Source: a virus. Taken from it: 50,345 bases of DNA. The notes beneath the pieces are model-generated. The model saw nothing but the letters and a program-made list of their open reading frames with translations. It was not told the DNA's origin and ran no database searches. The translations under genes and the position numbers were made by a program. The DNA is taken from IMG/VR virus record IMGVR_UViG_3300019768_000006, positions 1 to 50,345 of that record. One strand, given 5' to 3'. Shown piece after piece: positions 1 to 50,345 of this stretch (positions within the stretch are counted from its first letter, which is position 1; each line of letters opens with the position of its first letter).

Positions 1-361
1 AGATTTCTTCTTCACGTTTTACAACGTAATCGAAGATCATACCAAGAACTTCAGATTTGTTGATTGAGTTGAAACCAGCGTTAGTTCTTTTACCTGTGAT
101 TTCTAAAGTCTCAGGATCGAACTCAACTAATACTAGTCTGTTCTCAGGATCGTACTTATCATCTGGTTCTCTATCGTAAGCGATAGCGTCTACTACAACT
201 TTATGATTTCCATTAGATACTAATACAGTACCGATTGCTGGAAGATCACCAGTGTAAGGACCACCTGATAAAGTGTCAACACCAATTACTAAACCGTCTG
301 TTGCATCTGCAACTGTTTCTTTTAACATTTTGATTGCTAATGCTAAATCTCTTAAATTCAT
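1..361 (-). CDS. Hypothetical protein, C-terminus beyond window
   Basis: Reads from ATG at 361 leftwards off the window edge, so about 120 N-terminal residues are visible and the end is missing. AGGAGG lies six bases before the ATG, a strong ribosome binding site that fixes the start. The protein has an N-terminal helix-like stretch (LRDLALAIKMLKETV), then alternating beta-like segments and an acidic, charged stretch around DREPDDKYDPENR. I do not recognise a family. It is the most downstream member visible in the left minus-strand gene block. Confidence 0.75.
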   Translation of the reverse strand, partial: MNLRDLALAIKMLKETVADATDGLVIGVDTLSGGPYTGDLPAIGTVLVSNGNHKVVVDAIAYDREPDDKYDPENRLVLVEFDPETLEITGKRTNAGFNSINKSEVLGMIFDYVVKREEEI

Positions 362-409
362 GTTATTCCTCCTAGGAAAATAGGTTAATGGGATCACCCC
401 ATATAGTTT

Positions 410-901
410 TTATAAAAGCTGGAAAGCTTCTTTGATTGCTTGTACATTAGCACCATGTAAAATTCTATTGGTGTCTTTTTGTACCCTCTTTGAGATTGCT
501 GGATAGTCTAGATTAGCTATCCATGCCCAGCATTGAACTGGCTCAAATAGGTTGTATTTATGAACTGCTAAATGTTGTAAATCTATTGGGTCAATTGGAA
601 TCACATTGATTTGTTTGCGGTGATTCATATCACGAATATGATTCTTTAACAGTACACTTAATGAGCAACCATAATAAGCATCCAGTGCTCTTATGTTAAT
701 TTGATTAATTGGTAGATTATAAATCATACCAAATACATTGTTACCACCCCATCGCTTTAATCCGATAGTGTGAAATGTTGTTTTATTAATAGACCACAAT
801 TTGCCCTCGGCAATACCAAGGGCTATAGGTGTCATATCGTATATTTTGATAAGCTTTTGTACACGCTTTGTCATCATTTCATCAGATAAAAAGATTAACA
901 T
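410..901 (-). CDS. Hypothetical protein, weak gamma-glutamylcyclotransferase-like fold
   Basis: 163 residues. The start ATG at 901 overlaps the stop of the upstream 57-residue gene in an ATGTTAA arrangement, which suggests translational coupling and fixes the start. The middle reads FGMIYNLPINQINIRALDAYYG, followed by a VQCWAWIAN strand and a C-terminal HGANVQAIKEAFQLL helix; this order resembles the GGCT/AIG2 barrel (v-G-xx-Y-xL ... LDxYEG ... GA), but the usual Glu of LDxYEG is Tyr here. The fold is a guess and the activity is unknown. It ends in a helix that only loosely resembles the shared C-terminal tail seen in other small proteins of this phage. Confidence 0.7.
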   Translation of the reverse strand: MLIFLSDEMMTKRVQKLIKIYDMTPIALGIAEGKLWSINKTTFHTIGLKRWGGNNVFGMIYNLPINQINIRALDAYYGCSLSVLLKNHIRDMNHRKQINVIPIDPIDLQHLAVHKYNLFEPVQCWAWIANLDYPAISKRVQKDTNRILHGANVQAIKEAFQLL

Positions 902-1068
902 GTTTTCTTTTTGATGTAATATTTTCCTTCACATCTGTAGAATTGATGCTTTGAGTCTTTTACATCTACCTCGATATTATATTCATCATCTTTAATGTAT
1001 GTGAACTCAACTCCAAAGTCGTTGTTAAATCTATCAAGGTCTGACATTTTAATATATACTTTTAACAT
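895..1068 (-). CDS. Small hypothetical protein (57 aa)
   Basis: Runs from ATG at 1068 to TAA at 895. Both ends overlap neighbours in the same way: its ATG lies inside TTATGTTAA at the end of the HTH gene, and its own end, ACATGTTAA, holds the ATG of the next gene. The sequence is charged (FTYIKDDEYNIEVDVKDSK, then YRCEGKYYIKKKTC), beta-like, with no recognised family. AGGA lies ten bases before the chosen ATG. An internal ATG at 1047 is possible but lacks both coupling and a binding site. Confidence 0.6.
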   Translation of the reverse strand: MLKVYIKMSDLDRFNNDFGVEFTYIKDDEYNIEVDVKDSKHQFYRCEGKYYIKKKTC

Positions 1069-1241
1069 AATTCATCAATCCTTTTAGATATTCTGTGTTG
1101 TTTCATAAGTCTTAGAAGTGTGACTCGTGAAATGGAAAGCTCTTTTGCTATTTGAGTTGTTGTCAACTCATCGTCAACATAAAGCTTTCTGAGGGTTTCT
1201 CGGTCTATGTGAACTTTATTTGAGGGCTCTTTTCTAGTCAT
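1062..1241 (-). CDS. Small helix-turn-helix DNA-binding protein
   Basis: 59 residues from ATG at 1241. GGAG lies six bases before this ATG, which also overlaps the stop of the upstream 25-residue gene; an ATG at 1259 would overlap that gene by 26 bases and is less likely. Residues about 15-50 form a helix-turn-helix (ETLRKLYVDDELTTTQIAKE, then LSISRVTLLRLMKQHRI). It looks like the HTH module at the start of the HNH endonuclease at 22413, so it may be a small regulator or a remnant DNA-binding module of a homing endonuclease. No other domain is present. Confidence 0.7.
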   Translation of the reverse strand: MTRKEPSNKVHIDRETLRKLYVDDELTTTQIAKELSISRVTLLRLMKQHRISKRIDELC

Positions 1242-1311
1242 CGAATACTCCGAATACATCTAATATCATCCATATTAATGTTATTATTGCAATTATAAAT
1301 AATGCTAACAT
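1234..1311 (-). CDS. Single-pass membrane microprotein (25 aa)
   Basis: From ATG at 1311 to TAG at 1234. Its ATG overlaps the stop of the upstream peptidase (GAATGTTAG), and its stop overlaps the start of the HTH gene, so it sits in a tightly coupled chain. It is almost wholly hydrophobic (LALFIIAIITLIWMIL) with an acidic tail (FDD), as expected for one transmembrane helix. Similar microproteins occur at 7412, 10103, 12027, 34655 and 36927. Function unknown. Confidence 0.55.
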   Translation of the reverse strand: MLALFIIAIITLIWMILDVFGVFDD

Positions 1312-2276
1312 TCAAAGTCTCCTTTCAAAATAAAGTTTTTCAACCAAGTTTTGATACGTTTAACTTCGTCGAATTTAATATATTCACTATTTCTGTGAGC
1401 CTCGTAATAGCCCGCAGAAACGTTTACGAAGTTTTGTACAAGATATTTCAGTGTGAAGTTATCACTCATTGAACCTTTCTCAAGGCTTGGATTGATACCA
1501 CTGATAATAGCCCATTTTGCCAGCTCAGCAATAAAGTAATTACTTCCATTTCTTTCTGAGCCAGTTGTTACGCAAATGTGATTACCTCCACGTCTATCTA
1601 TTGTTAGACCATAGAGTATATCTTCGAACCAGTCTGCATGGTTTTTAGCAGCAAATGTTGCACCATTACATCCAGTTTCTTCTTCAGTTGTAAAGAGAAT
1701 TTTCATAGGGATTTCTGTGGTTCGTGCTATATCAAGAGCAATAGCAATTCCACACTTATCGTCTCCACCCATTGGTCTTGTTTTGTTACTTGTAATTTTC
1801 TTCGTTTTTTCTTCATATTTTAGTTCGAATACCTCTTGTTCTTCCTCTTCTTCCGAAGATTTCTTCTCAGGACCATCATAGTATGGACAGTCTTCGTCAT
1901 AGTTTGTAGCAGTTACAAGTCCATAAGTCTCACATTGTACGTTGTATCTAGTAAATGATGAGTTTGGATAAGGTTTGTAAGATTTTATTTTACTACACTT
2001 TTTACAAGTGAAGCATTCACAAACGTCATTGTATGTGTAGCTTTTCTTAGACCATTTCGAGCCCTCTACAGAATCCATATGAGCATTAAGCAAAACATAT
2101 GGACCATCTCCACGGACTGCGTAAATATTAAAAGCTGCATCTATTTCTACTTTAAATCCAAATTCTAATAATATTGGAAACAAGTATTCAATGACTGGTT
2201 GTTCATTGCCTGAGAAGCTTTCTATATTGAGTAAATCCATTAGTGTATCTTTTAAGAACTCTTTTGAATTACTCAT
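1305..2276 (-). CDS. M20/M28/M42-type zinc metallopeptidase with Cys-rich insertion
   Basis: 323 residues, probably cytoplasmic because no signal peptide is visible. The order of metal ligands and catalytic residues of the co-catalytic zinc peptidases is complete: LLNAHMDSVEG (H and D, about residue 67), PMGGDDKCG (bridging Asp), LFTTEEETG (catalytic and ligand Glu), GLTIDRRGG and a C-terminal YYEAHRNSEY His. Between the first two motifs is an insertion of about 100 residues rich in Cys (CECFTCKKC, QCETYG, EDCPYY) and ending in a run of Glu, which could bind an extra metal. It starts eight bases inside the end of the 432-residue gene, so the two are probably made together. Substrate unknown: dipeptidase, aminopeptidase or deacylase are all possible. 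Confidence 0.8.
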   Translation of the reverse strand: MSNSKEFLKDTLMDLLNIESFSGNEQPVIEYLFPILLEFGFKVEIDAAFNIYAVRGDGPYVLLNAHMDSVEGSKWSKKSYTYNDVCECFTCKKCSKIKSYKPYPNSSFTRYNVQCETYGLVTATNYDEDCPYYDGPEKKSSEEEEEQEVFELKYEEKTKKITSNKTRPMGGDDKCGIAIALDIARTTEIPMKILFTTEEETGCNGATFAAKNHADWFEDILYGLTIDRRGGNHICVTTGSERNGSNYFIAELAKWAIISGINPSLEKGSMSDNFTLKYLVQNFVNVSAGYYEAHRNSEYIKFDEVKRIKTWLKNFILKGDFEC

Positions 2277-3567
2277 TATGTCCCTCCTTGGCTTTATTCC
2301 AAGTTAACTTCACTGGTTTGACATTTGCATGTCTTTTATATTTCTTACCATCTTGAGATACTTTTGCATCTGTTATATTGTCATGGTAAACAGCTACTGA
2401 GTATTTACCAGACTTTAGACAATAATCGCAATTGTATTTGCCAGATTCTGTTTTATTGTGACAAGATTCTCTGCTGCAACCACAATGAGTTGAATTGTAA
2501 CCCTCTCCATCTTCATCATCCCAGATAAACTGTTGTTTAAATCCTACAGGTGCATCATCATATGATATATAAATTATACTTTCAGTTGGAATTATAAAAT
2601 TTTCATCTGAGGTTTTTTGTTCAGATGTATAATCATCAAAGATTGCTACTTCTACATTATCTAGTTCTTCGCAAATCTTCTTCAATGTCAACACCAATGA
2701 TGGTGTATATGTTGAATGAGGATAAGCGCGGTCTGGTACGATATAGTATTTATTACTATGCTCATCGTGTAACAGCCTTACAAGTGTTCTTGTAACCATT
2801 ACTTGATGTTCTTCTGTGATTGCATTTACACTACCTTCTGGAACAGCTTTATTTCCATTAGTAACATATGCTATTAAACTAGATTCATCTAATAAGTTTA
2901 AAGCAATCCCTCCAATATAATTATCATTGGGTTTGTGAGTTGATACGTTTTGACAAGAAGTATATTCTTTCTTCTCAAATACATTAGACATACATAAGAA
3001 AGTTGCACTAGAATTTGTAATTACTAACTTAAGTCCTCCGAAGTCCTTTGCAGTTTTCTTAGACTCGTAAGTCTTATACCATTCTCTTGAAGCCGATTGA
3101 TCTTTGTTACCTGGATTAACAAATTCATAAATCTTTTTACAATATTTAAGAATCTTTTGACCATTAGGCATTTTACCACTCTCAAATACTTGAGGTGTCA
3201 TTTGCTCTAATTGTTGATACAGCTCGATAAGCTTTTTTGAGGTGTCTGAGATTTTAGAATCAATTACCATTGTTTCAAATTCAGACTCTACCTGTTCTTT
3301 TTGTTCTTCTGGGATCGAGTCAATAATGTCGTTGATTAGAGACAATACAAAGTTCTTATACCATCCCGGTAAACTAGCGATTTCTAAATCGTGAACTCCG
3401 ATAAAGTTCTCTAATACACTATTGACTTTTTTGTAGACTCCTTGAGCTACTATTTGGTCATATTGGGCCTTCATAATGTTTTTACGATAACTCATATCGA
3501 CCAATACTTGTTTTACTATTTTTTGTGCTGACTCACGGTCATTAGCACCTAAGATACCAATACTCAT
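2269..3567 (-). CDS. Hypothetical protein with C-terminal Cys-rich metal-binding region
   Basis: 432 residues from ATG at 3567, preceded by AAGGAGG. The N-terminal half is helical and charged (residues about 1-170). The middle is mixed alpha/beta (IGGIALNLLDESSLIAYVTNG, then TRTLVRLLHDEHSNKYYIVPD). Residues about 355-385 hold a cluster of Cys and His (HCGCSRESCHNK, YNCDYC) that looks like a zinc site. I do not recognise the family. It overlaps the metallopeptidase by eight bases, and both carry Cys-rich patches, so a joint function is a reasonable inference. Confidence 0.75.
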   Translation of the reverse strand: MSIGILGANDRESAQKIVKQVLVDMSYRKNIMKAQYDQIVAQGVYKKVNSVLENFIGVHDLEIASLPGWYKNFVLSLINDIIDSIPEEQKEQVESEFETMVIDSKISDTSKKLIELYQQLEQMTPQVFESGKMPNGQKILKYCKKIYEFVNPGNKDQSASREWYKTYESKKTAKDFGGLKLVITNSSATFLCMSNVFEKKEYTSCQNVSTHKPNDNYIGGIALNLLDESSLIAYVTNGNKAVPEGSVNAITEEHQVMVTRTLVRLLHDEHSNKYYIVPDRAYPHSTYTPSLVLTLKKICEELDNVEVAIFDDYTSEQKTSDENFIIPTESIIYISYDDAPVGFKQQFIWDDEDGEGYNSTHCGCSRESCHNKTESGKYNCDYCLKSGKYSVAVYHDNITDAKVSQDGKKYKRHANVKPVKLTWNKAKEGHNE

Positions 3568-3587
3568 GTATTGATTCCTCCTTTCAT

Positions 3588-3833
3588 TTATTTATTAAGC
3601 ATTTCTTGGAAAGCTTTTATAACATTGCTTTTTATATATTTTTCAATATATTGTTCTAATACATAGTATCCATGATTATCTTCACAATTACCACTACAAT
3701 CATGAAGTCCACATATTGCATTATAAAATCTTATACCATAAATTTTATCACCAGTTTCAATAATTTTACCATATTCTCCAGCTAAATTATGAGGTTCTTT
3801 TATAATTACTCTATCTCCTATTTTTAGGTCCAT
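3588..3833 (-). CDS. Small KOW/SH3-like protein with shared C-terminal tail
   Basis: 81 residues. The start (DLKIGDRVIIKEP) is a KOW/SH3-like first strand, followed by beta strands and a Cys/His patch (GLHDCSGNCEDNHG). The protein ends SNVIKAFQEMLNK, the peptide shared by thirteen small proteins of this phage. Its ribosome binding site (TTGGAG) lies inside the last codons of the upstream gene, which ends two bases before it. Function unknown; the domain type suggests binding of nucleic acid or protein. Confidence 0.75.
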   Translation of the reverse strand: MDLKIGDRVIIKEPHNLAGEYGKIIETGDKIYGIRFYNAICGLHDCSGNCEDNHGYYVLEQYIEKYIKSNVIKAFQEMLNK

Positions 3834-3834
3834 A

Positions 3835-4041
3835 TTAGTTCTCCAATAGTTTTATGAAAGTTTGTATAATAGAATTGTAATTACCGAATTTATACTCGCT
3901 ATATCTTGCAATTTTATTTGTATCATCAAATTTAATTTTAACTAAAAAATTGTTAATATATCCAATAACTATTCCAGTTCTATTATATGAATCAGACCAT
4001 TCAATAGTTCCAATTACCTTATCACCTTTTTTAAATTTCAT
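3835..4041 (-). CDS. Small KOW/SH3-like protein with shared C-terminal tail
   Basis: 68 residues from ATG at 4041, preceded by GGAGG. It begins MKFKKGDKVIGTIEWSD, nearly the same opening as the 79-residue protein at 45537, which points to paralogy across the two minus-strand blocks. It then has short beta strands (GIVIGYINNFLVKIKFDD) and ends NSIIQTFIKLLEN, a version of the shared tail in which K-F is T-F. No catalytic motif is visible. Confidence 0.75.
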   Translation of the reverse strand: MKFKKGDKVIGTIEWSDSYNRTGIVIGYINNFLVKIKFDDTNKIARYSEYKFGNYNSIIQTFIKLLEN

Positions 4042-4116
4042 AGTGTACCTCCATATGTAATCGAGGACTTAATTTCTAGCCAAGTCCTCAGAGAGCCGAA
4101 AGGAGGTATATTTATG

Positions 4117-4365
4117 TTAATTACAAAGTTGTCTAAATTTGTTGAGTATTTTATTTTCTTTAACTAAATTAAATCTTTCTTCATATATATTATATTTATT
4201 AGTATCTTGGTTTTCTAATCTTTTTACTGTTGGGTGTTGCGTTGTACCATTATTAAGGTAACTAGTCCAAAAACCTACTACTTCAAATTTATCTCCAGGT
4301 TTAAAATCGCCTTTTTTACAGTTTATTTCAACTATATCTCCGATTATAAATTTACATTTCTTCAT
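4117..4365 (-). CDS. Small KOW/SH3-like protein with shared C-terminal tail
   Basis: 82 residues, start fixed by CGGAGGACTC before the ATG at 4365. Opening FIIGDIVEINCKKGDFKPGD is beta-barrel-like with a repeated xxGDxxE pattern; the end is ENKILNKFRQLCN, close to the tail consensus. It is the first protein gene downstream of the tRNA cluster on this strand (apart from a doubtful 31-codon frame), so it may be transcribed together with the tRNAs. Confidence 0.75.
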   Translation of the reverse strand: MKKCKFIIGDIVEINCKKGDFKPGDKFEVVGFWTSYLNNGTTQHPTVKRLENQDTNKYNIYEERFNLVKENKILNKFRQLCN

Positions 4366-4382
4366 GAGTCCTCCGAATAATC

Positions 4383-4478
4383 TTATGAGTTGAGCAGTTT
4401 CTTTGCTTGCTCAGGCGCAAGGAGTGGGTCGTTATACAATAATCTGTTGGCTCGCATTTTCTTATAAGTTATTGTCAT
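4383..4478 (-). CDS. Possible 31-aa peptide between tRNAs and 4117 gene
   Basis: An open frame ATG 4478 to TAA 4383 that ends 17 bases before the next ATG. Its composition is protein-like (LLYNDPLLAPEQAKKLLNS), but no Shine-Dalgarno sequence precedes the ATG, so it is only a candidate. The rest of the stretch between 4365 and the tRNA-Gln holds a short hairpin (GAGCA...TGCTC) and nothing else that I recognise. Confidence 0.25.
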   Translation of the reverse strand: MTITYKKMRANRLLYNDPLLAPEQAKKLLNS

Positions 4479-4557
4479 AAAGAAAACTTGAGGAAAGAAA
4501 TGACTTTGACCTTGCTAAAGGGTCTGGCTATTGGCTATCAAGCCTAGCCTAGCACAT

Positions 4558-4634
4558 TGGCTACGGAGGTGAGATTTGAACTCACAACAACTGACTTCAA
4601 AGGCCAGTGCTCCACACTTTTTAGCTACTCCGCA
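4558..4634 (-). tRNA. tRNA-Gln (anticodon UUG)
   Basis: A full cloverleaf including an encoded CCA. The 7-bp acceptor TGCGGAG/CTCCGTA starts with U1-A72 and has G73, as bacterial glutamine tRNAs do. The anticodon stem CTGGC/GTCAG encloses CTTTGAA, giving anticodon UUG. The T arm is GTGAG-TTCAAAT-CTCAC. The D arm is short (GCT/AGC). It is the last RNA of the cluster in the direction of transcription. Confidence 0.85.
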
Positions 4635-4687
4635 ATATGTAACAACCTTTTTTAATTATGACAGAAAGGCTGCCTAAACTGCGCTCC

Positions 4688-4774
4688 TGGCACAGGCCCT
4701 GAGACTCGAACTCAGATTGGTTCTAGAGACCACGGTTTTGGAGACCGCTGCATTTCCATTTATGCTAGACCTAT
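4688..4774 (-). tRNA. tRNA-Trp (anticodon CCA) with long variable arm
   Basis: Acceptor ATAGGTC/GGCCTGT (7 bp with wobble pairs), G73 and encoded CCA. The D arm is compact (GCAT-AAATGGAA-ATGC). The anticodon arm GCGGT-CTCCAAA-ACCGT is typical of bacterial tRNA-Trp, and the T arm is CTGAG-TTCGAGT-CTCAG. Unusually, 16 nt lie between anticodon and T stems, with a GGT/ACC mini-stem, where tRNA-Trp has five. That is class II architecture, normally confined to Leu, Ser, Tyr and Sec tRNAs. The anticodon assignment is firm; whether it charges with Trp is not. Confidence 0.8.
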
Positions 4775-4780
4775 ATACGT

Positions 4781-4852
4781 AGGCAAGTGGAGGATTCGAA
4801 CCCCCGTAAGCATGTAGTCGACATACACGATTAACTCACCGTTATTCTTGCC
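4781..4852 (-). tRNA. tRNA-like, Val-type anticodon GAC with C33
   Basis: Cloverleaf with acceptor GGCAAGA/ACTTGCC (last pair A-A), weak D arm ACG/CGT lacking the GG of the D loop, anticodon stem GTATG/CATGC and T arm GGGGG-TTCGAAT-CCTCC. The loop is TCGACTA, so positions 34-36 are GAC (Val), but position 33 is C where almost all tRNAs have U. A shifted stem (GTGTA/TACAT) would give UCG with G33, no better. CCA is not encoded. It may be a degenerate tRNA or a purposely altered one. Confidence 0.5.
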
Positions 4853-4908
4853 ATATCAATTGTGGTTAATTTCTAGCCAACCACCGCTGAAAGCCGATGT
4901 TATTTGAC

Positions 4909-5032
4909 TGGTGAGATGTATAGGATTCGAACCTATATTGTCAGGTGTGCCGCCAATTACACCAAGCGGGCCGTAGCCCACTACTGGACTTGAACCAATT
5001 CCTCCCAACTGTTCCCATTAACTTAACATCTC
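4909..5032 (-). ncRNA. Double-headed tRNA-like RNA (two tRNA bodies on one anticodon stem)
   Basis: A 124-nt unit ending in A-CCA. Outer head: acceptor GAGATGT/ACATCTC (7 perfect pairs), D arm GTT-AATGGG-AAC, T arm ATAGG-TTCGAAT-CCTAT. Where the anticodon loop should be, a stem GTTGGG/CCTGAC (5004-5009 with 4940-4945) opens into a second head: T arm ATTGG-TTCAAGT-CCAGT, acceptor AGTGGGC/GCCCGCT closed by the tetraloop TACG, and D arm GTGT-AATTGGCGGC-ACAC. The inner head is a circularly permuted tRNA, reminiscent of a Leu tRNA body. Neither head has an anticodon, so it cannot decode. The pairings are seen in the sequence; that it is a stable RNA is inferred. Confidence 0.75.
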
Positions 5033-5099
5033 ACGCCGCCCTAGTTTTGTTTACATGCTTTATAGTCTCAAGGAAACTAGGAAAAGTCCAGACTATCAT

Positions 5100-5176
5100 T
5101 GGTACTCGCCCAGGGTCTTGAACCCCGTACCTCTCGGATATAAGCCGAGTGCTCTAACCAGATGAGCTAGACGAGC
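5100..5176 (-). tRNA. tRNA-Ile (anticodon UAU)
   Basis: Canonical cloverleaf: acceptor GCTCGTC/GGCGAGT, D arm GCTC-ATCTGGTTA-GAGC, anticodon arm CTCGG-CTTATAT-CCGAG, T arm CGGGG-TTCAAGA-CCCTG, discriminator A and encoded CCA. The anticodon UAU reads AUA directly. Most bacteria read AUA with a lysidine-modified CAU anticodon, and this phage uses AUA heavily, so the gene plausibly helps its own translation. Confidence 0.9.
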
Positions 5177-5390
5177 ATGAAGAGTTAAGTAAGCCTTTGA
5201 AAGTCTTGTTATCATTATTTTGCACCTATCTATATAAATAAGATAGTACCGCTCACATGTTACTCTTTTCAGTCTGCTGTTAATCTCAACATCTAATAAT
5301 TATTAGACCTTACTAGTGGCCACATATTGTCAGAAATATGATATGTAAAATTGGGTAAGCATTTATTAGCCCTTACCCGAGGCATATGTA
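5177..5390. other. Gene-free stretch with hairpins between tRNA-Ile and the UGA gene
   Basis: No convincing ORF or tRNA. It holds a hairpin CTATCT/AGATAG near 5227-5248, a perfect 16-bp palindrome TCTAATAATTATTAGA at 5291-5306, and the terminator-like hairpin listed separately. It could carry processing or termination signals for the RNA cluster. Confidence 0.4.
5353..5378 (-). terminator. Weak terminator-like hairpin
   Basis: On the minus strand GGGTAAG and CTTACCC pair over seven bases with a 12-nt loop and are followed by AATTTTAC. It lies 13 bases past the stop of the gene interrupted by UGA. The U run is short, so it may only stabilise the 3' end. Confidence 0.4.
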
Positions 5391-5738
5391 TTAATAATCT
5401 ATATATTCGCTACATTTTGTAATATCAATTTCTACATTTTCTTTATTTGGATAATTTATAGTTAAACTCAAATTACTTGAATAATAACCGTTTTGCTCAT
5501 CATAACAATGAATCGTATAACCATTAATTCTAAATCCAATACCTTCGACTTTTTCAAATTCTATTGTGTTGAATATAAGGTTTTCAAAACCTGTATCGTC
5601 CAGACTAGACCAGTCTGCATATACATGCTCACATCAATCTTGTTCGTGATAGTCTTCAATTTTTAAACCATTAGAAAAATAAAGTCCATTATTAATTCTA
5701 ACTGTTAATGGCCCATCTTGACCGTCATATAATAGCAT
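5391..5738 (-). CDS. Small protein interrupted by one in-frame UGA (possible selenoprotein)
   Basis: From ATG 5738 (AAAGGA binding site) to TAA 5391 the frame is open for 116 codons except for TGA at codon 35 (5634-5636). Both sides read as one protein: YHEQD-[UGA]-CEHVYADW, then strands such as GIGFRINGYTIHCYDEQ. As I recall, relatives of the DUF7448 type carry QDCCE-V-Y, so UGA falls on a conserved Cys. Starting 16 nt after the UGA, CAGACU-GGUCU-AGUCUG (5601-5617) forms a 6-bp hairpin whose 5-nt loop begins with G; loop distance from UGA is 22 nt. This fits the bacterial SECIS rules. A Cys-to-stop mutation or Trp readthrough are the alternatives. Confidence 0.6.
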
Positions 5739-5816
5739 ATTACATCCTTTCTCTAGTTTACTATGTATAAGGATGTAAGCCCTTATTACTCTACCCAGGG
5801 CTCAGGGGTTATGTAA

Positions 5817-5933
5817 TGGAAAGCGTGTTGGGAGTCGAACCCAACTGCATAGTGATCAAATCCATACAACACTGACCGCAAGTACTTGTGCCTACTGCCT
5901 AGAATTTTTCAACATTTTCCTTTGTGTACGCTC
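5817..5933 (-). ncRNA. Atypical tRNA-like element with expanded centre
   Basis: Its 3' part is clearly tRNA-like: T arm TTGGG-TTCGACT-CCCAA, acceptor strand CACGCTT, discriminator U and CCA. The only matching 5' acceptor strand is GAGCGTA, 117 nt upstream (six pairs, last pair mismatched), followed by a possible D arm CAA-AGGAAAATG-TTG. The centre can pair as AAATTC/GGATTT enclosing 38 nt, or as GCAGTAG/CTATGC. No clean 7-nt anticodon loop appears. A strong 10-bp hairpin (GAGCTGGCCC with GGGGCTGGCTC) lies just upstream at about 5939-5970. It may be an inserted or rearranged tRNA like its neighbour at 4909. Confidence 0.4.
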
Positions 5934-5987
5934 ACAGTTCTGAGCCAGCCCCGTAAGACCTGGGCCAGCTCGCTGATGATCTATTTT

Positions 5988-6167
5988 TTATTGTGTCTTG
6001 CTAACTTGAGAAGTTTTGTTAAGCGTAGTCTTTACAGCTTCAGGAGTTGCAGCAGCTTGTTGCTTTTTGATTTCTCTTGTTTTCGCAAGGTTGATACCAC
6101 CAATATAAATTTCATTTCTTCTGTTTCTTCCTCGTCTTGAGCGAGATTGTTTCTTAGTGTAAGTCAT
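5988..6167 (-). CDS. Small Arg/Lys-rich protein (59 aa)
   Basis: Start at ATG 6167 is set by AAGGAGG seven bases upstream; a longer frame to 6209 has no binding site. The N-terminus TKKQSRSRRGRNRRN is extremely basic, and the C-terminus KKQQAAATPEAVKTTLNKTS is flexible. Such a protein would be expected to bind nucleic acid, but no fold is recognisable. It is the first protein gene upstream of the tRNA-like element at 5817. Confidence 0.65.
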   Translation of the reverse strand: MTYTKKQSRSRRGRNRRNEIYIGGINLAKTREIKKQQAAATPEAVKTTLNKTSQVSKTQ

Positions 6168-6183
6168 GATAAGCCTCCTTAGC

Positions 6184-6273
6184 TTAATGAAGATGTTTAA
6201 TAACCTCATAAAACTCTAATATGCATATTAACATCTCGAAATGATGCACATTAAATTTATATATTATTTCTAT
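6184..6273 (-). CDS. Doubtful 29-codon frame with non-AUG start
   Basis: A strong GGAGG (6276-6280) directly after the stop of the 97-residue gene is followed five bases later by ATA, opening a 29-codon frame of protein-like composition (EIIYKFNVHHFEMLICILEF) to TAA at 6184. No ATG, GTG or TTG stands at the right distance. It would require an AUA start, so it is only a candidate; see the helicase for a stronger case. Confidence 0.2.
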   Translation of the reverse strand: MEIIYKFNVHHFEMLICILEFYEVIKHLH

Positions 6274-6285
6274 AACTACCTCCGG

Positions 6286-6579
6286 CTAGTACAATTGATA
6301 CCTCATGAAATGTATTCTTATGATGTAATTTTGTAGTTCTTCAAACTCTTTAGTGAATCTTCCTATTTCTATTTTTCCATTTACTTCTTTATAGAATGTT
6401 GCTACTCTTTTACTTCTACTAGGTTTGAAAGGGTCTCCTCCAAATTTGTCTTCCATTACTTTACTTATAGTAATTTTAATAATTTCTCTTGAGTTGTAGC
6501 TTTTGAAAAGCACCTCAAAGTCAAATTCATCAAGTTTTCCGTAGTATCTTCCAGAACCTTTCTTAAGTATTTTGATCAT
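6286..6579 (-). CDS. Hypothetical protein (97 aa)
   Basis: Begins one base after the stop of the radical SAM gene (TTAATATG), so probably translated by re-initiation. Beta-rich and basic (GRYYGKLDEFDFEVLFKSYN, then SRSKRVATFYKEVNGKIEIG). No family recognised. Its position suggests it may work with, or be a substrate of, the radical SAM enzyme, but no precursor-peptide features such as a Gly-Gly leader end are visible. Confidence 0.6.
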   Translation of the reverse strand: MIKILKKGSGRYYGKLDEFDFEVLFKSYNSREIIKITISKVMEDKFGGDPFKPSRSKRVATFYKEVNGKIEIGRFTKEFEELQNYIIRIHFMRYQLY

Positions 6580-6580
6580 A

Positions 6581-7393
6581 TTAATACACCAAACTTCCTG
6601 GTTCGTCCCAGAGTCTGTAGAGATGACAGTCTGGTCTTAGAATAAGCTTCTCTCCCATACAGTTCTCATCAATGAACACGGTCATGTCTTCGATAATTCT
6701 TATCGGATACTTACCGTCTATTGTTTTGCCTTCTGTAAAGAAATGAGCTTTAAACTCATTAAATTTCTCTTCAGACATTTTATGGTGTTTAATCCATGTA
6801 TTCTGAGGTGTTTCATCTTGTGAGATGAAAAGCTTTCTAAGGGTTACTTGGTCTGCTAATAAAGCATTTCTTAAATAATGAAAGAAATCTTTTACATCCC
6901 AAGAATCGAAAGCATCTGTTAAGTTTACTGAGATGCGTAAGTTCATGTTAAGAGATTTAACATTGTATGCAAACTTTGTCATATCATATCTTAGCTTCTC
7001 AGGAGAACCTTGATAATCAAAGTTTTGTTTAAATCTGAATGAACTGATACTCCAAGAGATCGTGTCAATACCAGCAGCTTTTAGAATCTTTAATTTGTCA
7101 AAGTCTAAAAGGACTCCGGTAGTTTGAATTTCAATCTTTTGGAAAGGGTTTTTAAGCTGATCATTAAGATATATAACATCATTAATGAACCTCATATGTT
7201 GTTGCGGTTCACTATCGCCAGTAAATACTAAGGTATCTATACCTTTGTCTCTGGCGTATTGCATCCGCTTGACATATTGGGATTTATAAGTATTGAATAT
7301 ATTCTTATATTGAGTTGCTTTCATTTGAGCAATACAGAATTTACAATTATTAATACAGACTAGGTCTGGTACAACTATTGATAGGCTTTTCAT
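6581..7393 (-). CDS. Radical SAM enzyme, specificity unknown
   Basis: 270 residues from ATG 7393, with GGAGGG five bases upstream. The N-terminus SLSIVVPDLVCINNCKFC carries CxxxCxxC, the three Cys that hold the [4Fe-4S] cluster used to cleave S-adenosylmethionine. LVFTGDSEPQQH (about residue 60) matches the GGE-like SAM-binding strand, and IEIQTTGVLLD, TISWSIS and LRISVNLTDAF are later strands of the partial TIM barrel. There is no SPASM or second cluster domain. Candidates include QueE-like, nucleotide or RNA modification, but no substrate motif decides this. Confidence 0.8.
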   Translation of the reverse strand: MKSLSIVVPDLVCINNCKFCIAQMKATQYKNIFNTYKSQYVKRMQYARDKGIDTLVFTGDSEPQQHMRFINDVIYLNDQLKNPFQKIEIQTTGVLLDFDKLKILKAAGIDTISWSISSFRFKQNFDYQGSPEKLRYDMTKFAYNVKSLNMNLRISVNLTDAFDSWDVKDFFHYLRNALLADQVTLRKLFISQDETPQNTWIKHHKMSEEKFNEFKAHFFTEGKTIDGKYPIRIIEDMTVFIDENCMGEKLILRPDCHLYRLWDEPGSLVY

Positions 7394-7411
7394 AATATCC
7401 CTCCTCAAGGA

Positions 7412-7489
7412 TTACATTGTTGCAATGTAAATTAGAGTAAAAGCAACTCCAATTGTTATTCCTAATATAAATAGTACAAATGTGATCAT
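7412..7489 (-). CDS. Single-pass membrane microprotein (25 aa)
   Basis: ATG at 7489 with a perfect AGGAGGTCTAA leader; TAA at 7412, 16 bases before the radical SAM start. Nearly all hydrophobic (TFVLFILGITIGVAFTLIYI), one transmembrane helix. The strong binding site makes expression likely despite the size. Confidence 0.65.
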   Translation of the reverse strand: MITFVLFILGITIGVAFTLIYIATM

Positions 7490-7498
7490 TTAGACCTC

Positions 7499-7804
7499 CT
7501 AAAAAATAAATCTTTGTTTATTTAATTTTACATTAAAATTAAATTTTAAATCTATAGATGATGCTACATATTGACAATTTACAATTGTACTTTTTAATTC
7601 ATTATAACCTTCTAATCCTGTTGAAATACTTGATCCAGATTCTTTAATTATAATAAAAATCCATTCATCTCTGTTAATTTTTTGATAAAAATAAATTAAG
7701 TTTTCATTCATAATTACATAAAATTTTTCATAATTTTCTAAAATGTCCATTTTTTGTTCTAATGTTAATTCTTTATTATGTTCATCATAATTTTTAATTA
7801 GCAT
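7499..7804 (-). CDS. Hypothetical protein (101 aa)
   Basis: Start ATG at 7804 chosen because GGAGG lies six bases before it; the longer frame to 7846 lacks one. Charged N-terminus (NYDEHNKELTLEQKMDILEN), then beta strands with a Trp (DEWIFIIIKESGSS) and a basic beta end (KFNFNVKLNKQRFIF). Likely a small alpha/beta fold; no family recognised. Confidence 0.65.
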   Translation of the reverse strand: MLIKNYDEHNKELTLEQKMDILENYEKFYVIMNENLIYFYQKINRDEWIFIIIKESGSSISTGLEGYNELKSTIVNCQYVASSIDLKFNFNVKLNKQRFIF

Positions 7805-7814
7805 AATAGACCTC

Positions 7815-8036
7815 CTAATGTCTAATAATACTTGCAGAGCCCTCATTGAGTTCTCTGATTATTTGCGGGAAAGCGTCCCACCATTCACAATTTTTTCTAT
7901 GTTTTACTTTAAGGCCTGTTGAACTGAACATATAACTAGTGTTCTTTTCAATCACACCATTACGTTCTATTTTAAATTCCTCGCCTAGCATTACGTTTAG
8001 CTTTCGTGCAAGACTTGGGGTCTCGTATTTGATCAT
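7815..8036 (-). CDS. Hypothetical protein (73 aa)
   Basis: Start taken at ATG 8036, ten bases after AAGGAG; GTG 8045 and TTG 8039 are alternatives in the same frame. It overlaps the end of the 153-residue gene by 65 bases, or by only 20 if ATG 7991 is used. Contains a WWDAFPQIIRELNEG helix near the C-terminus. Unrecognised. Confidence 0.55.
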   Translation of the reverse strand: MIKYETPSLARKLNVMLGEEFKIERNGVIEKNTSYMFSSTGLKVKHRKNCEWWDAFPQIIRELNEGSASIIRH

Positions 8037-8433
8037 CAATCTCACTCTCCTTAATAGATTGAACGATTGTTTTTCTTAACATAATAGTTAAAGCTTCACA
8101 AGCATCTTTGAGTTGTTCAATAGAACTCTCTGTAGTATATGAGAAGCTTTTTTCATTTAACTTTATCAGCTCAAAAGATTTATTATCTACTGAGCATTCT
8201 AACCATGAGTCTCTTTCAAAGTGATAGGCTTGTTTTATAAATAACACTCCCTCCCACTTTGCTTCATCTATTATAACACCTATATCAATCCATAATAAAG
8301 CCTCATTTAAGTGCTTATCTAAGGTCTCGGTGAGTTCATTTATTTTATCTTCAATAGATTTTTTATAGTTTCCATTGATATATTTTTTATCAAGCTTAGA
8401 ATATAAATCTTCAAGTTCATGAAAAATTTTCAT
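7972..8433 (-). CDS. Hypothetical helical protein (153 aa)
   Basis: Start at the second ATG (8433), seven bases after AAGGTGG; the first ATG (8439) is too close. N-terminal coiled-coil-like helices (HELEDLYSKLDKKY, KSIEDKINELTETLDKHL), a central strand pair with WIDIGVIIDEAKWEG, and a C-terminal amphipathic helix (EQLKDACEALTIMLRKTIVQ). No family recognised. Confidence 0.65.
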   Translation of the reverse strand: MKIFHELEDLYSKLDKKYINGNYKKSIEDKINELTETLDKHLNEALLWIDIGVIIDEAKWEGVLFIKQAYHFERDSWLECSVDNKSFELIKLNEKSFSYTTESSIEQLKDACEALTIMLRKTIVQSIKESEIDDQIRDPKSCTKAKRNARRGI

Positions 8434-8494
8434 TGCCATTCCACCTTTTTATTTTTAAATTCATAAGTTGATAAGCTTTTTTATTATAGTCCGG

Positions 8495-8791
8495 TTATAA
8501 TTGTATTATATTCATAAACTTTCTTAATATTTTATTTTGATTTTTTTCACGGACTTCATAGTATTCTTCTAAAAAACAAATCATGTCACTTATAGTTCCA
8601 TATTTTATTCCTCTTGGCATCCAACTTTTTAAACTTTTAAAATATGGATAATAACAATATATTGTATTATCAACTTTAACAATCATTATATCATACCAAC
8701 CATTTTCATTTGGATCTTGTCCATCATAAATAGATGATCCATATCCTTTTGTTTTTACTTCATAGTTTGCCACAAAGTCCTTAGCGTCCAT
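8495..8791 (-). CDS. Small protein with DPNENxWY motif and shared C-terminal tail
   Basis: 98 residues. QDPNENGWYDIMIVKVDN near residue 25-42 matches YDPNENAWYGLFSVYLLND in the protein at 10807, so the two share a domain, probably beta-rich. This one adds the common tail QNKILRKFMNIIQL, while the 10807 protein lacks it, which supports the view that the tail is a separable module. It starts just after the terminator at 8812. Confidence 0.7.
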   Translation of the reverse strand: MDAKDFVANYEVKTKGYGSSIYDGQDPNENGWYDIMIVKVDNTIYCYYPYFKSLKSWMPRGIKYGTISDMICFLEEYYEVREKNQNKILRKFMNIIQL

Positions 8792-8811
8792 TATACCTCT
8801 CCCCAGTTTTT

Positions 8812-8848
8812 AAAAAACCAGGGATCAGAATTAACTGATCAACCTGGT
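8812..8848 (-). terminator. Rho-independent terminator
   Basis: On the minus strand AACCAGG and CCTGGTT pair, extended by GATCAG/CTGATC around a TTAATT loop, followed by TTTTTTAAAA. It lies directly after the 409-residue gene and should end the 12203-8863 transcript, leaving genes below 8791 to another promoter or to readthrough. Confidence 0.85.
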
Positions 8849-8862
8849 TAATATTTAAATCA

Positions 8863-10092
8863 TTATCCTAAGATTTTAACAACATCTTCTTCTTGCATTA
8901 CAGGAGCAAGCAATTCGATAAGATGTTCTTTTGTTGAGAATGCATGTGCCAATCCAATTAAATCTATTAATTCTGAATCAAAATTCTCAGATGCAAAGAT
9001 AGGATTGTTATCTGCATTTTGACCAAGAATTGCACAAAGCTTGTAGACAACATCTGTGATGTTTTCATGATAAGCATCTTGAGCATCAGCAAATGTTTTA
9101 GGGAAATTAATATCTCTATCAATATCCTCATACTCAGGTTCAATTTCAGAACCAAATTTTTGCATACCTTCAGCTTGTAACTGAGATATATATTGAGAAG
9201 CTTGCTCTTCTGTGAATTGCATTAGATTAAGTTCATCAAGCTCAGGATTACCACTTCTTACTAGAAGCTTATTAATTAAATCTCGTTGACCTTGAGAAGC
9301 TCTATCTTTATTCCATCTGTAGAATACAGCTTGGTTTTTAGAGATAAACTCTGTACATTGTTGTTTAACAAGCTTATCAAGTGAGAAACTATCAGCATAC
9401 TCATCAATTTCTTTTTGAGTTGCTACCATATCATCTTGAAGAGATTTCAATACAGCTTCAGCATCCTTCTGAGCCTTCTGTAATTTCTTTAATCTCTTAG
9501 TATCATTTTCCATGATACAATCTTGTTGAAGATTAAGAATCTGGTTTACTGCTGAGTTGTTAAGAGTGATCTCTTTCTCAAGAGAATCTTTCTTATCAAG
9601 AATCTCAGCTGGAACTTCGTACAACTCAGATGAATCAATGTCTGGACACATCATCATTTTTGAGATGAAAGCAAGTTGCTTTTCTGAAGGGATATGAGCA
9701 AAATGTTTTTCATAGTAATCATCCATTTTCTGAATAATTGAAGATGCTTGAGTTACACTTAATTTATCTAAGAACTCATCATCTGGTTCATCCATTCTGC
9801 ATTTAACATATCTGCCTTTGACAGCTTCCTTTTGACCATCAGTAGCTGGGAAGAAATCTTCAAGGGCTTGAGTTTTCTTGATAATTTCTGATAAGTTATT
9901 CTGAGATAATAACTCATAGTTTTTAATAGGATCAACATTTTTTCTCTTACATACTTTCAAATAATATGCTTGAGATTTTTCAGAAGCGACACCAGCTTTA
10001 CGAGGTGCACTGGTCTGAGAAGTTTTCTCAGCTTTGGGAGCGTTCTTTTGTAAATCCTTAATAATTTGATTGTAAGTGTTCAAAGTTTTCAT
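8863..10092 (-). CDS. Coiled-coil protein with repeated Q-xx-(I/L)-xx-(L/M) motifs
   Basis: 409 residues, ATG 10092 with AAGGAG. The N-terminus is basic and disordered (residues 1-45). Three degenerate repeats follow the scheme Q-x3-[IV]-x2-[LRM] ... Q-A-S-x-[IY]-I: DGQKEAVKGRY with TQASSIIQKM (about 85-140), SEKQLAFISKMM (about 155), and SQGQRDLINKLL with EEQASQYISQLQ (about 295-345). Between them lies a heptad-rich coiled coil (about 185-260). This repeat type occurs in phage and plasmid DNA-metabolism proteins, but I cannot name a function. The C-terminus is acidic. Confidence 0.7.
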   Translation of the reverse strand: MKTLNTYNQIIKDLQKNAPKAEKTSQTSAPRKAGVASEKSQAYYLKVCKRKNVDPIKNYELLSQNNLSEIIKKTQALEDFFPATDGQKEAVKGRYVKCRMDEPDDEFLDKLSVTQASSIIQKMDDYYEKHFAHIPSEKQLAFISKMMMCPDIDSSELYEVPAEILDKKDSLEKEITLNNSAVNQILNLQQDCIMENDTKRLKKLQKAQKDAEAVLKSLQDDMVATQKEIDEYADSFSLDKLVKQQCTEFISKNQAVFYRWNKDRASQGQRDLINKLLVRSGNPELDELNLMQFTEEQASQYISQLQAEGMQKFGSEIEPEYEDIDRDINFPKTFADAQDAYHENITDVVYKLCAILGQNADNNPIFASENFDSELIDLIGLAHAFSTKEHLIELLAPVMQEEDVVKILG

Positions 10093-10102
10093 AATAATCT
10101 CC

Positions 10103-10219
10103 TTAATCTTCTAATTTGTTAATGATTGATTGGCCTGTGTGACCAATTATTGCTCCAGCAATAAACGATAATACAAGTGTTGTTACTTTGATAGTAATAA
10201 TTAATATCTTACTTTTCAT
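10103..10219 (-). CDS. Membrane microprotein (38 aa)
   Basis: ATG 10219 with AAGGAGG at ideal distance; TAA 10103. A basic start (MKSKIL) is followed by one transmembrane helix (TTLVLSFIAGAIIG) and a short cytoplasmic-type tail (INKLED). Lies 1 base from the stop... of the gene upstream (10221) and 10 bases before the 409-residue gene. Confidence 0.65.
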   Translation of the reverse strand: MKSKILIITIKVTTLVLSFIAGAIIGHTGQSIINKLED

Positions 10220-10220
10220 G

Positions 10221-10451
10221 TTAAACCTCCTTATTTAACATACATTTAACATACTCTGGACAATCAAGACAGCCATCTGGTTTAGTAGCCATCTCGATAC
10301 ATTTTTTTGAGCCAAGTTTAATTTTTGGTTTATCTTTAATTCTATCGAAATATACTTTTTCAGCTGAGCGAGTATCTTTGCGAGCTTCGAACTCGACTTC
10401 GATACCAGCTTCTTTTAAAGTATTAATGTTAGTAGGTGCTATATAAGACAT
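10221..10451 (-). CDS. Small Cys-containing protein (76 aa)
   Basis: ATG 10451 with AAGGAG. Basic central part (RIKDKPKIKLGSKKC) and a C-terminal cluster KPDGCLDCPEYVKCML whose CxxC-x5-C, with the earlier Cys, could hold zinc. No family recognised. Confidence 0.65.
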   Translation of the reverse strand: MSYIAPTNINTLKEAGIEVEFEARKDTRSAEKVYFDRIKDKPKIKLGSKKCIEMATKPDGCLDCPEYVKCMLNKEV

Positions 10452-10454
10452 ATC

Positions 10455-10805
10455 TTACTCTCCTTTCTTCATAGGCTGAATAGCCTCTTTTTCACTCGCC
10501 TCATTAAGAGGCGACTCTCTCTTAACCCAAACAACTAGTTTTTCTTGCTTATAGACAGCTCCATGAGAACTGATTACTTTAGCAAGTACAAACCTATAGT
10601 TCTTTAGTAAATCTGTATGGGTCATTATTGAATGACTAAACCATACTTGAGTTGGATCAGTTTTTAGATGAGCATTCATCATATCGCAAGCCATCTGAGC
10701 AATCTCATCAAGAGTTACTCTAAGGGATTCGATAGGGCCAATTGATAGTTCAAATGAACCATCTTTGTTAAAGTTATCGATTTCTACATTGTATAAACCT
10801 TTCAT
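10455..10805 (-). CDS. Hypothetical protein (116 aa)
   Basis: Start ATG 10805 is preceded by GGAGAGGAG; the frame extends six codons further to 10823 without a better site. Opening KGLYNVEIDNFNKDGSFELS is a beta pair; the centre VTLDEIAQMACDMMNAHL is helical. Ends with acidic and basic residues (SEKEAIQPMKKGE). Unrecognised. Confidence 0.65.
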   Translation of the reverse strand: MKGLYNVEIDNFNKDGSFELSIGPIESLRVTLDEIAQMACDMMNAHLKTDPTQVWFSHSIMTHTDLLKNYRFVLAKVISSHGAVYKQEKLVVWVKRESPLNEASEKEAIQPMKKGE

Positions 10806-10806
10806 T

Positions 10807-11169
10807 TTATATCTCCTCTCCATCTGCTAGTACGACCTGATACTGGTCTTCATAAGGTACTTTGAATTGTTGCTGAGGGCAAGCGATCATTCTGGTTTTA
10901 ATGTTTTCTTGCTCATATAAATTAAGCATGAATTTAACATCATCCTTAAATTCTTCCAATCCTTTAGGTGTGAAGTAACAGTGACATTCCTTAGAGTAAT
11001 TCACATGATACCTCCGAGGGTTTACTACTTCCATTTTTCTTTTAAAATTTGATTGACAATCTGAATACAAGAATTTATACATATTTTCATCGTTTAACAA
11101 ATAAACTGAAAATAATCCATACCAAGCATTTTCGTTTGGATCATATACTTCAAAACGATAATATAACAT
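10807..11169 (-). CDS. Protein with DPNENxWY motif (120 aa)
   Basis: ATG 11169 after GAAAGGAG. Residues 9-28 (YDPNENAWYGLFSVYLLND) match the 98-residue protein at 8495, and both continue with a helix of the type FTPKGLEEFKDDVKFML / ISDMICFLEEYYEVRE. Here the C-terminus is different (QVVLADGEEI) and lacks the shared tail. Two paralogues in one block; function unknown. Confidence 0.65.
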   Translation of the reverse strand: MLYYRFEVYDPNENAWYGLFSVYLLNDENMYKFLYSDCQSNFKRKMEVVNPRRYHVNYSKECHCYFTPKGLEEFKDDVKFMLNLYEQENIKTRMIACPQQQFKVPYEDQYQVVLADGEEI

Positions 11170-11170
11170 T

Positions 11171-11383
11171 TTATTTCTCCTTTCTTTCTAACAACTCAAG
11201 AAGTCCTATTAGTTCTTCTTTGAGCTGTTGTAGTTTCCATTTAGCAAAATTACAAGTCTGAGGAAAGTTTTCAATATCCTCTTGACATAAATGTATCTGA
11301 TGAGCAATAAATCTTACTCCAGGGTTTACATAATGTTTTTCAGCTAATTCAAATTCCGAAACTGTTAATAAATTTTTCAACAT
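11171..11383 (-). CDS. Small helical protein (70 aa)
   Basis: ATG 11383 with TAGGAGG. Helical throughout, ending in a leucine-rich amphipathic helix (LQQLKEELIGLLELLERKEK) that could form a coiled coil. No family recognised. The stop is one base from the next gene's start. Confidence 0.65.
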   Translation of the reverse strand: MLKNLLTVSEFELAEKHYVNPGVRFIAHQIHLCQEDIENFPQTCNFAKWKLQQLKEELIGLLELLERKEK

Positions 11384-11395
11384 AATCCATACCTC

Positions 11396-11701
11396 CTAAG
11401 CATGTTGTACTATAAAGTTATCATTTAAGAACTCAAGGTGTTCTTTTGATACGATTTCTTGCCAATTGTCAGGGTCTTCAATAGAAACATATCTCATGTT
11501 TTTTTCATTAATGAAAATAGTACGAGATGGTTTCATTGTAGGTTGTGGTAGTTGTAATCTTTTCTTAGATTTTAATAATGCATAAGCAAAGTATATAACA
11601 CTTGCAAATGCAATAATTCCAAGAACTACGCCAGTTACTTTAGCTGCAACAGCTAAGATTGATGGTGCGATTGCTACGATAGTAATAAATAATTTTTTCA
11701 T
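11396..11701 (-). CDS. Small membrane protein (101 aa)
   Basis: ATG 11701 with AAGGAGGATATT. Two hydrophobic segments, residues about 5-22 (ITIVAIAPSILAVAAKV) and 24-44 (GVVLGIIAFASVIYFAYALL), followed by a basic patch (KSKKRLQ) and a soluble tail with SIEDPDNWQEIVSKEHLEF. Probably two membrane helices with the tail in the cytoplasm. Unknown function. Confidence 0.7.
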   Translation of the reverse strand: MKKLFITIVAIAPSILAVAAKVTGVVLGIIAFASVIYFAYALLKSKKRLQLPQPTMKPSRTIFINEKNMRYVSIEDPDNWQEIVSKEHLEFLNDNFIVQHA

Positions 11702-11720
11702 AATATCCTCCTTAGTCTAA

Positions 11721-12026
11721 TTATAAACTAAGAACAACTCTTTCAAGTTGCTCAAAGTTTGATTGTTCGTTAGCTGTATTCATTTTTAATGTTAATGCAT
11801 ATTCATAAGCAAGTTTCATACAAAGCTTATATGCAATATCTGGGTTGCCAATGCTTAACCAAGTAATTAATACAGACTCAAGATAACGTTTACTTGTGCT
11901 GTGCTTCATTTTGTCAACACCTTCAACGATTTGATTTACAGTCTTTTCTGAGGGCTTGTTGTGACACTTCTTAATTGTTTGTGCCAACACAACCATTTTG
12001 TTTAAACCATCATTTCTAAATAACAT
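11721..12026 (-). CDS. Hypothetical helical protein (101 aa)
   Basis: ATG 12026 after GGAGGAAAAATAA. Helical with basic N-terminal half (VVLAQTIKKCHNKPSEKTVN) and an acidic, Asn/Glu-containing end. No motif recognised. It immediately follows the membrane protein at 12027. Confidence 0.65.
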   Translation of the reverse strand: MLFRNDGLNKMVVLAQTIKKCHNKPSEKTVNQIVEGVDKMKHSTSKRYLESVLITWLSIGNPDIAYKLCMKLAYEYALTLKMNTANEQSNFEQLERVVLSL

Positions 12027-12203
12027 TTATTTTTCCTCCTTAATAATTAAATTCATTAATATGCCAATTATAATACCAACAACTGATGCTGAAAATATCG
12101 CAGTAGCTTCATCTAAAGTTTCTTTATAAACTTTATTACCGACTTTATCGCCAACAATATAAGATGTTACTAAACCTGTGATAATTATTAAAGCTTTTTT
12201 CAT
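12027..12203 (-). CDS. Small membrane protein (58 aa)
   Basis: Start ATG 12203, with GGAGG six bases upstream; the frame runs on to 12266 but without a binding site. Two hydrophobic helices (KKALIIITGLVTSYIVGD and FSASVVGIIIGILMNLII) separated by a charged loop, ending KEEK. It is the first gene of the left minus-strand operon, about 590 bases from the proposed minus promoter. Confidence 0.65.
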   Translation of the reverse strand: MKKALIIITGLVTSYIVGDKVGNKVYKETLDEATAIFSASVVGIIIGILMNLIIKEEK

Positions 12204-12792
12204 GATAGACCTCCTTAGTCTTAATAGTTTAATTAATAAATTAATCACACAACACCATGCTTGCATGGTAGTTTACTGATATAAAATAAACTAGGAATAC
12301 CTGTTAATATCACTGAGATGTAATATACTTTTAGTGCTTTAGCACTGTTGCGAAGCAACCTATAAAACCCTTTACAAAACCTTCCAAAAACCAAGCATGA
12401 GCTGCAATAATCTTTGAGAAAGGCTATGAAATAGCCTGAGAGGTACTGCTGAGGGGTTGAAAGGGTTGCTTGAGGGCTCTCAGGGATCAACCCTCTCACA
12501 CCTCTCAGAAGATTCTCCAGTAGGGGCTCAGGGGTTCTCGGAGGGTTTAATGAAGGGAACGCAGAGAACCTTCAGTAGGCCTTCAGAGGCCCCGGGGAGC
12601 GGAAAGGGAGTACTTTATATCCGGTTCTCTAAGGGCGTTGTAATATTATTATCCGTCTATACGTCCGACCATCCCTCAGAAAATATATAGAAAATTTATA
12701 GAAAAATTCTCAGAAAATATCTCAAAAATTTTACCCCCACCCCAAAGAAAACCCTTCGGAGAATTGTTTCACAGCTCAAGAAAAAATTAAAA

Positions 12793-12821
12793 ATTTTATA
12801 AAAACTTAGAGGGCTTGACAA
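12793..12821 (-). promoter_or_regulatory. Minus-strand sigma-A-like promoter sharing its -35 box
   Basis: On the minus strand TTGTCA (12821-12816), a 17-bp spacer and TAAAAT (12798-12793). The -35 is the reverse complement of the TTGACAA used by the plus promoter, so the two hexamers overlap by five bases. It points at the left operon beginning at 12203. Confidence 0.5.
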
Positions 12822-12843
12822 GGTCTCGGAAATGTGTTATAAT
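12815..12843 (+). promoter_or_regulatory. Consensus sigma-A promoter for the structural operon
   Basis: TTGACA (12815-12820), exactly 17 bp, TATAAT (12838-12843): a perfect consensus facing the terminase and structural genes, with a leader of roughly 250 bases. The spacer contains AGGTCTCGGAAAT, which resembles the TCGGAATAT repeats downstream and may be an operator. Confidence 0.85.
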
Positions 12844-12993
12844 AAGATGTAATCGTATAATGGCGCTGCCAAGACCGATTAATAATTAATAATTAAATAA
12901 AAATTATTTAAGAATTGTTCAAAGAACTAATTTAAAAACTAATTAATTTAATTACTAAAACTATATTAACAATTAATTGCAACACAAATAATC

Positions 12994-13046
12994 TTCGGAA
13001 TATGAGAACTCGGAATATAAGAACTTAGAGGTCTCGGAATATATAA
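12994..13046 (+). repeat. Three TCGGAATAT direct repeats in the leader
   Basis: TCGGAATATGAGAAC, TCGGAATATAAGAAC and TCGGAATATATAA lie 15-20 bases apart, the third preceded by AGGTC as in the promoter spacer at 12821. Repeats in a leader next to a promoter suggest binding of a regulator or of an RNA-binding protein. Confidence 0.55.
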
Positions 13047-13100
13047 ATTATTTGAGTTGTAAGACCTTAGAACAAAGACCGCAAAGGTCGAGGAAGAAAG

Positions 13101-13424
13101 ATGAAAAAAATATTGATAGTTCACAAACCATACACAATCCTTGAACCAGAATATGTTAAAGATGTATGTGACTCAATGGATGGAGCAGCAGCTTATTGTG
13201 ATTGTGCAAACAAGTTAATTGTAGTGCCATTAAAGAACAATGAAGGTGAAGAATTAACAAATGGTTATAGATTAGAATTATTAGAGCATGAGATTATTCA
13301 TTGTTTAATCTATGAAGCTGGCTATGATGGAACAGGCTGGTCAAGTGATGAAAAGCTAGTTGAAATGATTAGATTCATCTCAGAATATATAAGGACTACG
13401 GGGGTACTTGGATGTTTGAGCTAA
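13101..13424 (+). CDS. Small zincin-like protein (HEIIH motif)
   Basis: 107 residues from ATG 13101 with GAGGAAG. Residues about 61-66 read LEHEIIHCLIYEAG, a HExxH metallopeptidase helix, followed by GWSSDEKLVEMI in which a Glu could be the third zinc ligand. No signal peptide. Short proteins of this kind occur in phages near the terminase, with unproven activity. First gene of the structural operon; it overlaps the next gene by 13 bases. Confidence 0.65.
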   Translation: MKKILIVHKPYTILEPEYVKDVCDSMDGAAAYCDCANKLIVVPLKNNEGEELTNGYRLELLEHEIIHCLIYEAGYDGTGWSSDEKLVEMIRFISEYIRTTGVLGCLS

Positions 13425-13792
13425 TTAAGGTTTTGATAAGTATTGCTTTATTATTGTATATTTATAATAATTCTTATGAGCTGAGAATTAGAATTAAGAA
13501 TTTTGTATATAATAAGGTATATGCATTTAAACACAGAAACGATGAAGAAGAAGTTGAAGAAGACATAATAACACACGACGAAGTTCTCAAAGAGCTTGCA
13601 GAGATTTATAGAGTTCCTACTATGGGTTCTGGAAAAGAGATTGATGAGTTCGAGGAGTTGAAAAACTTCCATGAGCAAGTTTTTGATGAAGACAATTATA
13701 ATCCACCTACTGGTATATATACTCACAGCTCAGAGCTAGAAGATGCTGACCTGGACTTCCCAGATATATATGACAAAGAAGTGGCAGATTAA
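13412..13792 (+). CDS. Membrane-anchored acidic protein (126 aa)
   Basis: Residues 4-19 (LIKVLISIALLLYIYNN) form one membrane helix, followed by a basic stop-transfer region (RIRIKNFVYNKVYAFKHR) and a very acidic tail (DEEEVEEDI, ELEDADLDFPDIYDKE). Start overlaps the upstream gene. Function unknown. Confidence 0.6.
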   Translation: MFELIKVLISIALLLYIYNNSYELRIRIKNFVYNKVYAFKHRNDEEEVEEDIITHDEVLKELAEIYRVPTMGSGKEIDEFEELKNFHEQVFDEDNYNPPTGIYTHSSELEDADLDFPDIYDKEVAD

Positions 13793-13824
13793 TAAATGAT
13801 AATTACAGACTAATGGAGGAATGA

Positions 13825-13998
13825 ATGAAAATGTATGAAAGAATTTGTGACCTAATTGCACAAGCTAGAGAAGAGAATATGTTACACGAAGATTTTCTTG
13901 AGAGATTAGCTTTAGCATTAGCAGAAGAAGTAGACGACATTAAAGATGAAGTAGAGGCCCTTAGAAAAGAATTAGGATATGAACAAAAAAGAAATTAA
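13825..13998 (+). CDS. Small coiled-coil protein (57 aa)
   Basis: GGAGGA at 13815-13820 precedes two in-frame ATGs (13825 and 13831). One continuous amphipathic helix: LERLALALAEEVDDIKDEVE, then ALRKELGYEQKRN. It overlaps the start of the small terminase gene by 20 bases, so the two are likely translated together. Confidence 0.6.
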   Translation: MKMYERICDLIAQAREENMLHEDFLERLALALAEEVDDIKDEVEALRKELGYEQKRN

Positions 13999-14530
13999 AA
14001 AGAAAATTGAGGAAAAGCCTAGCGAAGAAGAAGTTAAGGAAACTGCTCTTAAAATCGCAAAGGAAGTTCCAGATTATATAGATGTATTGTTAGAGAAAAA
14101 TCCTCGGATTGGGAGGGCCGTTCAGTTATACCTAACTGGAACTCAATCCAAATCGGAAATAGCAGCTTTGCTCGGAGTAACTAGTACCACTGTTAGAAAG
14201 TGGTTTAATGATCCAGCAGTACAACAATACATGGAGGCATTTAAAAAAGAGCAAGCAAATATGGTTAGAGCAAGGATACATGCCTCAACCGATGCAGCTC
14301 TGCAAAAAATGGTTGACCTTCTTGAAAGCCCCATTGATGGGGTTGCTCTACAGGCTGCCAAGGACTTGCTTGATAGGGCTGGACATAAACCTAAGCAAGA
14401 AGTCAAAAAGGAAGTTACAGTAAAAACCTTTGAACAGCAACTCGCAGACCTAATAGGTAATGAAGCGATTGATGTAGACTATGAAGAGGTTGATGATGAA
14501 AACGATGAAGATTCGGAGGATGATGAATAA
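13979..14530 (+). CDS. terS: Terminase small subunit
   Basis: 183 residues. After a charged N-terminal helix, residues about 38-85 hold a helix-turn-helix (RAVQLYLTGTQSKSEIAALL, then GVTSTTVRKWFNDPAVQQYM), as in phage small terminases that recognise packaging sites. The middle is the helical oligomerisation region (MVDLLESPIDGVALQAAKDL), and the C-terminus is strongly acidic. The large subunit lies four genes downstream at 16977, an unusual separation since tail and decoration genes sit between them. Confidence 0.8.
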   Translation: MNKKEIKKKIEEKPSEEEVKETALKIAKEVPDYIDVLLEKNPRIGRAVQLYLTGTQSKSEIAALLGVTSTTVRKWFNDPAVQQYMEAFKKEQANMVRARIHASTDAALQKMVDLLESPIDGVALQAAKDLLDRAGHKPKQEVKKEVTVKTFEQQLADLIGNEAIDVDYEEVDDENDEDSEDDE

Positions 14531-14715
14531 TGGCTAAAGGTATTTTTGATATGACACACCAAACTGCATTAACAGCAGATTTTGATGACGGACAATCAAC
14601 AAACCCAGCATCACCAGAACCAAGAATGAATGGAGATATTTGTGTAGTTGTAGATAGTTCTGAATTTAACACTTATATAGCTCATAATGGTAAATGGTAT
14701 GGACCAATGGCATAG
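14530..14715 (+). CDS. Small hypothetical structural-region protein (61 aa)
   Basis: ATG 14530 overlaps the terS stop (TAATG) and has GGAGG upstream. The sequence DMTHQTALTADFDDGQST and the end YIAHNGKWYGPM suggest a small beta protein ending in a hairpin, like short head or fibre-associated proteins. No firm family. Confidence 0.6.
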   Translation: MAKGIFDMTHQTALTADFDDGQSTNPASPEPRMNGDICVVVDSSEFNTYIAHNGKWYGPMA

Positions 14716-14733
14716 GCCGGAGGTACAAAAGAA

Positions 14734-16368
14734 ATGAAATATAATTTAAAAAGAAGTAAATTCTCGTTTTCACTAGCCAAGTGGAAAAGCGGGCTTCTAG
14801 GGGCTCTGAGAAAATGTGGATTATTATCTGCTACAACCCCAGAAACAGACATAGTATGTAAAGCAGACAGACAAGCAGTACCTGGTAGAACTTTAGTTGG
14901 TGATGGTGCGACATATTTGGATACTAATCAAATACTAGACGAATACGATACGTTGGTTGTAGACGGAAGGTTTAAATCTACTGGCGGAAGAATGGGTTCG
15001 TTAGGCATAGACGCAAGGTTTTACTTTGGTCACAATTTAACCACATGGATTGCTGGGTTTGGTAGCATAACGGTAAACGACGGAACACCTGACTTATTAA
15101 GGCATGTATTTAAAATAAATAAAAACGGTTTTTATGTAGATGAAAATCTAGTATCTGATTTCTCCGGTTATATATTTAATAACGCTAACGTAATAACCAC
15201 GTGGCTTCTGAATAGAAACGGTAGTGCAGACGCTTGTGATTTTGATGTATATAGCGCTTATACAATCAAAGATGGTGTAAGAAGAGATTTAGTCATAGAA
15301 GACCGTGACGACACAGGTGTTATAGCTCTAAAGAACCCTAACGATAATAACGACCAAATACTAGGCGAGCAGTTTTTAAGCCCAGCAGTACCTACAGTAC
15401 CTAATACGTCTGAGGTTAGTTGGTTTGATTTGTATGGCGGTACGATAGCGGGAAATGGCACACATTGGTACGACCAAGCTAAAACTCAACCAGTACCACA
15501 AGGCACTCTAATGTCAGCTAGTAAAAGTGGTTACTTATACACCTATGACATTAATGGTGAGCATCCTATAGCTGATAGCGTTGGTGAGATTAAGAAGAAT
15601 GCTAGGGTTGTTGATGGAGTGGTAGCATTTAACGTATTAGATTACACACCAGAAAGTGGGACAGACCAAAGTATAGAAACAGAAATAAATAAGGTTACTG
15701 TTTTTGAAAAAGATGCGGACTCTTTTTCTAGGTATCAAAGTGGTTTGGTACAGCTTAAACCTAGTACTCAGTATACAATTAAATCGTCCATGACAACTTT
15801 AGTCGGCGTAACAGAGGGTTTCGTACTCATATTAGATGAGTCAAACACACAAATAGGAAGTATGACATTTACTTCTGATTCGACTATGACAGATACTTTC
15901 ACTACAACAGTAGATGGCAGAGTTTCTTTTGAATTTTATGCAACAGGTGCAACTATTACTGCTGGAACAAAGCAATATGATACAAAAGTATTTGAAGGTA
16001 CTACAGAACCTACAAATGGTGTATTTGAATCTGGTAACTCTATTATTAAGACTCAACAGTATAATGGTGAAGTTAAATATGATACTAACAACATTTTATA
16101 TAACGCTGACGGTAGTCCTAAAGTTATCTCGTTTGACGACCTTGATAATATCGTAGGAAATCAATTATATGTATCAGAGGACAAGCAAACTATACTATTC
16201 TTTGAAGAACCGTTAACAGGTGAATGTGACCACAAAGCACGTAGATATGTAGATATAAATGAACAATTTATGGTAGAAACTTCAGAAGGTTCTGGAGAGT
16301 ATGAACCATTCTTAGTAGATGGTGAAGAGCTTTGGGTATTAAAAGAAGGGGTGACAATAGATGAGTAG
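14734..16368 (+). CDS. Tail fibre/spike or lectin-like surface protein
   Basis: 544 residues. After a basic start (YNLKRSKFSFSLAKWKSG), residues about 55-190 look like a concanavalin/LamG-type jelly roll (GDGATYLDTNQILDEYDTLV, then FKINKNGFYVDENLVSDFSG). Another carbohydrate-binding-like beta domain follows (LKPSTQYTIKSSMTTL, FVLILDESNTQIGSMTFT). Codon use is richer in CG-containing triplets than in neighbouring genes, which fits recent acquisition of a receptor-binding gene. Its position between the two terminase genes is unusual for a fibre. Precise role (receptor binding or decoration) is inferred. Confidence 0.6.
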   Translation: MKYNLKRSKFSFSLAKWKSGLLGALRKCGLLSATTPETDIVCKADRQAVPGRTLVGDGATYLDTNQILDEYDTLVVDGRFKSTGGRMGSLGIDARFYFGHNLTTWIAGFGSITVNDGTPDLLRHVFKINKNGFYVDENLVSDFSGYIFNNANVITTWLLNRNGSADACDFDVYSAYTIKDGVRRDLVIEDRDDTGVIALKNPNDNNDQILGEQFLSPAVPTVPNTSEVSWFDLYGGTIAGNGTHWYDQAKTQPVPQGTLMSASKSGYLYTYDINGEHPIADSVGEIKKNARVVDGVVAFNVLDYTPESGTDQSIETEINKVTVFEKDADSFSRYQSGLVQLKPSTQYTIKSSMTTLVGVTEGFVLILDESNTQIGSMTFTSDSTMTDTFTTTVDGRVSFEFYATGATITAGTKQYDTKVFEGTTEPTNGVFESGNSIIKTQQYNGEVKYDTNNILYNADGSPKVISFDDLDNIVGNQLYVSEDKQTILFFEEPLTGECDHKARRYVDINEQFMVETSEGSGEYEPFLVDGEELWVLKEGVTIDE

Positions 16369-16379
16369 GAGGCGAGAAA

Positions 16380-16850
16380 ATGGCTTATAATAGTAATTAC
16401 ACAGGTAAACAATTTGATAGATTGAAAGATTTGGGATTTGTATCATTATCAGCACAATCAGCTTTGACAATGACATTAGCTGATACGTATTATGCAATTC
16501 CTGGAACATTTGTAGATGGAGGACTTTCTAATATGTTTACATCTAACGCAGATGGAAGCATGACATACAATGGTGAGGATGGTGCGGTAAGGTTTGATGG
16601 GACTAGTGATATCTCTATCGACGCTACTGCTCCAGTAGATGTAATATATGTATTATATAAAAATGGTTCGCCATTGTTAGAAACAGAAACACCACATGGA
16701 TTTACAGCTCAATCAAAAACTGAGAATGTATCTATAACTGGTGTGTTAGATATTGCTAATGGAGATACATTTCAAATATATGCAAAATGTGATACAGCTG
16801 GAAAAACATTAACTACTGAAACTCTAAATGTAGTTGTTCAAGGTGCATAA
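16380..16850 (+). CDS. Trimeric TNF/C1q-like head or fibre decoration protein
   Basis: 156 residues from ATG 16380. The N-terminal NSNYTGKQFDRLKDLGFVSL resembles an attachment peptide; residues about 25-156 follow the pattern of phage decoration proteins with a TNF/C1q-like jelly roll: TYYAIPGTF, GSMTYNGEDGAVRFDG, VIYVLYKNGSP, and a hydrophobic end (LTTETLNVVVQG). Probably trimeric and on the capsid or fibre surface. Assignment from pattern only. Confidence 0.6.
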   Translation: MAYNSNYTGKQFDRLKDLGFVSLSAQSALTMTLADTYYAIPGTFVDGGLSNMFTSNADGSMTYNGEDGAVRFDGTSDISIDATAPVDVIYVLYKNGSPLLETETPHGFTAQSKTENVSITGVLDIANGDTFQIYAKCDTAGKTLTTETLNVVVQGA

Positions 16851-16975
16851 TGGAGGTGAATAATGGTGGATGGTTATTATCTTTATCTTTTACTAAAATA
16901 AAAGAATTAATGGCAATCTTTGGAGATGATCTCGTAGAATACGGAGAAATCCCTCAAGAGTCTGCGGAGGTTTAG
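16850..16975 (+). CDS. Small hypothetical protein (41 aa)
   Basis: ATG 16850 overlaps the previous stop (TAATG), with AAGGTG just upstream. Contains LLSLSFTKIKELMAIFGDDL and an acidic end. It closes one base before the large terminase start. A shorter competing frame from 16863 (12 codons) uses the internal GGAGG, so the true start is not certain. Confidence 0.45.
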   Translation: MEVNNGGWLLSLSFTKIKELMAIFGDDLVEYGEIPQESAEV

Positions 16976-16976
16976 G

Positions 16977-18737
16977 ATGGCTTATAAATATAAATGGGAT
17001 AAGAAAACGTTATACCTTATCCCTCCTAAAGGCCTCTCAAGAGAAGAGGTGCTTAAGTGGAGAATAATATATGATAAAAAATGGTATATAGAAAACTTCT
17101 TAAAAATTAAAGACAAGCAAGCTAATCTTATTCCCTTTATGTTTAATAAAGCTCAGAGGTTAGCTTACACAAAGTACCTTGAGTGTATGAGAGATAGTAT
17201 AACACCAAGATTCATATTTCTAAAGAGTCGTCAGCAAGGTATCAGTACTTGGACAGAAGCAATGATGTTTCACGATACAGCTGTTAATAAGTTAAAGAAT
17301 ACTTATATAATAGCTCATGAGGGTGATGCATCAACCAACTTATTTAATATGAGTAAACTGTATTATGATGAGTTGCCACAATTATTAAAACCGCTCAAAT
17401 CAAAATCTAATGAGAAAGCTTTAATATTTGAGAACCCAGATAAAGATGCTGTTGCTAAAGGTGCTGATCCAGGCCTTAGAAGTAAGTTCTCAATAGGTAC
17501 AGCAAATGTAAAAGAAGCTGGACGTTCTGGTACAAACCATAATGTTCATATTTCTGAGGCGGCATTCTTCCCAAATCCTGAGAAGACTGTGGCTGCCTTG
17601 ATACAGACTGTTCCAGACTTTATGAATACAATGGTAGTTATTGAATCTACTGCAAATGGTATTGGTGGATATTATCATGAACAATGGTTGCTTGCTCAAG
17701 AAGGTAGAGATTGTGATTTTATTCCTATTTTCTTACCTTGGTCTTTTGATCCAACTTGTACTAGAAAGTTTAAGAGCCAAGCCGAAAAGGATAAACTTGA
17801 AGAAGAGATAAATATGTGTTATAATGATTATAAAGGTGATACTGTTCATACGGAAGAATATCGTTTAATGAATGATTATAATCTTACTCTTGAACAACTT
17901 AACTGGAGAAGATGGGCAATAGCTAATAAGTGCTTTGGTGATGTTGATATATTCAAACAAGAATATCCAATAAATGACAGAGAAGCCTTTCTAAGTTCTG
18001 GTAGACCTAAGTTTAATATTCCTTCATTGAGACGATATATGTCTATTGTAAAGAATGGCACAAGGGGCTATATAGATTCTAAATTTGGTAAATCAACATT
18101 TAGAGAAGATGAAAGCGGTTATGTTGAGATTTGGGAAAAACCAAATAGATATGATAGTTATTACATTGGTGCTGATGTTGCTGAAGGTTTAGCTACTGGT
18201 GATTATAGTTGTGCTTATGTAATTAATCAACACTTTGAGATTGTTGCAGTATGGCACGGACATATCGACCCAGACCTTTATGGTGTTGAATTAGTTAAGC
18301 TTGCCAGATATTATAAAGAAGCTTTCCTAGGGGTTGAGAAGAACAACCATGGTTTTACAACTCTAAATAAGATTAAGAAGCTTGAATATTGGAATATATT
18401 CTATGAAACTAAATATGATCAAATAGCAGATCGAAGAACTAAATCTATAGGTTGGAGAACAGATACTAAATCTAAACCTCTTATGATTAATAAATTAGCA
18501 GAGTTTATTCGAGATGTTCATATAAAAATGTATGATAAAGAACTTATTAATGAACTGATGAGTTATATTATAGAACCAAATGGTTCAACAAATGCCCAAC
18601 TAGGTTGTCATGATGATAGAGTTATGGCCCTAGCCATAGCACTTCAAATGGCATTGCAAGGACTGGACGAGACCTTCGTACCAGAGAAAAATGTTGAATC
18701 ATCAAATGAAGACTACACAAAAGAAATATCAAGATAA
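16977..18737 (+). CDS. terL: Terminase large subunit
   Basis: 586 residues, GGAGG upstream. N-terminal packaging ATPase: Walker-A variant LKSRQQGIST (residues 82-91), Walker B in NVHISEAAFF (about 190) and a coupling region near VVIESTANGIGG. C-terminal RNase H-like nuclease: YIGADVAEG (first Asp, about 395), FLGVEKNNHG and the last Asp in CHDDRVMALAIAL (about 545). All key acidic residues are present, so it should be an active motor and nuclease. The KSRQQG form of Walker A is typical of this family. Confidence 0.92.
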   Translation: MAYKYKWDKKTLYLIPPKGLSREEVLKWRIIYDKKWYIENFLKIKDKQANLIPFMFNKAQRLAYTKYLECMRDSITPRFIFLKSRQQGISTWTEAMMFHDTAVNKLKNTYIIAHEGDASTNLFNMSKLYYDELPQLLKPLKSKSNEKALIFENPDKDAVAKGADPGLRSKFSIGTANVKEAGRSGTNHNVHISEAAFFPNPEKTVAALIQTVPDFMNTMVVIESTANGIGGYYHEQWLLAQEGRDCDFIPIFLPWSFDPTCTRKFKSQAEKDKLEEEINMCYNDYKGDTVHTEEYRLMNDYNLTLEQLNWRRWAIANKCFGDVDIFKQEYPINDREAFLSSGRPKFNIPSLRRYMSIVKNGTRGYIDSKFGKSTFREDESGYVEIWEKPNRYDSYYIGADVAEGLATGDYSCAYVINQHFEIVAVWHGHIDPDLYGVELVKLARYYKEAFLGVEKNNHGFTTLNKIKKLEYWNIFYETKYDQIADRRTKSIGWRTDTKSKPLMINKLAEFIRDVHIKMYDKELINELMSYIIEPNGSTNAQLGCHDDRVMALAIALQMALQGLDETFVPEKNVESSNEDYTKEISR

Positions 18738-18751
18738 TCGGAGGTAATTAA

Positions 18752-20653
18752 ATGTCTGATAATAAACAACCAAATGATATGCAAGAAATGACGATTGCTA
18801 GTTGGGTTACAATGAAGTTTGTTGAAGCTAAGGCTAATAGACAAAGTAGAACAAATCTTGAGAAAGCTTGTATAGATGCTTATAATGGTGACACAAAAGT
18901 TACTAAGCCTGATTATGCAAGTAACCACATCTCAAATTATATACATGCTACTCTTGAAACTATTAGACCTATCATGACTGATAATAACCCAAAATTCCAA
19001 GCATTGGCTAGACAGCCAGATGGTAAAGACAAAGCTGATAAGGTTCAAACAGCTCTTGACTATGAATGGGACAGGGCTCAAATGGGATTAATGCTACCTA
19101 AACTATTAACTACATGCTTAGTTACTGGTACTGCAATAGTATATTTACCTTGGAATAATAAGAAAGATAAGAAAGGTCAAGTTGACCCAATATTGGTTAA
19201 TCCAATGAACTTCTTCCCAGACCCTATGGCAACTACTATAGAGGATGCAGAATATCTTATCTATGCTACTTATAAACCAGTAAATGTTATTAAGAAATTA
19301 TTCCCAGATAAGGCAGAGTATTTGAGTGGTGCTGGTATTCAATATGATGATCTTGTAGCTCAAAAAGTTACAGCTCCAGTAAATAACCAAATACTAATAC
19401 TTGAATGTTGGTGTAGAGATTATACTGAGATGAATGTAATGGATAAGAATGGTAAAGAAGTTAAGCAAAAGAAATATCCTAGAGGTAGAGTTATTACAGT
19501 AGCTCCTAATCAAGGTATTGTTTTAAAAGATAGACATAACCCTTATAAGGATGGATATTTTCCATTTGTGATGTTTAAGGATTATGATGTTCCTTTCCAA
19601 TTCTGGGGAAATGGTGATGTAGAACAATTACTAAGCCCTCAATTCTCTTTGAATGAATTGAACAATGCTATTATTGATAATGCTAAGCTTACTGCAAATG
19701 CTCCTTGGTTAGTTGAGAGAAATGCTGGTATTCCTAGAAACTCTTTGACTAATGAACATGGTTTAGTCATTAGAAAGAATCCTGGTACAGAAGTTACAAG
19801 AATGACAATACCAACTATGCCTAATTATATTCAAGTAAAAGTTGATGAGATGAAAAACGATATTGAAAGTATCGCTGGTATTCATAATTCAACTAGAGGA
19901 CAAGCTGGTGATTCAGTAGTTGCAGCTCAAGCAATTATGGCACTTCAAGAAGCTGGTCAAGCTAGAATAAGATTAAAGGTAAGAATTATGGAGAGGTCTC
20001 TCGCAAAGCTTGCTACTATGTGGTATTCAAGAATGCAACAATTCTGGAAAGATGATAGAATAGTTAGAATATCTGATATTAATGGTAAAGTTACAATGGG
20101 CGAAATTACTCCTCAAGACCTTACAGCAGACTTTGATATTACTATTACAGCTGGCTCAACAATGCCAGTTAATAGAAATGCTATGTTAGACTTGATGATT
20201 AGATTAGGTCAAACTGTTGCTGAAGATGGTTTACCAATGGTAGATAGAGAAGCTATTATGGAGTTTGTTCCTATTAATAATAAACAACAAGTTCTTCAAA
20301 GAATGCAGCAAAGAGCTGAAGGACAACTTCAACAAGAAGCTGAAGCTATGGAGCAACAATTAGAACAAATGATGCAAATGGTTGAAGCTCTTACACAACA
20401 AGTTGAAGTTCTCAACAAAGAACATGAGTCTATGAAACAGTCTAAAAAAGAGTCTGAGCTAGTGAAAAGTGGCTATGATCGTGGCAGAAACTCTCAAGGC
20501 TTGACAGATGACGAAATTTATGGTATAATAGAAGAAGATAAGAAGATTCCTGATGAGATTCTTCAAGAGATAGAAACTCTAAGTGACGAAGAGATTGCAC
20601 AACTGTTGCAAGTCTTCCCGGACTTAGCGGATATTATAGCGAACAACTCATAA
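18752..20653 (+). CDS. Portal protein
   Basis: 633 residues directly after terL. Shape fits a P22/phi29-unrelated long portal: acidic N-terminus, KPDYASNHISNYIHATLETI with TDNNPKFQALAR (clip/wing start), repeated beta region with PMNFFPDPMATTIEDAEYLI, NELNNAIIDNAKLTANAPWL stem helices, and a Gln-rich helical barrel-like C-terminus (QQRAEGQLQQEAEAMEQQ). Forms the dodecameric DNA channel at one capsid vertex. Confidence 0.88.
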   Translation: MSDNKQPNDMQEMTIASWVTMKFVEAKANRQSRTNLEKACIDAYNGDTKVTKPDYASNHISNYIHATLETIRPIMTDNNPKFQALARQPDGKDKADKVQTALDYEWDRAQMGLMLPKLLTTCLVTGTAIVYLPWNNKKDKKGQVDPILVNPMNFFPDPMATTIEDAEYLIYATYKPVNVIKKLFPDKAEYLSGAGIQYDDLVAQKVTAPVNNQILILECWCRDYTEMNVMDKNGKEVKQKKYPRGRVITVAPNQGIVLKDRHNPYKDGYFPFVMFKDYDVPFQFWGNGDVEQLLSPQFSLNELNNAIIDNAKLTANAPWLVERNAGIPRNSLTNEHGLVIRKNPGTEVTRMTIPTMPNYIQVKVDEMKNDIESIAGIHNSTRGQAGDSVVAAQAIMALQEAGQARIRLKVRIMERSLAKLATMWYSRMQQFWKDDRIVRISDINGKVTMGEITPQDLTADFDITITAGSTMPVNRNAMLDLMIRLGQTVAEDGLPMVDREAIMEFVPINNKQQVLQRMQQRAEGQLQQEAEAMEQQLEQMMQMVEALTQQVEVLNKEHESMKQSKKESELVKSGYDRGRNSQGLTDDEIYGIIEEDKKIPDEILQEIETLSDEEIAQLLQVFPDLADIIANNS

Positions 20654-20682
20654 TAAATGGGACTCGCATGGAGGACAATTAA

Positions 20683-21315
20683 ATGACACAAGAAGTTAAT
20701 AAAGCGAACTCACAAGTTGATAGTGAACAATCGAATTTAGTGGAACTTCCAGATGGTACTAAGGTAACTGTTGATGAATTATTAAGCGGTTATATGAGAC
20801 AGTCTGACTACACTAAAAAAACTCAAGCTTTGGCAGACGAGAAAAAAGCCTTAGAGTCTACTAAAGTTAATCAACAAGTTGATTCCACACTCAACTCTAA
20901 TCCGGAAAAGAGTAATGAGGCAGAGGTAACTAAGATGTTCTTAGACATGAAGATGGATCAACTTAGAAACAAATATGGTGAATCATTTGATGAGGTGGCG
21001 GTACTAAGAAAAGCAGCTCAAATGCTTGAGAATGGTATGAAGCCAACCAATATAGATTTTGATTTCATTGCAAGAGGCTTATTAAATAACAACGATAACG
21101 CTGCAGACCTAGAAGCTAAGATAAGACAGAAAGTCTTGGCTGAGATGTCACAAAGTGGCGTTGACACTTCAAGCATAATCTCTGGTAATGGTTCTGGTGA
21201 TATAAACATTGATGATGGTACTTATGGTTTAACGCCAGAAGAACTTGATTATTGTAGAAAGACCGGAGAAGACCCTAAGATTTATGCTGAGTGGAAAGAG
21301 AAACTTGGACGATAA
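20683..21315 (+). CDS. Capsid scaffolding protein
   Basis: 210 residues between portal and major capsid genes, the standard place. Opens with a disordered Gln/Ser-rich part, then DGTKVTVDELLSGYMRQSDY, a motif common in scaffold proteins of Gram-positive phages, coiled-coil segments (KKTQALADEKKALEST) and a C-terminal LTPEELDYCRKTGEDPKIY capsid-binding-like helix. No protease motif is visible, so it is probably not self-cleaving. Confidence 0.75.
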   Translation: MTQEVNKANSQVDSEQSNLVELPDGTKVTVDELLSGYMRQSDYTKKTQALADEKKALESTKVNQQVDSTLNSNPEKSNEAEVTKMFLDMKMDQLRNKYGESFDEVAVLRKAAQMLENGMKPTNIDFDFIARGLLNNNDNAADLEAKIRQKVLAEMSQSGVDTSSIISGNGSGDINIDDGTYGLTPEELDYCRKTGEDPKIYAEWKEKLGR

Positions 21316-21333
21316 TTAGAGAGGTGAAACTAA

Positions 21334-22299
21334 ATGGCTACAATTCCTGTAGTACCAGTTGCGGGTAATACCCACGAATCGACTCCATTTGCCAAGTTGT
21401 TAGAGCCTAGATTCGCTCGTATATTTTATAACAACTACAATGAGATCGAAGAACAATTTTCAAAAGTTTTTAATGTAAAGACTTCTAATAGAGCAGTAGA
21501 AAGAGAGTATGGCTTAGGTGCATTCAAAGATTGGACAGCTCGTGCTGATGAATATGACACTGTTGCATACCAAAAGATTTCTCCTGGTTTAGAGAGAGCT
21601 TACACTCATACTGCATTTACTTCTGGTTTTATGGTAACTAGAGAGTTATATGACGATGAGATGTACAATCAAATGGACAAAATGCCAGCTGACTTAGCTA
21701 GAGCTGGTAGAGCTAAAGTAGAAAAAGATGCTATCACAGTATTAGTAAATGCGTTTACTGAGGATGCTGGCGGTACTGGCGCTTCTGCTATTTATGATGG
21801 TAAAGCTTTATGTGCTGCTGACCATCCACTTTTAGATTCAGTTGGTACTGGCGACAACTTAGCTACTGGCGCTTTAACTGAAGCAAACTTAAGATTAGCT
21901 ATGATCAAGTTTAGAGAGACTGTTGGTGAAGCTGGTAACTTAATCGTTATGAGACCTAAGAAATTAATCATTCCACCAGCATTAGAATATACTGCTAGAG
22001 TTATTCTTCAATCTCAATTAATTCCTGGTTCTGCTAATAACGATATTAACATTGTAAAAGGCGCTTTAGAAATAGTTGTAATGGACTACTTAGGTTCAGC
22101 TTCTACTGGTAATTCTGCTACAGATGCTTACTGGTTCTTACAAGCTGATATGCACGAAATGAACTTCTTCTGGAGAGTTGCTCCTGAGTTTAAAGCTATG
22201 GAAGAATTTGATAACTTTGTTGCAAAGTACAGGGGATATATGCGTTATTCATACGGAGTTTCAGATTGGCGCGGTGTGGTTGGAAGTACTGGAGCTTAG
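21334..22299 (+). CDS. Major capsid protein
   Basis: 321 residues, GAGAGGTG upstream. The pattern fits the HK97 fold: LEPRFARIFYNNY, DEYDTVAYQKISPGLERAY (E-loop region), SGFMVTRELYDDEMY (spine helix), then ALCAADHPLLDSVGTG with LTEANLRLAMIKFRE, common in capsid proteins related to Mu gpT, and the P-domain strands LIVMRPKKLIIPPALEYTAR. High, biased codon use is consistent with a strongly expressed gene. No N-terminal propeptide is apparent. Confidence 0.85.
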   Translation: MATIPVVPVAGNTHESTPFAKLLEPRFARIFYNNYNEIEEQFSKVFNVKTSNRAVEREYGLGAFKDWTARADEYDTVAYQKISPGLERAYTHTAFTSGFMVTRELYDDEMYNQMDKMPADLARAGRAKVEKDAITVLVNAFTEDAGGTGASAIYDGKALCAADHPLLDSVGTGDNLATGALTEANLRLAMIKFRETVGEAGNLIVMRPKKLIIPPALEYTARVILQSQLIPGSANNDINIVKGALEIVVMDYLGSASTGNSATDAYWFLQADMHEMNFFWRVAPEFKAMEEFDNFVAKYRGYMRYSYGVSDWRGVVGSTGA

Positions 22300-22322
22300 G
22301 TATTCCGAGAACCACGTAATGG

Positions 22323-22351
22323 TTGACAATATTCATTAAATGTGATATAAT
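22323..22351 (+). promoter_or_regulatory. Consensus sigma-A promoter upstream of HNH gene
   Basis: TTGACA (22323-22328), exactly 17 bp, TATAAT (22346-22351). Its start point would be about 22358, immediately before the terminator hairpin at 22361, so most transcripts should stop after 30 or so bases unless antitermination occurs. Confidence 0.8.
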
Positions 22352-22360
22352 ATAATTAGG

Positions 22361-22390
22361 GAAGGGAGTTAATTCCCTTCTCATTTTTTT
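22361..22390 (+). terminator. Rho-independent terminator between capsid and HNH genes
   Basis: GAAGGGA and TCCCTTC pair over seven bases with a six-base loop, followed by TCATTTTTTT. It ends or attenuates transcripts from the capsid gene and also those from the promoter just upstream. Confidence 0.85.
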
Positions 22391-22412
22391 ATTCTACATG
22401 AGGTGAAAAGAT

Positions 22413-22913
22413 ATGAATATTGTAAAAATGTACACAGAAGAAAATATGTCACTTAGAGCTATCTCAAAAGAGCTCAGGATTAGTAGAGAAAAGGTTAGAA
22501 AAGTTTTAGAAGAAGCTGGTATTGAGATTGTTAAAAAACCTCGATCAGACCTTGATATTTCTGGTGAAACACAAATTAAAAAGAAATATTATATTTATCA
22601 GCAAAATGCTAAACGTAGAGGCTATGAGTTTACATTAACCTATGAAGAGTTTAAAGAAAAACTTTTAGGTAATTGTAAATACTGTGGTTGTGAACCAGAT
22701 ACTCCATTTACCAATTCTCCAAATAGAGAATTTGCACACTATATAATGGTAAATACCTTGGATAGAATAGATAGTGACGAAGGATATACAAACGAAAATA
22801 CTGTGAGTTGTTGTAAGATGTGCAACTCAATGAAATCAGATTTTAGGCTTAAAGATTGGTTTAAAAAAATGAAAATGATTTTAGATTACAATAAAAATAA
22901 TGAGGTGAAATAA
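22413..22913 (+). CDS. HNH homing endonuclease with N-terminal HTH
   Basis: 166 residues, AGGTG upstream. Residues 1-45 are a helix-turn-helix (MSLRAISKELRISREKVRKV). The HNH part has the zinc pairs CKYCGC and CCKMCNSMKSDF (about residues 88 and 137) and the His/Asn segment EFAHYIMVNTLDRIDSDEGY; NTLDRID is typical of phage HNH nucleases. Free-standing behind the capsid gene, with its own promoter and a terminator isolating it: the usual signs of a mobile homing gene. Confidence 0.85.
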   Translation: MNIVKMYTEENMSLRAISKELRISREKVRKVLEEAGIEIVKKPRSDLDISGETQIKKKYYIYQQNAKRRGYEFTLTYEEFKEKLLGNCKYCGCEPDTPFTNSPNREFAHYIMVNTLDRIDSDEGYTNENTVSCCKMCNSMKSDFRLKDWFKKMKMILDYNKNNEVK

Positions 22914-23468
22914 ATGGATAAATGTGTTCTTTGCGGAAGACCAGCAGAGTACTTTGTAAAAGAAGCTATAACTGGCTCAATGCAAACAGAAACAATAACA
23001 GTTACTGGTGCACCTACTGCTGATGGTAATATTACTATTACAATTACCTCTGCAAACCTTACTGGTTCTCCATTGGATACAGTAGTTGCTATATTAGATG
23101 CTGATACTGTTGATGATGTTGCCACTAAAGTTGTTGCTGCATTAAATGCTGTTGAAGCTATCACAGATATATTTAAGGTTAATTCAGCTTCTGCTGTTAT
23201 TACTTTAACTGCTAAGACTACTGAGACCGCAGATGCTACTTTAGCTTTTGCTTTTGATGATACAGATACAACTGGTGCAACTTTTGGTGCTTCTACTAAT
23301 GGTTCTAATATTGGTAGTGCTTTATTAGGTACTGAGAATGGATATTGCAGAATGCACTTAGTTACAATAGTAGATGATAATACTAAAGAATTTAATGTTA
23401 AAAAAGCTGGTTTTACTAGAGACCCAGACATCTTTAGCCATAGCGGTGGTTATAAAGCTAAGTCATAG
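22914..23468 (+). CDS. Structural protein with Ala/Thr-rich beta domain
   Basis: 184 residues. Opens CVLCGRPAEYF (a CxxC), then about 110 residues of a Thr/Ala/Val-rich Ig-like domain (TETITVTGAPTADGNITITI, TVVAILDADTVDDVATKVVA, AVITLTAKTTETADATLAFA) of the kind often found in tail and head proteins. C-terminus KAGFTRDPDIFSHSGGYK. Separated from the capsid gene by the inserted HNH gene. Head-decoration or head-tail role is inferred. Confidence 0.65.
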   Translation: MDKCVLCGRPAEYFVKEAITGSMQTETITVTGAPTADGNITITITSANLTGSPLDTVVAILDADTVDDVATKVVAALNAVEAITDIFKVNSASAVITLTAKTTETADATLAFAFDDTDTTGATFGASTNGSNIGSALLGTENGYCRMHLVTIVDDNTKEFNVKKAGFTRDPDIFSHSGGYKAKS

Positions 23469-23480
23469 GAGGATAGTTAA

Positions 23481-23639
23481 ATGAAAAGATTAAGTAAAGC
23501 TGCTGTTGAGAAATTGCTAGATAATGCAATTACTGATGCACAAATATTGGAAATCACTAAGGTATTATTATTATATGAAATTTTATCGGAGGTGAAAAAG
23601 ATTGACAAGACTAGACATAATAGTAATGGCGGGGATTAG
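23481..23639 (+). CDS. Small protein (52 aa) overlapping connector gene
   Basis: ATG 23481 with AGGAGGATAGTTAA. Helical: LSKAAVEKLLDNAITDAQIL, EITKVLLLYEILSEVKKI. It overlaps the next gene by 38 bases in another frame. Unrecognised, but the strong binding site and even spacing argue that it is real. Confidence 0.6.
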   Translation: MKRLSKAAVEKLLDNAITDAQILEITKVLLLYEILSEVKKIDKTRHNSNGGD

Positions 23640-24105
23640 ACTTAGAGACCCAGCACATACTCAATATACAATTCAACTGCTTAATATTGCTATTAATCAA
23701 GGTATTGATAGAATCAAGCAAGAAATACCAATATTAAGAACTATGAATTATTTAGACTCTGATAGTGATATTCCTGAGTTGTTACCAGATTATTATCATG
23801 AGATGCTTAGTATATATGCACAATTCAGAGCCCTTGAAATGGACGAAAGGTTGTATGAATCTAGAATAGCAAACAATGAATTTGAAGTTAAGCTTTCTAC
23901 ATTGAAAGGAGAAATAGCTTCTGGTCAAATCATTATTAAAGATACTGAAGGTAATGAAATTACAGAAACTGTTATAAATGAGCAAATCAAGGATACTTAT
24001 TATCAAGGTATACCTTATGACACCACAAAAGATGGTAGATATAATTATACAGATGAAAGGGATGAATTTGATTCTACAGATGATGGCTGTGGAGTTACTG
24101 GTTAG
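23602..24105 (+). CDS. Head-tail connector/adaptor protein
   Basis: 167 residues starting at TTG 23602, eight bases after GGAGGTG. The helical opening LDIIVMAGIRLRDPAHTQYT with LLNIAINQGIDRIKQEIP and DYYHEMLSIYAQFRALEMDE matches the size and helix pattern of phage adaptor proteins that dock under the portal. The acidic C-terminus is disordered. Assignment is from pattern and position. Confidence 0.65.
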   Translation: MTRLDIIVMAGIRLRDPAHTQYTIQLLNIAINQGIDRIKQEIPILRTMNYLDSDSDIPELLPDYYHEMLSIYAQFRALEMDERLYESRIANNEFEVKLSTLKGEIASGQIIIKDTEGNEITETVINEQIKDTYYQGIPYDTTKDGRYNYTDERDEFDSTDDGCGVTG

Positions 24106-24115
24106 GAGGTGACAT

Positions 24116-25756
24116 ATGATACATTTACAAAGAAATACTCCACCAATAGACGAACATGTTCCTTTCACGTATAGTGACTTTTCTGGTGGATTAAATAATA
24201 AAACTGAATTAAAATTAAATCAAGCCAGAGACCTGTTAAATATGTCATTCTTGAGTGACTTACGAGTTGGTAAGAGAACTGGTGTATATAAGGATGAAGA
24301 CTTTATTGCTACATTTCATGATATAACATTTATTGATAGATATTATAGACAAGGTACAAGACAATGGAATACTGTATATGCAGATAAAGATAGATTTTGT
24401 GTTGATATAAAAATTTATAACATACCTAATGTAACTATGGGAGTAGGATATAAAGACCAATATTTCTTTGTTAATGGTGAAGCTATATGGGTTATGGATG
24501 GGCTTTTGACTGTTAGAAAAATGGTTAATCCACCAGCTGGATTTACACCAGCCCCATCTCCAGCTACTATTGGTATTTGGGTAAATGATGATAGCGTTAA
24601 TCCAAAAGAAAGATGGTATGAACCTTGTCAATTAGAGCTAGACTCCACTGAACTTGGTACAAATCTAATTCCAGATGGACCAACCATAATAGCCCTCAAA
24701 GAAGGTCGTCTATATGTAAGTGGAGTTGATTCTGATCCAAATAATGTATACATCTCAGATTTAGATAATGGGTTTTATTGGCCTGTTGCATTGCCATTAC
24801 AAGCACCTCCAAATGGTGAAAAAGTAACTTGTTTATATGAGTTTATGAACACAATGGTAATAGGTAGGGAAAATAGTATATATGCTATTTATGGTAATAC
24901 TAATATTCCTGATTCTGGAGATGATTTATTTAGAGTTAAGAGTATACAAACTCATGCTGGAATCATAAATAGTAAATGTGTCGCCAGGATGCATAACTAT
25001 ATGGTCTTTGTAGGTTCTGATGGTATTGTATATTATATGATTACTCCATTGACTGATGTGAGGTATTTTACAACAAAAGTTCTCAGCAAGGATGTTGATT
25101 TATTTAAAGAACCATTGGGGTTCACTTATGAACAAATAGAAGAATGTTTTGCTACATTCTCAAATAACGAATATTTATTAAGCATAAATGATAAAACACT
25201 AATTTATAATTATGTTGAGCAAGCGTGGACAGTTTATGATGTTAATGTAGCATCAATGCTAAGTTATAATGATGAGTTAAAATTTACACTAAAAGGTGCT
25301 ACTGGTTTTTATAAATTCAGAGAGCATGGTCATGTAGATGCTTATAGAGATGTTATAAAAATTAATTTTACCAATGACATTGAAAACAATGCAATAAACT
25401 CTTATTGGACTTCTCTTAGAGATGACTTTGGTAATGCAACTTACTTCAAGCACTTTAGAGAAATATTCCTTGTTGTTAGTACATTCAAAAATTATATTAG
25501 TAATGTTGATGTTAATTTTGAAATAGATTATATAGATGTTGGTAATCTTATAACTATAGCCGATAAAATTGCAGTTTGGGGAAGGGCTGTATTTGGTGAT
25601 AGACTATTAGATAAGGATATATCAGTTTCCCTTCCAACTCAAATAGGACGCAGAGGTCGATTTTTATCATTTACTGTTTCAAATAATAGTATCGACCAGC
25701 CACTTGTTTTACATGAGATGAGTGGAGATTATATACTTAGAGGGAGGCGAAAATAA
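24116..25756 (+). CDS. Tail nozzle/stabilisation-type protein
   Basis: 546 residues; GAGGTG at 24106. Opening DEHVPFTYSDFSGGLNNKTE with LNQARDLLNMSFLSDLRVGK is the pattern of podoviral tail-tube-B or P22 gp10-like proteins. Many beta strands follow, with ALKEGRLYVSGVDSDPNNVY and FMNTMVIGRENSIYAIYG, suggesting a beta-propeller body. Overlaps the next gene by one base (TAATG). Confidence 0.7.
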   Translation: MIHLQRNTPPIDEHVPFTYSDFSGGLNNKTELKLNQARDLLNMSFLSDLRVGKRTGVYKDEDFIATFHDITFIDRYYRQGTRQWNTVYADKDRFCVDIKIYNIPNVTMGVGYKDQYFFVNGEAIWVMDGLLTVRKMVNPPAGFTPAPSPATIGIWVNDDSVNPKERWYEPCQLELDSTELGTNLIPDGPTIIALKEGRLYVSGVDSDPNNVYISDLDNGFYWPVALPLQAPPNGEKVTCLYEFMNTMVIGRENSIYAIYGNTNIPDSGDDLFRVKSIQTHAGIINSKCVARMHNYMVFVGSDGIVYYMITPLTDVRYFTTKVLSKDVDLFKEPLGFTYEQIEECFATFSNNEYLLSINDKTLIYNYVEQAWTVYDVNVASMLSYNDELKFTLKGATGFYKFREHGHVDAYRDVIKINFTNDIENNAINSYWTSLRDDFGNATYFKHFREIFLVVSTFKNYISNVDVNFEIDYIDVGNLITIADKIAVWGRAVFGDRLLDKDISVSLPTQIGRRGRFLSFTVSNNSIDQPLVLHEMSGDYILRGRRK

Positions 25757-26814
25757 TGCCAAGTACAAATATTACAAATTTAACTCACCCATATCCAAAC
25801 TTCCAACAAGGAGCTATTATGAGTGAATCTGAATTTAATTCAAACAACCAAGCAACTCGTGATAAGGTTAATGAGATTATATCTGTATTTAATCCTTATC
25901 CAGATGTTTCTAATATTGTCACTAAAGATGGCAATAATGTGTTTACTGGTACTAATTCATTTTCTAATGATATTACATTCAGTGGTACAATAGTAATTCC
26001 GACGCCAGTATTAGATTACCAGGCGGCAACAAAGAAATATGTAGACGATGCTATATTAAATGTAAATATAAATAGTGTTACACTTACTGGCGACCAATCT
26101 GTAGATGGCGTTAAAACATTTACAGAACGACCTATAGTACCAACTCCAAATGCTGACTATGAAGTTGCAAACAAAAGATATGTTGATATAAATAGTGGTT
26201 ATTCACAAGTTGAAGGTGATAGATTAACTAGTCAAGCTTTACAACCTGTTGCTGCTTTTAGATCTGGAAATGATTATGAAGTCAATATAGGTATTATAGG
26301 AGGTTTTGTCACAGGGGTTCAAGATGGTTTTTTTGTTATATTAGGTGATGGTCACGAAGCTCCAACATCAATTGGTCTTTCTATTGATGGACAACCTTTG
26401 ACATATTATGATAATGGAGAAAAGGTTTGTATATTAGAAGAAGATTGTTATAATTTAATTCACAAAAATGGTACAACCTATAAACTAATTAGACCAAAAA
26501 AAGTCGATAATATACTTACTTATACTGGAAGTTTATACCTACAACTTTCTAATTTTGTTGGTAAATATATAAGAATGAATAACACCTCAAATGAAACAGT
26601 ATCAATATTTGCAGATAGCACTGTTAATCTTCCAATTGGTTCTGAGATAGAAATAATGAACATTGGAACATTTGATATAACCATTGTAGGGCTTACTGGT
26701 GTTACATTAAATTCTAAAAACGGTTATACAAAAATAGATGGACAATATGGTAAAGTAACCCTCAAAAAGGTTGCTGCAAACACATGGGACCTCTTCGGAG
26801 ACCTTAAAGCTTAG
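25756..26814 (+). CDS. Tail fibre protein
   Basis: 352 residues. The segments LDYQAATKKYVDDAI (about 85-105) and NADYEVANKRYVD (about 130-145) with VTLTGDQSVDGVKTF are repeats typical of fibre shafts. The C-terminal half is a beta domain (GDGHEAPTSIGLSIDGQPLT, NLPIGSEIEIMNIGTFDITI). N-terminal NFQQGAIMSESEFNSNNQAT is a likely attachment region. Probably a trimer. Confidence 0.7.
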   Translation: MPSTNITNLTHPYPNFQQGAIMSESEFNSNNQATRDKVNEIISVFNPYPDVSNIVTKDGNNVFTGTNSFSNDITFSGTIVIPTPVLDYQAATKKYVDDAILNVNINSVTLTGDQSVDGVKTFTERPIVPTPNADYEVANKRYVDINSGYSQVEGDRLTSQALQPVAAFRSGNDYEVNIGIIGGFVTGVQDGFFVILGDGHEAPTSIGLSIDGQPLTYYDNGEKVCILEEDCYNLIHKNGTTYKLIRPKKVDNILTYTGSLYLQLSNFVGKYIRMNNTSNETVSIFADSTVNLPIGSEIEIMNIGTFDITIVGLTGVTLNSKNGYTKIDGQYGKVTLKKVAANTWDLFGDLKA

Positions 26815-26826
26815 TGAGGTGGCATA

Positions 26827-27258
26827 ATGAAAATTAATGTTGTTGGAGATGTAATGCTCCGAAAAAACTTTAATTTATTAGAGTTTATTAATAAACTTGA
26901 TGGCAATGCTGTTATGTTGCCTAATCCAAAGTTATTAGATGGATTACAGTTTACTAGGGAGATACTTGGCCCTATGATGATTACTAGTGGATATAGAACA
27001 TATAAATTTAACAAGGCCTGTGGTGGTAGTTCTAATAGCTATCATCTCAAAGGGCTTGCGGCAGACTTTAAAGCAGACTTTACAAATTTCCCAAAGATGG
27101 CCTTAGTCGGAATCTTTAAAAGAGCTGGATTTACAAATGTTAAATTCTATTATAAAAAAAATAGTAAAGGTATTTATTATCTTCAAAGATGTCATGTAGA
27201 TGTAGGCCCTACATGGAATGGGAAGGATTTTTGTGTACTAGCCAATAAGTACGAATAG
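26827..27258 (+). CDS. Peptidase M15-type peptidoglycan hydrolase
   Basis: 143 residues, GAGGTGG upstream. SGYRTYKFNKACGG and SNSYHLKGLAADFKAD contain the zinc ligands His and Asp of the M15 family (SxHxxGxAxD), and the C-terminal CHVDVGP gives the last His. These enzymes cut D-Ala- or Ala-D-Glu peptide bonds in cell-wall stems. No signal peptide or cell-wall-binding domain, so it may act either as a holin-dependent endolysin or as a virion lysin; its place among tail genes fits both. Confidence 0.85.
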   Translation: MKINVVGDVMLRKNFNLLEFINKLDGNAVMLPNPKLLDGLQFTREILGPMMITSGYRTYKFNKACGGSSNSYHLKGLAADFKADFTNFPKMALVGIFKRAGFTNVKFYYKKNSKGIYYLQRCHVDVGPTWNGKDFCVLANKYE

Positions 27259-27269
27259 AGGTGAATTAG

Positions 27270-28892
27270 ATGGCTACAAATTATGATGCTTTAAAATTAC
27301 AAGCTGAAAAGGCTGATCCCGAAACTATAAAAAAAGTTATGGAAACAAATTTTAAAGGCGATTCTCAGGCTCAATCTCTATTACAAAGTGTTATTGATGC
27401 TAAACTCAACACAAAGCCAGTAACACAATCTGATGGCAGAACTCCTATGACCTCAAGTGGTGGTCAATCAGTTTCTGAAGATGTTCAGCCAATAACTGAT
27501 GTTTTGAGTAATGATAAGTCTATTAAAAAAACAAGTTCATCTGGCTCTGGTCCTTCCGATACTACAGGAATGGCTACCGAACCAGAATCAAATTATGATT
27601 TTAAAAATGAATTATTATCTGCAATTGACGCATATATATCAAAACTTACAGATGCAAATAGGTTGGCTGAGGGTAGGGCAATATCAAATATAGAAGCTGA
27701 GCGAGATGTTGCATTATCTGGTGAAGATGCAGCTAAAAGAGAAGCTGAACAATTATTCCTAAATACAGTTGAATCTATAAATGAAGGTGAGTTTGATGCA
27801 CAGCAATTAGCTAAAGTTAGTTCTCAGCGTAGAGGTATCGCTAGTTCTCAACAAGCCGAAGCATTAGCCCAAGGTATTTCTCGTGAGGGTATGGGACTAA
27901 GGTTTAAGAATGAGCAAGATAGAACAGTTAGGCTTTCTAATATTCAAGATAGAATTAATGCAATTAAAAATGCAGCCCAACAACAAATTACTTCTGCTGG
28001 AATTGCTAGACAACAAGCTGATGTTGAAGCTACCGCTAGAGGGCAAGAGTTATTATTAAATAGACAATTTGCAATTGAAGATAGAGAAGACTTGCAAGAC
28101 TTCCAAAGACAACTTCAAGAAAGTGCCCAAAGGTATGGTACTTCTGAAAGAGAAGCTGGGCAAGAGTTCCAAGTTGATCAACAAACAAGGGAGTTTGAAC
28201 AAAGACTTAAAGAAATAGATGTTAATTTTATAAATGTTTTAGAGAAAACAGATGTTGATTTTAGAAATGCATTTGCTTTAGCAGCACAACAAAATCAGTG
28301 GGCTGTTGATAGAGATTTAGTTAATAATGCTGCTGCATTAGAAAGATTAAATATAAGTAATAGTCATGCAATGGAAATACTTGGACTACAACAAGCATAT
28401 GGATTTAAGATGCAAAATTTAAATTATTTACAACAATTATCTGTTGCTAATATGGACTTTGAAAGAACAAAACAATTAGCACAATTAGATGAAGGAAGAC
28501 AAAAGCGTATAATGGATTATGCATCAAAAAAAGATAAGGATATGCTTGAGTTCCAAATCGGTTTAAATTATGAAGCTAACTTTATAGAAGAGTTTGGTCA
28601 ATTTGAAACTAAAGAATCAATTATACAAGATGTTATGGAAGGTGTCGATGCAGAGTCTAAAGCAAGAGCTAAGGAAATGTGGGGTATGCTTGGTTCAGCA
28701 TTTGGCTGGGGTGAATATAACGAAGAGACTTTTAATGAATTGACTGATGAGCGTGCTCAAGAATTATTAAATAAAAGAAAAGACGAAGTAGATATATTGC
28801 TTGATGGTATGGGTTATAATAATGATGTAACTAAACAACGTCAAGCTTATGAAAAACTTAAAGGAGTATTTGATTATTTTACTGGTAATTAA
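27270..28892 (+). CDS. Internal virion/ejection-type protein, long coiled coil
   Basis: 540 residues. A disordered N-terminus (about 1-110) is followed by a long helical part rich in Gln, Glu, Arg and Ala (SNIEAERDVALSGEDAAKRE, SQRRGIASSQQAEALAQGIS, DREDLQDFQRQLQESAQRYG). Size, composition and place before the giant virion protein resemble podoviral internal core proteins that are ejected with DNA. No catalytic motif seen. Confidence 0.65.
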   Translation: MATNYDALKLQAEKADPETIKKVMETNFKGDSQAQSLLQSVIDAKLNTKPVTQSDGRTPMTSSGGQSVSEDVQPITDVLSNDKSIKKTSSSGSGPSDTTGMATEPESNYDFKNELLSAIDAYISKLTDANRLAEGRAISNIEAERDVALSGEDAAKREAEQLFLNTVESINEGEFDAQQLAKVSSQRRGIASSQQAEALAQGISREGMGLRFKNEQDRTVRLSNIQDRINAIKNAAQQQITSAGIARQQADVEATARGQELLLNRQFAIEDREDLQDFQRQLQESAQRYGTSEREAGQEFQVDQQTREFEQRLKEIDVNFINVLEKTDVDFRNAFALAAQQNQWAVDRDLVNNAAALERLNISNSHAMEILGLQQAYGFKMQNLNYLQQLSVANMDFERTKQLAQLDEGRQKRIMDYASKKDKDMLEFQIGLNYEANFIEEFGQFETKESIIQDVMEGVDAESKARAKEMWGMLGSAFGWGEYNEETFNELTDERAQELLNKRKDEVDILLDGMGYNNDVTKQRQAYEKLKGVFDYFTGN

Positions 28893-28906
28893 TCGGAGGA
28901 AATATA

Positions 28907-31900
28907 ATGGCTTATGGAATAGATATTTTTAATCAAAGTGCATATGAGAAGAAGCGTGAAAGTGTTAAAGCTGAGCCCTCTCCTGGGTTCGGCTCTATTC
29001 CTAATTATAAACAGGAATTTGAAGCTAATTATTCTCAACCAAATTATAGTGAAAATTTTAATAAGACACAATCTTATTATGATAATTGGATGAGCCAGCA
29101 CGGAGATTATAAGCGTTCAACTCTTGATAGAATTTTTGATGTACTTCAAGTTGGACAATATGCTTCTGTTGGTGCTATTAGAGAAAGACAAAGAGCTGGA
29201 ACAAGTCTTACTCCAATTTCTTTTAATCCTTTAGATATTGGTAAAGGTGGTATTGCATCTATGACTGGCCTTATTAAGGGTTTGCGAGCTGCTAATCCAT
29301 TTGGTAAAGGCTATGAAGAAGGTGAAGCTACAACTACAAGTGTTTTATCTGAATGGGGATGGAATCCAGAATCCAAAGTTGGCAAAGTTGCTAGAGGTGT
29401 TATTGGATTTGCTGGAGACGTTGCACTTGATCCATTGACTTATGTTACTGGTGGTACTGGAGCAGTTATCAAAGGTACTGGTAAAGGTGCTAAGATTGGT
29501 GCGAAGGTATCAAAAGAATTAGTTAAAAAGTTTGGTCAAGAAGTTGCCGAAGAGATTACTCAGAAGGCTGCTCAAAATATTGGTAAAGGTTTATCTAGAG
29601 AAGCAGCTCAAAAGATATTATTTGAAGCTGGTGAATCTGTTACTACTAAAAATGTAGATGATTTTATCAAACGTATAAATAAGTTTGCTGGTATTCAAAA
29701 GAATACTGGACAAGACCTTATGATTGGTATTGGTAAAAATAAGAAATTACTAGTTGATGAAAAAACATTAAGAATGATTGGCGATAAGACTATTGCACCA
29801 TATGCAAATTCTATTCCTAATCTTATTAAGAATACTGGTATATTTAAAAAGTTAGATACTAAGAATGCTTTAAAGACTTTAGCAAGATATGATATAGACC
29901 AAGTTGCAAATACACTATTAGCCAACGATTTAAGAAATCGACATTCTGTTAAGCTTGCAAAAAATATTGTTTCAGCTAAAAGAAAAATGGCAAAGATTGC
30001 TGATGGTCTATCTCCAGATAATAAATTAAGAGTTTTAGAAATTCTTGATGACCAAGAGTTATGGGGTAAGAAGTTAGTTACAACTGGTTTAGTTGATAAT
30101 GAGAATGGTCGTAAGCTTATTCAGAGATATGCTGATGAGTTGAGTGAGCTTGATAAAATTATTAATGATTATGATACAATGATAGCCAATAGAAAAGTTC
30201 TTGAAAAAGATGCTGATAACCTTACTCGTGTTATTTCTAAGCTAGAAGGTGCTAAAGTAACTAATGAATTAAATAAGTTCAAGGAACTTAGAGCTACATT
30301 TGTAGCTAATCAAACTAATATAAAACAAGCTTTATTTGATATTAATAATGAACCAGTTAATCAAATAGTTGGTAAACATATTATTGATTATAGAAATAAA
30401 ATTAAGACAAGTAGAATTATTGAAGAAACTGGTAAATCTAAATTTGTTGAGTTGCCATATGGTTTTAGAAAAGCTGGTGATTTTATTCGTGGTGCTGATA
30501 ATACTACTTATTCCTTAGATGATTTCTTAGATAGTCGTATGAATGATTTCTCTAAGATTAATAATAAGCGTGGATATGCTACTAGCTCAAAGTCAGTTAA
30601 TAAGTTTTTAGGCAATAAGCATTCTATAGATATGACTAGAGAAAAGTTATTGGATGTTATTGAAAAAACACCTATGCTTAAAACTGATTTCGAAATGATG
30701 CCTTTAGCTAATAAGGTATCTTTAGAAGATATGAATAAAGCTTTAGATATTTATGCTAATGGTACTGCTGATGAGTTCTTTGATTTTTCTAAAACATTAC
30801 GTGAAGGTTATAATGAATCTAGAGCAATTGCTGAATTAGAATTTGATGAAGCCGTAAAGGGTTTCCAAGATTTAACTGGTAAAGAGTTAGCTGATGCAAC
30901 TCGTAAAGCTCAAGCAGATAAGTTTAGAAGAATCGATGAGTTAATGTTAAATGAAGATGAAAGACTTCCATTGTATATTAAGAATATAGATAAGTCTGAT
31001 GCATTAGCTAGAAGTAGAAAACAGAAGTTTGCTAAAGGTTCTAATTATGCTGATTTAAAAACCAGAAGAGTAGACCTAGAAGGTAGACTTGCTAGTGGTG
31101 CTATTACAGATGATGAATTGTTAGAACTTCAAGAACTTGCTAAAGAACTTGGTACTAGAAATAAAAGACTCTATGACCAAGGTATTGTTAATAAAGCTAA
31201 GTTGGATGCTAATGAATTATATTCTACTTTGACTGATAGTGAGATAGATAATATTCTTAGAACTGATTATTATGGTGATTTTAAACAGGCTCAATTTGAT
31301 GAGGCATTTGACCCTTGGGAAGATATAGATTTAGATTCTACAAAAGCTACTGAGACTGAGTTATTCTCTGATTCATTTATAGATGGTTCTGATTTAAAGA
31401 AAGTCTATGGAGATGCTTCTACTCCCGATTGGATTCGTAGAGATAATGTTTTAACTGATGCAGATATAGATGCTTTACTTGCAACTAATGATGATGTCGA
31501 TAAACTTATAGACCAATTTAATTTAGGAAGTGGTAAAGGATTTGATATTAAAGTTAGTCCAGAAACAGAGCGTATGGCAAGATTGTTTGACCAGATGATA
31601 GATAATACTTCTAAGTTTGATATAGATATGGAAAACATTTCTGATTCAGCTCAAATATTACAAAGTAAAAAATTTAATAGAGCTAAGAAAATTGCCGAAG
31701 AAGTTTCTAAGGTTAATAAAAATGCTGGTAAAGAATTTAAAGCAAATTTTGTCAAGAATGACTTGTTGTCTGATTTATTCAAACAAACCCCAGAAGAGAA
31801 TATTGCGTCTATTAAAAATACTAAAGTTAGAAATGCTAAGCAACGTAAATATGCTGAATCTATTTTAGATGCACAAAAACTTAAAGCAAAATCTTATGAT

Positions 31901-34339
31901 TTGACTACTGAGCAAATTGACAATCTTGATAAGTATCTTAAGTTGGATTTTGAATCAGTTGTTAATCAACTAGATGGTATTGATAAAAAGCAGATTAGAA
32001 ACTATAAACGTTCTGTGATGAAAAAATATTTTCCAGATAAACGCCTCAAAGACCTCACAAGGATTGAGAAAGAGTTTATAGATGATCAAATATTAGAAGC
32101 TCAGAAAACTGGTATTATTCAGAGCGTTGATAGAAAAGATTTCTATGATGCACTACTTGAACGTACTGATATTGAGATTGGTAAAATGGATGAAATTTCC
32201 GAAGCTATTGAATCTAATGCTCAAAAGACTAAAGAAGGTTATTGGATGCAAAGTGATAATATTAAAAATGAAATTTCTAAAATTGATGAACAACTCAAAG
32301 AGTTTGAGAATGTTAGAAATATAGATGCTGCTAAAAGTAAAGCAGATGAACTTAGAAAAGCTTTTAGAGATGGCAAGGTAGATGATTATGCTAAGAGTCA
32401 GTTAGGTATGGCATATGATCAATTTGTTAATTGGACTGAGATTCCAGATACTATGCTTAAGCAAAATAAATTATTAGATGGAGATTCTGAGTTGATAGAT
32501 ACTGTATTAAAACTTAGAGAAGAACTTAATGTATTCCAAACCATGGAAGAGTCTAATAAAATTGCTGCTTATTTTCCTCATATAGTTAAAGAGAAACATC
32601 AAAAGTTATTTAATGAATTTGTTGAGTTGTCAGAAGATGCCTTAGTTGGTTCTGATGGCAGACCATTCATTGCTAATAAATTATCTCGTAATTGGAAAGG
32701 TTCTATTAAAGACTTTCACAACGCTTGGGATAATCATTTAGAACAATTTGGTAAAGCTCCAACATTTGATGACTTATTTAAAAATGGTCAACCTGTTGAA
32801 GTCCCTAGAGATTTATTTGAAAACGATTTAGTTAAAGCTCTTACTGAGCGTGCTATAAGACATGAGAATTATGTATTTGATTCTAAGAACTCAAAGAAAA
32901 TTGCTGAATTAGTTTCTGAACCCTACACACCTAAGCGAGGCCTTAAAGGTACTGAATCAGTTGTTATTCCTAGAGAAGATTTAATTAGACTTGCTAAAGA
33001 CCTCAGAGGAATAGATGCAGCTAAAGGTGTTAAAACAAAAGGTCCTATTACTACTACTGAAATTATTAATCATTTTCAAAATGAATATTTAGCAGATGTA
33101 CTCATAAAGCCTGATGATCTTTATGCCGAGGTTCGTGGTAATATAAATAAAGTTTATAGTGCTACTGACGAATATGGTAAAAGATTATTCAACACAAGAG
33201 CTATGAAGCAAGAAGTTCTTGATCATTTTAATCAATTATCAGCGTATCAAAAATCTGATGGAATCCAAAAGGTTCTTGATGTTTATGATAAATTCTTACA
33301 CTTGTGGAAGTTGAATGTAACAGTTGTTAATCCTTCATTCCATGCTCGTAATGCTATGGGTAATTCATTTAATTCTTACTTAGATATTGGCACTAAAGCA
33401 TTTTCGTTTAAGGAACGTAAAAGAATTGCTAATATAATGTCTGGCGTTTCTAATGAAATTATAGGTGGATTTGATGCAGAAGAATTAATACAAGTTGCCA
33501 AACAACTAGAAGTCATTGATACTGGTCAATTTGGTTTTGAGTTAAGACAACTCATGGAATCTAGTAAAAAGACCAATAGTAAATGGGCAAAGTTTGACCC
33601 AAGTAATGCTACTAATTTTTTACCTTATAAAGCTGGTACACAAGTTGGTAGCTATATTGAGAATTTAGATAAGATGTTAAATTTCGTACATCACATAGAA
33701 AGTGGTATGAATCCTAACTTGGCTGCTGAGATGACAAATAAATTCTTATTTGATTATAAGAATGCTACTGTGTTTGAAAAGGAAGTCCTCAGAAGGGCTG
33801 TTCCATTTTGGACATGGGCTAAGAAAAATATTCCATTACAAATGGAAATGGTTACTAAGCATCCTGAGAAGTATAGACCATTTATTAAAGGTCTTCAGGC
33901 CCTTGACCAATCTAATTTAGGTGATGAAAGAATCTCGTTTGATCGTAAGCGAGATGCTGGAGATTTTGCTAAGGATTGGGTAACAGTTCCTGGTGATGCA
34001 GATGGAGTTAAGATTTATAATCCTAATTTACCTTATCAAGACCTTTCATTAGATGTTAAAAGTTTTATTGGAAGATTAAGTCCTTTTATTAAAGTTCCTG
34101 TTGAGTTGGCTGCTGACTATGACAGTTACTATGGTACTGATATTGATTCTAGTTTACACCACATACTAAAACAATTAGGCCCTTATAGTAGTGGAAGTAA
34201 GCTAATGAGAAAGCAAGGTACTGATAGAAGACTTGAGATACTTGCTCAATTAACTGGTTTAAGATTCTTAAACTATGATCAAGAGAAATATAATTATAGA
34301 AAAATTATTGACGAACTCGAAATGGAAAATCGTAGATAG
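28907..34339 (+). CDS. Giant internal virion protein (1810 aa)
   Basis: The largest gene in the window, with CGGAGG upstream. N-terminal part has a Gly-rich hydrophobic segment (GVIGFAGDVALDPLTYVTGG, about 160-185) that could insert in a membrane. Most of the protein (about 200-1380) is charged coiled coil. The C-terminal region holds a pattern I recall from large virion proteins of Gram-positive phages: WKLNVTVVNPSFHARNAMGN, then FLFDYKNATVFEKEVLRRAV and PFWTWAKKNIPLQMEMVTKH (about 1460-1660). Probably an ejection protein that lines the DNA path. No lysozyme or polymerase motif seen. Confidence 0.7.
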   Translation: MAYGIDIFNQSAYEKKRESVKAEPSPGFGSIPNYKQEFEANYSQPNYSENFNKTQSYYDNWMSQHGDYKRSTLDRIFDVLQVGQYASVGAIRERQRAGTSLTPISFNPLDIGKGGIASMTGLIKGLRAANPFGKGYEEGEATTTSVLSEWGWNPESKVGKVARGVIGFAGDVALDPLTYVTGGTGAVIKGTGKGAKIGAKVSKELVKKFGQEVAEEITQKAAQNIGKGLSREAAQKILFEAGESVTTKNVDDFIKRINKFAGIQKNTGQDLMIGIGKNKKLLVDEKTLRMIGDKTIAPYANSIPNLIKNTGIFKKLDTKNALKTLARYDIDQVANTLLANDLRNRHSVKLAKNIVSAKRKMAKIADGLSPDNKLRVLEILDDQELWGKKLVTTGLVDNENGRKLIQRYADELSELDKIINDYDTMIANRKVLEKDADNLTRVISKLEGAKVTNELNKFKELRATFVANQTNIKQALFDINNEPVNQIVGKHIIDYRNKIKTSRIIEETGKSKFVELPYGFRKAGDFIRGADNTTYSLDDFLDSRMNDFSKINNKRGYATSSKSVNKFLGNKHSIDMTREKLLDVIEKTPMLKTDFEMMPLANKVSLEDMNKALDIYANGTADEFFDFSKTLREGYNESRAIAELEFDEAVKGFQDLTGKELADATRKAQADKFRRIDELMLNEDERLPLYIKNIDKSDALARSRKQKFAKGSNYADLKTRRVDLEGRLASGAITDDELLELQELAKELGTRNKRLYDQGIVNKAKLDANELYSTLTDSEIDNILRTDYYGDFKQAQFDEAFDPWEDIDLDSTKATETELFSDSFIDGSDLKKVYGDASTPDWIRRDNVLTDADIDALLATNDDVDKLIDQFNLGSGKGFDIKVSPETERMARLFDQMIDNTSKFDIDMENISDSAQILQSKKFNRAKKIAEEVSKVNKNAGKEFKANFVKNDLLSDLFKQTPEENIASIKNTKVRNAKQRKYAESILDAQKLKAKSYDLTTEQIDNLDKYLKLDFESVVNQLDGIDKKQIRNYKRSVMKKYFPDKRLKDLTRIEKEFIDDQILEAQKTGIIQSVDRKDFYDALLERTDIEIGKMDEISEAIESNAQKTKEGYWMQSDNIKNEISKIDEQLKEFENVRNIDAAKSKADELRKAFRDGKVDDYAKSQLGMAYDQFVNWTEIPDTMLKQNKLLDGDSELIDTVLKLREELNVFQTMEESNKIAAYFPHIVKEKHQKLFNEFVELSEDALVGSDGRPFIANKLSRNWKGSIKDFHNAWDNHLEQFGKAPTFDDLFKNGQPVEVPRDLFENDLVKALTERAIRHENYVFDSKNSKKIAELVSEPYTPKRGLKGTESVVIPREDLIRLAKDLRGIDAAKGVKTKGPITTTEIINHFQNEYLADVLIKPDDLYAEVRGNINKVYSATDEYGKRLFNTRAMKQEVLDHFNQLSAYQKSDGIQKVLDVYDKFLHLWKLNVTVVNPSFHARNAMGNSFNSYLDIGTKAFSFKERKRIANIMSGVSNEIIGGFDAEELIQVAKQLEVIDTGQFGFELRQLMESSKKTNSKWAKFDPSNATNFLPYKAGTQVGSYIENLDKMLNFVHHIESGMNPNLAAEMTNKFLFDYKNATVFEKEVLRRAVPFWTWAKKNIPLQMEMVTKHPEKYRPFIKGLQALDQSNLGDERISFDRKRDAGDFAKDWVTVPGDADGVKIYNPNLPYQDLSLDVKSFIGRLSPFIKVPVELAADYDSYYGTDIDSSLHHILKQLGPYSSGSKLMRKQGTDRRLEILAQLTGLRFLNYDQEKYNYRKIIDELEMENRR

Positions 34340-34355
34340 CCCAGGAGGTGTGATA

Positions 34356-34628
34356 ATGGGTGATGAATGTAAAATTACCAGAGAAGAAGTTGAACTAATT
34401 GTTCAGCTTGAGGTTGAGAAATCAAAGGGAGAAATTATGGAAAAGGTTGTAAAGAATACTAGTAATATCGAGGCCAATAGAACTGACCTAGGTGAGATAA
34501 AGTCCGATATTAAAACTATAATGAATATCCTTAGAGGTAAGGATAGGTTTGCAATAGCTACCATGGCTACTAGTATAATCACATTGATTACTATAGCTGT
34601 CACAATAATAATTGCTGTTGTTTCTTAG
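34356..34628 (+). CDS. Holin-like membrane protein (90 aa)
   Basis: ATG 34356 with AGGAGGTG; an upstream in-frame extension overlaps the giant gene and lacks a site. Charged helical N-terminus (REEVELIVQLEVEKSKGEIM), a spacer, RGKDRFAI and one C-terminal membrane helix (ATMATSIITLITIAVTIIIA). This layout (soluble coil plus C-terminal anchor) matches XhlA-type hemolysin/holin proteins. Last gene before the terminator, near the M15 peptidase, consistent with lysis. Confidence 0.65.
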   Translation: MGDECKITREEVELIVQLEVEKSKGEIMEKVVKNTSNIEANRTDLGEIKSDIKTIMNILRGKDRFAIATMATSIITLITIAVTIIIAVVS

Positions 34629-34656
34629 AGCTGGTTTAGTCCAGCTCTTTTATTTT
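34627..34656 (+). terminator. Rho-independent terminator ending the structural operon
   Basis: AGAGCTGG (34627-34634) pairs with CCAGCTCT (34641-34648) around a six-base loop and is followed by TTTATTTT. It separates the convergent plus and minus gene blocks, and the stop of the minus 24-residue gene lies at its edge. Confidence 0.92.
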
Positions 34657-34729
34657 AATCAATATTTTCATAAAGTAAATATATTAACATATATATTATA
34701 ATTAGGTATATTAGAACAATGCCAACCAT
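34655..34729 (-). CDS. Single-pass membrane microprotein (24 aa)
   Basis: ATG 34729, preceded by AGAGGTGATATA; TAA at 34655. Almost wholly hydrophobic (VGIVLIYLIIIYMLIYLL) with ENID at the end. Its 21-base initiation region is repeated exactly before the next gene upstream (34929-34949). Confidence 0.5.
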   Translation of the reverse strand: MVGIVLIYLIIIYMLIYLLYENID

Positions 34730-34739
34730 TATATCACCT

Positions 34740-34931
34740 CTATATTAATATTGCTGCATTACAGCATGGACAAGTTATTTTTTGTTTTATTACTGTAAAA
34801 CAATGGCCTTCATAATCATATTCATAAGTTTCATAATCTTCTATATCTTTATTTTCATATTCTAAAAGACTATCACAAAACCAACATTTAATTTTCTTTG
34901 GTTTGTTGTGATTGTTTTCTAATACTTTCAT
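34740..34931 (-). CDS. Small zinc-ribbon protein (63 aa)
   Basis: Two CxxC knuckles, KCWFCDSL (about residue 15) and ITCPCCNAAI (about 54), separated by an acidic Tyr-rich strand pair (YETYEYDYEGHCFTV). A stand-alone zinc ribbon of unknown role. The start has AGAGGTG, identical in context to the 24-residue gene. Confidence 0.75.
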   Translation of the reverse strand: MKVLENNHNKPKKIKCWFCDSLLEYENKDIEDYETYEYDYEGHCFTVIKQKITCPCCNAAILI

Positions 34932-35119
34932 TATATCACCTCTATATTACTTTCATGAACCCAGCGAACCCCTGGGAGTCTTCCGACATACTCGTTAATT
35001 ATAACTAAATAATATTTTCCATATTTAACTACTGCAACCCCTTGAAGGTTTGCTCTGTGTTCTTTGACTATGACTAGTTGGTCTAGCTTAGTTTCTATTA
35101 TGGTTTTCATGAGTTGCAT
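34931..35119 (-). CDS. Small hypothetical protein (62 aa)
   Basis: ATG 35119 lies five bases after GGAGAAAGG; a second ATG at 35110 is possible. Beta-rich (LDQLVIVKEHRANLQGVAVV, KYYLVIINEYVGRLPGVRWV), ending HESNIEVI. Its stop overlaps the ATG of the zinc-ribbon gene by one base. Confidence 0.6.
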   Translation of the reverse strand: MQLMKTIIETKLDQLVIVKEHRANLQGVAVVKYGKYYLVIINEYVGRLPGVRWVHESNIEVI

Positions 35120-35324
35120 CCTTTCTCCATTTAATAAAGTTTCGATTATAAAGAAATGTATACATCACACAGCCCGGCAATAATCCCCATTGAGCATCTC
35201 GAATGATTATTATAACCCAAAAGATTTGACTTATTATTCCTATTAGTGGTGCATATGTCCATTTATTACCTGTCTTCCAGGTCTTGAGAAAGCCTAGTGC
35301 ACTTATTATTAATTCTAAAATCAT
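35088..35324 (-). CDS. Small membrane protein (78 aa)
   Basis: Three hydrophobic stretches (ILELIISALGFLKTW, APLIGIISQIFWVIIIIRDA, LLPGCVMYTFLYNRN) followed by the basic end FIKWRKDATHENHNRN. The WxYAPLIGxIxQxFW pattern recurs in many phage proteins of unknown function. The end overlaps the next gene by 32 bases. Confidence 0.7.
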   Translation of the reverse strand: MILELIISALGFLKTWKTGNKWTYAPLIGIISQIFWVIIIIRDAQWGLLPGCVMYTFLYNRNFIKWRKDATHENHNRN

Positions 35325-35325
35325 T

Positions 35326-35556
35326 TTACACCTCCAATGATTTATTTAACATCTCATAGAATTTCGCAGATATTTTGTTGTATCCTCTAAGTCTATAGAT
35401 ATATATTTCATTTTCTTCATCATATTTTTCTATATAATTATAATCTCTCATATAGCTAGAGATAGCTTCAAAATAGTGTTCTTTTTTTATAAATAATGTT
35501 GGTGTTTTTCTTTTTGTTTCTCTTAGTATATCTCCTGCTAATTTCATTTCTAACAT
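35326..35556 (-). CDS. Small protein with shared C-terminal tail (76 aa)
   Basis: Start ATG 35556, seven bases after GGAGG. It resembles the upstream 77-residue protein in length and layout: an N-terminal helix, PTLFIKKEHYFEAISSYMRD (compare PNIYVTTNVWSLNTLKKFFR) and a beta end, then NKISAKFYEMLNKSLEV. Probably a tandem duplication followed by divergence. Function unknown. Confidence 0.7.
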   Translation of the reverse strand: MLEMKLAGDILRETKRKTPTLFIKKEHYFEAISSYMRDYNYIEKYDEENEIYIYRLRGYNKISAKFYEMLNKSLEV

Positions 35557-35557
35557 G

Positions 35558-35791
35558 CTAAACCTCCAAGAGTTCTGAGAACTTTCTGAGGATTGATGAT
35601 TCATTATTTATAAATAACCAACAGTCTTCTCCATACAAAGTTCCTTCTTTAACAAACTTATATCTGCTTGTTCTAAAGAATTTTTTTAATGTGTTTAAAG
35701 ACCATACATTAGTTGTTACATAAATATTTGGTTCTTTATCGTTTGTATATTTAAAAAGTTGTTCTGCTCTCTTACATAATACTTTATTCAT
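35558..35791 (-). CDS. Small protein with shared C-terminal tail (77 aa)
   Basis: Paralogue of the 76-residue protein just downstream. Residues 1-60 are an alpha/beta domain (KRAEQLFKYTNDKEPNIYV, SRYKFVKEGTLYGEDCWLFI) and the end is ESSILRKFSELLEV, a perfect match to the tail consensus. A compact winged-helix-like order is conceivable but not shown. Confidence 0.7.
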   Translation of the reverse strand: MNKVLCKRAEQLFKYTNDKEPNIYVTTNVWSLNTLKKFFRTSRYKFVKEGTLYGEDCWLFINNESSILRKFSELLEV

Positions 35792-35793
35792 TG

Positions 35794-35895
35794 TTATCTC
35801 CTAGATTTATATTCAAGGGCTATGATACGGTCTCTGAGTTCTGATAATTCTCTCAGTACATACCATGTTAAAAATATTATCATTAAATAAATCAT
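35794..35895 (-). CDS. Membrane microprotein (33 aa)
   Basis: ATG 35895 with AGGAGGTCAT, the best possible binding site; TAA 35794, two bases before the next gene. A short hydrophobic start (IYLMIIFLTWYVL) and an amphipathic coiled-coil-like end (RELSELRDRIIALEYKSRR). Layout like small membrane-associated regulators of phages; role unknown. Confidence 0.6.
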   Translation of the reverse strand: MIYLMIIFLTWYVLRELSELRDRIIALEYKSRR

Positions 35896-35957
35896 ATGAC
35901 CTCCTATTATGACCTGGTCTTAATACTAAGTATTAGTACCACTTTTACTATGTAAAT

Positions 35958-35986
35958 TTGACAAATGCAAAAATATATGATATAAT
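35958..35986 (+). promoter_or_regulatory. Consensus sigma-A promoter for the GIY-YIG gene
   Basis: TTGACA (35958-35963), 17 bp, TATAAT (35981-35986), about 80 bases before the GIY-YIG start. A single isolated promoter driving one gene, opposite to all its neighbours, marks that gene as a separate insertion. Confidence 0.85.
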
Positions 35987-36075
35987 CAAAATATAAAATA
36001 AACAATTTTTCCTCAAATAGCGCAAGCTGTGTCTATTTAATAAAATAGTTATATGAGCAAGCTCAAGGTATTTAT

Positions 36076-36540
36076 ATGTATGGTATAATTTATAAAATTA
36101 GAAATAAACTTAATAATAAAATTTATTTTGGTCAAACCGTCTCTTCTTTTAAAAACAGATATGGAAATAATTTATTAAAATTTTCTCATAATAATCATCT
36201 TAAAAATTCTATTAAAAAATATGGTATTGATAATTTTGAAATTGATGAAGAATTTGATATTGCATATTCTAAAGAAGAATTAAATAAATTAGAATATTAT
36301 TATATTGAACTTTATAATACAACAAATCCAAATAATGGATATAATAAAATCAAAGGTGGAAATTCTAAAAAATTATCAACAGAGACATTAATTAATAGAT
36401 ATACTATTGATAAGTCTATTCATGATAAAATAAAATTTGCAATTGAAGATTCTAATCTTAGTTGTAATATGATAGCAAAAGCTTTTAAAGTTTCTTGTGA
36501 TGTTGTTTTAAGAGTTAAGAAAAATAAATATAAATGGTAA
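36076..36540 (+). CDS. GIY-YIG homing endonuclease with C-terminal HTH
   Basis: 154 residues. YGIIYKIRN and KIYFGQTV give the GIY and YIG elements, followed by the conserved Arg in FKNRYGNN and the catalytic Glu in LNKLEYYYIELYN, then GYNKIKGG. The C-terminal third is a helix-turn-helix-like target-binding module (CNMIAKAFKVSCDVVLRVKK). Very AT-rich even for this genome, and alone on the plus strand between minus-strand blocks: a mobile homing gene. Confidence 0.85.
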   Translation: MYGIIYKIRNKLNNKIYFGQTVSSFKNRYGNNLLKFSHNNHLKNSIKKYGIDNFEIDEEFDIAYSKEELNKLEYYYIELYNTTNPNNGYNKIKGGNSKKLSTETLINRYTIDKSIHDKIKFAIEDSNLSCNMIAKAFKVSCDVVLRVKKNKYKW

Positions 36541-36926
36541 TTTTAAATTTGCTCAGAGGGGTGAGGGGGGAGAAGAATAACATTTTTTGAGAAAGCAACT
36601 CAACAAGCGAAGCGAAGTTGAAAGTGCGAAGCACTTTAAGGAAGGTCTTTAGAGGCCTTCTTTTTCTTTGCGAGAAGCTTTACTTTCCCAATAATGTTAA
36701 CGGCGTGTAATCCTAACAGTTCTCCTTAAGCATTGCGCACACTCTCATTTATGTTGTCGAGAGAGCCCGTTACTTTTAGTGTGTTTCTCGGGGTTTCTGG
36801 TTTGATTACTCTACTACAAACCCTTTTTCGGTATGCCTGTCCAAGCCTTCTGAGCTCTGTGAAGAGTTCTGTACTCAACTAATACTACTCTATTACTAAG
36901 CCTTAGAACTCCTCAGAGGGCTTTAT
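36541..36926. other. Gene-free stretch after the GIY-YIG gene
   Basis: About 385 bases with no convincing gene. It opens with a G run (GGTGAGGGGGGAG), holds two adjacent hairpins (36621-36637 and 36641-36660) and then a mixed, less AT-rich part with several CTCAGAGGG-like words that recall the 12.5-kb control region. It may carry the end of the right minus-strand transcript or an unrecognised RNA. Confidence 0.5.
36641..36669 (+). terminator. Rho-independent terminator of the GIY-YIG transcript
   Basis: GAAGGTC and GGCCTTC pair over seven bases (one wobble) around TTTAGA and are followed by TTTTTCTTT. A second hairpin AAAGTGC-GAA-GCACTTT lies just before it (36621-36637). Confidence 0.85.
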
Positions 36927-37076
36927 TTAGTCATTTCTATCAGGATTGATGAAGGTTAATAGACCACCAGCAACTAAGAAAATAACTTCTTGTAATTCTA
37001 AGAATAATGAAGCAACTGCTACAATTCCAAGAATTATAAGTGTTAATGATTTGTTATCAATAATTTTTTTAAACAT
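36927..37076 (-). CDS. Small membrane protein (49 aa)
   Basis: The ATG at 37076 overlaps the stop of the upstream gene (TAATG). Basic start (FKKIIDNK), then two hydrophobic stretches (TLIILGIVAVASLFLEL, VIFLVAGGLLTFI) and NPDRND. Last gene of the right minus-strand block. Confidence 0.6.
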   Translation of the reverse strand: MFKKIIDNKSLTLIILGIVAVASLFLELQEVIFLVAGGLLTFINPDRND

Positions 37077-37363
37077 TAAATTTTTCTCCATACCTTTTTG
37101 GTAATTTCTACTTGTTTTACTCTATCACAATCAACTTCCTCATCCCAATATTCAGAATCGTAATTCCAATCTGTAAATGGAGAGCCACTTCTTCCTTCTA
37201 CTATAGAGTAATATTTGCCATTTTTTTCAAATATAATTGTTTTATATTGATATTTATAATCTTGAACCCATTCACTAACTTCAATTAATTTGTATCCGTT
37301 ATATTCAGTTCCAATTTCAAGCTCATCTATAACAATCATTATATCTTTTTTTGGAAATAACAT
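37076..37363 (-). CDS. Hypothetical protein (95 aa)
   Basis: ATG 37363 with GAGGAG. Beta-rich: ELEIGTEYNGYKLIEVSEWV, YKTIIFEKNGKYYSIVEGRS, then an acidic loop (DWNYDSEYWDEEVDCD) and VKQVEITKKVWRKI. The strand pattern is that of a small beta-barrel or hot-dog-like phage protein; not recognised. Confidence 0.65.
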   Translation of the reverse strand: MLFPKKDIMIVIDELEIGTEYNGYKLIEVSEWVQDYKYQYKTIIFEKNGKYYSIVEGRSGSPFTDWNYDSEYWDEEVDCDRVKQVEITKKVWRKI

Positions 37364-37401
37364 TAAATTCTCCTCGCTAACCTAGCGAATTATTTATTAG
37401 G

Positions 37402-37575
37402 TCATGCAGCACATTCTTCTGGGGCTGCTCCTGTGACCTTGTACTTACCATCTATTAGTTTTACTTCTACCCCTTTACGGACTTCACCTTCTATATCATT
37501 TTTGGAGATTCCTTCTCCAGTATCCATGATGCAGATTAGGTGAGGGCCCATGGGTTGTATTGCTACTATTTTCAC
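37402..37575 (-). CDS. Small protein with GTG start (57 aa)
   Basis: GTG at 37575 overlaps the stop of the upstream gene (AAGTGA) with GGTGAT before it. The frame KIVAIQPMGPHLICIMDTGE, then KGVEVKLIDGKYKVTGAAPE reads as a compact beta protein. Ends in TGA after CAA (Cys-Ala-Ala); readthrough would add only three residues. Confidence 0.6.
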   Translation of the reverse strand: MKIVAIQPMGPHLICIMDTGEGISKNDIEGEVRKGVEVKLIDGKYKVTGAAPEECAA

Positions 37576-37832
37576 TTAATCACCATTTGTTTATATATTT
37601 TTCTGAAGCAAATATAATTATATAAGTTGTTAGTTTTAAGTTGATAGACATGATCTATTTGAGTTGTCATTACTTTAAATCTTTCATGACCAACAGCTGC
37701 TATAATTAATTCTTCTTCTCTGCATTTTGTACATGCAATTATATTAAATAAGTATCCATCTCTTAGACAAGACCATAGGAATGCTGTTAAAAACATTCCC
37801 ATCATCAAGCTAAATATTATTAAATAAGTCAT
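37572..37832 (-). CDS. Small membrane-anchored protein (86 aa)
   Basis: An N-terminal hydrophobic stretch (LIIFSLMMGMFLTAFLWSCL) is followed by a soluble part with CTKCREEE and a basic C-terminus (YICFRKIYKQMVIK). One membrane helix. Binding site is weak, so translation may depend on the upstream gene six bases away. Confidence 0.6.
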   Translation of the reverse strand: MTYLIIFSLMMGMFLTAFLWSCLRDGYLFNIIACTKCREEELIIAAVGHERFKVMTTQIDHVYQLKTNNLYNYICFRKIYKQMVIK

Positions 37833-37838
37833 ACTATT

Positions 37839-38057
37839 TTACAATTCTGAAAGAGCAGTATCTTCATACGCTCTAGCTAATGCAAGTTTCATAGCCTTAT
37901 AAGGCTTATTGATGTCACCAGGTTTTCTCATTGCAGTTCCACTAAAACCATTCTTAAGTACAACTACTGTTACATTTCTCTCAATTGTAACATTAAATAC
38001 TTCTGGATAATTTTCCATGAATACTTCTTTTATTTTACCTAACTCTTTATTAGTCAT
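37839..38057 (-). CDS. Hypothetical protein (72 aa)
   Basis: GGAGAAGG before ATG 38057, which lies inside the end of the upstream gene. Alpha/beta: LGKIKEVFMENYPEVFNVTI, VTVVVLKNGFSGTAMRKPGD and a C-terminal helix (YKAMKLALARAYEDTALSEL). Not recognised. Confidence 0.6.
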   Translation of the reverse strand: MTNKELGKIKEVFMENYPEVFNVTIERNVTVVVLKNGFSGTAMRKPGDINKPYKAMKLALARAYEDTALSEL

Positions 38058-38325
38058 TTTCCTTCTCCGTTTCTTCTACGGGATCACTAGGAGTATCTTC
38101 TTCTTGAGCTTGCTCTGGTTCTCTAGCCTTTTTCTCAAGTTTATCAAATTCATCTTGGCCAAATGTAAATCTAATCAACTCATAAGCATCTGAAATAAGT
38201 TTCATAAACTCTTGATAAGATTGTGCTTCTGATATTGTAAAGGTTCTCTCTAATGATGTACCAGCATCATCCGAATAGTTTACTTTGATTTGTGCTCTGT
38301 ATTGCTTTGCTTGTTGTATTGACAT
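38050..38325 (-). CDS. Hypothetical protein (91 aa)
   Basis: ATG 38325 with CGGAGAAATGA. Helical with a strongly acidic, Pro/Glu-rich end (REPEQAQEEDTPSDPVEETE). The acidic tail could mimic DNA or bind a basic partner, but nothing more can be said. Confidence 0.6.
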   Translation of the reverse strand: MSIQQAKQYRAQIKVNYSDDAGTSLERTFTISEAQSYQEFMKLISDAYELIRFTFGQDEFDKLEKKAREPEQAQEEDTPSDPVEETEKEND

Positions 38326-38456
38326 TCATTTCTCCGCTTGTTCTTCAAGCTAAATTCTAATTTAAACTCTAAATCCTTATCAAATATATTGATAGAATCT
38401 AGTAAAGTTCCGACACTTCCAAGTGTCTTACTTAAAACCTTCCCTAAACTTTTCAC
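38280..38456 (-). CDS. Possible small protein with GTG start (58 aa)
   Basis: A perfect GGAGG six bases before GTG 38456, inside the end of the RusA reading frame. The first 40 residues (SLGKVLSKTLGSVGTLLDSI, NIFDKDLEFKLEFSLKNK) look protein-like. It overlaps RusA by 29 bases and the 91-residue gene by 46, which is more than usual here, so confidence is moderate. Confidence 0.5.
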   Translation of the reverse strand: MKSLGKVLSKTLGSVGTLLDSINIFDKDLEFKLEFSLKNKRRNECQYNKQSNTEHKSK

Positions 38457-38875
38457 GTTGTGCCTCCGTCTGAGCTTTCACTAAGACCTCTACTCTAGGG
38501 TTTTCTCTATCTAAAAAGCAGCCTTGAACCCTTGGTAGTATATAATAATCATTTTCAACGAAAGTACCTTGTAAGCCATCAAAGAATATTTTAAATGTGT
38601 TATGGCTATCTCGGTATCTACGGTCAGGGAAAATAATATATTAAGTCTACATAAAACCAGACTTGTTCGTTTTCGTGTTGCCATCCAGATTCTTCTATTA
38701 TCTTTAACACATGAGCTTTACATCTAGCCATCCATAATTTAGCATGAGATTTAATACCTCTTCTACCATTATAGAATGCATTATTACTAGATGGTGGAAT
38801 CACCACAGAGAATAGAAGTTTCTGTCTAGGCTTATTAGGGGTTTGAAATTTTAAGTCTTTATTAGTGGTTGCCAT
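38428..38875 (-). CDS. rusA: RusA-like Holliday junction resolvase, needs +1 frameshift
   Basis: The first frame (ATG 38875 to TGA 38624, 83 residues) gives the N-terminal half: LLFSVVIPPSSNNAFYNGRR with GIKSHAKLWMARCK and FYVDLIYYF-P. Skipping one base at TTT-CCC-TGA-C (38632-38623) continues PDRRYRDSHNTFKIFFDGLQ, then GTFVENDYYILPRVQG and PRVEVLVKAQ to TAA 38428, the C-terminal half with the RxxDxxN-xxK-xxxD and E-N-D segments of RusA nucleases. Together about 148 residues, the normal size. CCC-UGA is a known +1 slippery site in Listeria phage PSA. A simple frameshift mutation is the alternative. Confidence 0.75.
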
Positions 38876-39587
38876 TATAAATCTTCAAGGCTACCGAAAT
38901 TTCTCTACGACTTCCTTTAAAGGTTGCTACTGGGAAACCAGGAGATACTCTTTGAAGGTTCATTCCATCTGGATATGTTTCATCGTAGTCTAAAGCTGAA
39001 CCAGTTAATATAAAGTGTTGCGTTATTTCTTCAACTTGTACAGTTTTAGGGATTGTGAATTGTCTTGATGTACATCCTAATTTGTGAGTGTGCCCCATTG
39101 CATATACATCTGATACAGTTTTTTCAGCCATCTTGATACATTTATTAAATGAGTTTCCTATTGTGCCAGCTCCACCTGATCCATGCCACATATTCACTGT
39201 ATATCTAATTCTTCCTAGAGTATATTTCACAACTCCAGTATATCTTAAATAAGGAACATCTAAGGCCTGTGCAATGAGCTTTGTAACATCAATACCAGTC
39301 ATTTTATAAATTCTAGCTTCATGATTACCTTCTACAATACCATCGATTAAATCTCTATATGGTCTGAACAATTCTATTGCTCGCTCTATTTGGGCATCTA
39401 CGGTTAAATTGGTTTCAATTATACCAGCACCAATTGAGCTTTTTGTTGCACACTCCAGCAAATCACCCATTAGTAAAATTCGATAGTGTTCTCTGTCTGA
39501 GTCGATTTCATCAAACATCATTTGTAGAACATTTTGGTTGAAGCTTATATGACCTATATGAAGGTCTCCAATAAAGGCTAACTTCAT
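38862..39587 (-). CDS. Calcineurin-like metallophosphoesterase
   Basis: 241 residues. All motifs of the family are in order: FIGDLHIG (D8, H10), LLMGDLLE, VEGNHEAR, WHGSGG and GHTHKLG. Such phage enzymes are related to SbcD/Mre11-type nucleases and to cyclic nucleotide or RNA phosphodiesterases; there is no Mre11 capping domain. A strong GGAGGG 50 bases upstream with no AUG next to it raises the possibility of a 14-residue N-terminal extension from ATC 39629. Lies between RusA and the Cas4-like nuclease, consistent with recombination or replication. Confidence 0.82.
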   Translation of the reverse strand: MKLAFIGDLHIGHISFNQNVLQMMFDEIDSDREHYRILLMGDLLECATKSSIGAGIIETNLTVDAQIERAIELFRPYRDLIDGIVEGNHEARIYKMTGIDVTKLIAQALDVPYLRYTGVVKYTLGRIRYTVNMWHGSGGAGTIGNSFNKCIKMAEKTVSDVYAMGHTHKLGCTSRQFTIPKTVQVEEITQHFILTGSALDYDETYPDGMNLQRVSPGFPVATFKGSRREISVALKIYNGNH

Positions 39588-39649
39588 ATAATCCTGTGGC
39601 CCTTCGTAGCCACCTGTTACATATTTGATAGTATCCCTCCGCCTCTCGG

Positions 39650-39838
39650 CTAGTCTTCCATAACCAATACTGTGACTATTACTATCGCATATATTATTGT
39701 CATTATATTATTCACTACAGGAATAACAGCTAAAAGAAGCAATCTCAATAAAGTTATTTCCTTTGCCGTTCCTTTCGTAGATATATATACTGTAAATAAT
39801 ATATTCAGTATTAGAGAAAGTACATAAATATTAAACAT
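39650..39838 (-). CDS. Small membrane protein (62 aa)
   Basis: Start ATG 39838, after AAAGGATAAAG. Two membrane helices (YVLSLILNILFTVYI and LLLLAVIPVVNNIMTIIYAI, continuing IVIVTVLV), joined by a polar STKGTAKEIT loop. Function unknown. Confidence 0.6.
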   Translation of the reverse strand: MFNIYVLSLILNILFTVYISTKGTAKEITLLRLLLLAVIPVVNNIMTIIYAIVIVTVLVMED

Positions 39839-40025
39839 TTTCTTTATCCTTTTCAAACATTTTGTTAACTAACATAGTATCTCTAAATTGTCTGAGTTGT
39901 TCTGTTAAATATGTTATCCACCAAAGTTCACTAGATATTACTCCAGATTCTTTTGCCTTCTCATACATATCATCGAACATTTCAATTTGTTCGTTTACTA
40001 TATCAATTAATGCATCTCTTTTCAT
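39831..40025 (-). CDS. Small helical protein (64 aa)
   Basis: ATG 40025 with TAAGGAGC. Helical and acidic: LIDIVNEQIEMFDDMYEKAK, then ISSELWWITYLTEQLRQFRD. Resembles a small helical bundle; not recognised. Confidence 0.65.
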   Translation of the reverse strand: MKRDALIDIVNEQIEMFDDMYEKAKESGVISSELWWITYLTEQLRQFRDTMLVNKMFEKDKENV

Positions 40026-40316
40026 TTAATGCTCCTTACATGTACATACCGCACAGTTACCGCAGCATTTTGAATCCTCTTTATATTCCCATTTTTCAAA
40101 TTCAAATACAGGAACGAAAATCCATTTTCCATCTTCTCTTTTTTGAACTACCCAGCCAGCTGGATGGTCTCTTTCTTGGACGTCTGTATCGATGTCTAAT
40201 TGACTCATATCATAATCCTTATAATTAACCATCTCAGTATAACTATATAATTCTTTTGTATATCCTATTTCAGATTTAGGGATACCTTCTATATCATATA
40301 CTGTTATATATTTCAT
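40026..40316 (-). CDS. Small protein with C-terminal Cys cluster (96 aa)
   Basis: Beta-like body (YITVYDIEGIPKSEIGYTKE, AGWVVQKREDGKWIFVPVFE) and a dense Cys/His end (SKCCGNCAVCTCKEH) that looks like a metal-binding knuckle. Its start overlaps the upstream nuclease stop by four bases. Confidence 0.65.
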   Translation of the reverse strand: MKYITVYDIEGIPKSEIGYTKELYSYTEMVNYKDYDMSQLDIDTDVQERDHPAGWVVQKREDGKWIFVPVFEFEKWEYKEDSKCCGNCAVCTCKEH

Positions 40317-41299
40317 CTTTTTAAATTACCTCTTAGGTTTATCCATTCTTGATCTTCAGCACCAGCACAATGACCAGCCTTTGCTACATCACAGAAATTA
40401 GCACAATAATAAGAATTGATTTTTGAAGGTATACTCCAGTTACCTTGGTAAACTCTTGCGAATATTCTTTTAATTTTTCGAGCTGTCTCTTGGAGACTAA
40501 TTACATATTCACGTTTTACAACAGTACATATATACTTATCATCATCAACCCTTTCGAAGGTTCTCTTTTTACCATCTTCAGTAAAGATGAAAGTAAACCT
40601 TTTTGGTAGTTTCCCATATTTCTGTCGGTAAGCCATTATATAAATTGGTACTTGTAGATCGTCTTTAAGTTTCTTTCCATAATAACATTTGCCAGATTTA
40701 TAATCTACTAATTCAACTTCATTGTCTTCAAGTGGATTAATTCTATCTATTGTTCCAGAGATTTTTTGACAACCATCTATATCTAAGAATAGTTTTATCT
40801 CAGTTTCAATAGGGTCTGGTGCGGTCTTTTCGTATTCAAGATATGTCTCAATACTTGCAGTAGCTCTATCATACATTTTTGTAATTATATTACCCTTAAC
40901 AAGTTGTTGAGCTGCTTCTTTATGTTTAGTACCTTCTTCAGTTTCAAGATACTTCATAAACCTTACAGTAAACTCTGTGTAAAGTACACTAAATTCTCTG
41001 TCGATTTTATATAAAGATGCTAATTCAAATACATCATGTAATACGTTTCCTACATGAGACCATATATTTCCTTCTGAGTCTACGCCCTCTATCGCAGTTT
41101 TATAACAAGCATATGGGCAAACTTCAAAAAGAGTTAGCCAAGACCTTCTCCAGACTTCTGGAATATTATTTTTTTCATCTTTGCATTCTTCGCAAATGCC
41201 TTTGAGAGTTACGTGACATATGTCACACAATCCCTCAGAGCATTCTTTGCAACTTAATGCAAATGGTGGTAGGTCTTTTCCACAGTTTTTACATTTCAT
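40313..41299 (-). CDS. Cas4/RecB-like PD-(D/E)XK exonuclease with N-terminal zinc ribbon
   Basis: 328 residues. Residues 1-45 hold six paired Cys (KCKNCGKDL, SCKEC, CDICHV, CEEC). The nuclease core has SWLTLFEVCPYACY (RecB motif with Cys), HVGNVLHDVFE, the active site GTIDRINPLED and VELVDYKSGKCY (D-x-K), and QVPIYIMAY. A C-terminal Cys cluster (YYCANFCDVAKAGHC) with the earlier Cys could hold an iron-sulphur cluster, as in Cas4 and AddB. Probably processes DNA ends in recombination-dependent replication. Confidence 0.82.
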   Translation of the reverse strand: MKCKNCGKDLPPFALSCKECSEGLCDICHVTLKGICEECKDEKNNIPEVWRRSWLTLFEVCPYACYKTAIEGVDSEGNIWSHVGNVLHDVFELASLYKIDREFSVLYTEFTVRFMKYLETEEGTKHKEAAQQLVKGNIITKMYDRATASIETYLEYEKTAPDPIETEIKLFLDIDGCQKISGTIDRINPLEDNEVELVDYKSGKCYYGKKLKDDLQVPIYIMAYRQKYGKLPKRFTFIFTEDGKKRTFERVDDDKYICTVVKREYVISLQETARKIKRIFARVYQGNWSIPSKINSYYCANFCDVAKAGHCAGAEDQEWINLRGNLKR

Positions 41300-41728
41300 T
41301 TAATCACCGAATAAGTCAATAAACTTTTGTTTAATTGGGTTCATCACATATATATGATTTCCATTTATTTTATAAATATCTCCTACATATTTATGATAAC
41401 GTAATCTTTTATTGCCAAATGTCAATCCACAAGAGATAAGGCGAGATTGTTTTAGTTTGTTTTTAAATATTAAAACTGAGCCATCATACATCTCAAGAAT
41501 GTCTCCTGGATTTAAAGTAATACCAACAGGAAGACAATAATATGTGCCTACCGTTTCCCAGGAATATATTGAATCAATTTTAATAAGAAAATTATTATTA
41601 AATGAATATTCTTTTATTCCTTTGACTTTTCTTATACGCTCAAGATTATAACTAAAATATTCAACAATATCTCCACAATACTCTTTGTAGAACATTTTTT
41701 TTATTTTAAAAAATTCAGATTCTGTCAT
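41300..41728 (-). CDS. Protein with shared C-terminal tail (142 aa)
   Basis: Start ATG 41728, seven bases after GGAG; a TTG six codons earlier is less likely. Helical start (TESEFFKIKKMFYKEYCGDI), then a beta domain with LNPGDILEMYDGSVLIFKNK, and the end NPIKQKFIDLFGD, the shared tail. Sits directly between the Cas4-like nuclease and the DNA polymerase. It is the largest tail-bearing protein. Confidence 0.7.
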   Translation of the reverse strand: MTESEFFKIKKMFYKEYCGDIVEYFSYNLERIRKVKGIKEYSFNNNFLIKIDSIYSWETVGTYYCLPVGITLNPGDILEMYDGSVLIFKNKLKQSRLISCGLTFGNKRLRYHKYVGDIYKINGNHIYVMNPIKQKFIDLFGD

Positions 41729-41732
41729 TTCA

Positions 41733-44729
41733 TTACTCCAATTCAAGTTTCTTAACTTTATTAATTATTAGGCTAGTACCTGATTTGACTCCTTTGACTG
41801 CAACGAATTGATTAACAGAAAATACTTCACGCATTTTATCGGACCATGTACTTGAAAATACTAAGCCTTTAACACTACCATATTGAGATGTTAATGTTAT
41901 AAATGCCATAGTGTTACCGTTCTTATCTTTTCTTTCAGAAAGTTCAGTAACTTCTCCAGCAAGTATTACTGTTTCTCGTTCTTCAAATTTGTCAAACGAT
42001 TTATAATGAAACTTTTCTAAAGGGTGTTTTGTTAAATACATTCCAAGGCTTTCTTTTTCGAAGTCAGCTTTATGAATATCACTATATTCTGGAAAATCAG
42101 TCTTAGGTATTTCTAAGATTTCTTCTGCAGAATTAATGAGATTAAATCTATTGGAATCAATATAATCAAAACAACCAGCCTTAATAAGATTCATTATTAC
42201 ATTAGTTTTCAAATCAGTTCTTTGAGTATTCTCAATAAGACTTCTAAGGTCTTTGATTGGCCTATGCAAAAGAATTGATTTAATTGCAGCATCACCTACT
42301 TGTTCTATAGATGTAATTCTAAAATATATTGTATCGCCTTTAGCAACAAATTTTTCAGTAGAATTATTTATATCAGGTGGTGCTATTTTTATTTTTTGTT
42401 TTTTAACTTCAGCTATTAAATCAGCCAGCTTATCTGAGTCGTCTCCATGTTTTGTCATTAGACTTGCATAGAAGTGAGCGGGATAGTGGTATTTTAGCCA
42501 AGCTGATTGCAAACTCAAGATAGCGTATGAGACAGCGTGACTTTTATTAAATGAATAACCATCACTTGCAGCTTGTACTATTTCAGACCAAATCCTTGTC
42601 AATAGCGGCTTTTTAAATCCTCTACTGATACTATCACTGATAAATTTATTCTGAAGCTCTGTGTCAGCACATAAATCTTTGTTTTTACGTACATGTTTGT
42701 CAGCATATGCTATAGACCACCCAGCAAAGACTTTACAGTCCATTTCATACTGTTCTTGGTATGCTATAATTCCAAAGGTCTCTTCTAGGTATGGTTTACG
42801 GAGTGGGTGTAAGTCATATGCTTTCCCATTGCGTCTTGCAATGTATTCGTCCCAATCTCCTACACCTGGTCTTAACAATGCATTGATTGCTATAAGGTCT
42901 TTAAAGTTTTTAGGTTTTTGCTCAAGTAACATATGGGATTGACCAGCTAACTGGAAAACCCCACTTGCATTACCTTGAGATAACATCTCATAAACTAAAG
43001 GGTCATTATAGTTTATTTTGTGTAAATCAATATCTACATCCATGTCAAGTTTAATTGACTTAACTGCATCTTCATTAACAGTTAAAGACGTCAATCCTAG
43101 CAAGTCAAATTTCACATGCCCAAGCCATTCAAGCATTTTCTTATCAAGATATGCTATGAGTCGATTACGGTTTGCTGAAACTGTTCTTACCGGAATTAGT
43201 TCGCTGATGTTTGGATATATCAATACTCCACCAGCATGTACACCAACATGACTGATGACATTATAAAGTCTTTTTATAACTTCGTATTCTTCAGGATTTT
43301 TAATACAATGTTTTTTAAAGGCTTTTGATTTTCTATATGCATCATCTAAGGTATCGCCTAATTCGTCAATTGGTTTTGTTAGAGATGTGATATAGTAGCT
43401 TTGATAACCAAATGCAGATAACACTTTTCGTATTACAGCTTTGGTTGTTAGATAAATATAGTTCCCTACTAGGGCTACATTTTCAATCCCGTAAGTTTCA
43501 ATTAGGTAATCAATAACCCTTTCTCTATCAGAGAAATCTACGTCGAAGTCTGGGATACGACCATTAGAAAGGAATCTTTCAAAGAGTAGATTATATTCCT
43601 CTGGGTTTACCTCGGTTATTCCTAATGTGAAGGCTGTCTTAGAACCCGCTCCTGAGCCTCTCCCATCTCCGACGAGTATTCCATTGGACCTTGCCCAATT
43701 TACATAATCTTGTACTATGAGAAAGTAGTCTGCGAATCCCTCTTTACATATAACGTCTAACTCGGTGGCAACGTCATCTTTAAATTCTTTAGAGTGTAGG
43801 CCATCGCCTAGGATTCTCTCTTTATAGCTTTTAGTTACCATTCTACGTAAAGTAGGTTGACCATCTTCACCTTTTGGAAGGGTGTGATAAGATGGAAAAT
43901 AAGTGCCTTGTTCAATTGTTGCGTTGCAACGGTCTGCAATCTCAAGGGTATTCTGAAGTGCTTTATGGGCGATCTCTTCGTCAAACTTGATGTAGTCTAA
44001 CATTTCATCATAAGTTTTAAAATGATAATCGTCACAATCGAATCTGAACCGATTTTCATCAGTCATTTTCTTTTTTGTTTGAATTGCTAGAAGAACTTCG
44101 TGAGCATATGCATCTTCCTTTTCAACGTAATGGCAATCATTGGTGAGTATCATCTCAGCACCTATCTTATAGGCAATTTGAATCAACCCATTATTCACAA
44201 TGGTTTGCTGTTCGCTTAATGAGGACTGCAATTCAATATAGAAACGGTCTCCAAAAATTTCTTGAAACTCTACAGCCATTTCAAGTGCTTCTTCTTCTTG
44301 ACCATTCTTTATGAGATAGCCAATCGGATTAGCTACACACGCAGAAGTTATTATTATACCTTCATTGTGCCGCTTTAGTCTTTTCATATCAATACAAGGT
44401 TTACGGCTTGTGAAGCCGAGGTCTGAGAAAGCAAACCTTTGAAGTTTTAATATGTTAGACCAACCTGTGTTATTCATTGCAAGTGCTACGAGGTGTCCTA
44501 CCCCGTATTCTGTTTTTATATAAAATTCTGTACCCAAGATGGGTTTGATTGGAGTTCCTTTACAAAGTTTAAACAACTCATAAGCACCACTAGATGAACC
44601 GTGATCTGTTATTGCTAGTGCTGGCATTCCGAGTTTAATCGCTTTGTTGATATAATCTTGGATACTCCCAAGACCATCTAGTTCAGAATAGTATGAATGT
44701 GTGTGTGTATGAACAAATGTTTTATTCAT
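41733..44729 (-). CDS. dnaE: DNA polymerase III alpha-type (C-family) replicative polymerase
   Basis: 998 residues from ATG 44729 (TAGGAG upstream; the frame opens earlier without a site). PHP domain: FVHTHTHSYYSEL (residues 5-17) and AITDHGSSSG. Palm: GDGRGSGAGS (about 355-364) and PDFDVDFSD (393-401) with two catalytic Asp, a later KFDLLGL strand and HVGVHAGGVLI. Fingers: GIIAYQEQYEMDCKVFAG, then SFNKSHAVSYAILSLQSAWL. Tandem HhH follows, and an OB fold (ILAGEVTELSERKDKNGNTM) ends it. No 3'-5' exonuclease insertion, so it is DnaE-like rather than PolC. It replicates the phage genome with the nearby primase and helicase. Confidence 0.92.
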   Translation of the reverse strand: MNKTFVHTHTHSYYSELDGLGSIQDYINKAIKLGMPALAITDHGSSSGAYELFKLCKGTPIKPILGTEFYIKTEYGVGHLVALAMNNTGWSNILKLQRFAFSDLGFTSRKPCIDMKRLKRHNEGIIITSACVANPIGYLIKNGQEEEALEMAVEFQEIFGDRFYIELQSSLSEQQTIVNNGLIQIAYKIGAEMILTNDCHYVEKEDAYAHEVLLAIQTKKKMTDENRFRFDCDDYHFKTYDEMLDYIKFDEEIAHKALQNTLEIADRCNATIEQGTYFPSYHTLPKGEDGQPTLRRMVTKSYKERILGDGLHSKEFKDDVATELDVICKEGFADYFLIVQDYVNWARSNGILVGDGRGSGAGSKTAFTLGITEVNPEEYNLLFERFLSNGRIPDFDVDFSDRERVIDYLIETYGIENVALVGNYIYLTTKAVIRKVLSAFGYQSYYITSLTKPIDELGDTLDDAYRKSKAFKKHCIKNPEEYEVIKRLYNVISHVGVHAGGVLIYPNISELIPVRTVSANRNRLIAYLDKKMLEWLGHVKFDLLGLTSLTVNEDAVKSIKLDMDVDIDLHKINYNDPLVYEMLSQGNASGVFQLAGQSHMLLEQKPKNFKDLIAINALLRPGVGDWDEYIARRNGKAYDLHPLRKPYLEETFGIIAYQEQYEMDCKVFAGWSIAYADKHVRKNKDLCADTELQNKFISDSISRGFKKPLLTRIWSEIVQAASDGYSFNKSHAVSYAILSLQSAWLKYHYPAHFYASLMTKHGDDSDKLADLIAEVKKQKIKIAPPDINNSTEKFVAKGDTIYFRITSIEQVGDAAIKSILLHRPIKDLRSLIENTQRTDLKTNVIMNLIKAGCFDYIDSNRFNLINSAEEILEIPKTDFPEYSDIHKADFEKESLGMYLTKHPLEKFHYKSFDKFEERETVILAGEVTELSERKDKNGNTMAFITLTSQYGSVKGLVFSSTWSDKMREVFSVNQFVAVKGVKSGTSLIINKVKKLELE

Positions 44730-44737
44730 TGTTTCTC

Positions 44738-44998
44738 CTAAAATAGTTTGGAGAATTTTTCTAAGATTGGCGATAAGTTTGCAAAGTCTATTTTTCCAAC
44801 TTCTACATTCCATACATGGCCATGTTTACCTTTTGCATTTCCATTACCAGAATGACCATTTATATTATTATCAAATTCTATTCTTACATTAGTAGTACCG
44901 TTTAATTGAATTACTGTGCCAATTTGATTAATTATTTTTTTATTTTTATCTTGTTCTTGCAAACATATAACTCTGTCGCCTACTTTAAATTTATTCAT
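44738..44998 (-). CDS. Small KOW/SH3-like protein with shared C-terminal tail (86 aa)
   Basis: Start ATG 44998, nine bases after AAAGG. NKFKVGDRVICLQEQDKNKK and QIGTVIQLNGTTNVRIEFDN are KOW-like strands; then a Gly/Asn/His loop (GHSGNGNAKGKHGHVW) and the tail LSPILEKFSKLF, ending exactly at the F. It overlaps the kinase gene upstream and lies eight bases before the polymerase start, whose binding site (TAGGAG) contains this gene's stop. Confidence 0.75.
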   Translation of the reverse strand: MNKFKVGDRVICLQEQDKNKKIINQIGTVIQLNGTTNVRIEFDNNINGHSGNGNAKGKHGHVWNVEVGKIDFANLSPILEKFSKLF

Positions 44999-45521
44999 TG
45001 TAAACATCCTTTAAAATATCTATAAATTCTCCATTGTCTTCTTGAGGTGTTCCAGAAGTAATCTTATATTCAGTATGATGGAAAACATCTCTAAACTTAC
45101 TACGGTCTTCTGCAAGTCTGTAATAAACTTGTTCTTGAGTATCTCCTCTCATTAGCATTCTATAAGCCCTTTCTTCTTCTGAACAGTCTATAAATATAGC
45201 CTTCATGTATTTGCCATATTTTCTTTTAGCTTTCCAAGCACCTTCAACATCCATTATTGAGATGTAGTTAGTGTTCTTATAGTCTGGAAAGCTTGTTCCA
45301 TATAAACTACCATACAACACATTTACATTTTCTATTGTATGATCTTTTTGTTTTTCTAAAAACTCTAGCGGGCTCAGGAAGGTATACACTGAATCGCTCT
45401 GGTCTTCTCTGGGTTCTCTAGTTGTGTACCATAGAGGTAAGTTGAAATCAAGTTTTCTTATTGCAAAATTCATAAGTCTTGATTTACCACTTCCACTAGC
45501 TCCAACTAAAATGATAATCAT
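44991..45521 (-). CDS. Guanylate kinase-like enzyme
   Basis: 176 residues. P-loop VGASGSGKSR (residues 6-15), the GMP-binding stretch PLWYTTREPREDQSDSVY, the lid-side VLYGSLYGTSF and IFIDCSEEERAYRMLMRGDT match nucleoside monophosphate kinases of the guanylate kinase type. It would phosphorylate (d)GMP to raise dGTP for replication. GGAG precedes the start; neighbouring genes are tail proteins on both sides. Confidence 0.82.
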   Translation of the reverse strand: MIIILVGASGSGKSRLMNFAIRKLDFNLPLWYTTREPREDQSDSVYTFLSPLEFLEKQKDHTIENVNVLYGSLYGTSFPDYKNTNYISIMDVEGAWKAKRKYGKYMKAIFIDCSEEERAYRMLMRGDTQEQVYYRLAEDRSKFRDVFHHTEYKITSGTPQEDNGEFIDILKDVYNE

Positions 45522-45536
45522 ATATTTCTCCGGGAG

Positions 45537-45776
45537 CTATTCGAATAATTCTTTGAATTTTTTAGAGATTGGGCTAGAATTTATTAATTCTATTGCTTCT
45601 TTCGAAACCCACCATGTAAAACCAGGATGCATTTTACCAGAAATAACTTTTATAAGATATTCTTGTTCTCCACCTATATTTAATTCAATGATTTCTGCTG
45701 TACAACCATAAACTTTTCTACTATCAAGAACATTGTTTTTAACTACTATTACTTCATCACCTTTTTTAAATTTCAT
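45537..45776 (-). CDS. Small KOW/SH3-like protein with shared C-terminal tail (79 aa)
   Basis: MKFKKGDEVIVVKNNVLDSR opens the protein almost as in the 68-residue protein at 3835. Later strands: TAEIIELNIGGEQEYLIKVI and FTWWVSKEAIELI. Ends SSPISKKFKELFE. Placed between the kinase and primase genes. Confidence 0.75.
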   Translation of the reverse strand: MKFKKGDEVIVVKNNVLDSRKVYGCTAEIIELNIGGEQEYLIKVISGKMHPGFTWWVSKEAIELINSSPISKKFKELFE

Positions 45777-45778
45777 AA

Positions 45779-46744
45779 TTACCTCATTTTCTTAGCGTTC
45801 TCAAAGAGTTCTCTGAAAAGTTCTTTGTCAATTGTATATGGGTCGTGACCATCTGGAATATCTATAAAATATACATCGCAAGTATATTGGAGTTTTTCGA
45901 AAGACTTTAAAGCTCCCTTTCTTCCAGCTGTATCTCCATCATATGCAATATATATATCTACTCCAAGGTTCTCCAAAAATTCTTTTTGTTTATCTGTTAC
46001 TTTTGAGCCGAATGTGCAAACACATGGATAACCTTCTTCTATCAATGCAAGGCAATCCATTATACCTTCTACGATTATCAAAAATTCAATATCTTGTGTG
46101 CAAATTTTGTCGTAATTATATAATGCATTTCCTACTGATAGTCCTTTAGGTTGACTTATCCATTTAGGTATTGCGTTTCTTCTAGTGGCTCTGAGTTGTA
46201 CTCCGATTAGTTTATTTAAAAAATATATTGGAAATCCAATTCTATTATGAGTTGTTCCATTTGATAATATAAATTCTTTGGCATAGAATATTTCATATTC
46301 TTCTAAGAGCTCTTTGCTAAGTCCTCTATATTCATTTACTTTAAATATTTCTTGAACATCTAAATTATATTCTTTAAATTCTATTTCTTCAGTTAATGAT
46401 TCAATCCATTCTTTCGCATCCTCATAATGGCTTATTTCTTCTTTAGTAAATTCGATTCCATCAATTGTAAAGCCAGAAATATCAGCTATTAAATCACATG
46501 CTTGTAAAAAACTAATGCCCTTGAGTTTTTGGACTAGTTCAATTATATCTCCACCAATCTTGCACTTACTGTGACAATACCACATTCCAGTTTCTGAGTT
46601 GATGTCGAAAGATGTTTTGCTAGTTCCTCCGTGTATTGGACAAGCTGAACGGTATGAATCACCGTTGTGTGTATAATCTATTTTGAGGTATTTCAAGACC
46701 TTCTCAAGATTTGCGTGGTCTTTTACATATTTTATATTTTTCAT
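45779..46744 (-). CDS. dnaG: DnaG-type primase
   Basis: 321 residues, shorter than bacterial DnaG (about 600) because it lacks the helicase-binding C-terminus. Zinc-binding domain: C35-x2-H38 (CPIHGG) and C57/C61 (YCHSKC). TOPRIM core: VEGIMD (E226) and YDGDTAG (D269, D271), with FGSKVTDKQ between them. It makes RNA primers for the C-family polymerase. Contact with the DnaB helicase must be made by other means, and a tail protein is encoded between them. Confidence 0.92.
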   Translation of the reverse strand: MKNIKYVKDHANLEKVLKYLKIDYTHNGDSYRSACPIHGGTSKTSFDINSETGMWYCHSKCKIGGDIIELVQKLKGISFLQACDLIADISGFTIDGIEFTKEEISHYEDAKEWIESLTEEIEFKEYNLDVQEIFKVNEYRGLSKELLEEYEIFYAKEFILSNGTTHNRIGFPIYFLNKLIGVQLRATRRNAIPKWISQPKGLSVGNALYNYDKICTQDIEFLIIVEGIMDCLALIEEGYPCVCTFGSKVTDKQKEFLENLGVDIYIAYDGDTAGRKGALKSFEKLQYTCDVYFIDIPDGHDPYTIDKELFRELFENAKKMR

Positions 46745-46998
46745 AGTAGTTCTCTGAAACGTTTAAAAATTGGATTTTCATTATACAATACAATTTCATT
46801 TTCATAGAATGTAAGTACGTCTTTAAATCCTTTTTTAACATTTTTTAATTCTATTGTATATTTTTTTTCATTTTCAACTATAATCACTTTATGAGGGCCT
46901 GGACCATAATTTTCTAGAATATCATTTATAAATGAAATACTATTATAATCCTCTTCTAAGTCTTCACGAATTTTAATTACATCTCCAACTTTAAACAT
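46741..46998 (-). CDS. Small KOW/SH3-like protein with shared C-terminal tail (85 aa)
   Basis: FKVGDVIKIREDLEEDYNSI, a beta core (GPHKVIIVENEKKYTIELKN) and the exact tail ENPIFKRFRELL at the very C-terminus. Sits between primase (overlap of four bases, ATGA) and helicase genes. The tight overlap means it is made in step with primase. Confidence 0.75.
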   Translation of the reverse strand: MFKVGDVIKIREDLEEDYNSISFINDILENYGPGPHKVIIVENEKKYTIELKNVKKGFKDVLTFYENEIVLYNENPIFKRFRELL

Positions 46999-47006
46999 TT
47001 CTTACC

Positions 47007-48371
47007 TCAATCTACTTCTACTTGTCTTAAGACATTTTTATAAAAGCGTATTGGTATTGGTTTAACATCACTTTCACCATTCCTCTGAAAGGCTATATAT
47101 AAATATTGATTACCATCTTCAATTCCATCTTTAGCTATATCTTCTTCATCCTTATTATATAAGAATACAAGTTTAGTAGCCAATTGCAAGATTCTGTCAG
47201 AACCTGAGATGTTACCAGCATTCTTTCTTGAGTTGTCAATACCACTTCTATTTTCTTGAACAGCACTAAAGATAGGTATTTTAAGTATTCCAGCGAGGTC
47301 TTTGAGGCCTCCAGCAAGGAATCCTAACATCTGCCATTCTTTAACTGTTTTAAGTGTAGCCATTTCAGATGCTGGAAATTTTAAGTAGTCAAAGAATAAT
47401 GCTACTATTCCATGTTGCATTTGAAATTGTCTAGTAATTGCTGTTACTTTTTCAATTGAAAATCCTGGCATATAGATATGATATAAATTACCATTAGCCA
47501 TCATCTCTTTAGCCTTCTCTAGTCTTGCTATTTTTTCTTTAGCAGAACCATTTTCTGTATCTAATACATACATTCCAGAGACTATCTCAGAGTGAGGAAT
47601 ACCAGTTATTATAGATAAGATTCTATCTTCACTTTCACGAGATGTCATCTCAGTATCTATATAAAGTATTGGTAATTGATCTATTATACCTAGTTTTACT
47701 GCCCAGTTTGTTAGTGTAACAGATTTACCTGTCTTACTACGAGCTGCTACAAATATTAAATCTCCAGGTTGTCCTCCGTTGGTTATCTTATCATACTTTG
47801 GAAAACCCACTTCGAGACCTGGGATAGTATTTGGATTCTCAGCTCTTTCTCTTAATACTTCTTCTGTCTTACTACCTATTTTATACAGCTCAGATGATAA
47901 TGCTTTTCCAACATTTATATCTGAGAGTTTTGATTCAACACTCCCAACTATTTCAGAGGGGTTGAGAATGTTAGTTTTATCGTCTTGCATATCCTTTGTG
48001 GTTTCTTCGCATATGCGAATGATTTCACGTCTGGTATATGCTTGCTTGATTTTTTCTATAAATATCTTTAGATTAGAAGTTTTTACTCTAACTTTGTTTA
48101 ATCCAACTAGATATTTAAGCCCTCCAACTTCATCGACGAGGTCTTTAACTGCTTGATCAGGTAACACCTCATAGATTGCTGTTGGTGTTGGTTCTATTTT
48201 TCTTCCATATAAATACATACAAGCCATGTAAATATATTTATTTGCTTCTACTCCAAAGTCATTGTAAGTTAAACCTTCTGACTCACAATTGACTATTTGG
48301 TCTGGGTACTGAAAACATATTCCTAAGATTTGTCTTTCAGAACCAACAGCTAAAATGTTTGTGCTGATAAT
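47007..48371 (-). CDS. dnaB: DnaB-type replicative helicase, non-AUG start
   Basis: From ATT 48371 the product is 454 residues, normal for DnaB. N-terminal domain: VGSERQILGICFQYPDQIV, YNDFGVEANKYIYMACMYL, AVKDLVDEVGGLKYLVGL. RecA-like domain: Walker A ARSKTGKSV, LYIDTEMTS, Walker B LFFDYLKF and FQRNG arginine-finger region. The first ATG (48227) would delete the conserved start. Between the stop TAA just upstream and codon 13 there is no ATG, GTG, TTG or CTG, but GGAG stands four bases before ATT 48371 and seven before ATC 48368. AUU and AUC starts are very rare (infC, pcnB). The exact start codon is inferred. Confidence 0.85.
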   Translation of the reverse strand: MISTNILAVGSERQILGICFQYPDQIVNCESEGLTYNDFGVEANKYIYMACMYLYGRKIEPTPTAIYEVLPDQAVKDLVDEVGGLKYLVGLNKVRVKTSNLKIFIEKIKQAYTRREIIRICEETTKDMQDDKTNILNPSEIVGSVESKLSDINVGKALSSELYKIGSKTEEVLRERAENPNTIPGLEVGFPKYDKITNGGQPGDLIFVAARSKTGKSVTLTNWAVKLGIIDQLPILYIDTEMTSRESEDRILSIITGIPHSEIVSGMYVLDTENGSAKEKIARLEKAKEMMANGNLYHIYMPGFSIEKVTAITRQFQMQHGIVALFFDYLKFPASEMATLKTVKEWQMLGFLAGGLKDLAGILKIPIFSAVQENRSGIDNSRKNAGNISGSDRILQLATKLVFLYNKDEEDIAKDGIEDGNQYLYIAFQRNGESDVKPIPIRFYKNVLRQVEVD

Positions 48372-48372
48372 A

Positions 48373-48651
48373 TCACTCCGCCATAAGGCTTAAAAATTTG
48401 CTAAGTATTTTGTTTCCAGGTCTAACTATATAAAATTCACGTTTAAATCTTATAAACCAATCATTGTAATCAATATATTTATCGTTTTTACCACAAGGTA
48501 TAATTAAGTTTTTATCTATATAAGAATCAATTATCCAAGTGTTTTCATCTACTTGTTTTTTTATTAGGAAAAATTTATTAGAGTCCTTGGCATATAACAC
48601 AAGGCCTTCGTGTAATGTTTTTGGTTGTTTTAAATTACTATAATCAAACAT
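48373..48651 (-). CDS. Small protein with shared C-terminal tail (92 aa)
   Basis: Beta-rich: LHEGLVLYAKDSNKFFLIKK, TWIIDSYIDKNLIIPCG, FIRFKREFYIVRPG, then the tail NKILSKFLSLMAE. Directly upstream of the helicase: its TGA overlaps the helicase binding site (GGAGTGAT), so helicase translation may depend on ribosomes ending here. Confidence 0.75.
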   Translation of the reverse strand: MFDYSNLKQPKTLHEGLVLYAKDSNKFFLIKKQVDENTWIIDSYIDKNLIIPCGKNDKYIDYNDWFIRFKREFYIVRPGNKILSKFLSLMAE

Positions 48652-48883
48652 TTTGTTCTCCTAATATCTCTAAAAACTTGTTAAGTATTTTTGATTTACA
48701 ACATAGTTTCATTCTCTTGCAGAATTGATTATAATTTAAATTTCCACCTTTATATAGATTATCAATATTTTCACCAAATCTGAAACATACTGAAGATTTA
48801 CTAAGACTAGTTACTATTTGATAATCTTTATCTAATGTATCAAAATAAATTTGTCCAACTTTTATATCATCTTTATTAAGCAT
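48644..48883 (-). CDS. Small protein with shared C-terminal tail (79 aa)
   Basis: Start ATG 48883 overlaps the end of the loader-like gene (AATGCTTAA). NKDDIKVGQIYFDTLDKDYQ and SSVCFR strands, a basic centre (NQFCKRMKLCCKSK) and KSKILNKFLEILGEQNV, the tail extended by four residues. It overlaps the 92-residue gene by eight bases, so two tail proteins are coupled in tandem before the helicase. Confidence 0.72.
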   Translation of the reverse strand: MLNKDDIKVGQIYFDTLDKDYQIVTSLSKSSVCFRFGENIDNLYKGGNLNYNQFCKRMKLCCKSKILNKFLEILGEQNV

Positions 48884-49262
48884 TCCAATCAAACTCCTCT
48901 CGTTTACCAAAGTTTTTTAATTTCTTTGAGTTGTCCGAAGCCCTTGGCAAAGTGCCAATTTCCTTAGACTCCTCTTCAGCCTTCTTAACTTTTTCTTTAA
49001 GTTTTTCTTTGCGATAAGGCTTGATTGTATCCTCAATAATTGCAGAAATATATCCGAAACTATATATTCCTCCGGAAGGTTTATGTTTAGAACAATAGTC
49101 CATCGTATATATTATCTCATCTTTTGAGTATTTTGTCAATAGTCTCTTTGCCATTATTATATACTTTGAGATATTATTATCTATTTTTGAGTTCATTACA
49201 TGCTCATAAAAGTATAATATAATTTCTTTTGAGTCTGTTGATTTTGATAAACTATCGTTCAT
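48876..49262 (-). CDS. Helicase loader/replication organiser-like protein
   Basis: 128 residues. DEIIYTMDYCSKHKPSGGIY with SFGYISAIIEDTI (about residues 50-85) recalls the end region of phage replisome organisers and DnaD-like proteins, and a Lys/Glu-rich linker (EKLKEKVKKAEEESKEIG) follows. The place next to the SSB and helicase genes supports a loading role, but this is an inference from a short pattern. It has a weak binding site and may be coupled to the SSB gene four bases upstream. Confidence 0.55.
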   Translation of the reverse strand: MNDSLSKSTDSKEIILYFYEHVMNSKIDNNISKYIIMAKRLLTKYSKDEIIYTMDYCSKHKPSGGIYSFGYISAIIEDTIKPYRKEKLKEKVKKAEEESKEIGTLPRASDNSKKLKNFGKREEFDWNA

Positions 49263-49266
49263 AACA

Positions 49267-49977
49267 TTACTCCTCGAAGCTTACATCTTCTTCTGATTCT
49301 TCAGAATCTTCTGGGTTAAAAATTTCTTTTAAAGTCATACCAGATAACAACTTCTTCAAGTTCTCAGAAGATAATGACAAGAATAAATCATTAATATCTA
49401 ATTCCTTTACTTTCTCAAGAATTTCTTCTGGTACTTCTTTTTGTTGAGATTTAGGTGCTTTCTTAAATGTATACGCAGTATCATTTTTACCAGTACCTTC
49501 TCTCTTAACTCTAATTACAAATTGACTAGGGTCATAAACACTATGGTCAACTTCTTTAAGTGCCTCTTCTAAAGTAATATCTTTTTCTTCCATAATTTCT
49601 TCAGCAGCCTCTTCTCTGAGGTCTCCCAAGAAACTAGTTAAGTTCTTTGCAAAGGTCTTGCGTTGGTCTAGTATTTCAAGTTGATTAGTATTGTGATTAT
49701 AAACCAACATACCAAATTTCTTTGCTGAGCTGTGATCAGTTTTCTGATCGTTCTTTTTAGCTGATTTAATGATTGCGCATACTGGACAACCATTTCCAGG
49801 GCATGTTACTGTTAGTCTACCGTTTTTAGCAAGATAGTGTGTCCATCTTGGCAATGCTGCAGCTAATACAGTAATATACGTATTACCTTCTTCAAACTTT
49901 GTGAAAGGTAATCTTTCATTTTTACCATCAGATGATTCATTATCAAATTCATCTTCAAACATATCTAATAAGTTCAT
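49267..49977 (-). CDS. gp32-like single-stranded DNA-binding protein
   Basis: 236 residues. Acidic N-terminal part, then LPFTKFEEGNTYITVLAAAL, a zinc-type cluster (TCPGNGCPVCAIIKS, about residue 60-75), FGMLVYNHNTNQLEILDQRK, and SVYDPSQFVIRVKREGTGKN with YTFKKAPKS, following the OB fold of T4 gp32-type proteins. The C-terminus is very acidic (NPEDSEESEEDVSFEE), as in SSBs that recruit partners. Start ATG 49977 with CGGAGGAG. Confidence 0.8.
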   Translation of the reverse strand: MNLLDMFEDEFDNESSDGKNERLPFTKFEEGNTYITVLAAALPRWTHYLAKNGRLTVTCPGNGCPVCAIIKSAKKNDQKTDHSSAKKFGMLVYNHNTNQLEILDQRKTFAKNLTSFLGDLREEAAEEIMEEKDITLEEALKEVDHSVYDPSQFVIRVKREGTGKNDTAYTFKKAPKSQQKEVPEEILEKVKELDINDLFLSLSSENLKKLLSGMTLKEIFNPEDSEESEEDVSFEE

Positions 49978-49992
49978 TTAATTCTCCTCCGA

Positions 49993-50196
49993 CTAGCGGA
50001 ATAGTTCTAGAAATTTCTCTGTTATTTTGGAGGTTTTTGTAGGTTTTACATTTTTAAAATATTTTGCACAAGATACTCCGCTTAATGATATAAACCATCC
50101 AGCACCATGATAGTCATGCGGGCCTTTATAAATTAATATTTGACCTTTACATTTACCTTCTATGCTTAATACTTTATCACCTTTTTGTAAATTCAT
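49993..50196 (-). CDS. Small KOW/SH3-like protein with shared C-terminal tail (67 aa)
   Basis: Start ATG 50196, with GGAGGG; the frame is open earlier without a site. NLQKGDKVLSIEGKCKGQIL is the KOW-like opening, then YHGAGWFISLSGVS and the tail TSKITEKFLELFR. First gene after the terminator at 50223, directly before the SSB gene. Confidence 0.75.
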   Translation of the reverse strand: MNLQKGDKVLSIEGKCKGQILIYKGPHDYHGAGWFISLSGVSCAKYFKNVKPTKTSKITEKFLELFR

Positions 50197-50222
50197 TAGT
50201 CCCTCCAAATTCTCTGACAACT

Positions 50223-50253
50223 CAATAAAAATAATGGGCTAGAAAACTAGCCC
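50223..50253 (-). terminator. Rho-independent terminator
   Basis: On the minus strand GGGCTAG-TTTT-CTAGCCC (seven pairs) followed by ATTATTTTTATT. It sits eight bases after the stop of the partial gene and would end that transcript, or attenuate it before the replication genes. Confidence 0.88.
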
Positions 50254-50260
50254 AAGTATC

Positions 50261-50345
50261 TTAAAAGTCTGCCATGTTAGCTTTAGTTGCTGCAGCTTTT
50301 GCTTCTCTTGCTGCTTTTTCTTCAGCTAATCTTGCTGCTTCAGAT
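50261..50345 (-). CDS. Partial gene: Ala/Glu/Lys-rich C-terminus
   Basis: Only the last 27 or so residues are in the window: an Ala-, Glu- and Lys-rich helix (EAARLAEEKAAREAKAAATK) ending ANMADF. Probably the C-terminal helix of a longer protein; identity cannot be judged. Confidence 0.65.
   Translation of the reverse strand, partial: SEAARLAEEKAAREAKAAATKANMADF

Follow-up and report, generated by a model that had tools for sequence, protein, structure and literature searches.

An RNA that, as read from its sequence, is built of two tRNA tops (each with acceptor, D arm and T arm) joined through one stem at the position of the anticodon arm is encoded in an IMG/VR virus record of 50,345 bases, the whole of which is referred to here as the window. 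The RNA occupies the minus strand from 5032 to 4909, is 124 nt long including an encoded CCA and sits in a cluster with three tRNAs recognised by ARAGORN, on the same strand as these neighbours. If the reading is true, a two-headed molecule is one form that the tRNA fold can take and that phages have repeatedly kept, and such double-headed RNAs escape tRNA finders.

Anatomy and pairing of the window RNA

The features of the RNA are listed below in 5' to 3' order, each with the nucleotides that follow it.

5033-5096, minus: conserved leader immediately upstream of the RNA, possibly forming an H-type pseudoknot (BLASTN against the related contig L008)
5026-5032, minus: outer acceptor, 5' strand GAGATGT, 7/7 Watson-Crick with 4913-4919; then TAA
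5011-5023, minus: outer D arm GTT-AATGGGA-AAC, only 3 bp, GG in the loop; then A
5004-5009, minus: shared stem, strand 1 GTTGGG, replacing both anticodon arms, 6/6 with 4940-4945; then AGGA
4983-4999, minus: T arm of the inner head, ATTGG-TTCAAGT-CCAGT
4976-4982, minus: inner acceptor, 3' strand AGTGGGC, 7/7 with 4965-4971 including one G-U
4972-4975, minus: TACG loop capping the inner acceptor, UNCG-type tetraloop with a C-G closing pair
4965-4971, minus: inner acceptor, 5' strand GCCCGCT; then TG
4947-4962, minus: inner D arm GTGT-AATTGGCG-GCAC; then A
4940-4945, minus: shared stem, strand 2 CCTGAC, 6/6 including two G-U; then AAT
4940-5009, minus: closed permuted tRNA-mimic head, YrlA-like (match to covariance model R1)
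4920-4936, minus: T arm of the outer head, ATAGG-TTCGAAT-CCTAT
4909-4919, minus: outer acceptor, 3' strand ACATCTC, discriminator A and encoded CCA

Both heads have acceptor, D and T arms, with a TTC-R-A T loop and GG in the D loop. In the inner head the 3' half lies upstream of the 5' half, so that its order is circularly permuted, and between the heads there is a 6-bp stem only. Reading of the sequence and ARAGORN gave no anticodon or anticodon arm in either head. A sequence-only reading had placed the element at 4909-5032 as a permuted tRNA inserted in the anticodon position of another, without an anticodon, and this anatomy proved right. Its account of acceptors that pair only in a nested way around a shared stem was also borne out, with 7/7 pairs in the outer acceptor, 7/7 in the inner acceptor and 6/6 in the shared stem; cis pairing, as in an ordinary tandem pair of tRNAs, gives just 2/7 and 2/7 for the acceptors. 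If the T and D arms are fixed as anchors, two 7/7 acceptors and a shared stem of 6 bp or more would occur together by chance with a probability of about 1.6e-7. The proposed fold (-37.2 kcal/mol) differs from the minimum free-energy fold (-37.5 kcal/mol) solely in the register of the shared stem. The z-score of the latter (-1.57, with 17 of 200 shuffles equally good) is unremarkable and folding energy is therefore not counted as evidence. Neither ARAGORN nor the Rfam tRNA model called a tRNA on the element, the latter giving one fragment of 18.7 bits, under the 29-bit cutoff.

In algae and archaea, permuted tRNA genes likewise place the 3' half before the 5' half, but mature into anticodon-bearing tRNAs, whereas the window RNA has no anticodon sequence (PMC3978253). 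That the RNA is a precursor spliced into ordinary tRNAs in the same manner has the permuted order of the inner head in its favour; with an anticodon in neither head, no sequence left to supply one and no intron-like insert, this origin has next to no probability and we regard it as refuted. The tRNA-like domain of tmRNA resembles the window heads in being an upper tRNA half without anticodon arm (PMC3985003), but the window RNA has stems in both D arms, two heads and no tag reading frame; ARAGORN called no tmRNA and no frame for a tag peptide was present. Phage T4 rnaC and rnaD are also small stable RNAs of a phage tRNA cluster, and rnaC has a T-arm-like hairpin at its end; inspection of their sequences showed that they are not double-headed, and they were rejected as relatives.

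The inner head and YrlA Y RNAs

Bacterial genomes were searched with a pattern of a T arm, then a UNCG-capped 7-bp hairpin and then TNG; the loops of the YrlA-like modules recovered are mostly of the TTCG/TCCG type, the pattern having asked for TNCG. The flanks of the modules resemble what we take to be the Ro-binding sites of Y RNAs, and among the matches listed a Ro60/TROVE gene is present in 10 of 12 module-carrying genomes compared with 1 of 14 controls. The matches are therefore most likely YrlA. A covariance model, R1, made from 38 of the genomic modules, aligns with the window inner head over its full length with every pair standard (45.9 bits, E=4.3e-12). R1 was rejected as a detector specific to closed heads, since ordinary tandem tRNAs also score 30-50 bits, and the match is accordingly support for, rather than proof of, descent. 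YrlA-like closed permuted modules were also observed in phage DNA, in viral contigs L087, L102, L166, L193, L208, L231 and L236.

YrlA, like the window inner head, contains an acceptor/T/D module that is closed and circularly permuted and has no anticodon; its loop is in many cases of the UNCG type (PMC8394870, PMC7790460). A review (PMC8394870) describes D, T and acceptor arms in the tRNA-like domain of YrlA, names PNPase as a binding partner of this domain and gives DusA and TruB as enzymes that modify it. The long basal stem through which YrlA binds Ro60/Rsr has its place taken, in the window RNA, by an open second tRNA body with CCA. The claim that no RNA is known to be built in this way thus stands in part: the closed permuted head alone is already known as the YrlA tRNA-mimic module, while the joining of this head with an open tRNA body appears to be undescribed, no description of the double-headed architecture having been found in the open PMC papers searched. 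If true, the window RNA would offer a counterpart on the phage side to the YrlA tRNA mimic, which is itself poorly understood. It might act as a YrlA-like adaptor, in which the inner head binds a host protein (PNPase in the case of YrlA) and the outer head, in place of the Ro60-binding stem, tethers a second tRNA-binding partner. The R1 match and the protein contacts of the YrlA domain speak for such an adaptor; the element has no Ro60-binding basal stem, and no TROVE/Ro60 gene was found in the window record or in nine other phage records, which may be fragments. We consider the adaptor rather unlikely.

Double-headed RNAs in other phages and the closest relative

A descriptor scan found the nested architecture outside the window as well; together with the shared stem and the loss of cis pairing it is present in the window and in 11 other sequences, from two further phage sets. 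Perfect nested acceptors combined with poor cis pairing were confined to the window and the other double-headed elements described here among 337 loci (2.98 Mb of viral DNA, mostly tRNA-enriched), the descriptor having been run on fetched loci only, most of which were picked by tRNA-like patterns or as relatives. The first set is an uncultured phage group, P (L077, L117/L246 and L247/L028/L248/L250), with 68-76% protein identity between members in a neighbouring gene. Group P carries two double-headed RNAs, DH1 and DH2, and a third, DH3, in L247 only (at L460:9304). All 42 pairs of DH2 (100%) are kept in four distinct sequences, and eight of them, in the outer acceptor, shared stem, inner acceptor and T arm, are changed on both sides; the inner acceptor, for example, is ATGGGTC/GACCCAT in one sequence and ATCGCCC/GGGTGAT in another. 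Sliding the partners by 1-3 columns lowers pairing from 100% to 25-38%. The covariation score was reached by none of 500 shuffles, a count that is not to be read as a probability because the sequences are four and related.

The second set comprises a jumbo phage (L212/L467; 323,678 bases, ~324 kb) and its cultured relative, Burkholderia phage FLC9. The jumbo phage has three double-headed paralogs with shared stems CCCCG/CGGGG, CCCTC/GAGGG and CTCCC/GGGAG. Two copies lie on the minus strand of FLC9 (LC667451.1) at about 129379-129228 and 129055-128919, in an unannotated gap between gp120 and gp119; with FLC9 as a cultured carrier, the question of function is directly testable. The outer acceptors of L212 and FLC9 have a 1-2 nt bulge in the 3' strand. 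FLC9_a aligns with DH1 of group P despite different inner acceptors (CTGCGCG-TTCG-CGCGCAG versus TTGGCCG-GCACTAT-CGGCCAA), and the elements of P, L212 and FLC9 may therefore have one common origin. No sequence similarity was found between the window copy and these elements, and the window copy may represent a second origin.

Judged by this covariation, the double-headed architecture of the other phages is a real, selected RNA. The window RNA had also been viewed as a possible fossil of tRNA-half recombination. A relic without function, left by recombination between tRNA genes, is disfavoured, and so is an assembly artefact, since the DH2 pairs all hold, eight of them with two-sided compensating changes. 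Although the window element has no close homolog, as a relic might, its three perfect nested helices and the loss of cis pairing also argue against a relic, which is largely refuted for the class and very improbable for the window. Compensatory changes of the kind that had been sought in the stems are numerous in the independent double-headed RNAs that other phages carry. Searches for the window element gave no match in IMG/VR (21-base pattern) and, in a phage collection, short tRNA-fragment matches only and no close homolog.

The closest relative found is L008, with 56% amino-acid identity in a peptidase. The leader at 5033-5096 matches L008:5673-5767 (BLASTN E=0.005) and has putative pairings ATAGTCT/AGACTAT (7-nt strands) and CCTAGTTT/AAACTAGG; by eye, in these two sequences, both the stem and the pseudoknot pairings are kept with different bases. 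At the syntenic place in L008 the same leader is followed by a single anticodon-armless tRNA (GGTGAGA-TA-ACTC..GAGT-TCATATGAGTC-GGTGG-TTCAATT-CCACC-TCTCTCC), and not by the two ordinary tandem tRNAs that would have spoken for a deletion or assembly artefact. A second armless tRNA lies nearby, with linker TCACGTGAGAC. The L008 linkers carry 8-nt palindromes (TCATATGA and TCACGTGA) whose differences preserve self-pairing; because the linkers are self-complementary, a homodimer would share the layout of the single chain in the window. The syntenic armless tRNA with its palindromic linker suggests, but does not show, that the double-headed RNA arose by tandem fusion. Elsewhere in L008 (6029-6138) a circularly permuted head is open at the anticodon stem, with GAGGA and TCCTC at its two ends, and has a long spacer where the acceptor loop would be.

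Single-headed anticodon-armless tRNAs are common in phages. They are ~57 nt long, with acceptor, D and T arms intact and a linker of 6-12 nt; the descriptor found 58 with 51 different linkers. Carriers include viral contigs L018, L019, L031, L047, L054, L085 and L125 and the Lactobacillus brevis phages LBR48, Lb and 3-SAC12. Several score 43-53 bits with the Rfam tRNA model, and annotators omit them or label them tRNA-OTHER. A link of the Lactobacillus copies to GOLLD was dropped, there being no Rfam match. Armless phage tRNAs resemble the window RNA in their intact arms, and one occupies the syntenic site in L008, but they have one head, 6-12 nt instead of the anticodon arm and linkers that are mostly not self-complementary. 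As a general property of armless tRNAs, homodimerisation was rejected: palindromes of at least 4 nt occur in 17 of 51 linkers, with ~15 expected by shuffling, and the dimer gains of the L008 copies (-8.6 and -13.1; RNAcofold) are not special against the median of all armless tRNAs (-8.6). What remains of the homodimer idea is the L008 palindromes, as a lead only.

Possible functions and neighbouring elements

Lacking an anticodon, the RNA would be unable to decode or to be cut at the anticodon loop, and could thus serve as a bivalent bait that resists digestion and titrates a host factor which recognises tRNAs, likeliest an anti-phage nuclease or toxin that targets tRNA. We put this forward tentatively, as a reading with a substantial chance that nevertheless falls short of probable. 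The RNA would be cut from the transcript of the tRNA cluster by the tRNA processing route, with RNase P acting at the outer 5' end and the encoded CCA providing the 3' end; both heads would form tRNA-like elbows, to which host enzymes that recognise acceptor or elbow would bind or which they would modify. Phage tRNAs counteract retron-Eco7 and PrrC (PMC11555353), and an extra tRNA-Tyr counteracts Septu, for which decoy and supplement have both been discussed (PMC13096335). The tRNA-like domain of YrlA is not cut by an SOS-linked anticodon nuclease and has been proposed as its competitive inhibitor (PMC7790460). This hypothesis is a published precedent for a decoy, which is plausible. Against the bait, in one tested case (retron-Eco7) phage tRNA-Tyr required its anticodon: with the anticodon changed the effect was lost, so that the tRNA acted via translation and not as a decoy (PMC11555353). 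The bait by itself also leaves unexplained why the inner acceptor is capped and the outer one uncapped. A PADLOC scan of seven window proteins gave no hit, and with a TROVE search it identified no defence or Ro60 gene linked to the element in the record. If true, the bait would add an RNA component to the contest of phages with tRNA-targeting defences. The wider proposition, that double-headed tRNAs are widespread in phages as a so far unrecognised RNA class, arose as tandem fusions of armless tRNAs with self-complementary linkers and act as bivalent anti-defence decoys, is possible but carries considerable doubt.

The open outer acceptor, the encoded CCA and the canonical T arm would also suit an aminoacylated, non-decoding tRNA, acting as an amino-acid donor or as a sink for a synthetase or EF-Tu. 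No enzyme dependent on aminoacyl-tRNA was present among the window proteins scanned (a partial set), and the bulged outer acceptors of L212 and FLC9 would be unusual in a synthetase substrate; we judge this role distinctly unlikely.

Next to their double-headed RNAs several phages have tRNA heads in which a long structured extension lengthens the anticodon arm or the anticodon loop is enlarged.

L077:620-726: tRNA head with extended anticodon arm or loop
L117:6060-6272: tRNA head with extended anticodon arm or loop
L247:2770-2972: tRNA head with extended anticodon arm or loop
L485:3380-3510: tRNA head with extended anticodon arm or loop
L467 16088-15954, minus: tRNA head with extended anticodon arm or loop

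In group P, L212 and FLC9 the outer-head style also bears long structured anticodon-arm inserts. This, together with the conserved leader 5' of the window element, fits a scaffold for processing or protection, in which tRNA heads give clean ends (through RNase P and the CCA enzyme) and protect or separate RNAs, the second head being a stabilising cap. Punctuation, however, needs one head alone, and the window heads are separated by nothing but six base pairs, which leaves the scaffold doubtful.

Further elements were noticed in the window and in L008. Hairpins with different stems share a common loop, GGCTAGAAATT, preceded by CGGCT(C/T)T; changes in their stems are compensated and two of the three are just upstream of a start codon.

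Window 4063-4089, minus: GGCTAGAAATT-loop hairpin
Window 4862-4884, minus: GGCTAGAAATT-loop hairpin
L008:6438-6463: GGCTAGAAATT-loop hairpin

A conserved RNA at window 5815-5902 (minus) and L008:5345-5455 (63% identity over 112 nt) ends in a T arm and a tRNA-like 3' end and has a conserved loop, TTGATCAC, with the palindrome TGATCA; ARAGORN called the L008 copy as tRNA-Pro. The short element GAGCCCTGGGTAGAGT..AAGGGCT, at window 5765-5818 (minus) and L008:4914-4971, is 88% identical (E=2e-13) and located outside recognised genes. A tRNA-like gene missed by ARAGORN, possibly for Arg (anticodon TCG), occupies window 4783-4853 (minus), with acceptor GGCAAGA..ACTTGCC and T arm GGGGG-TTCGAAT-CCTCC.
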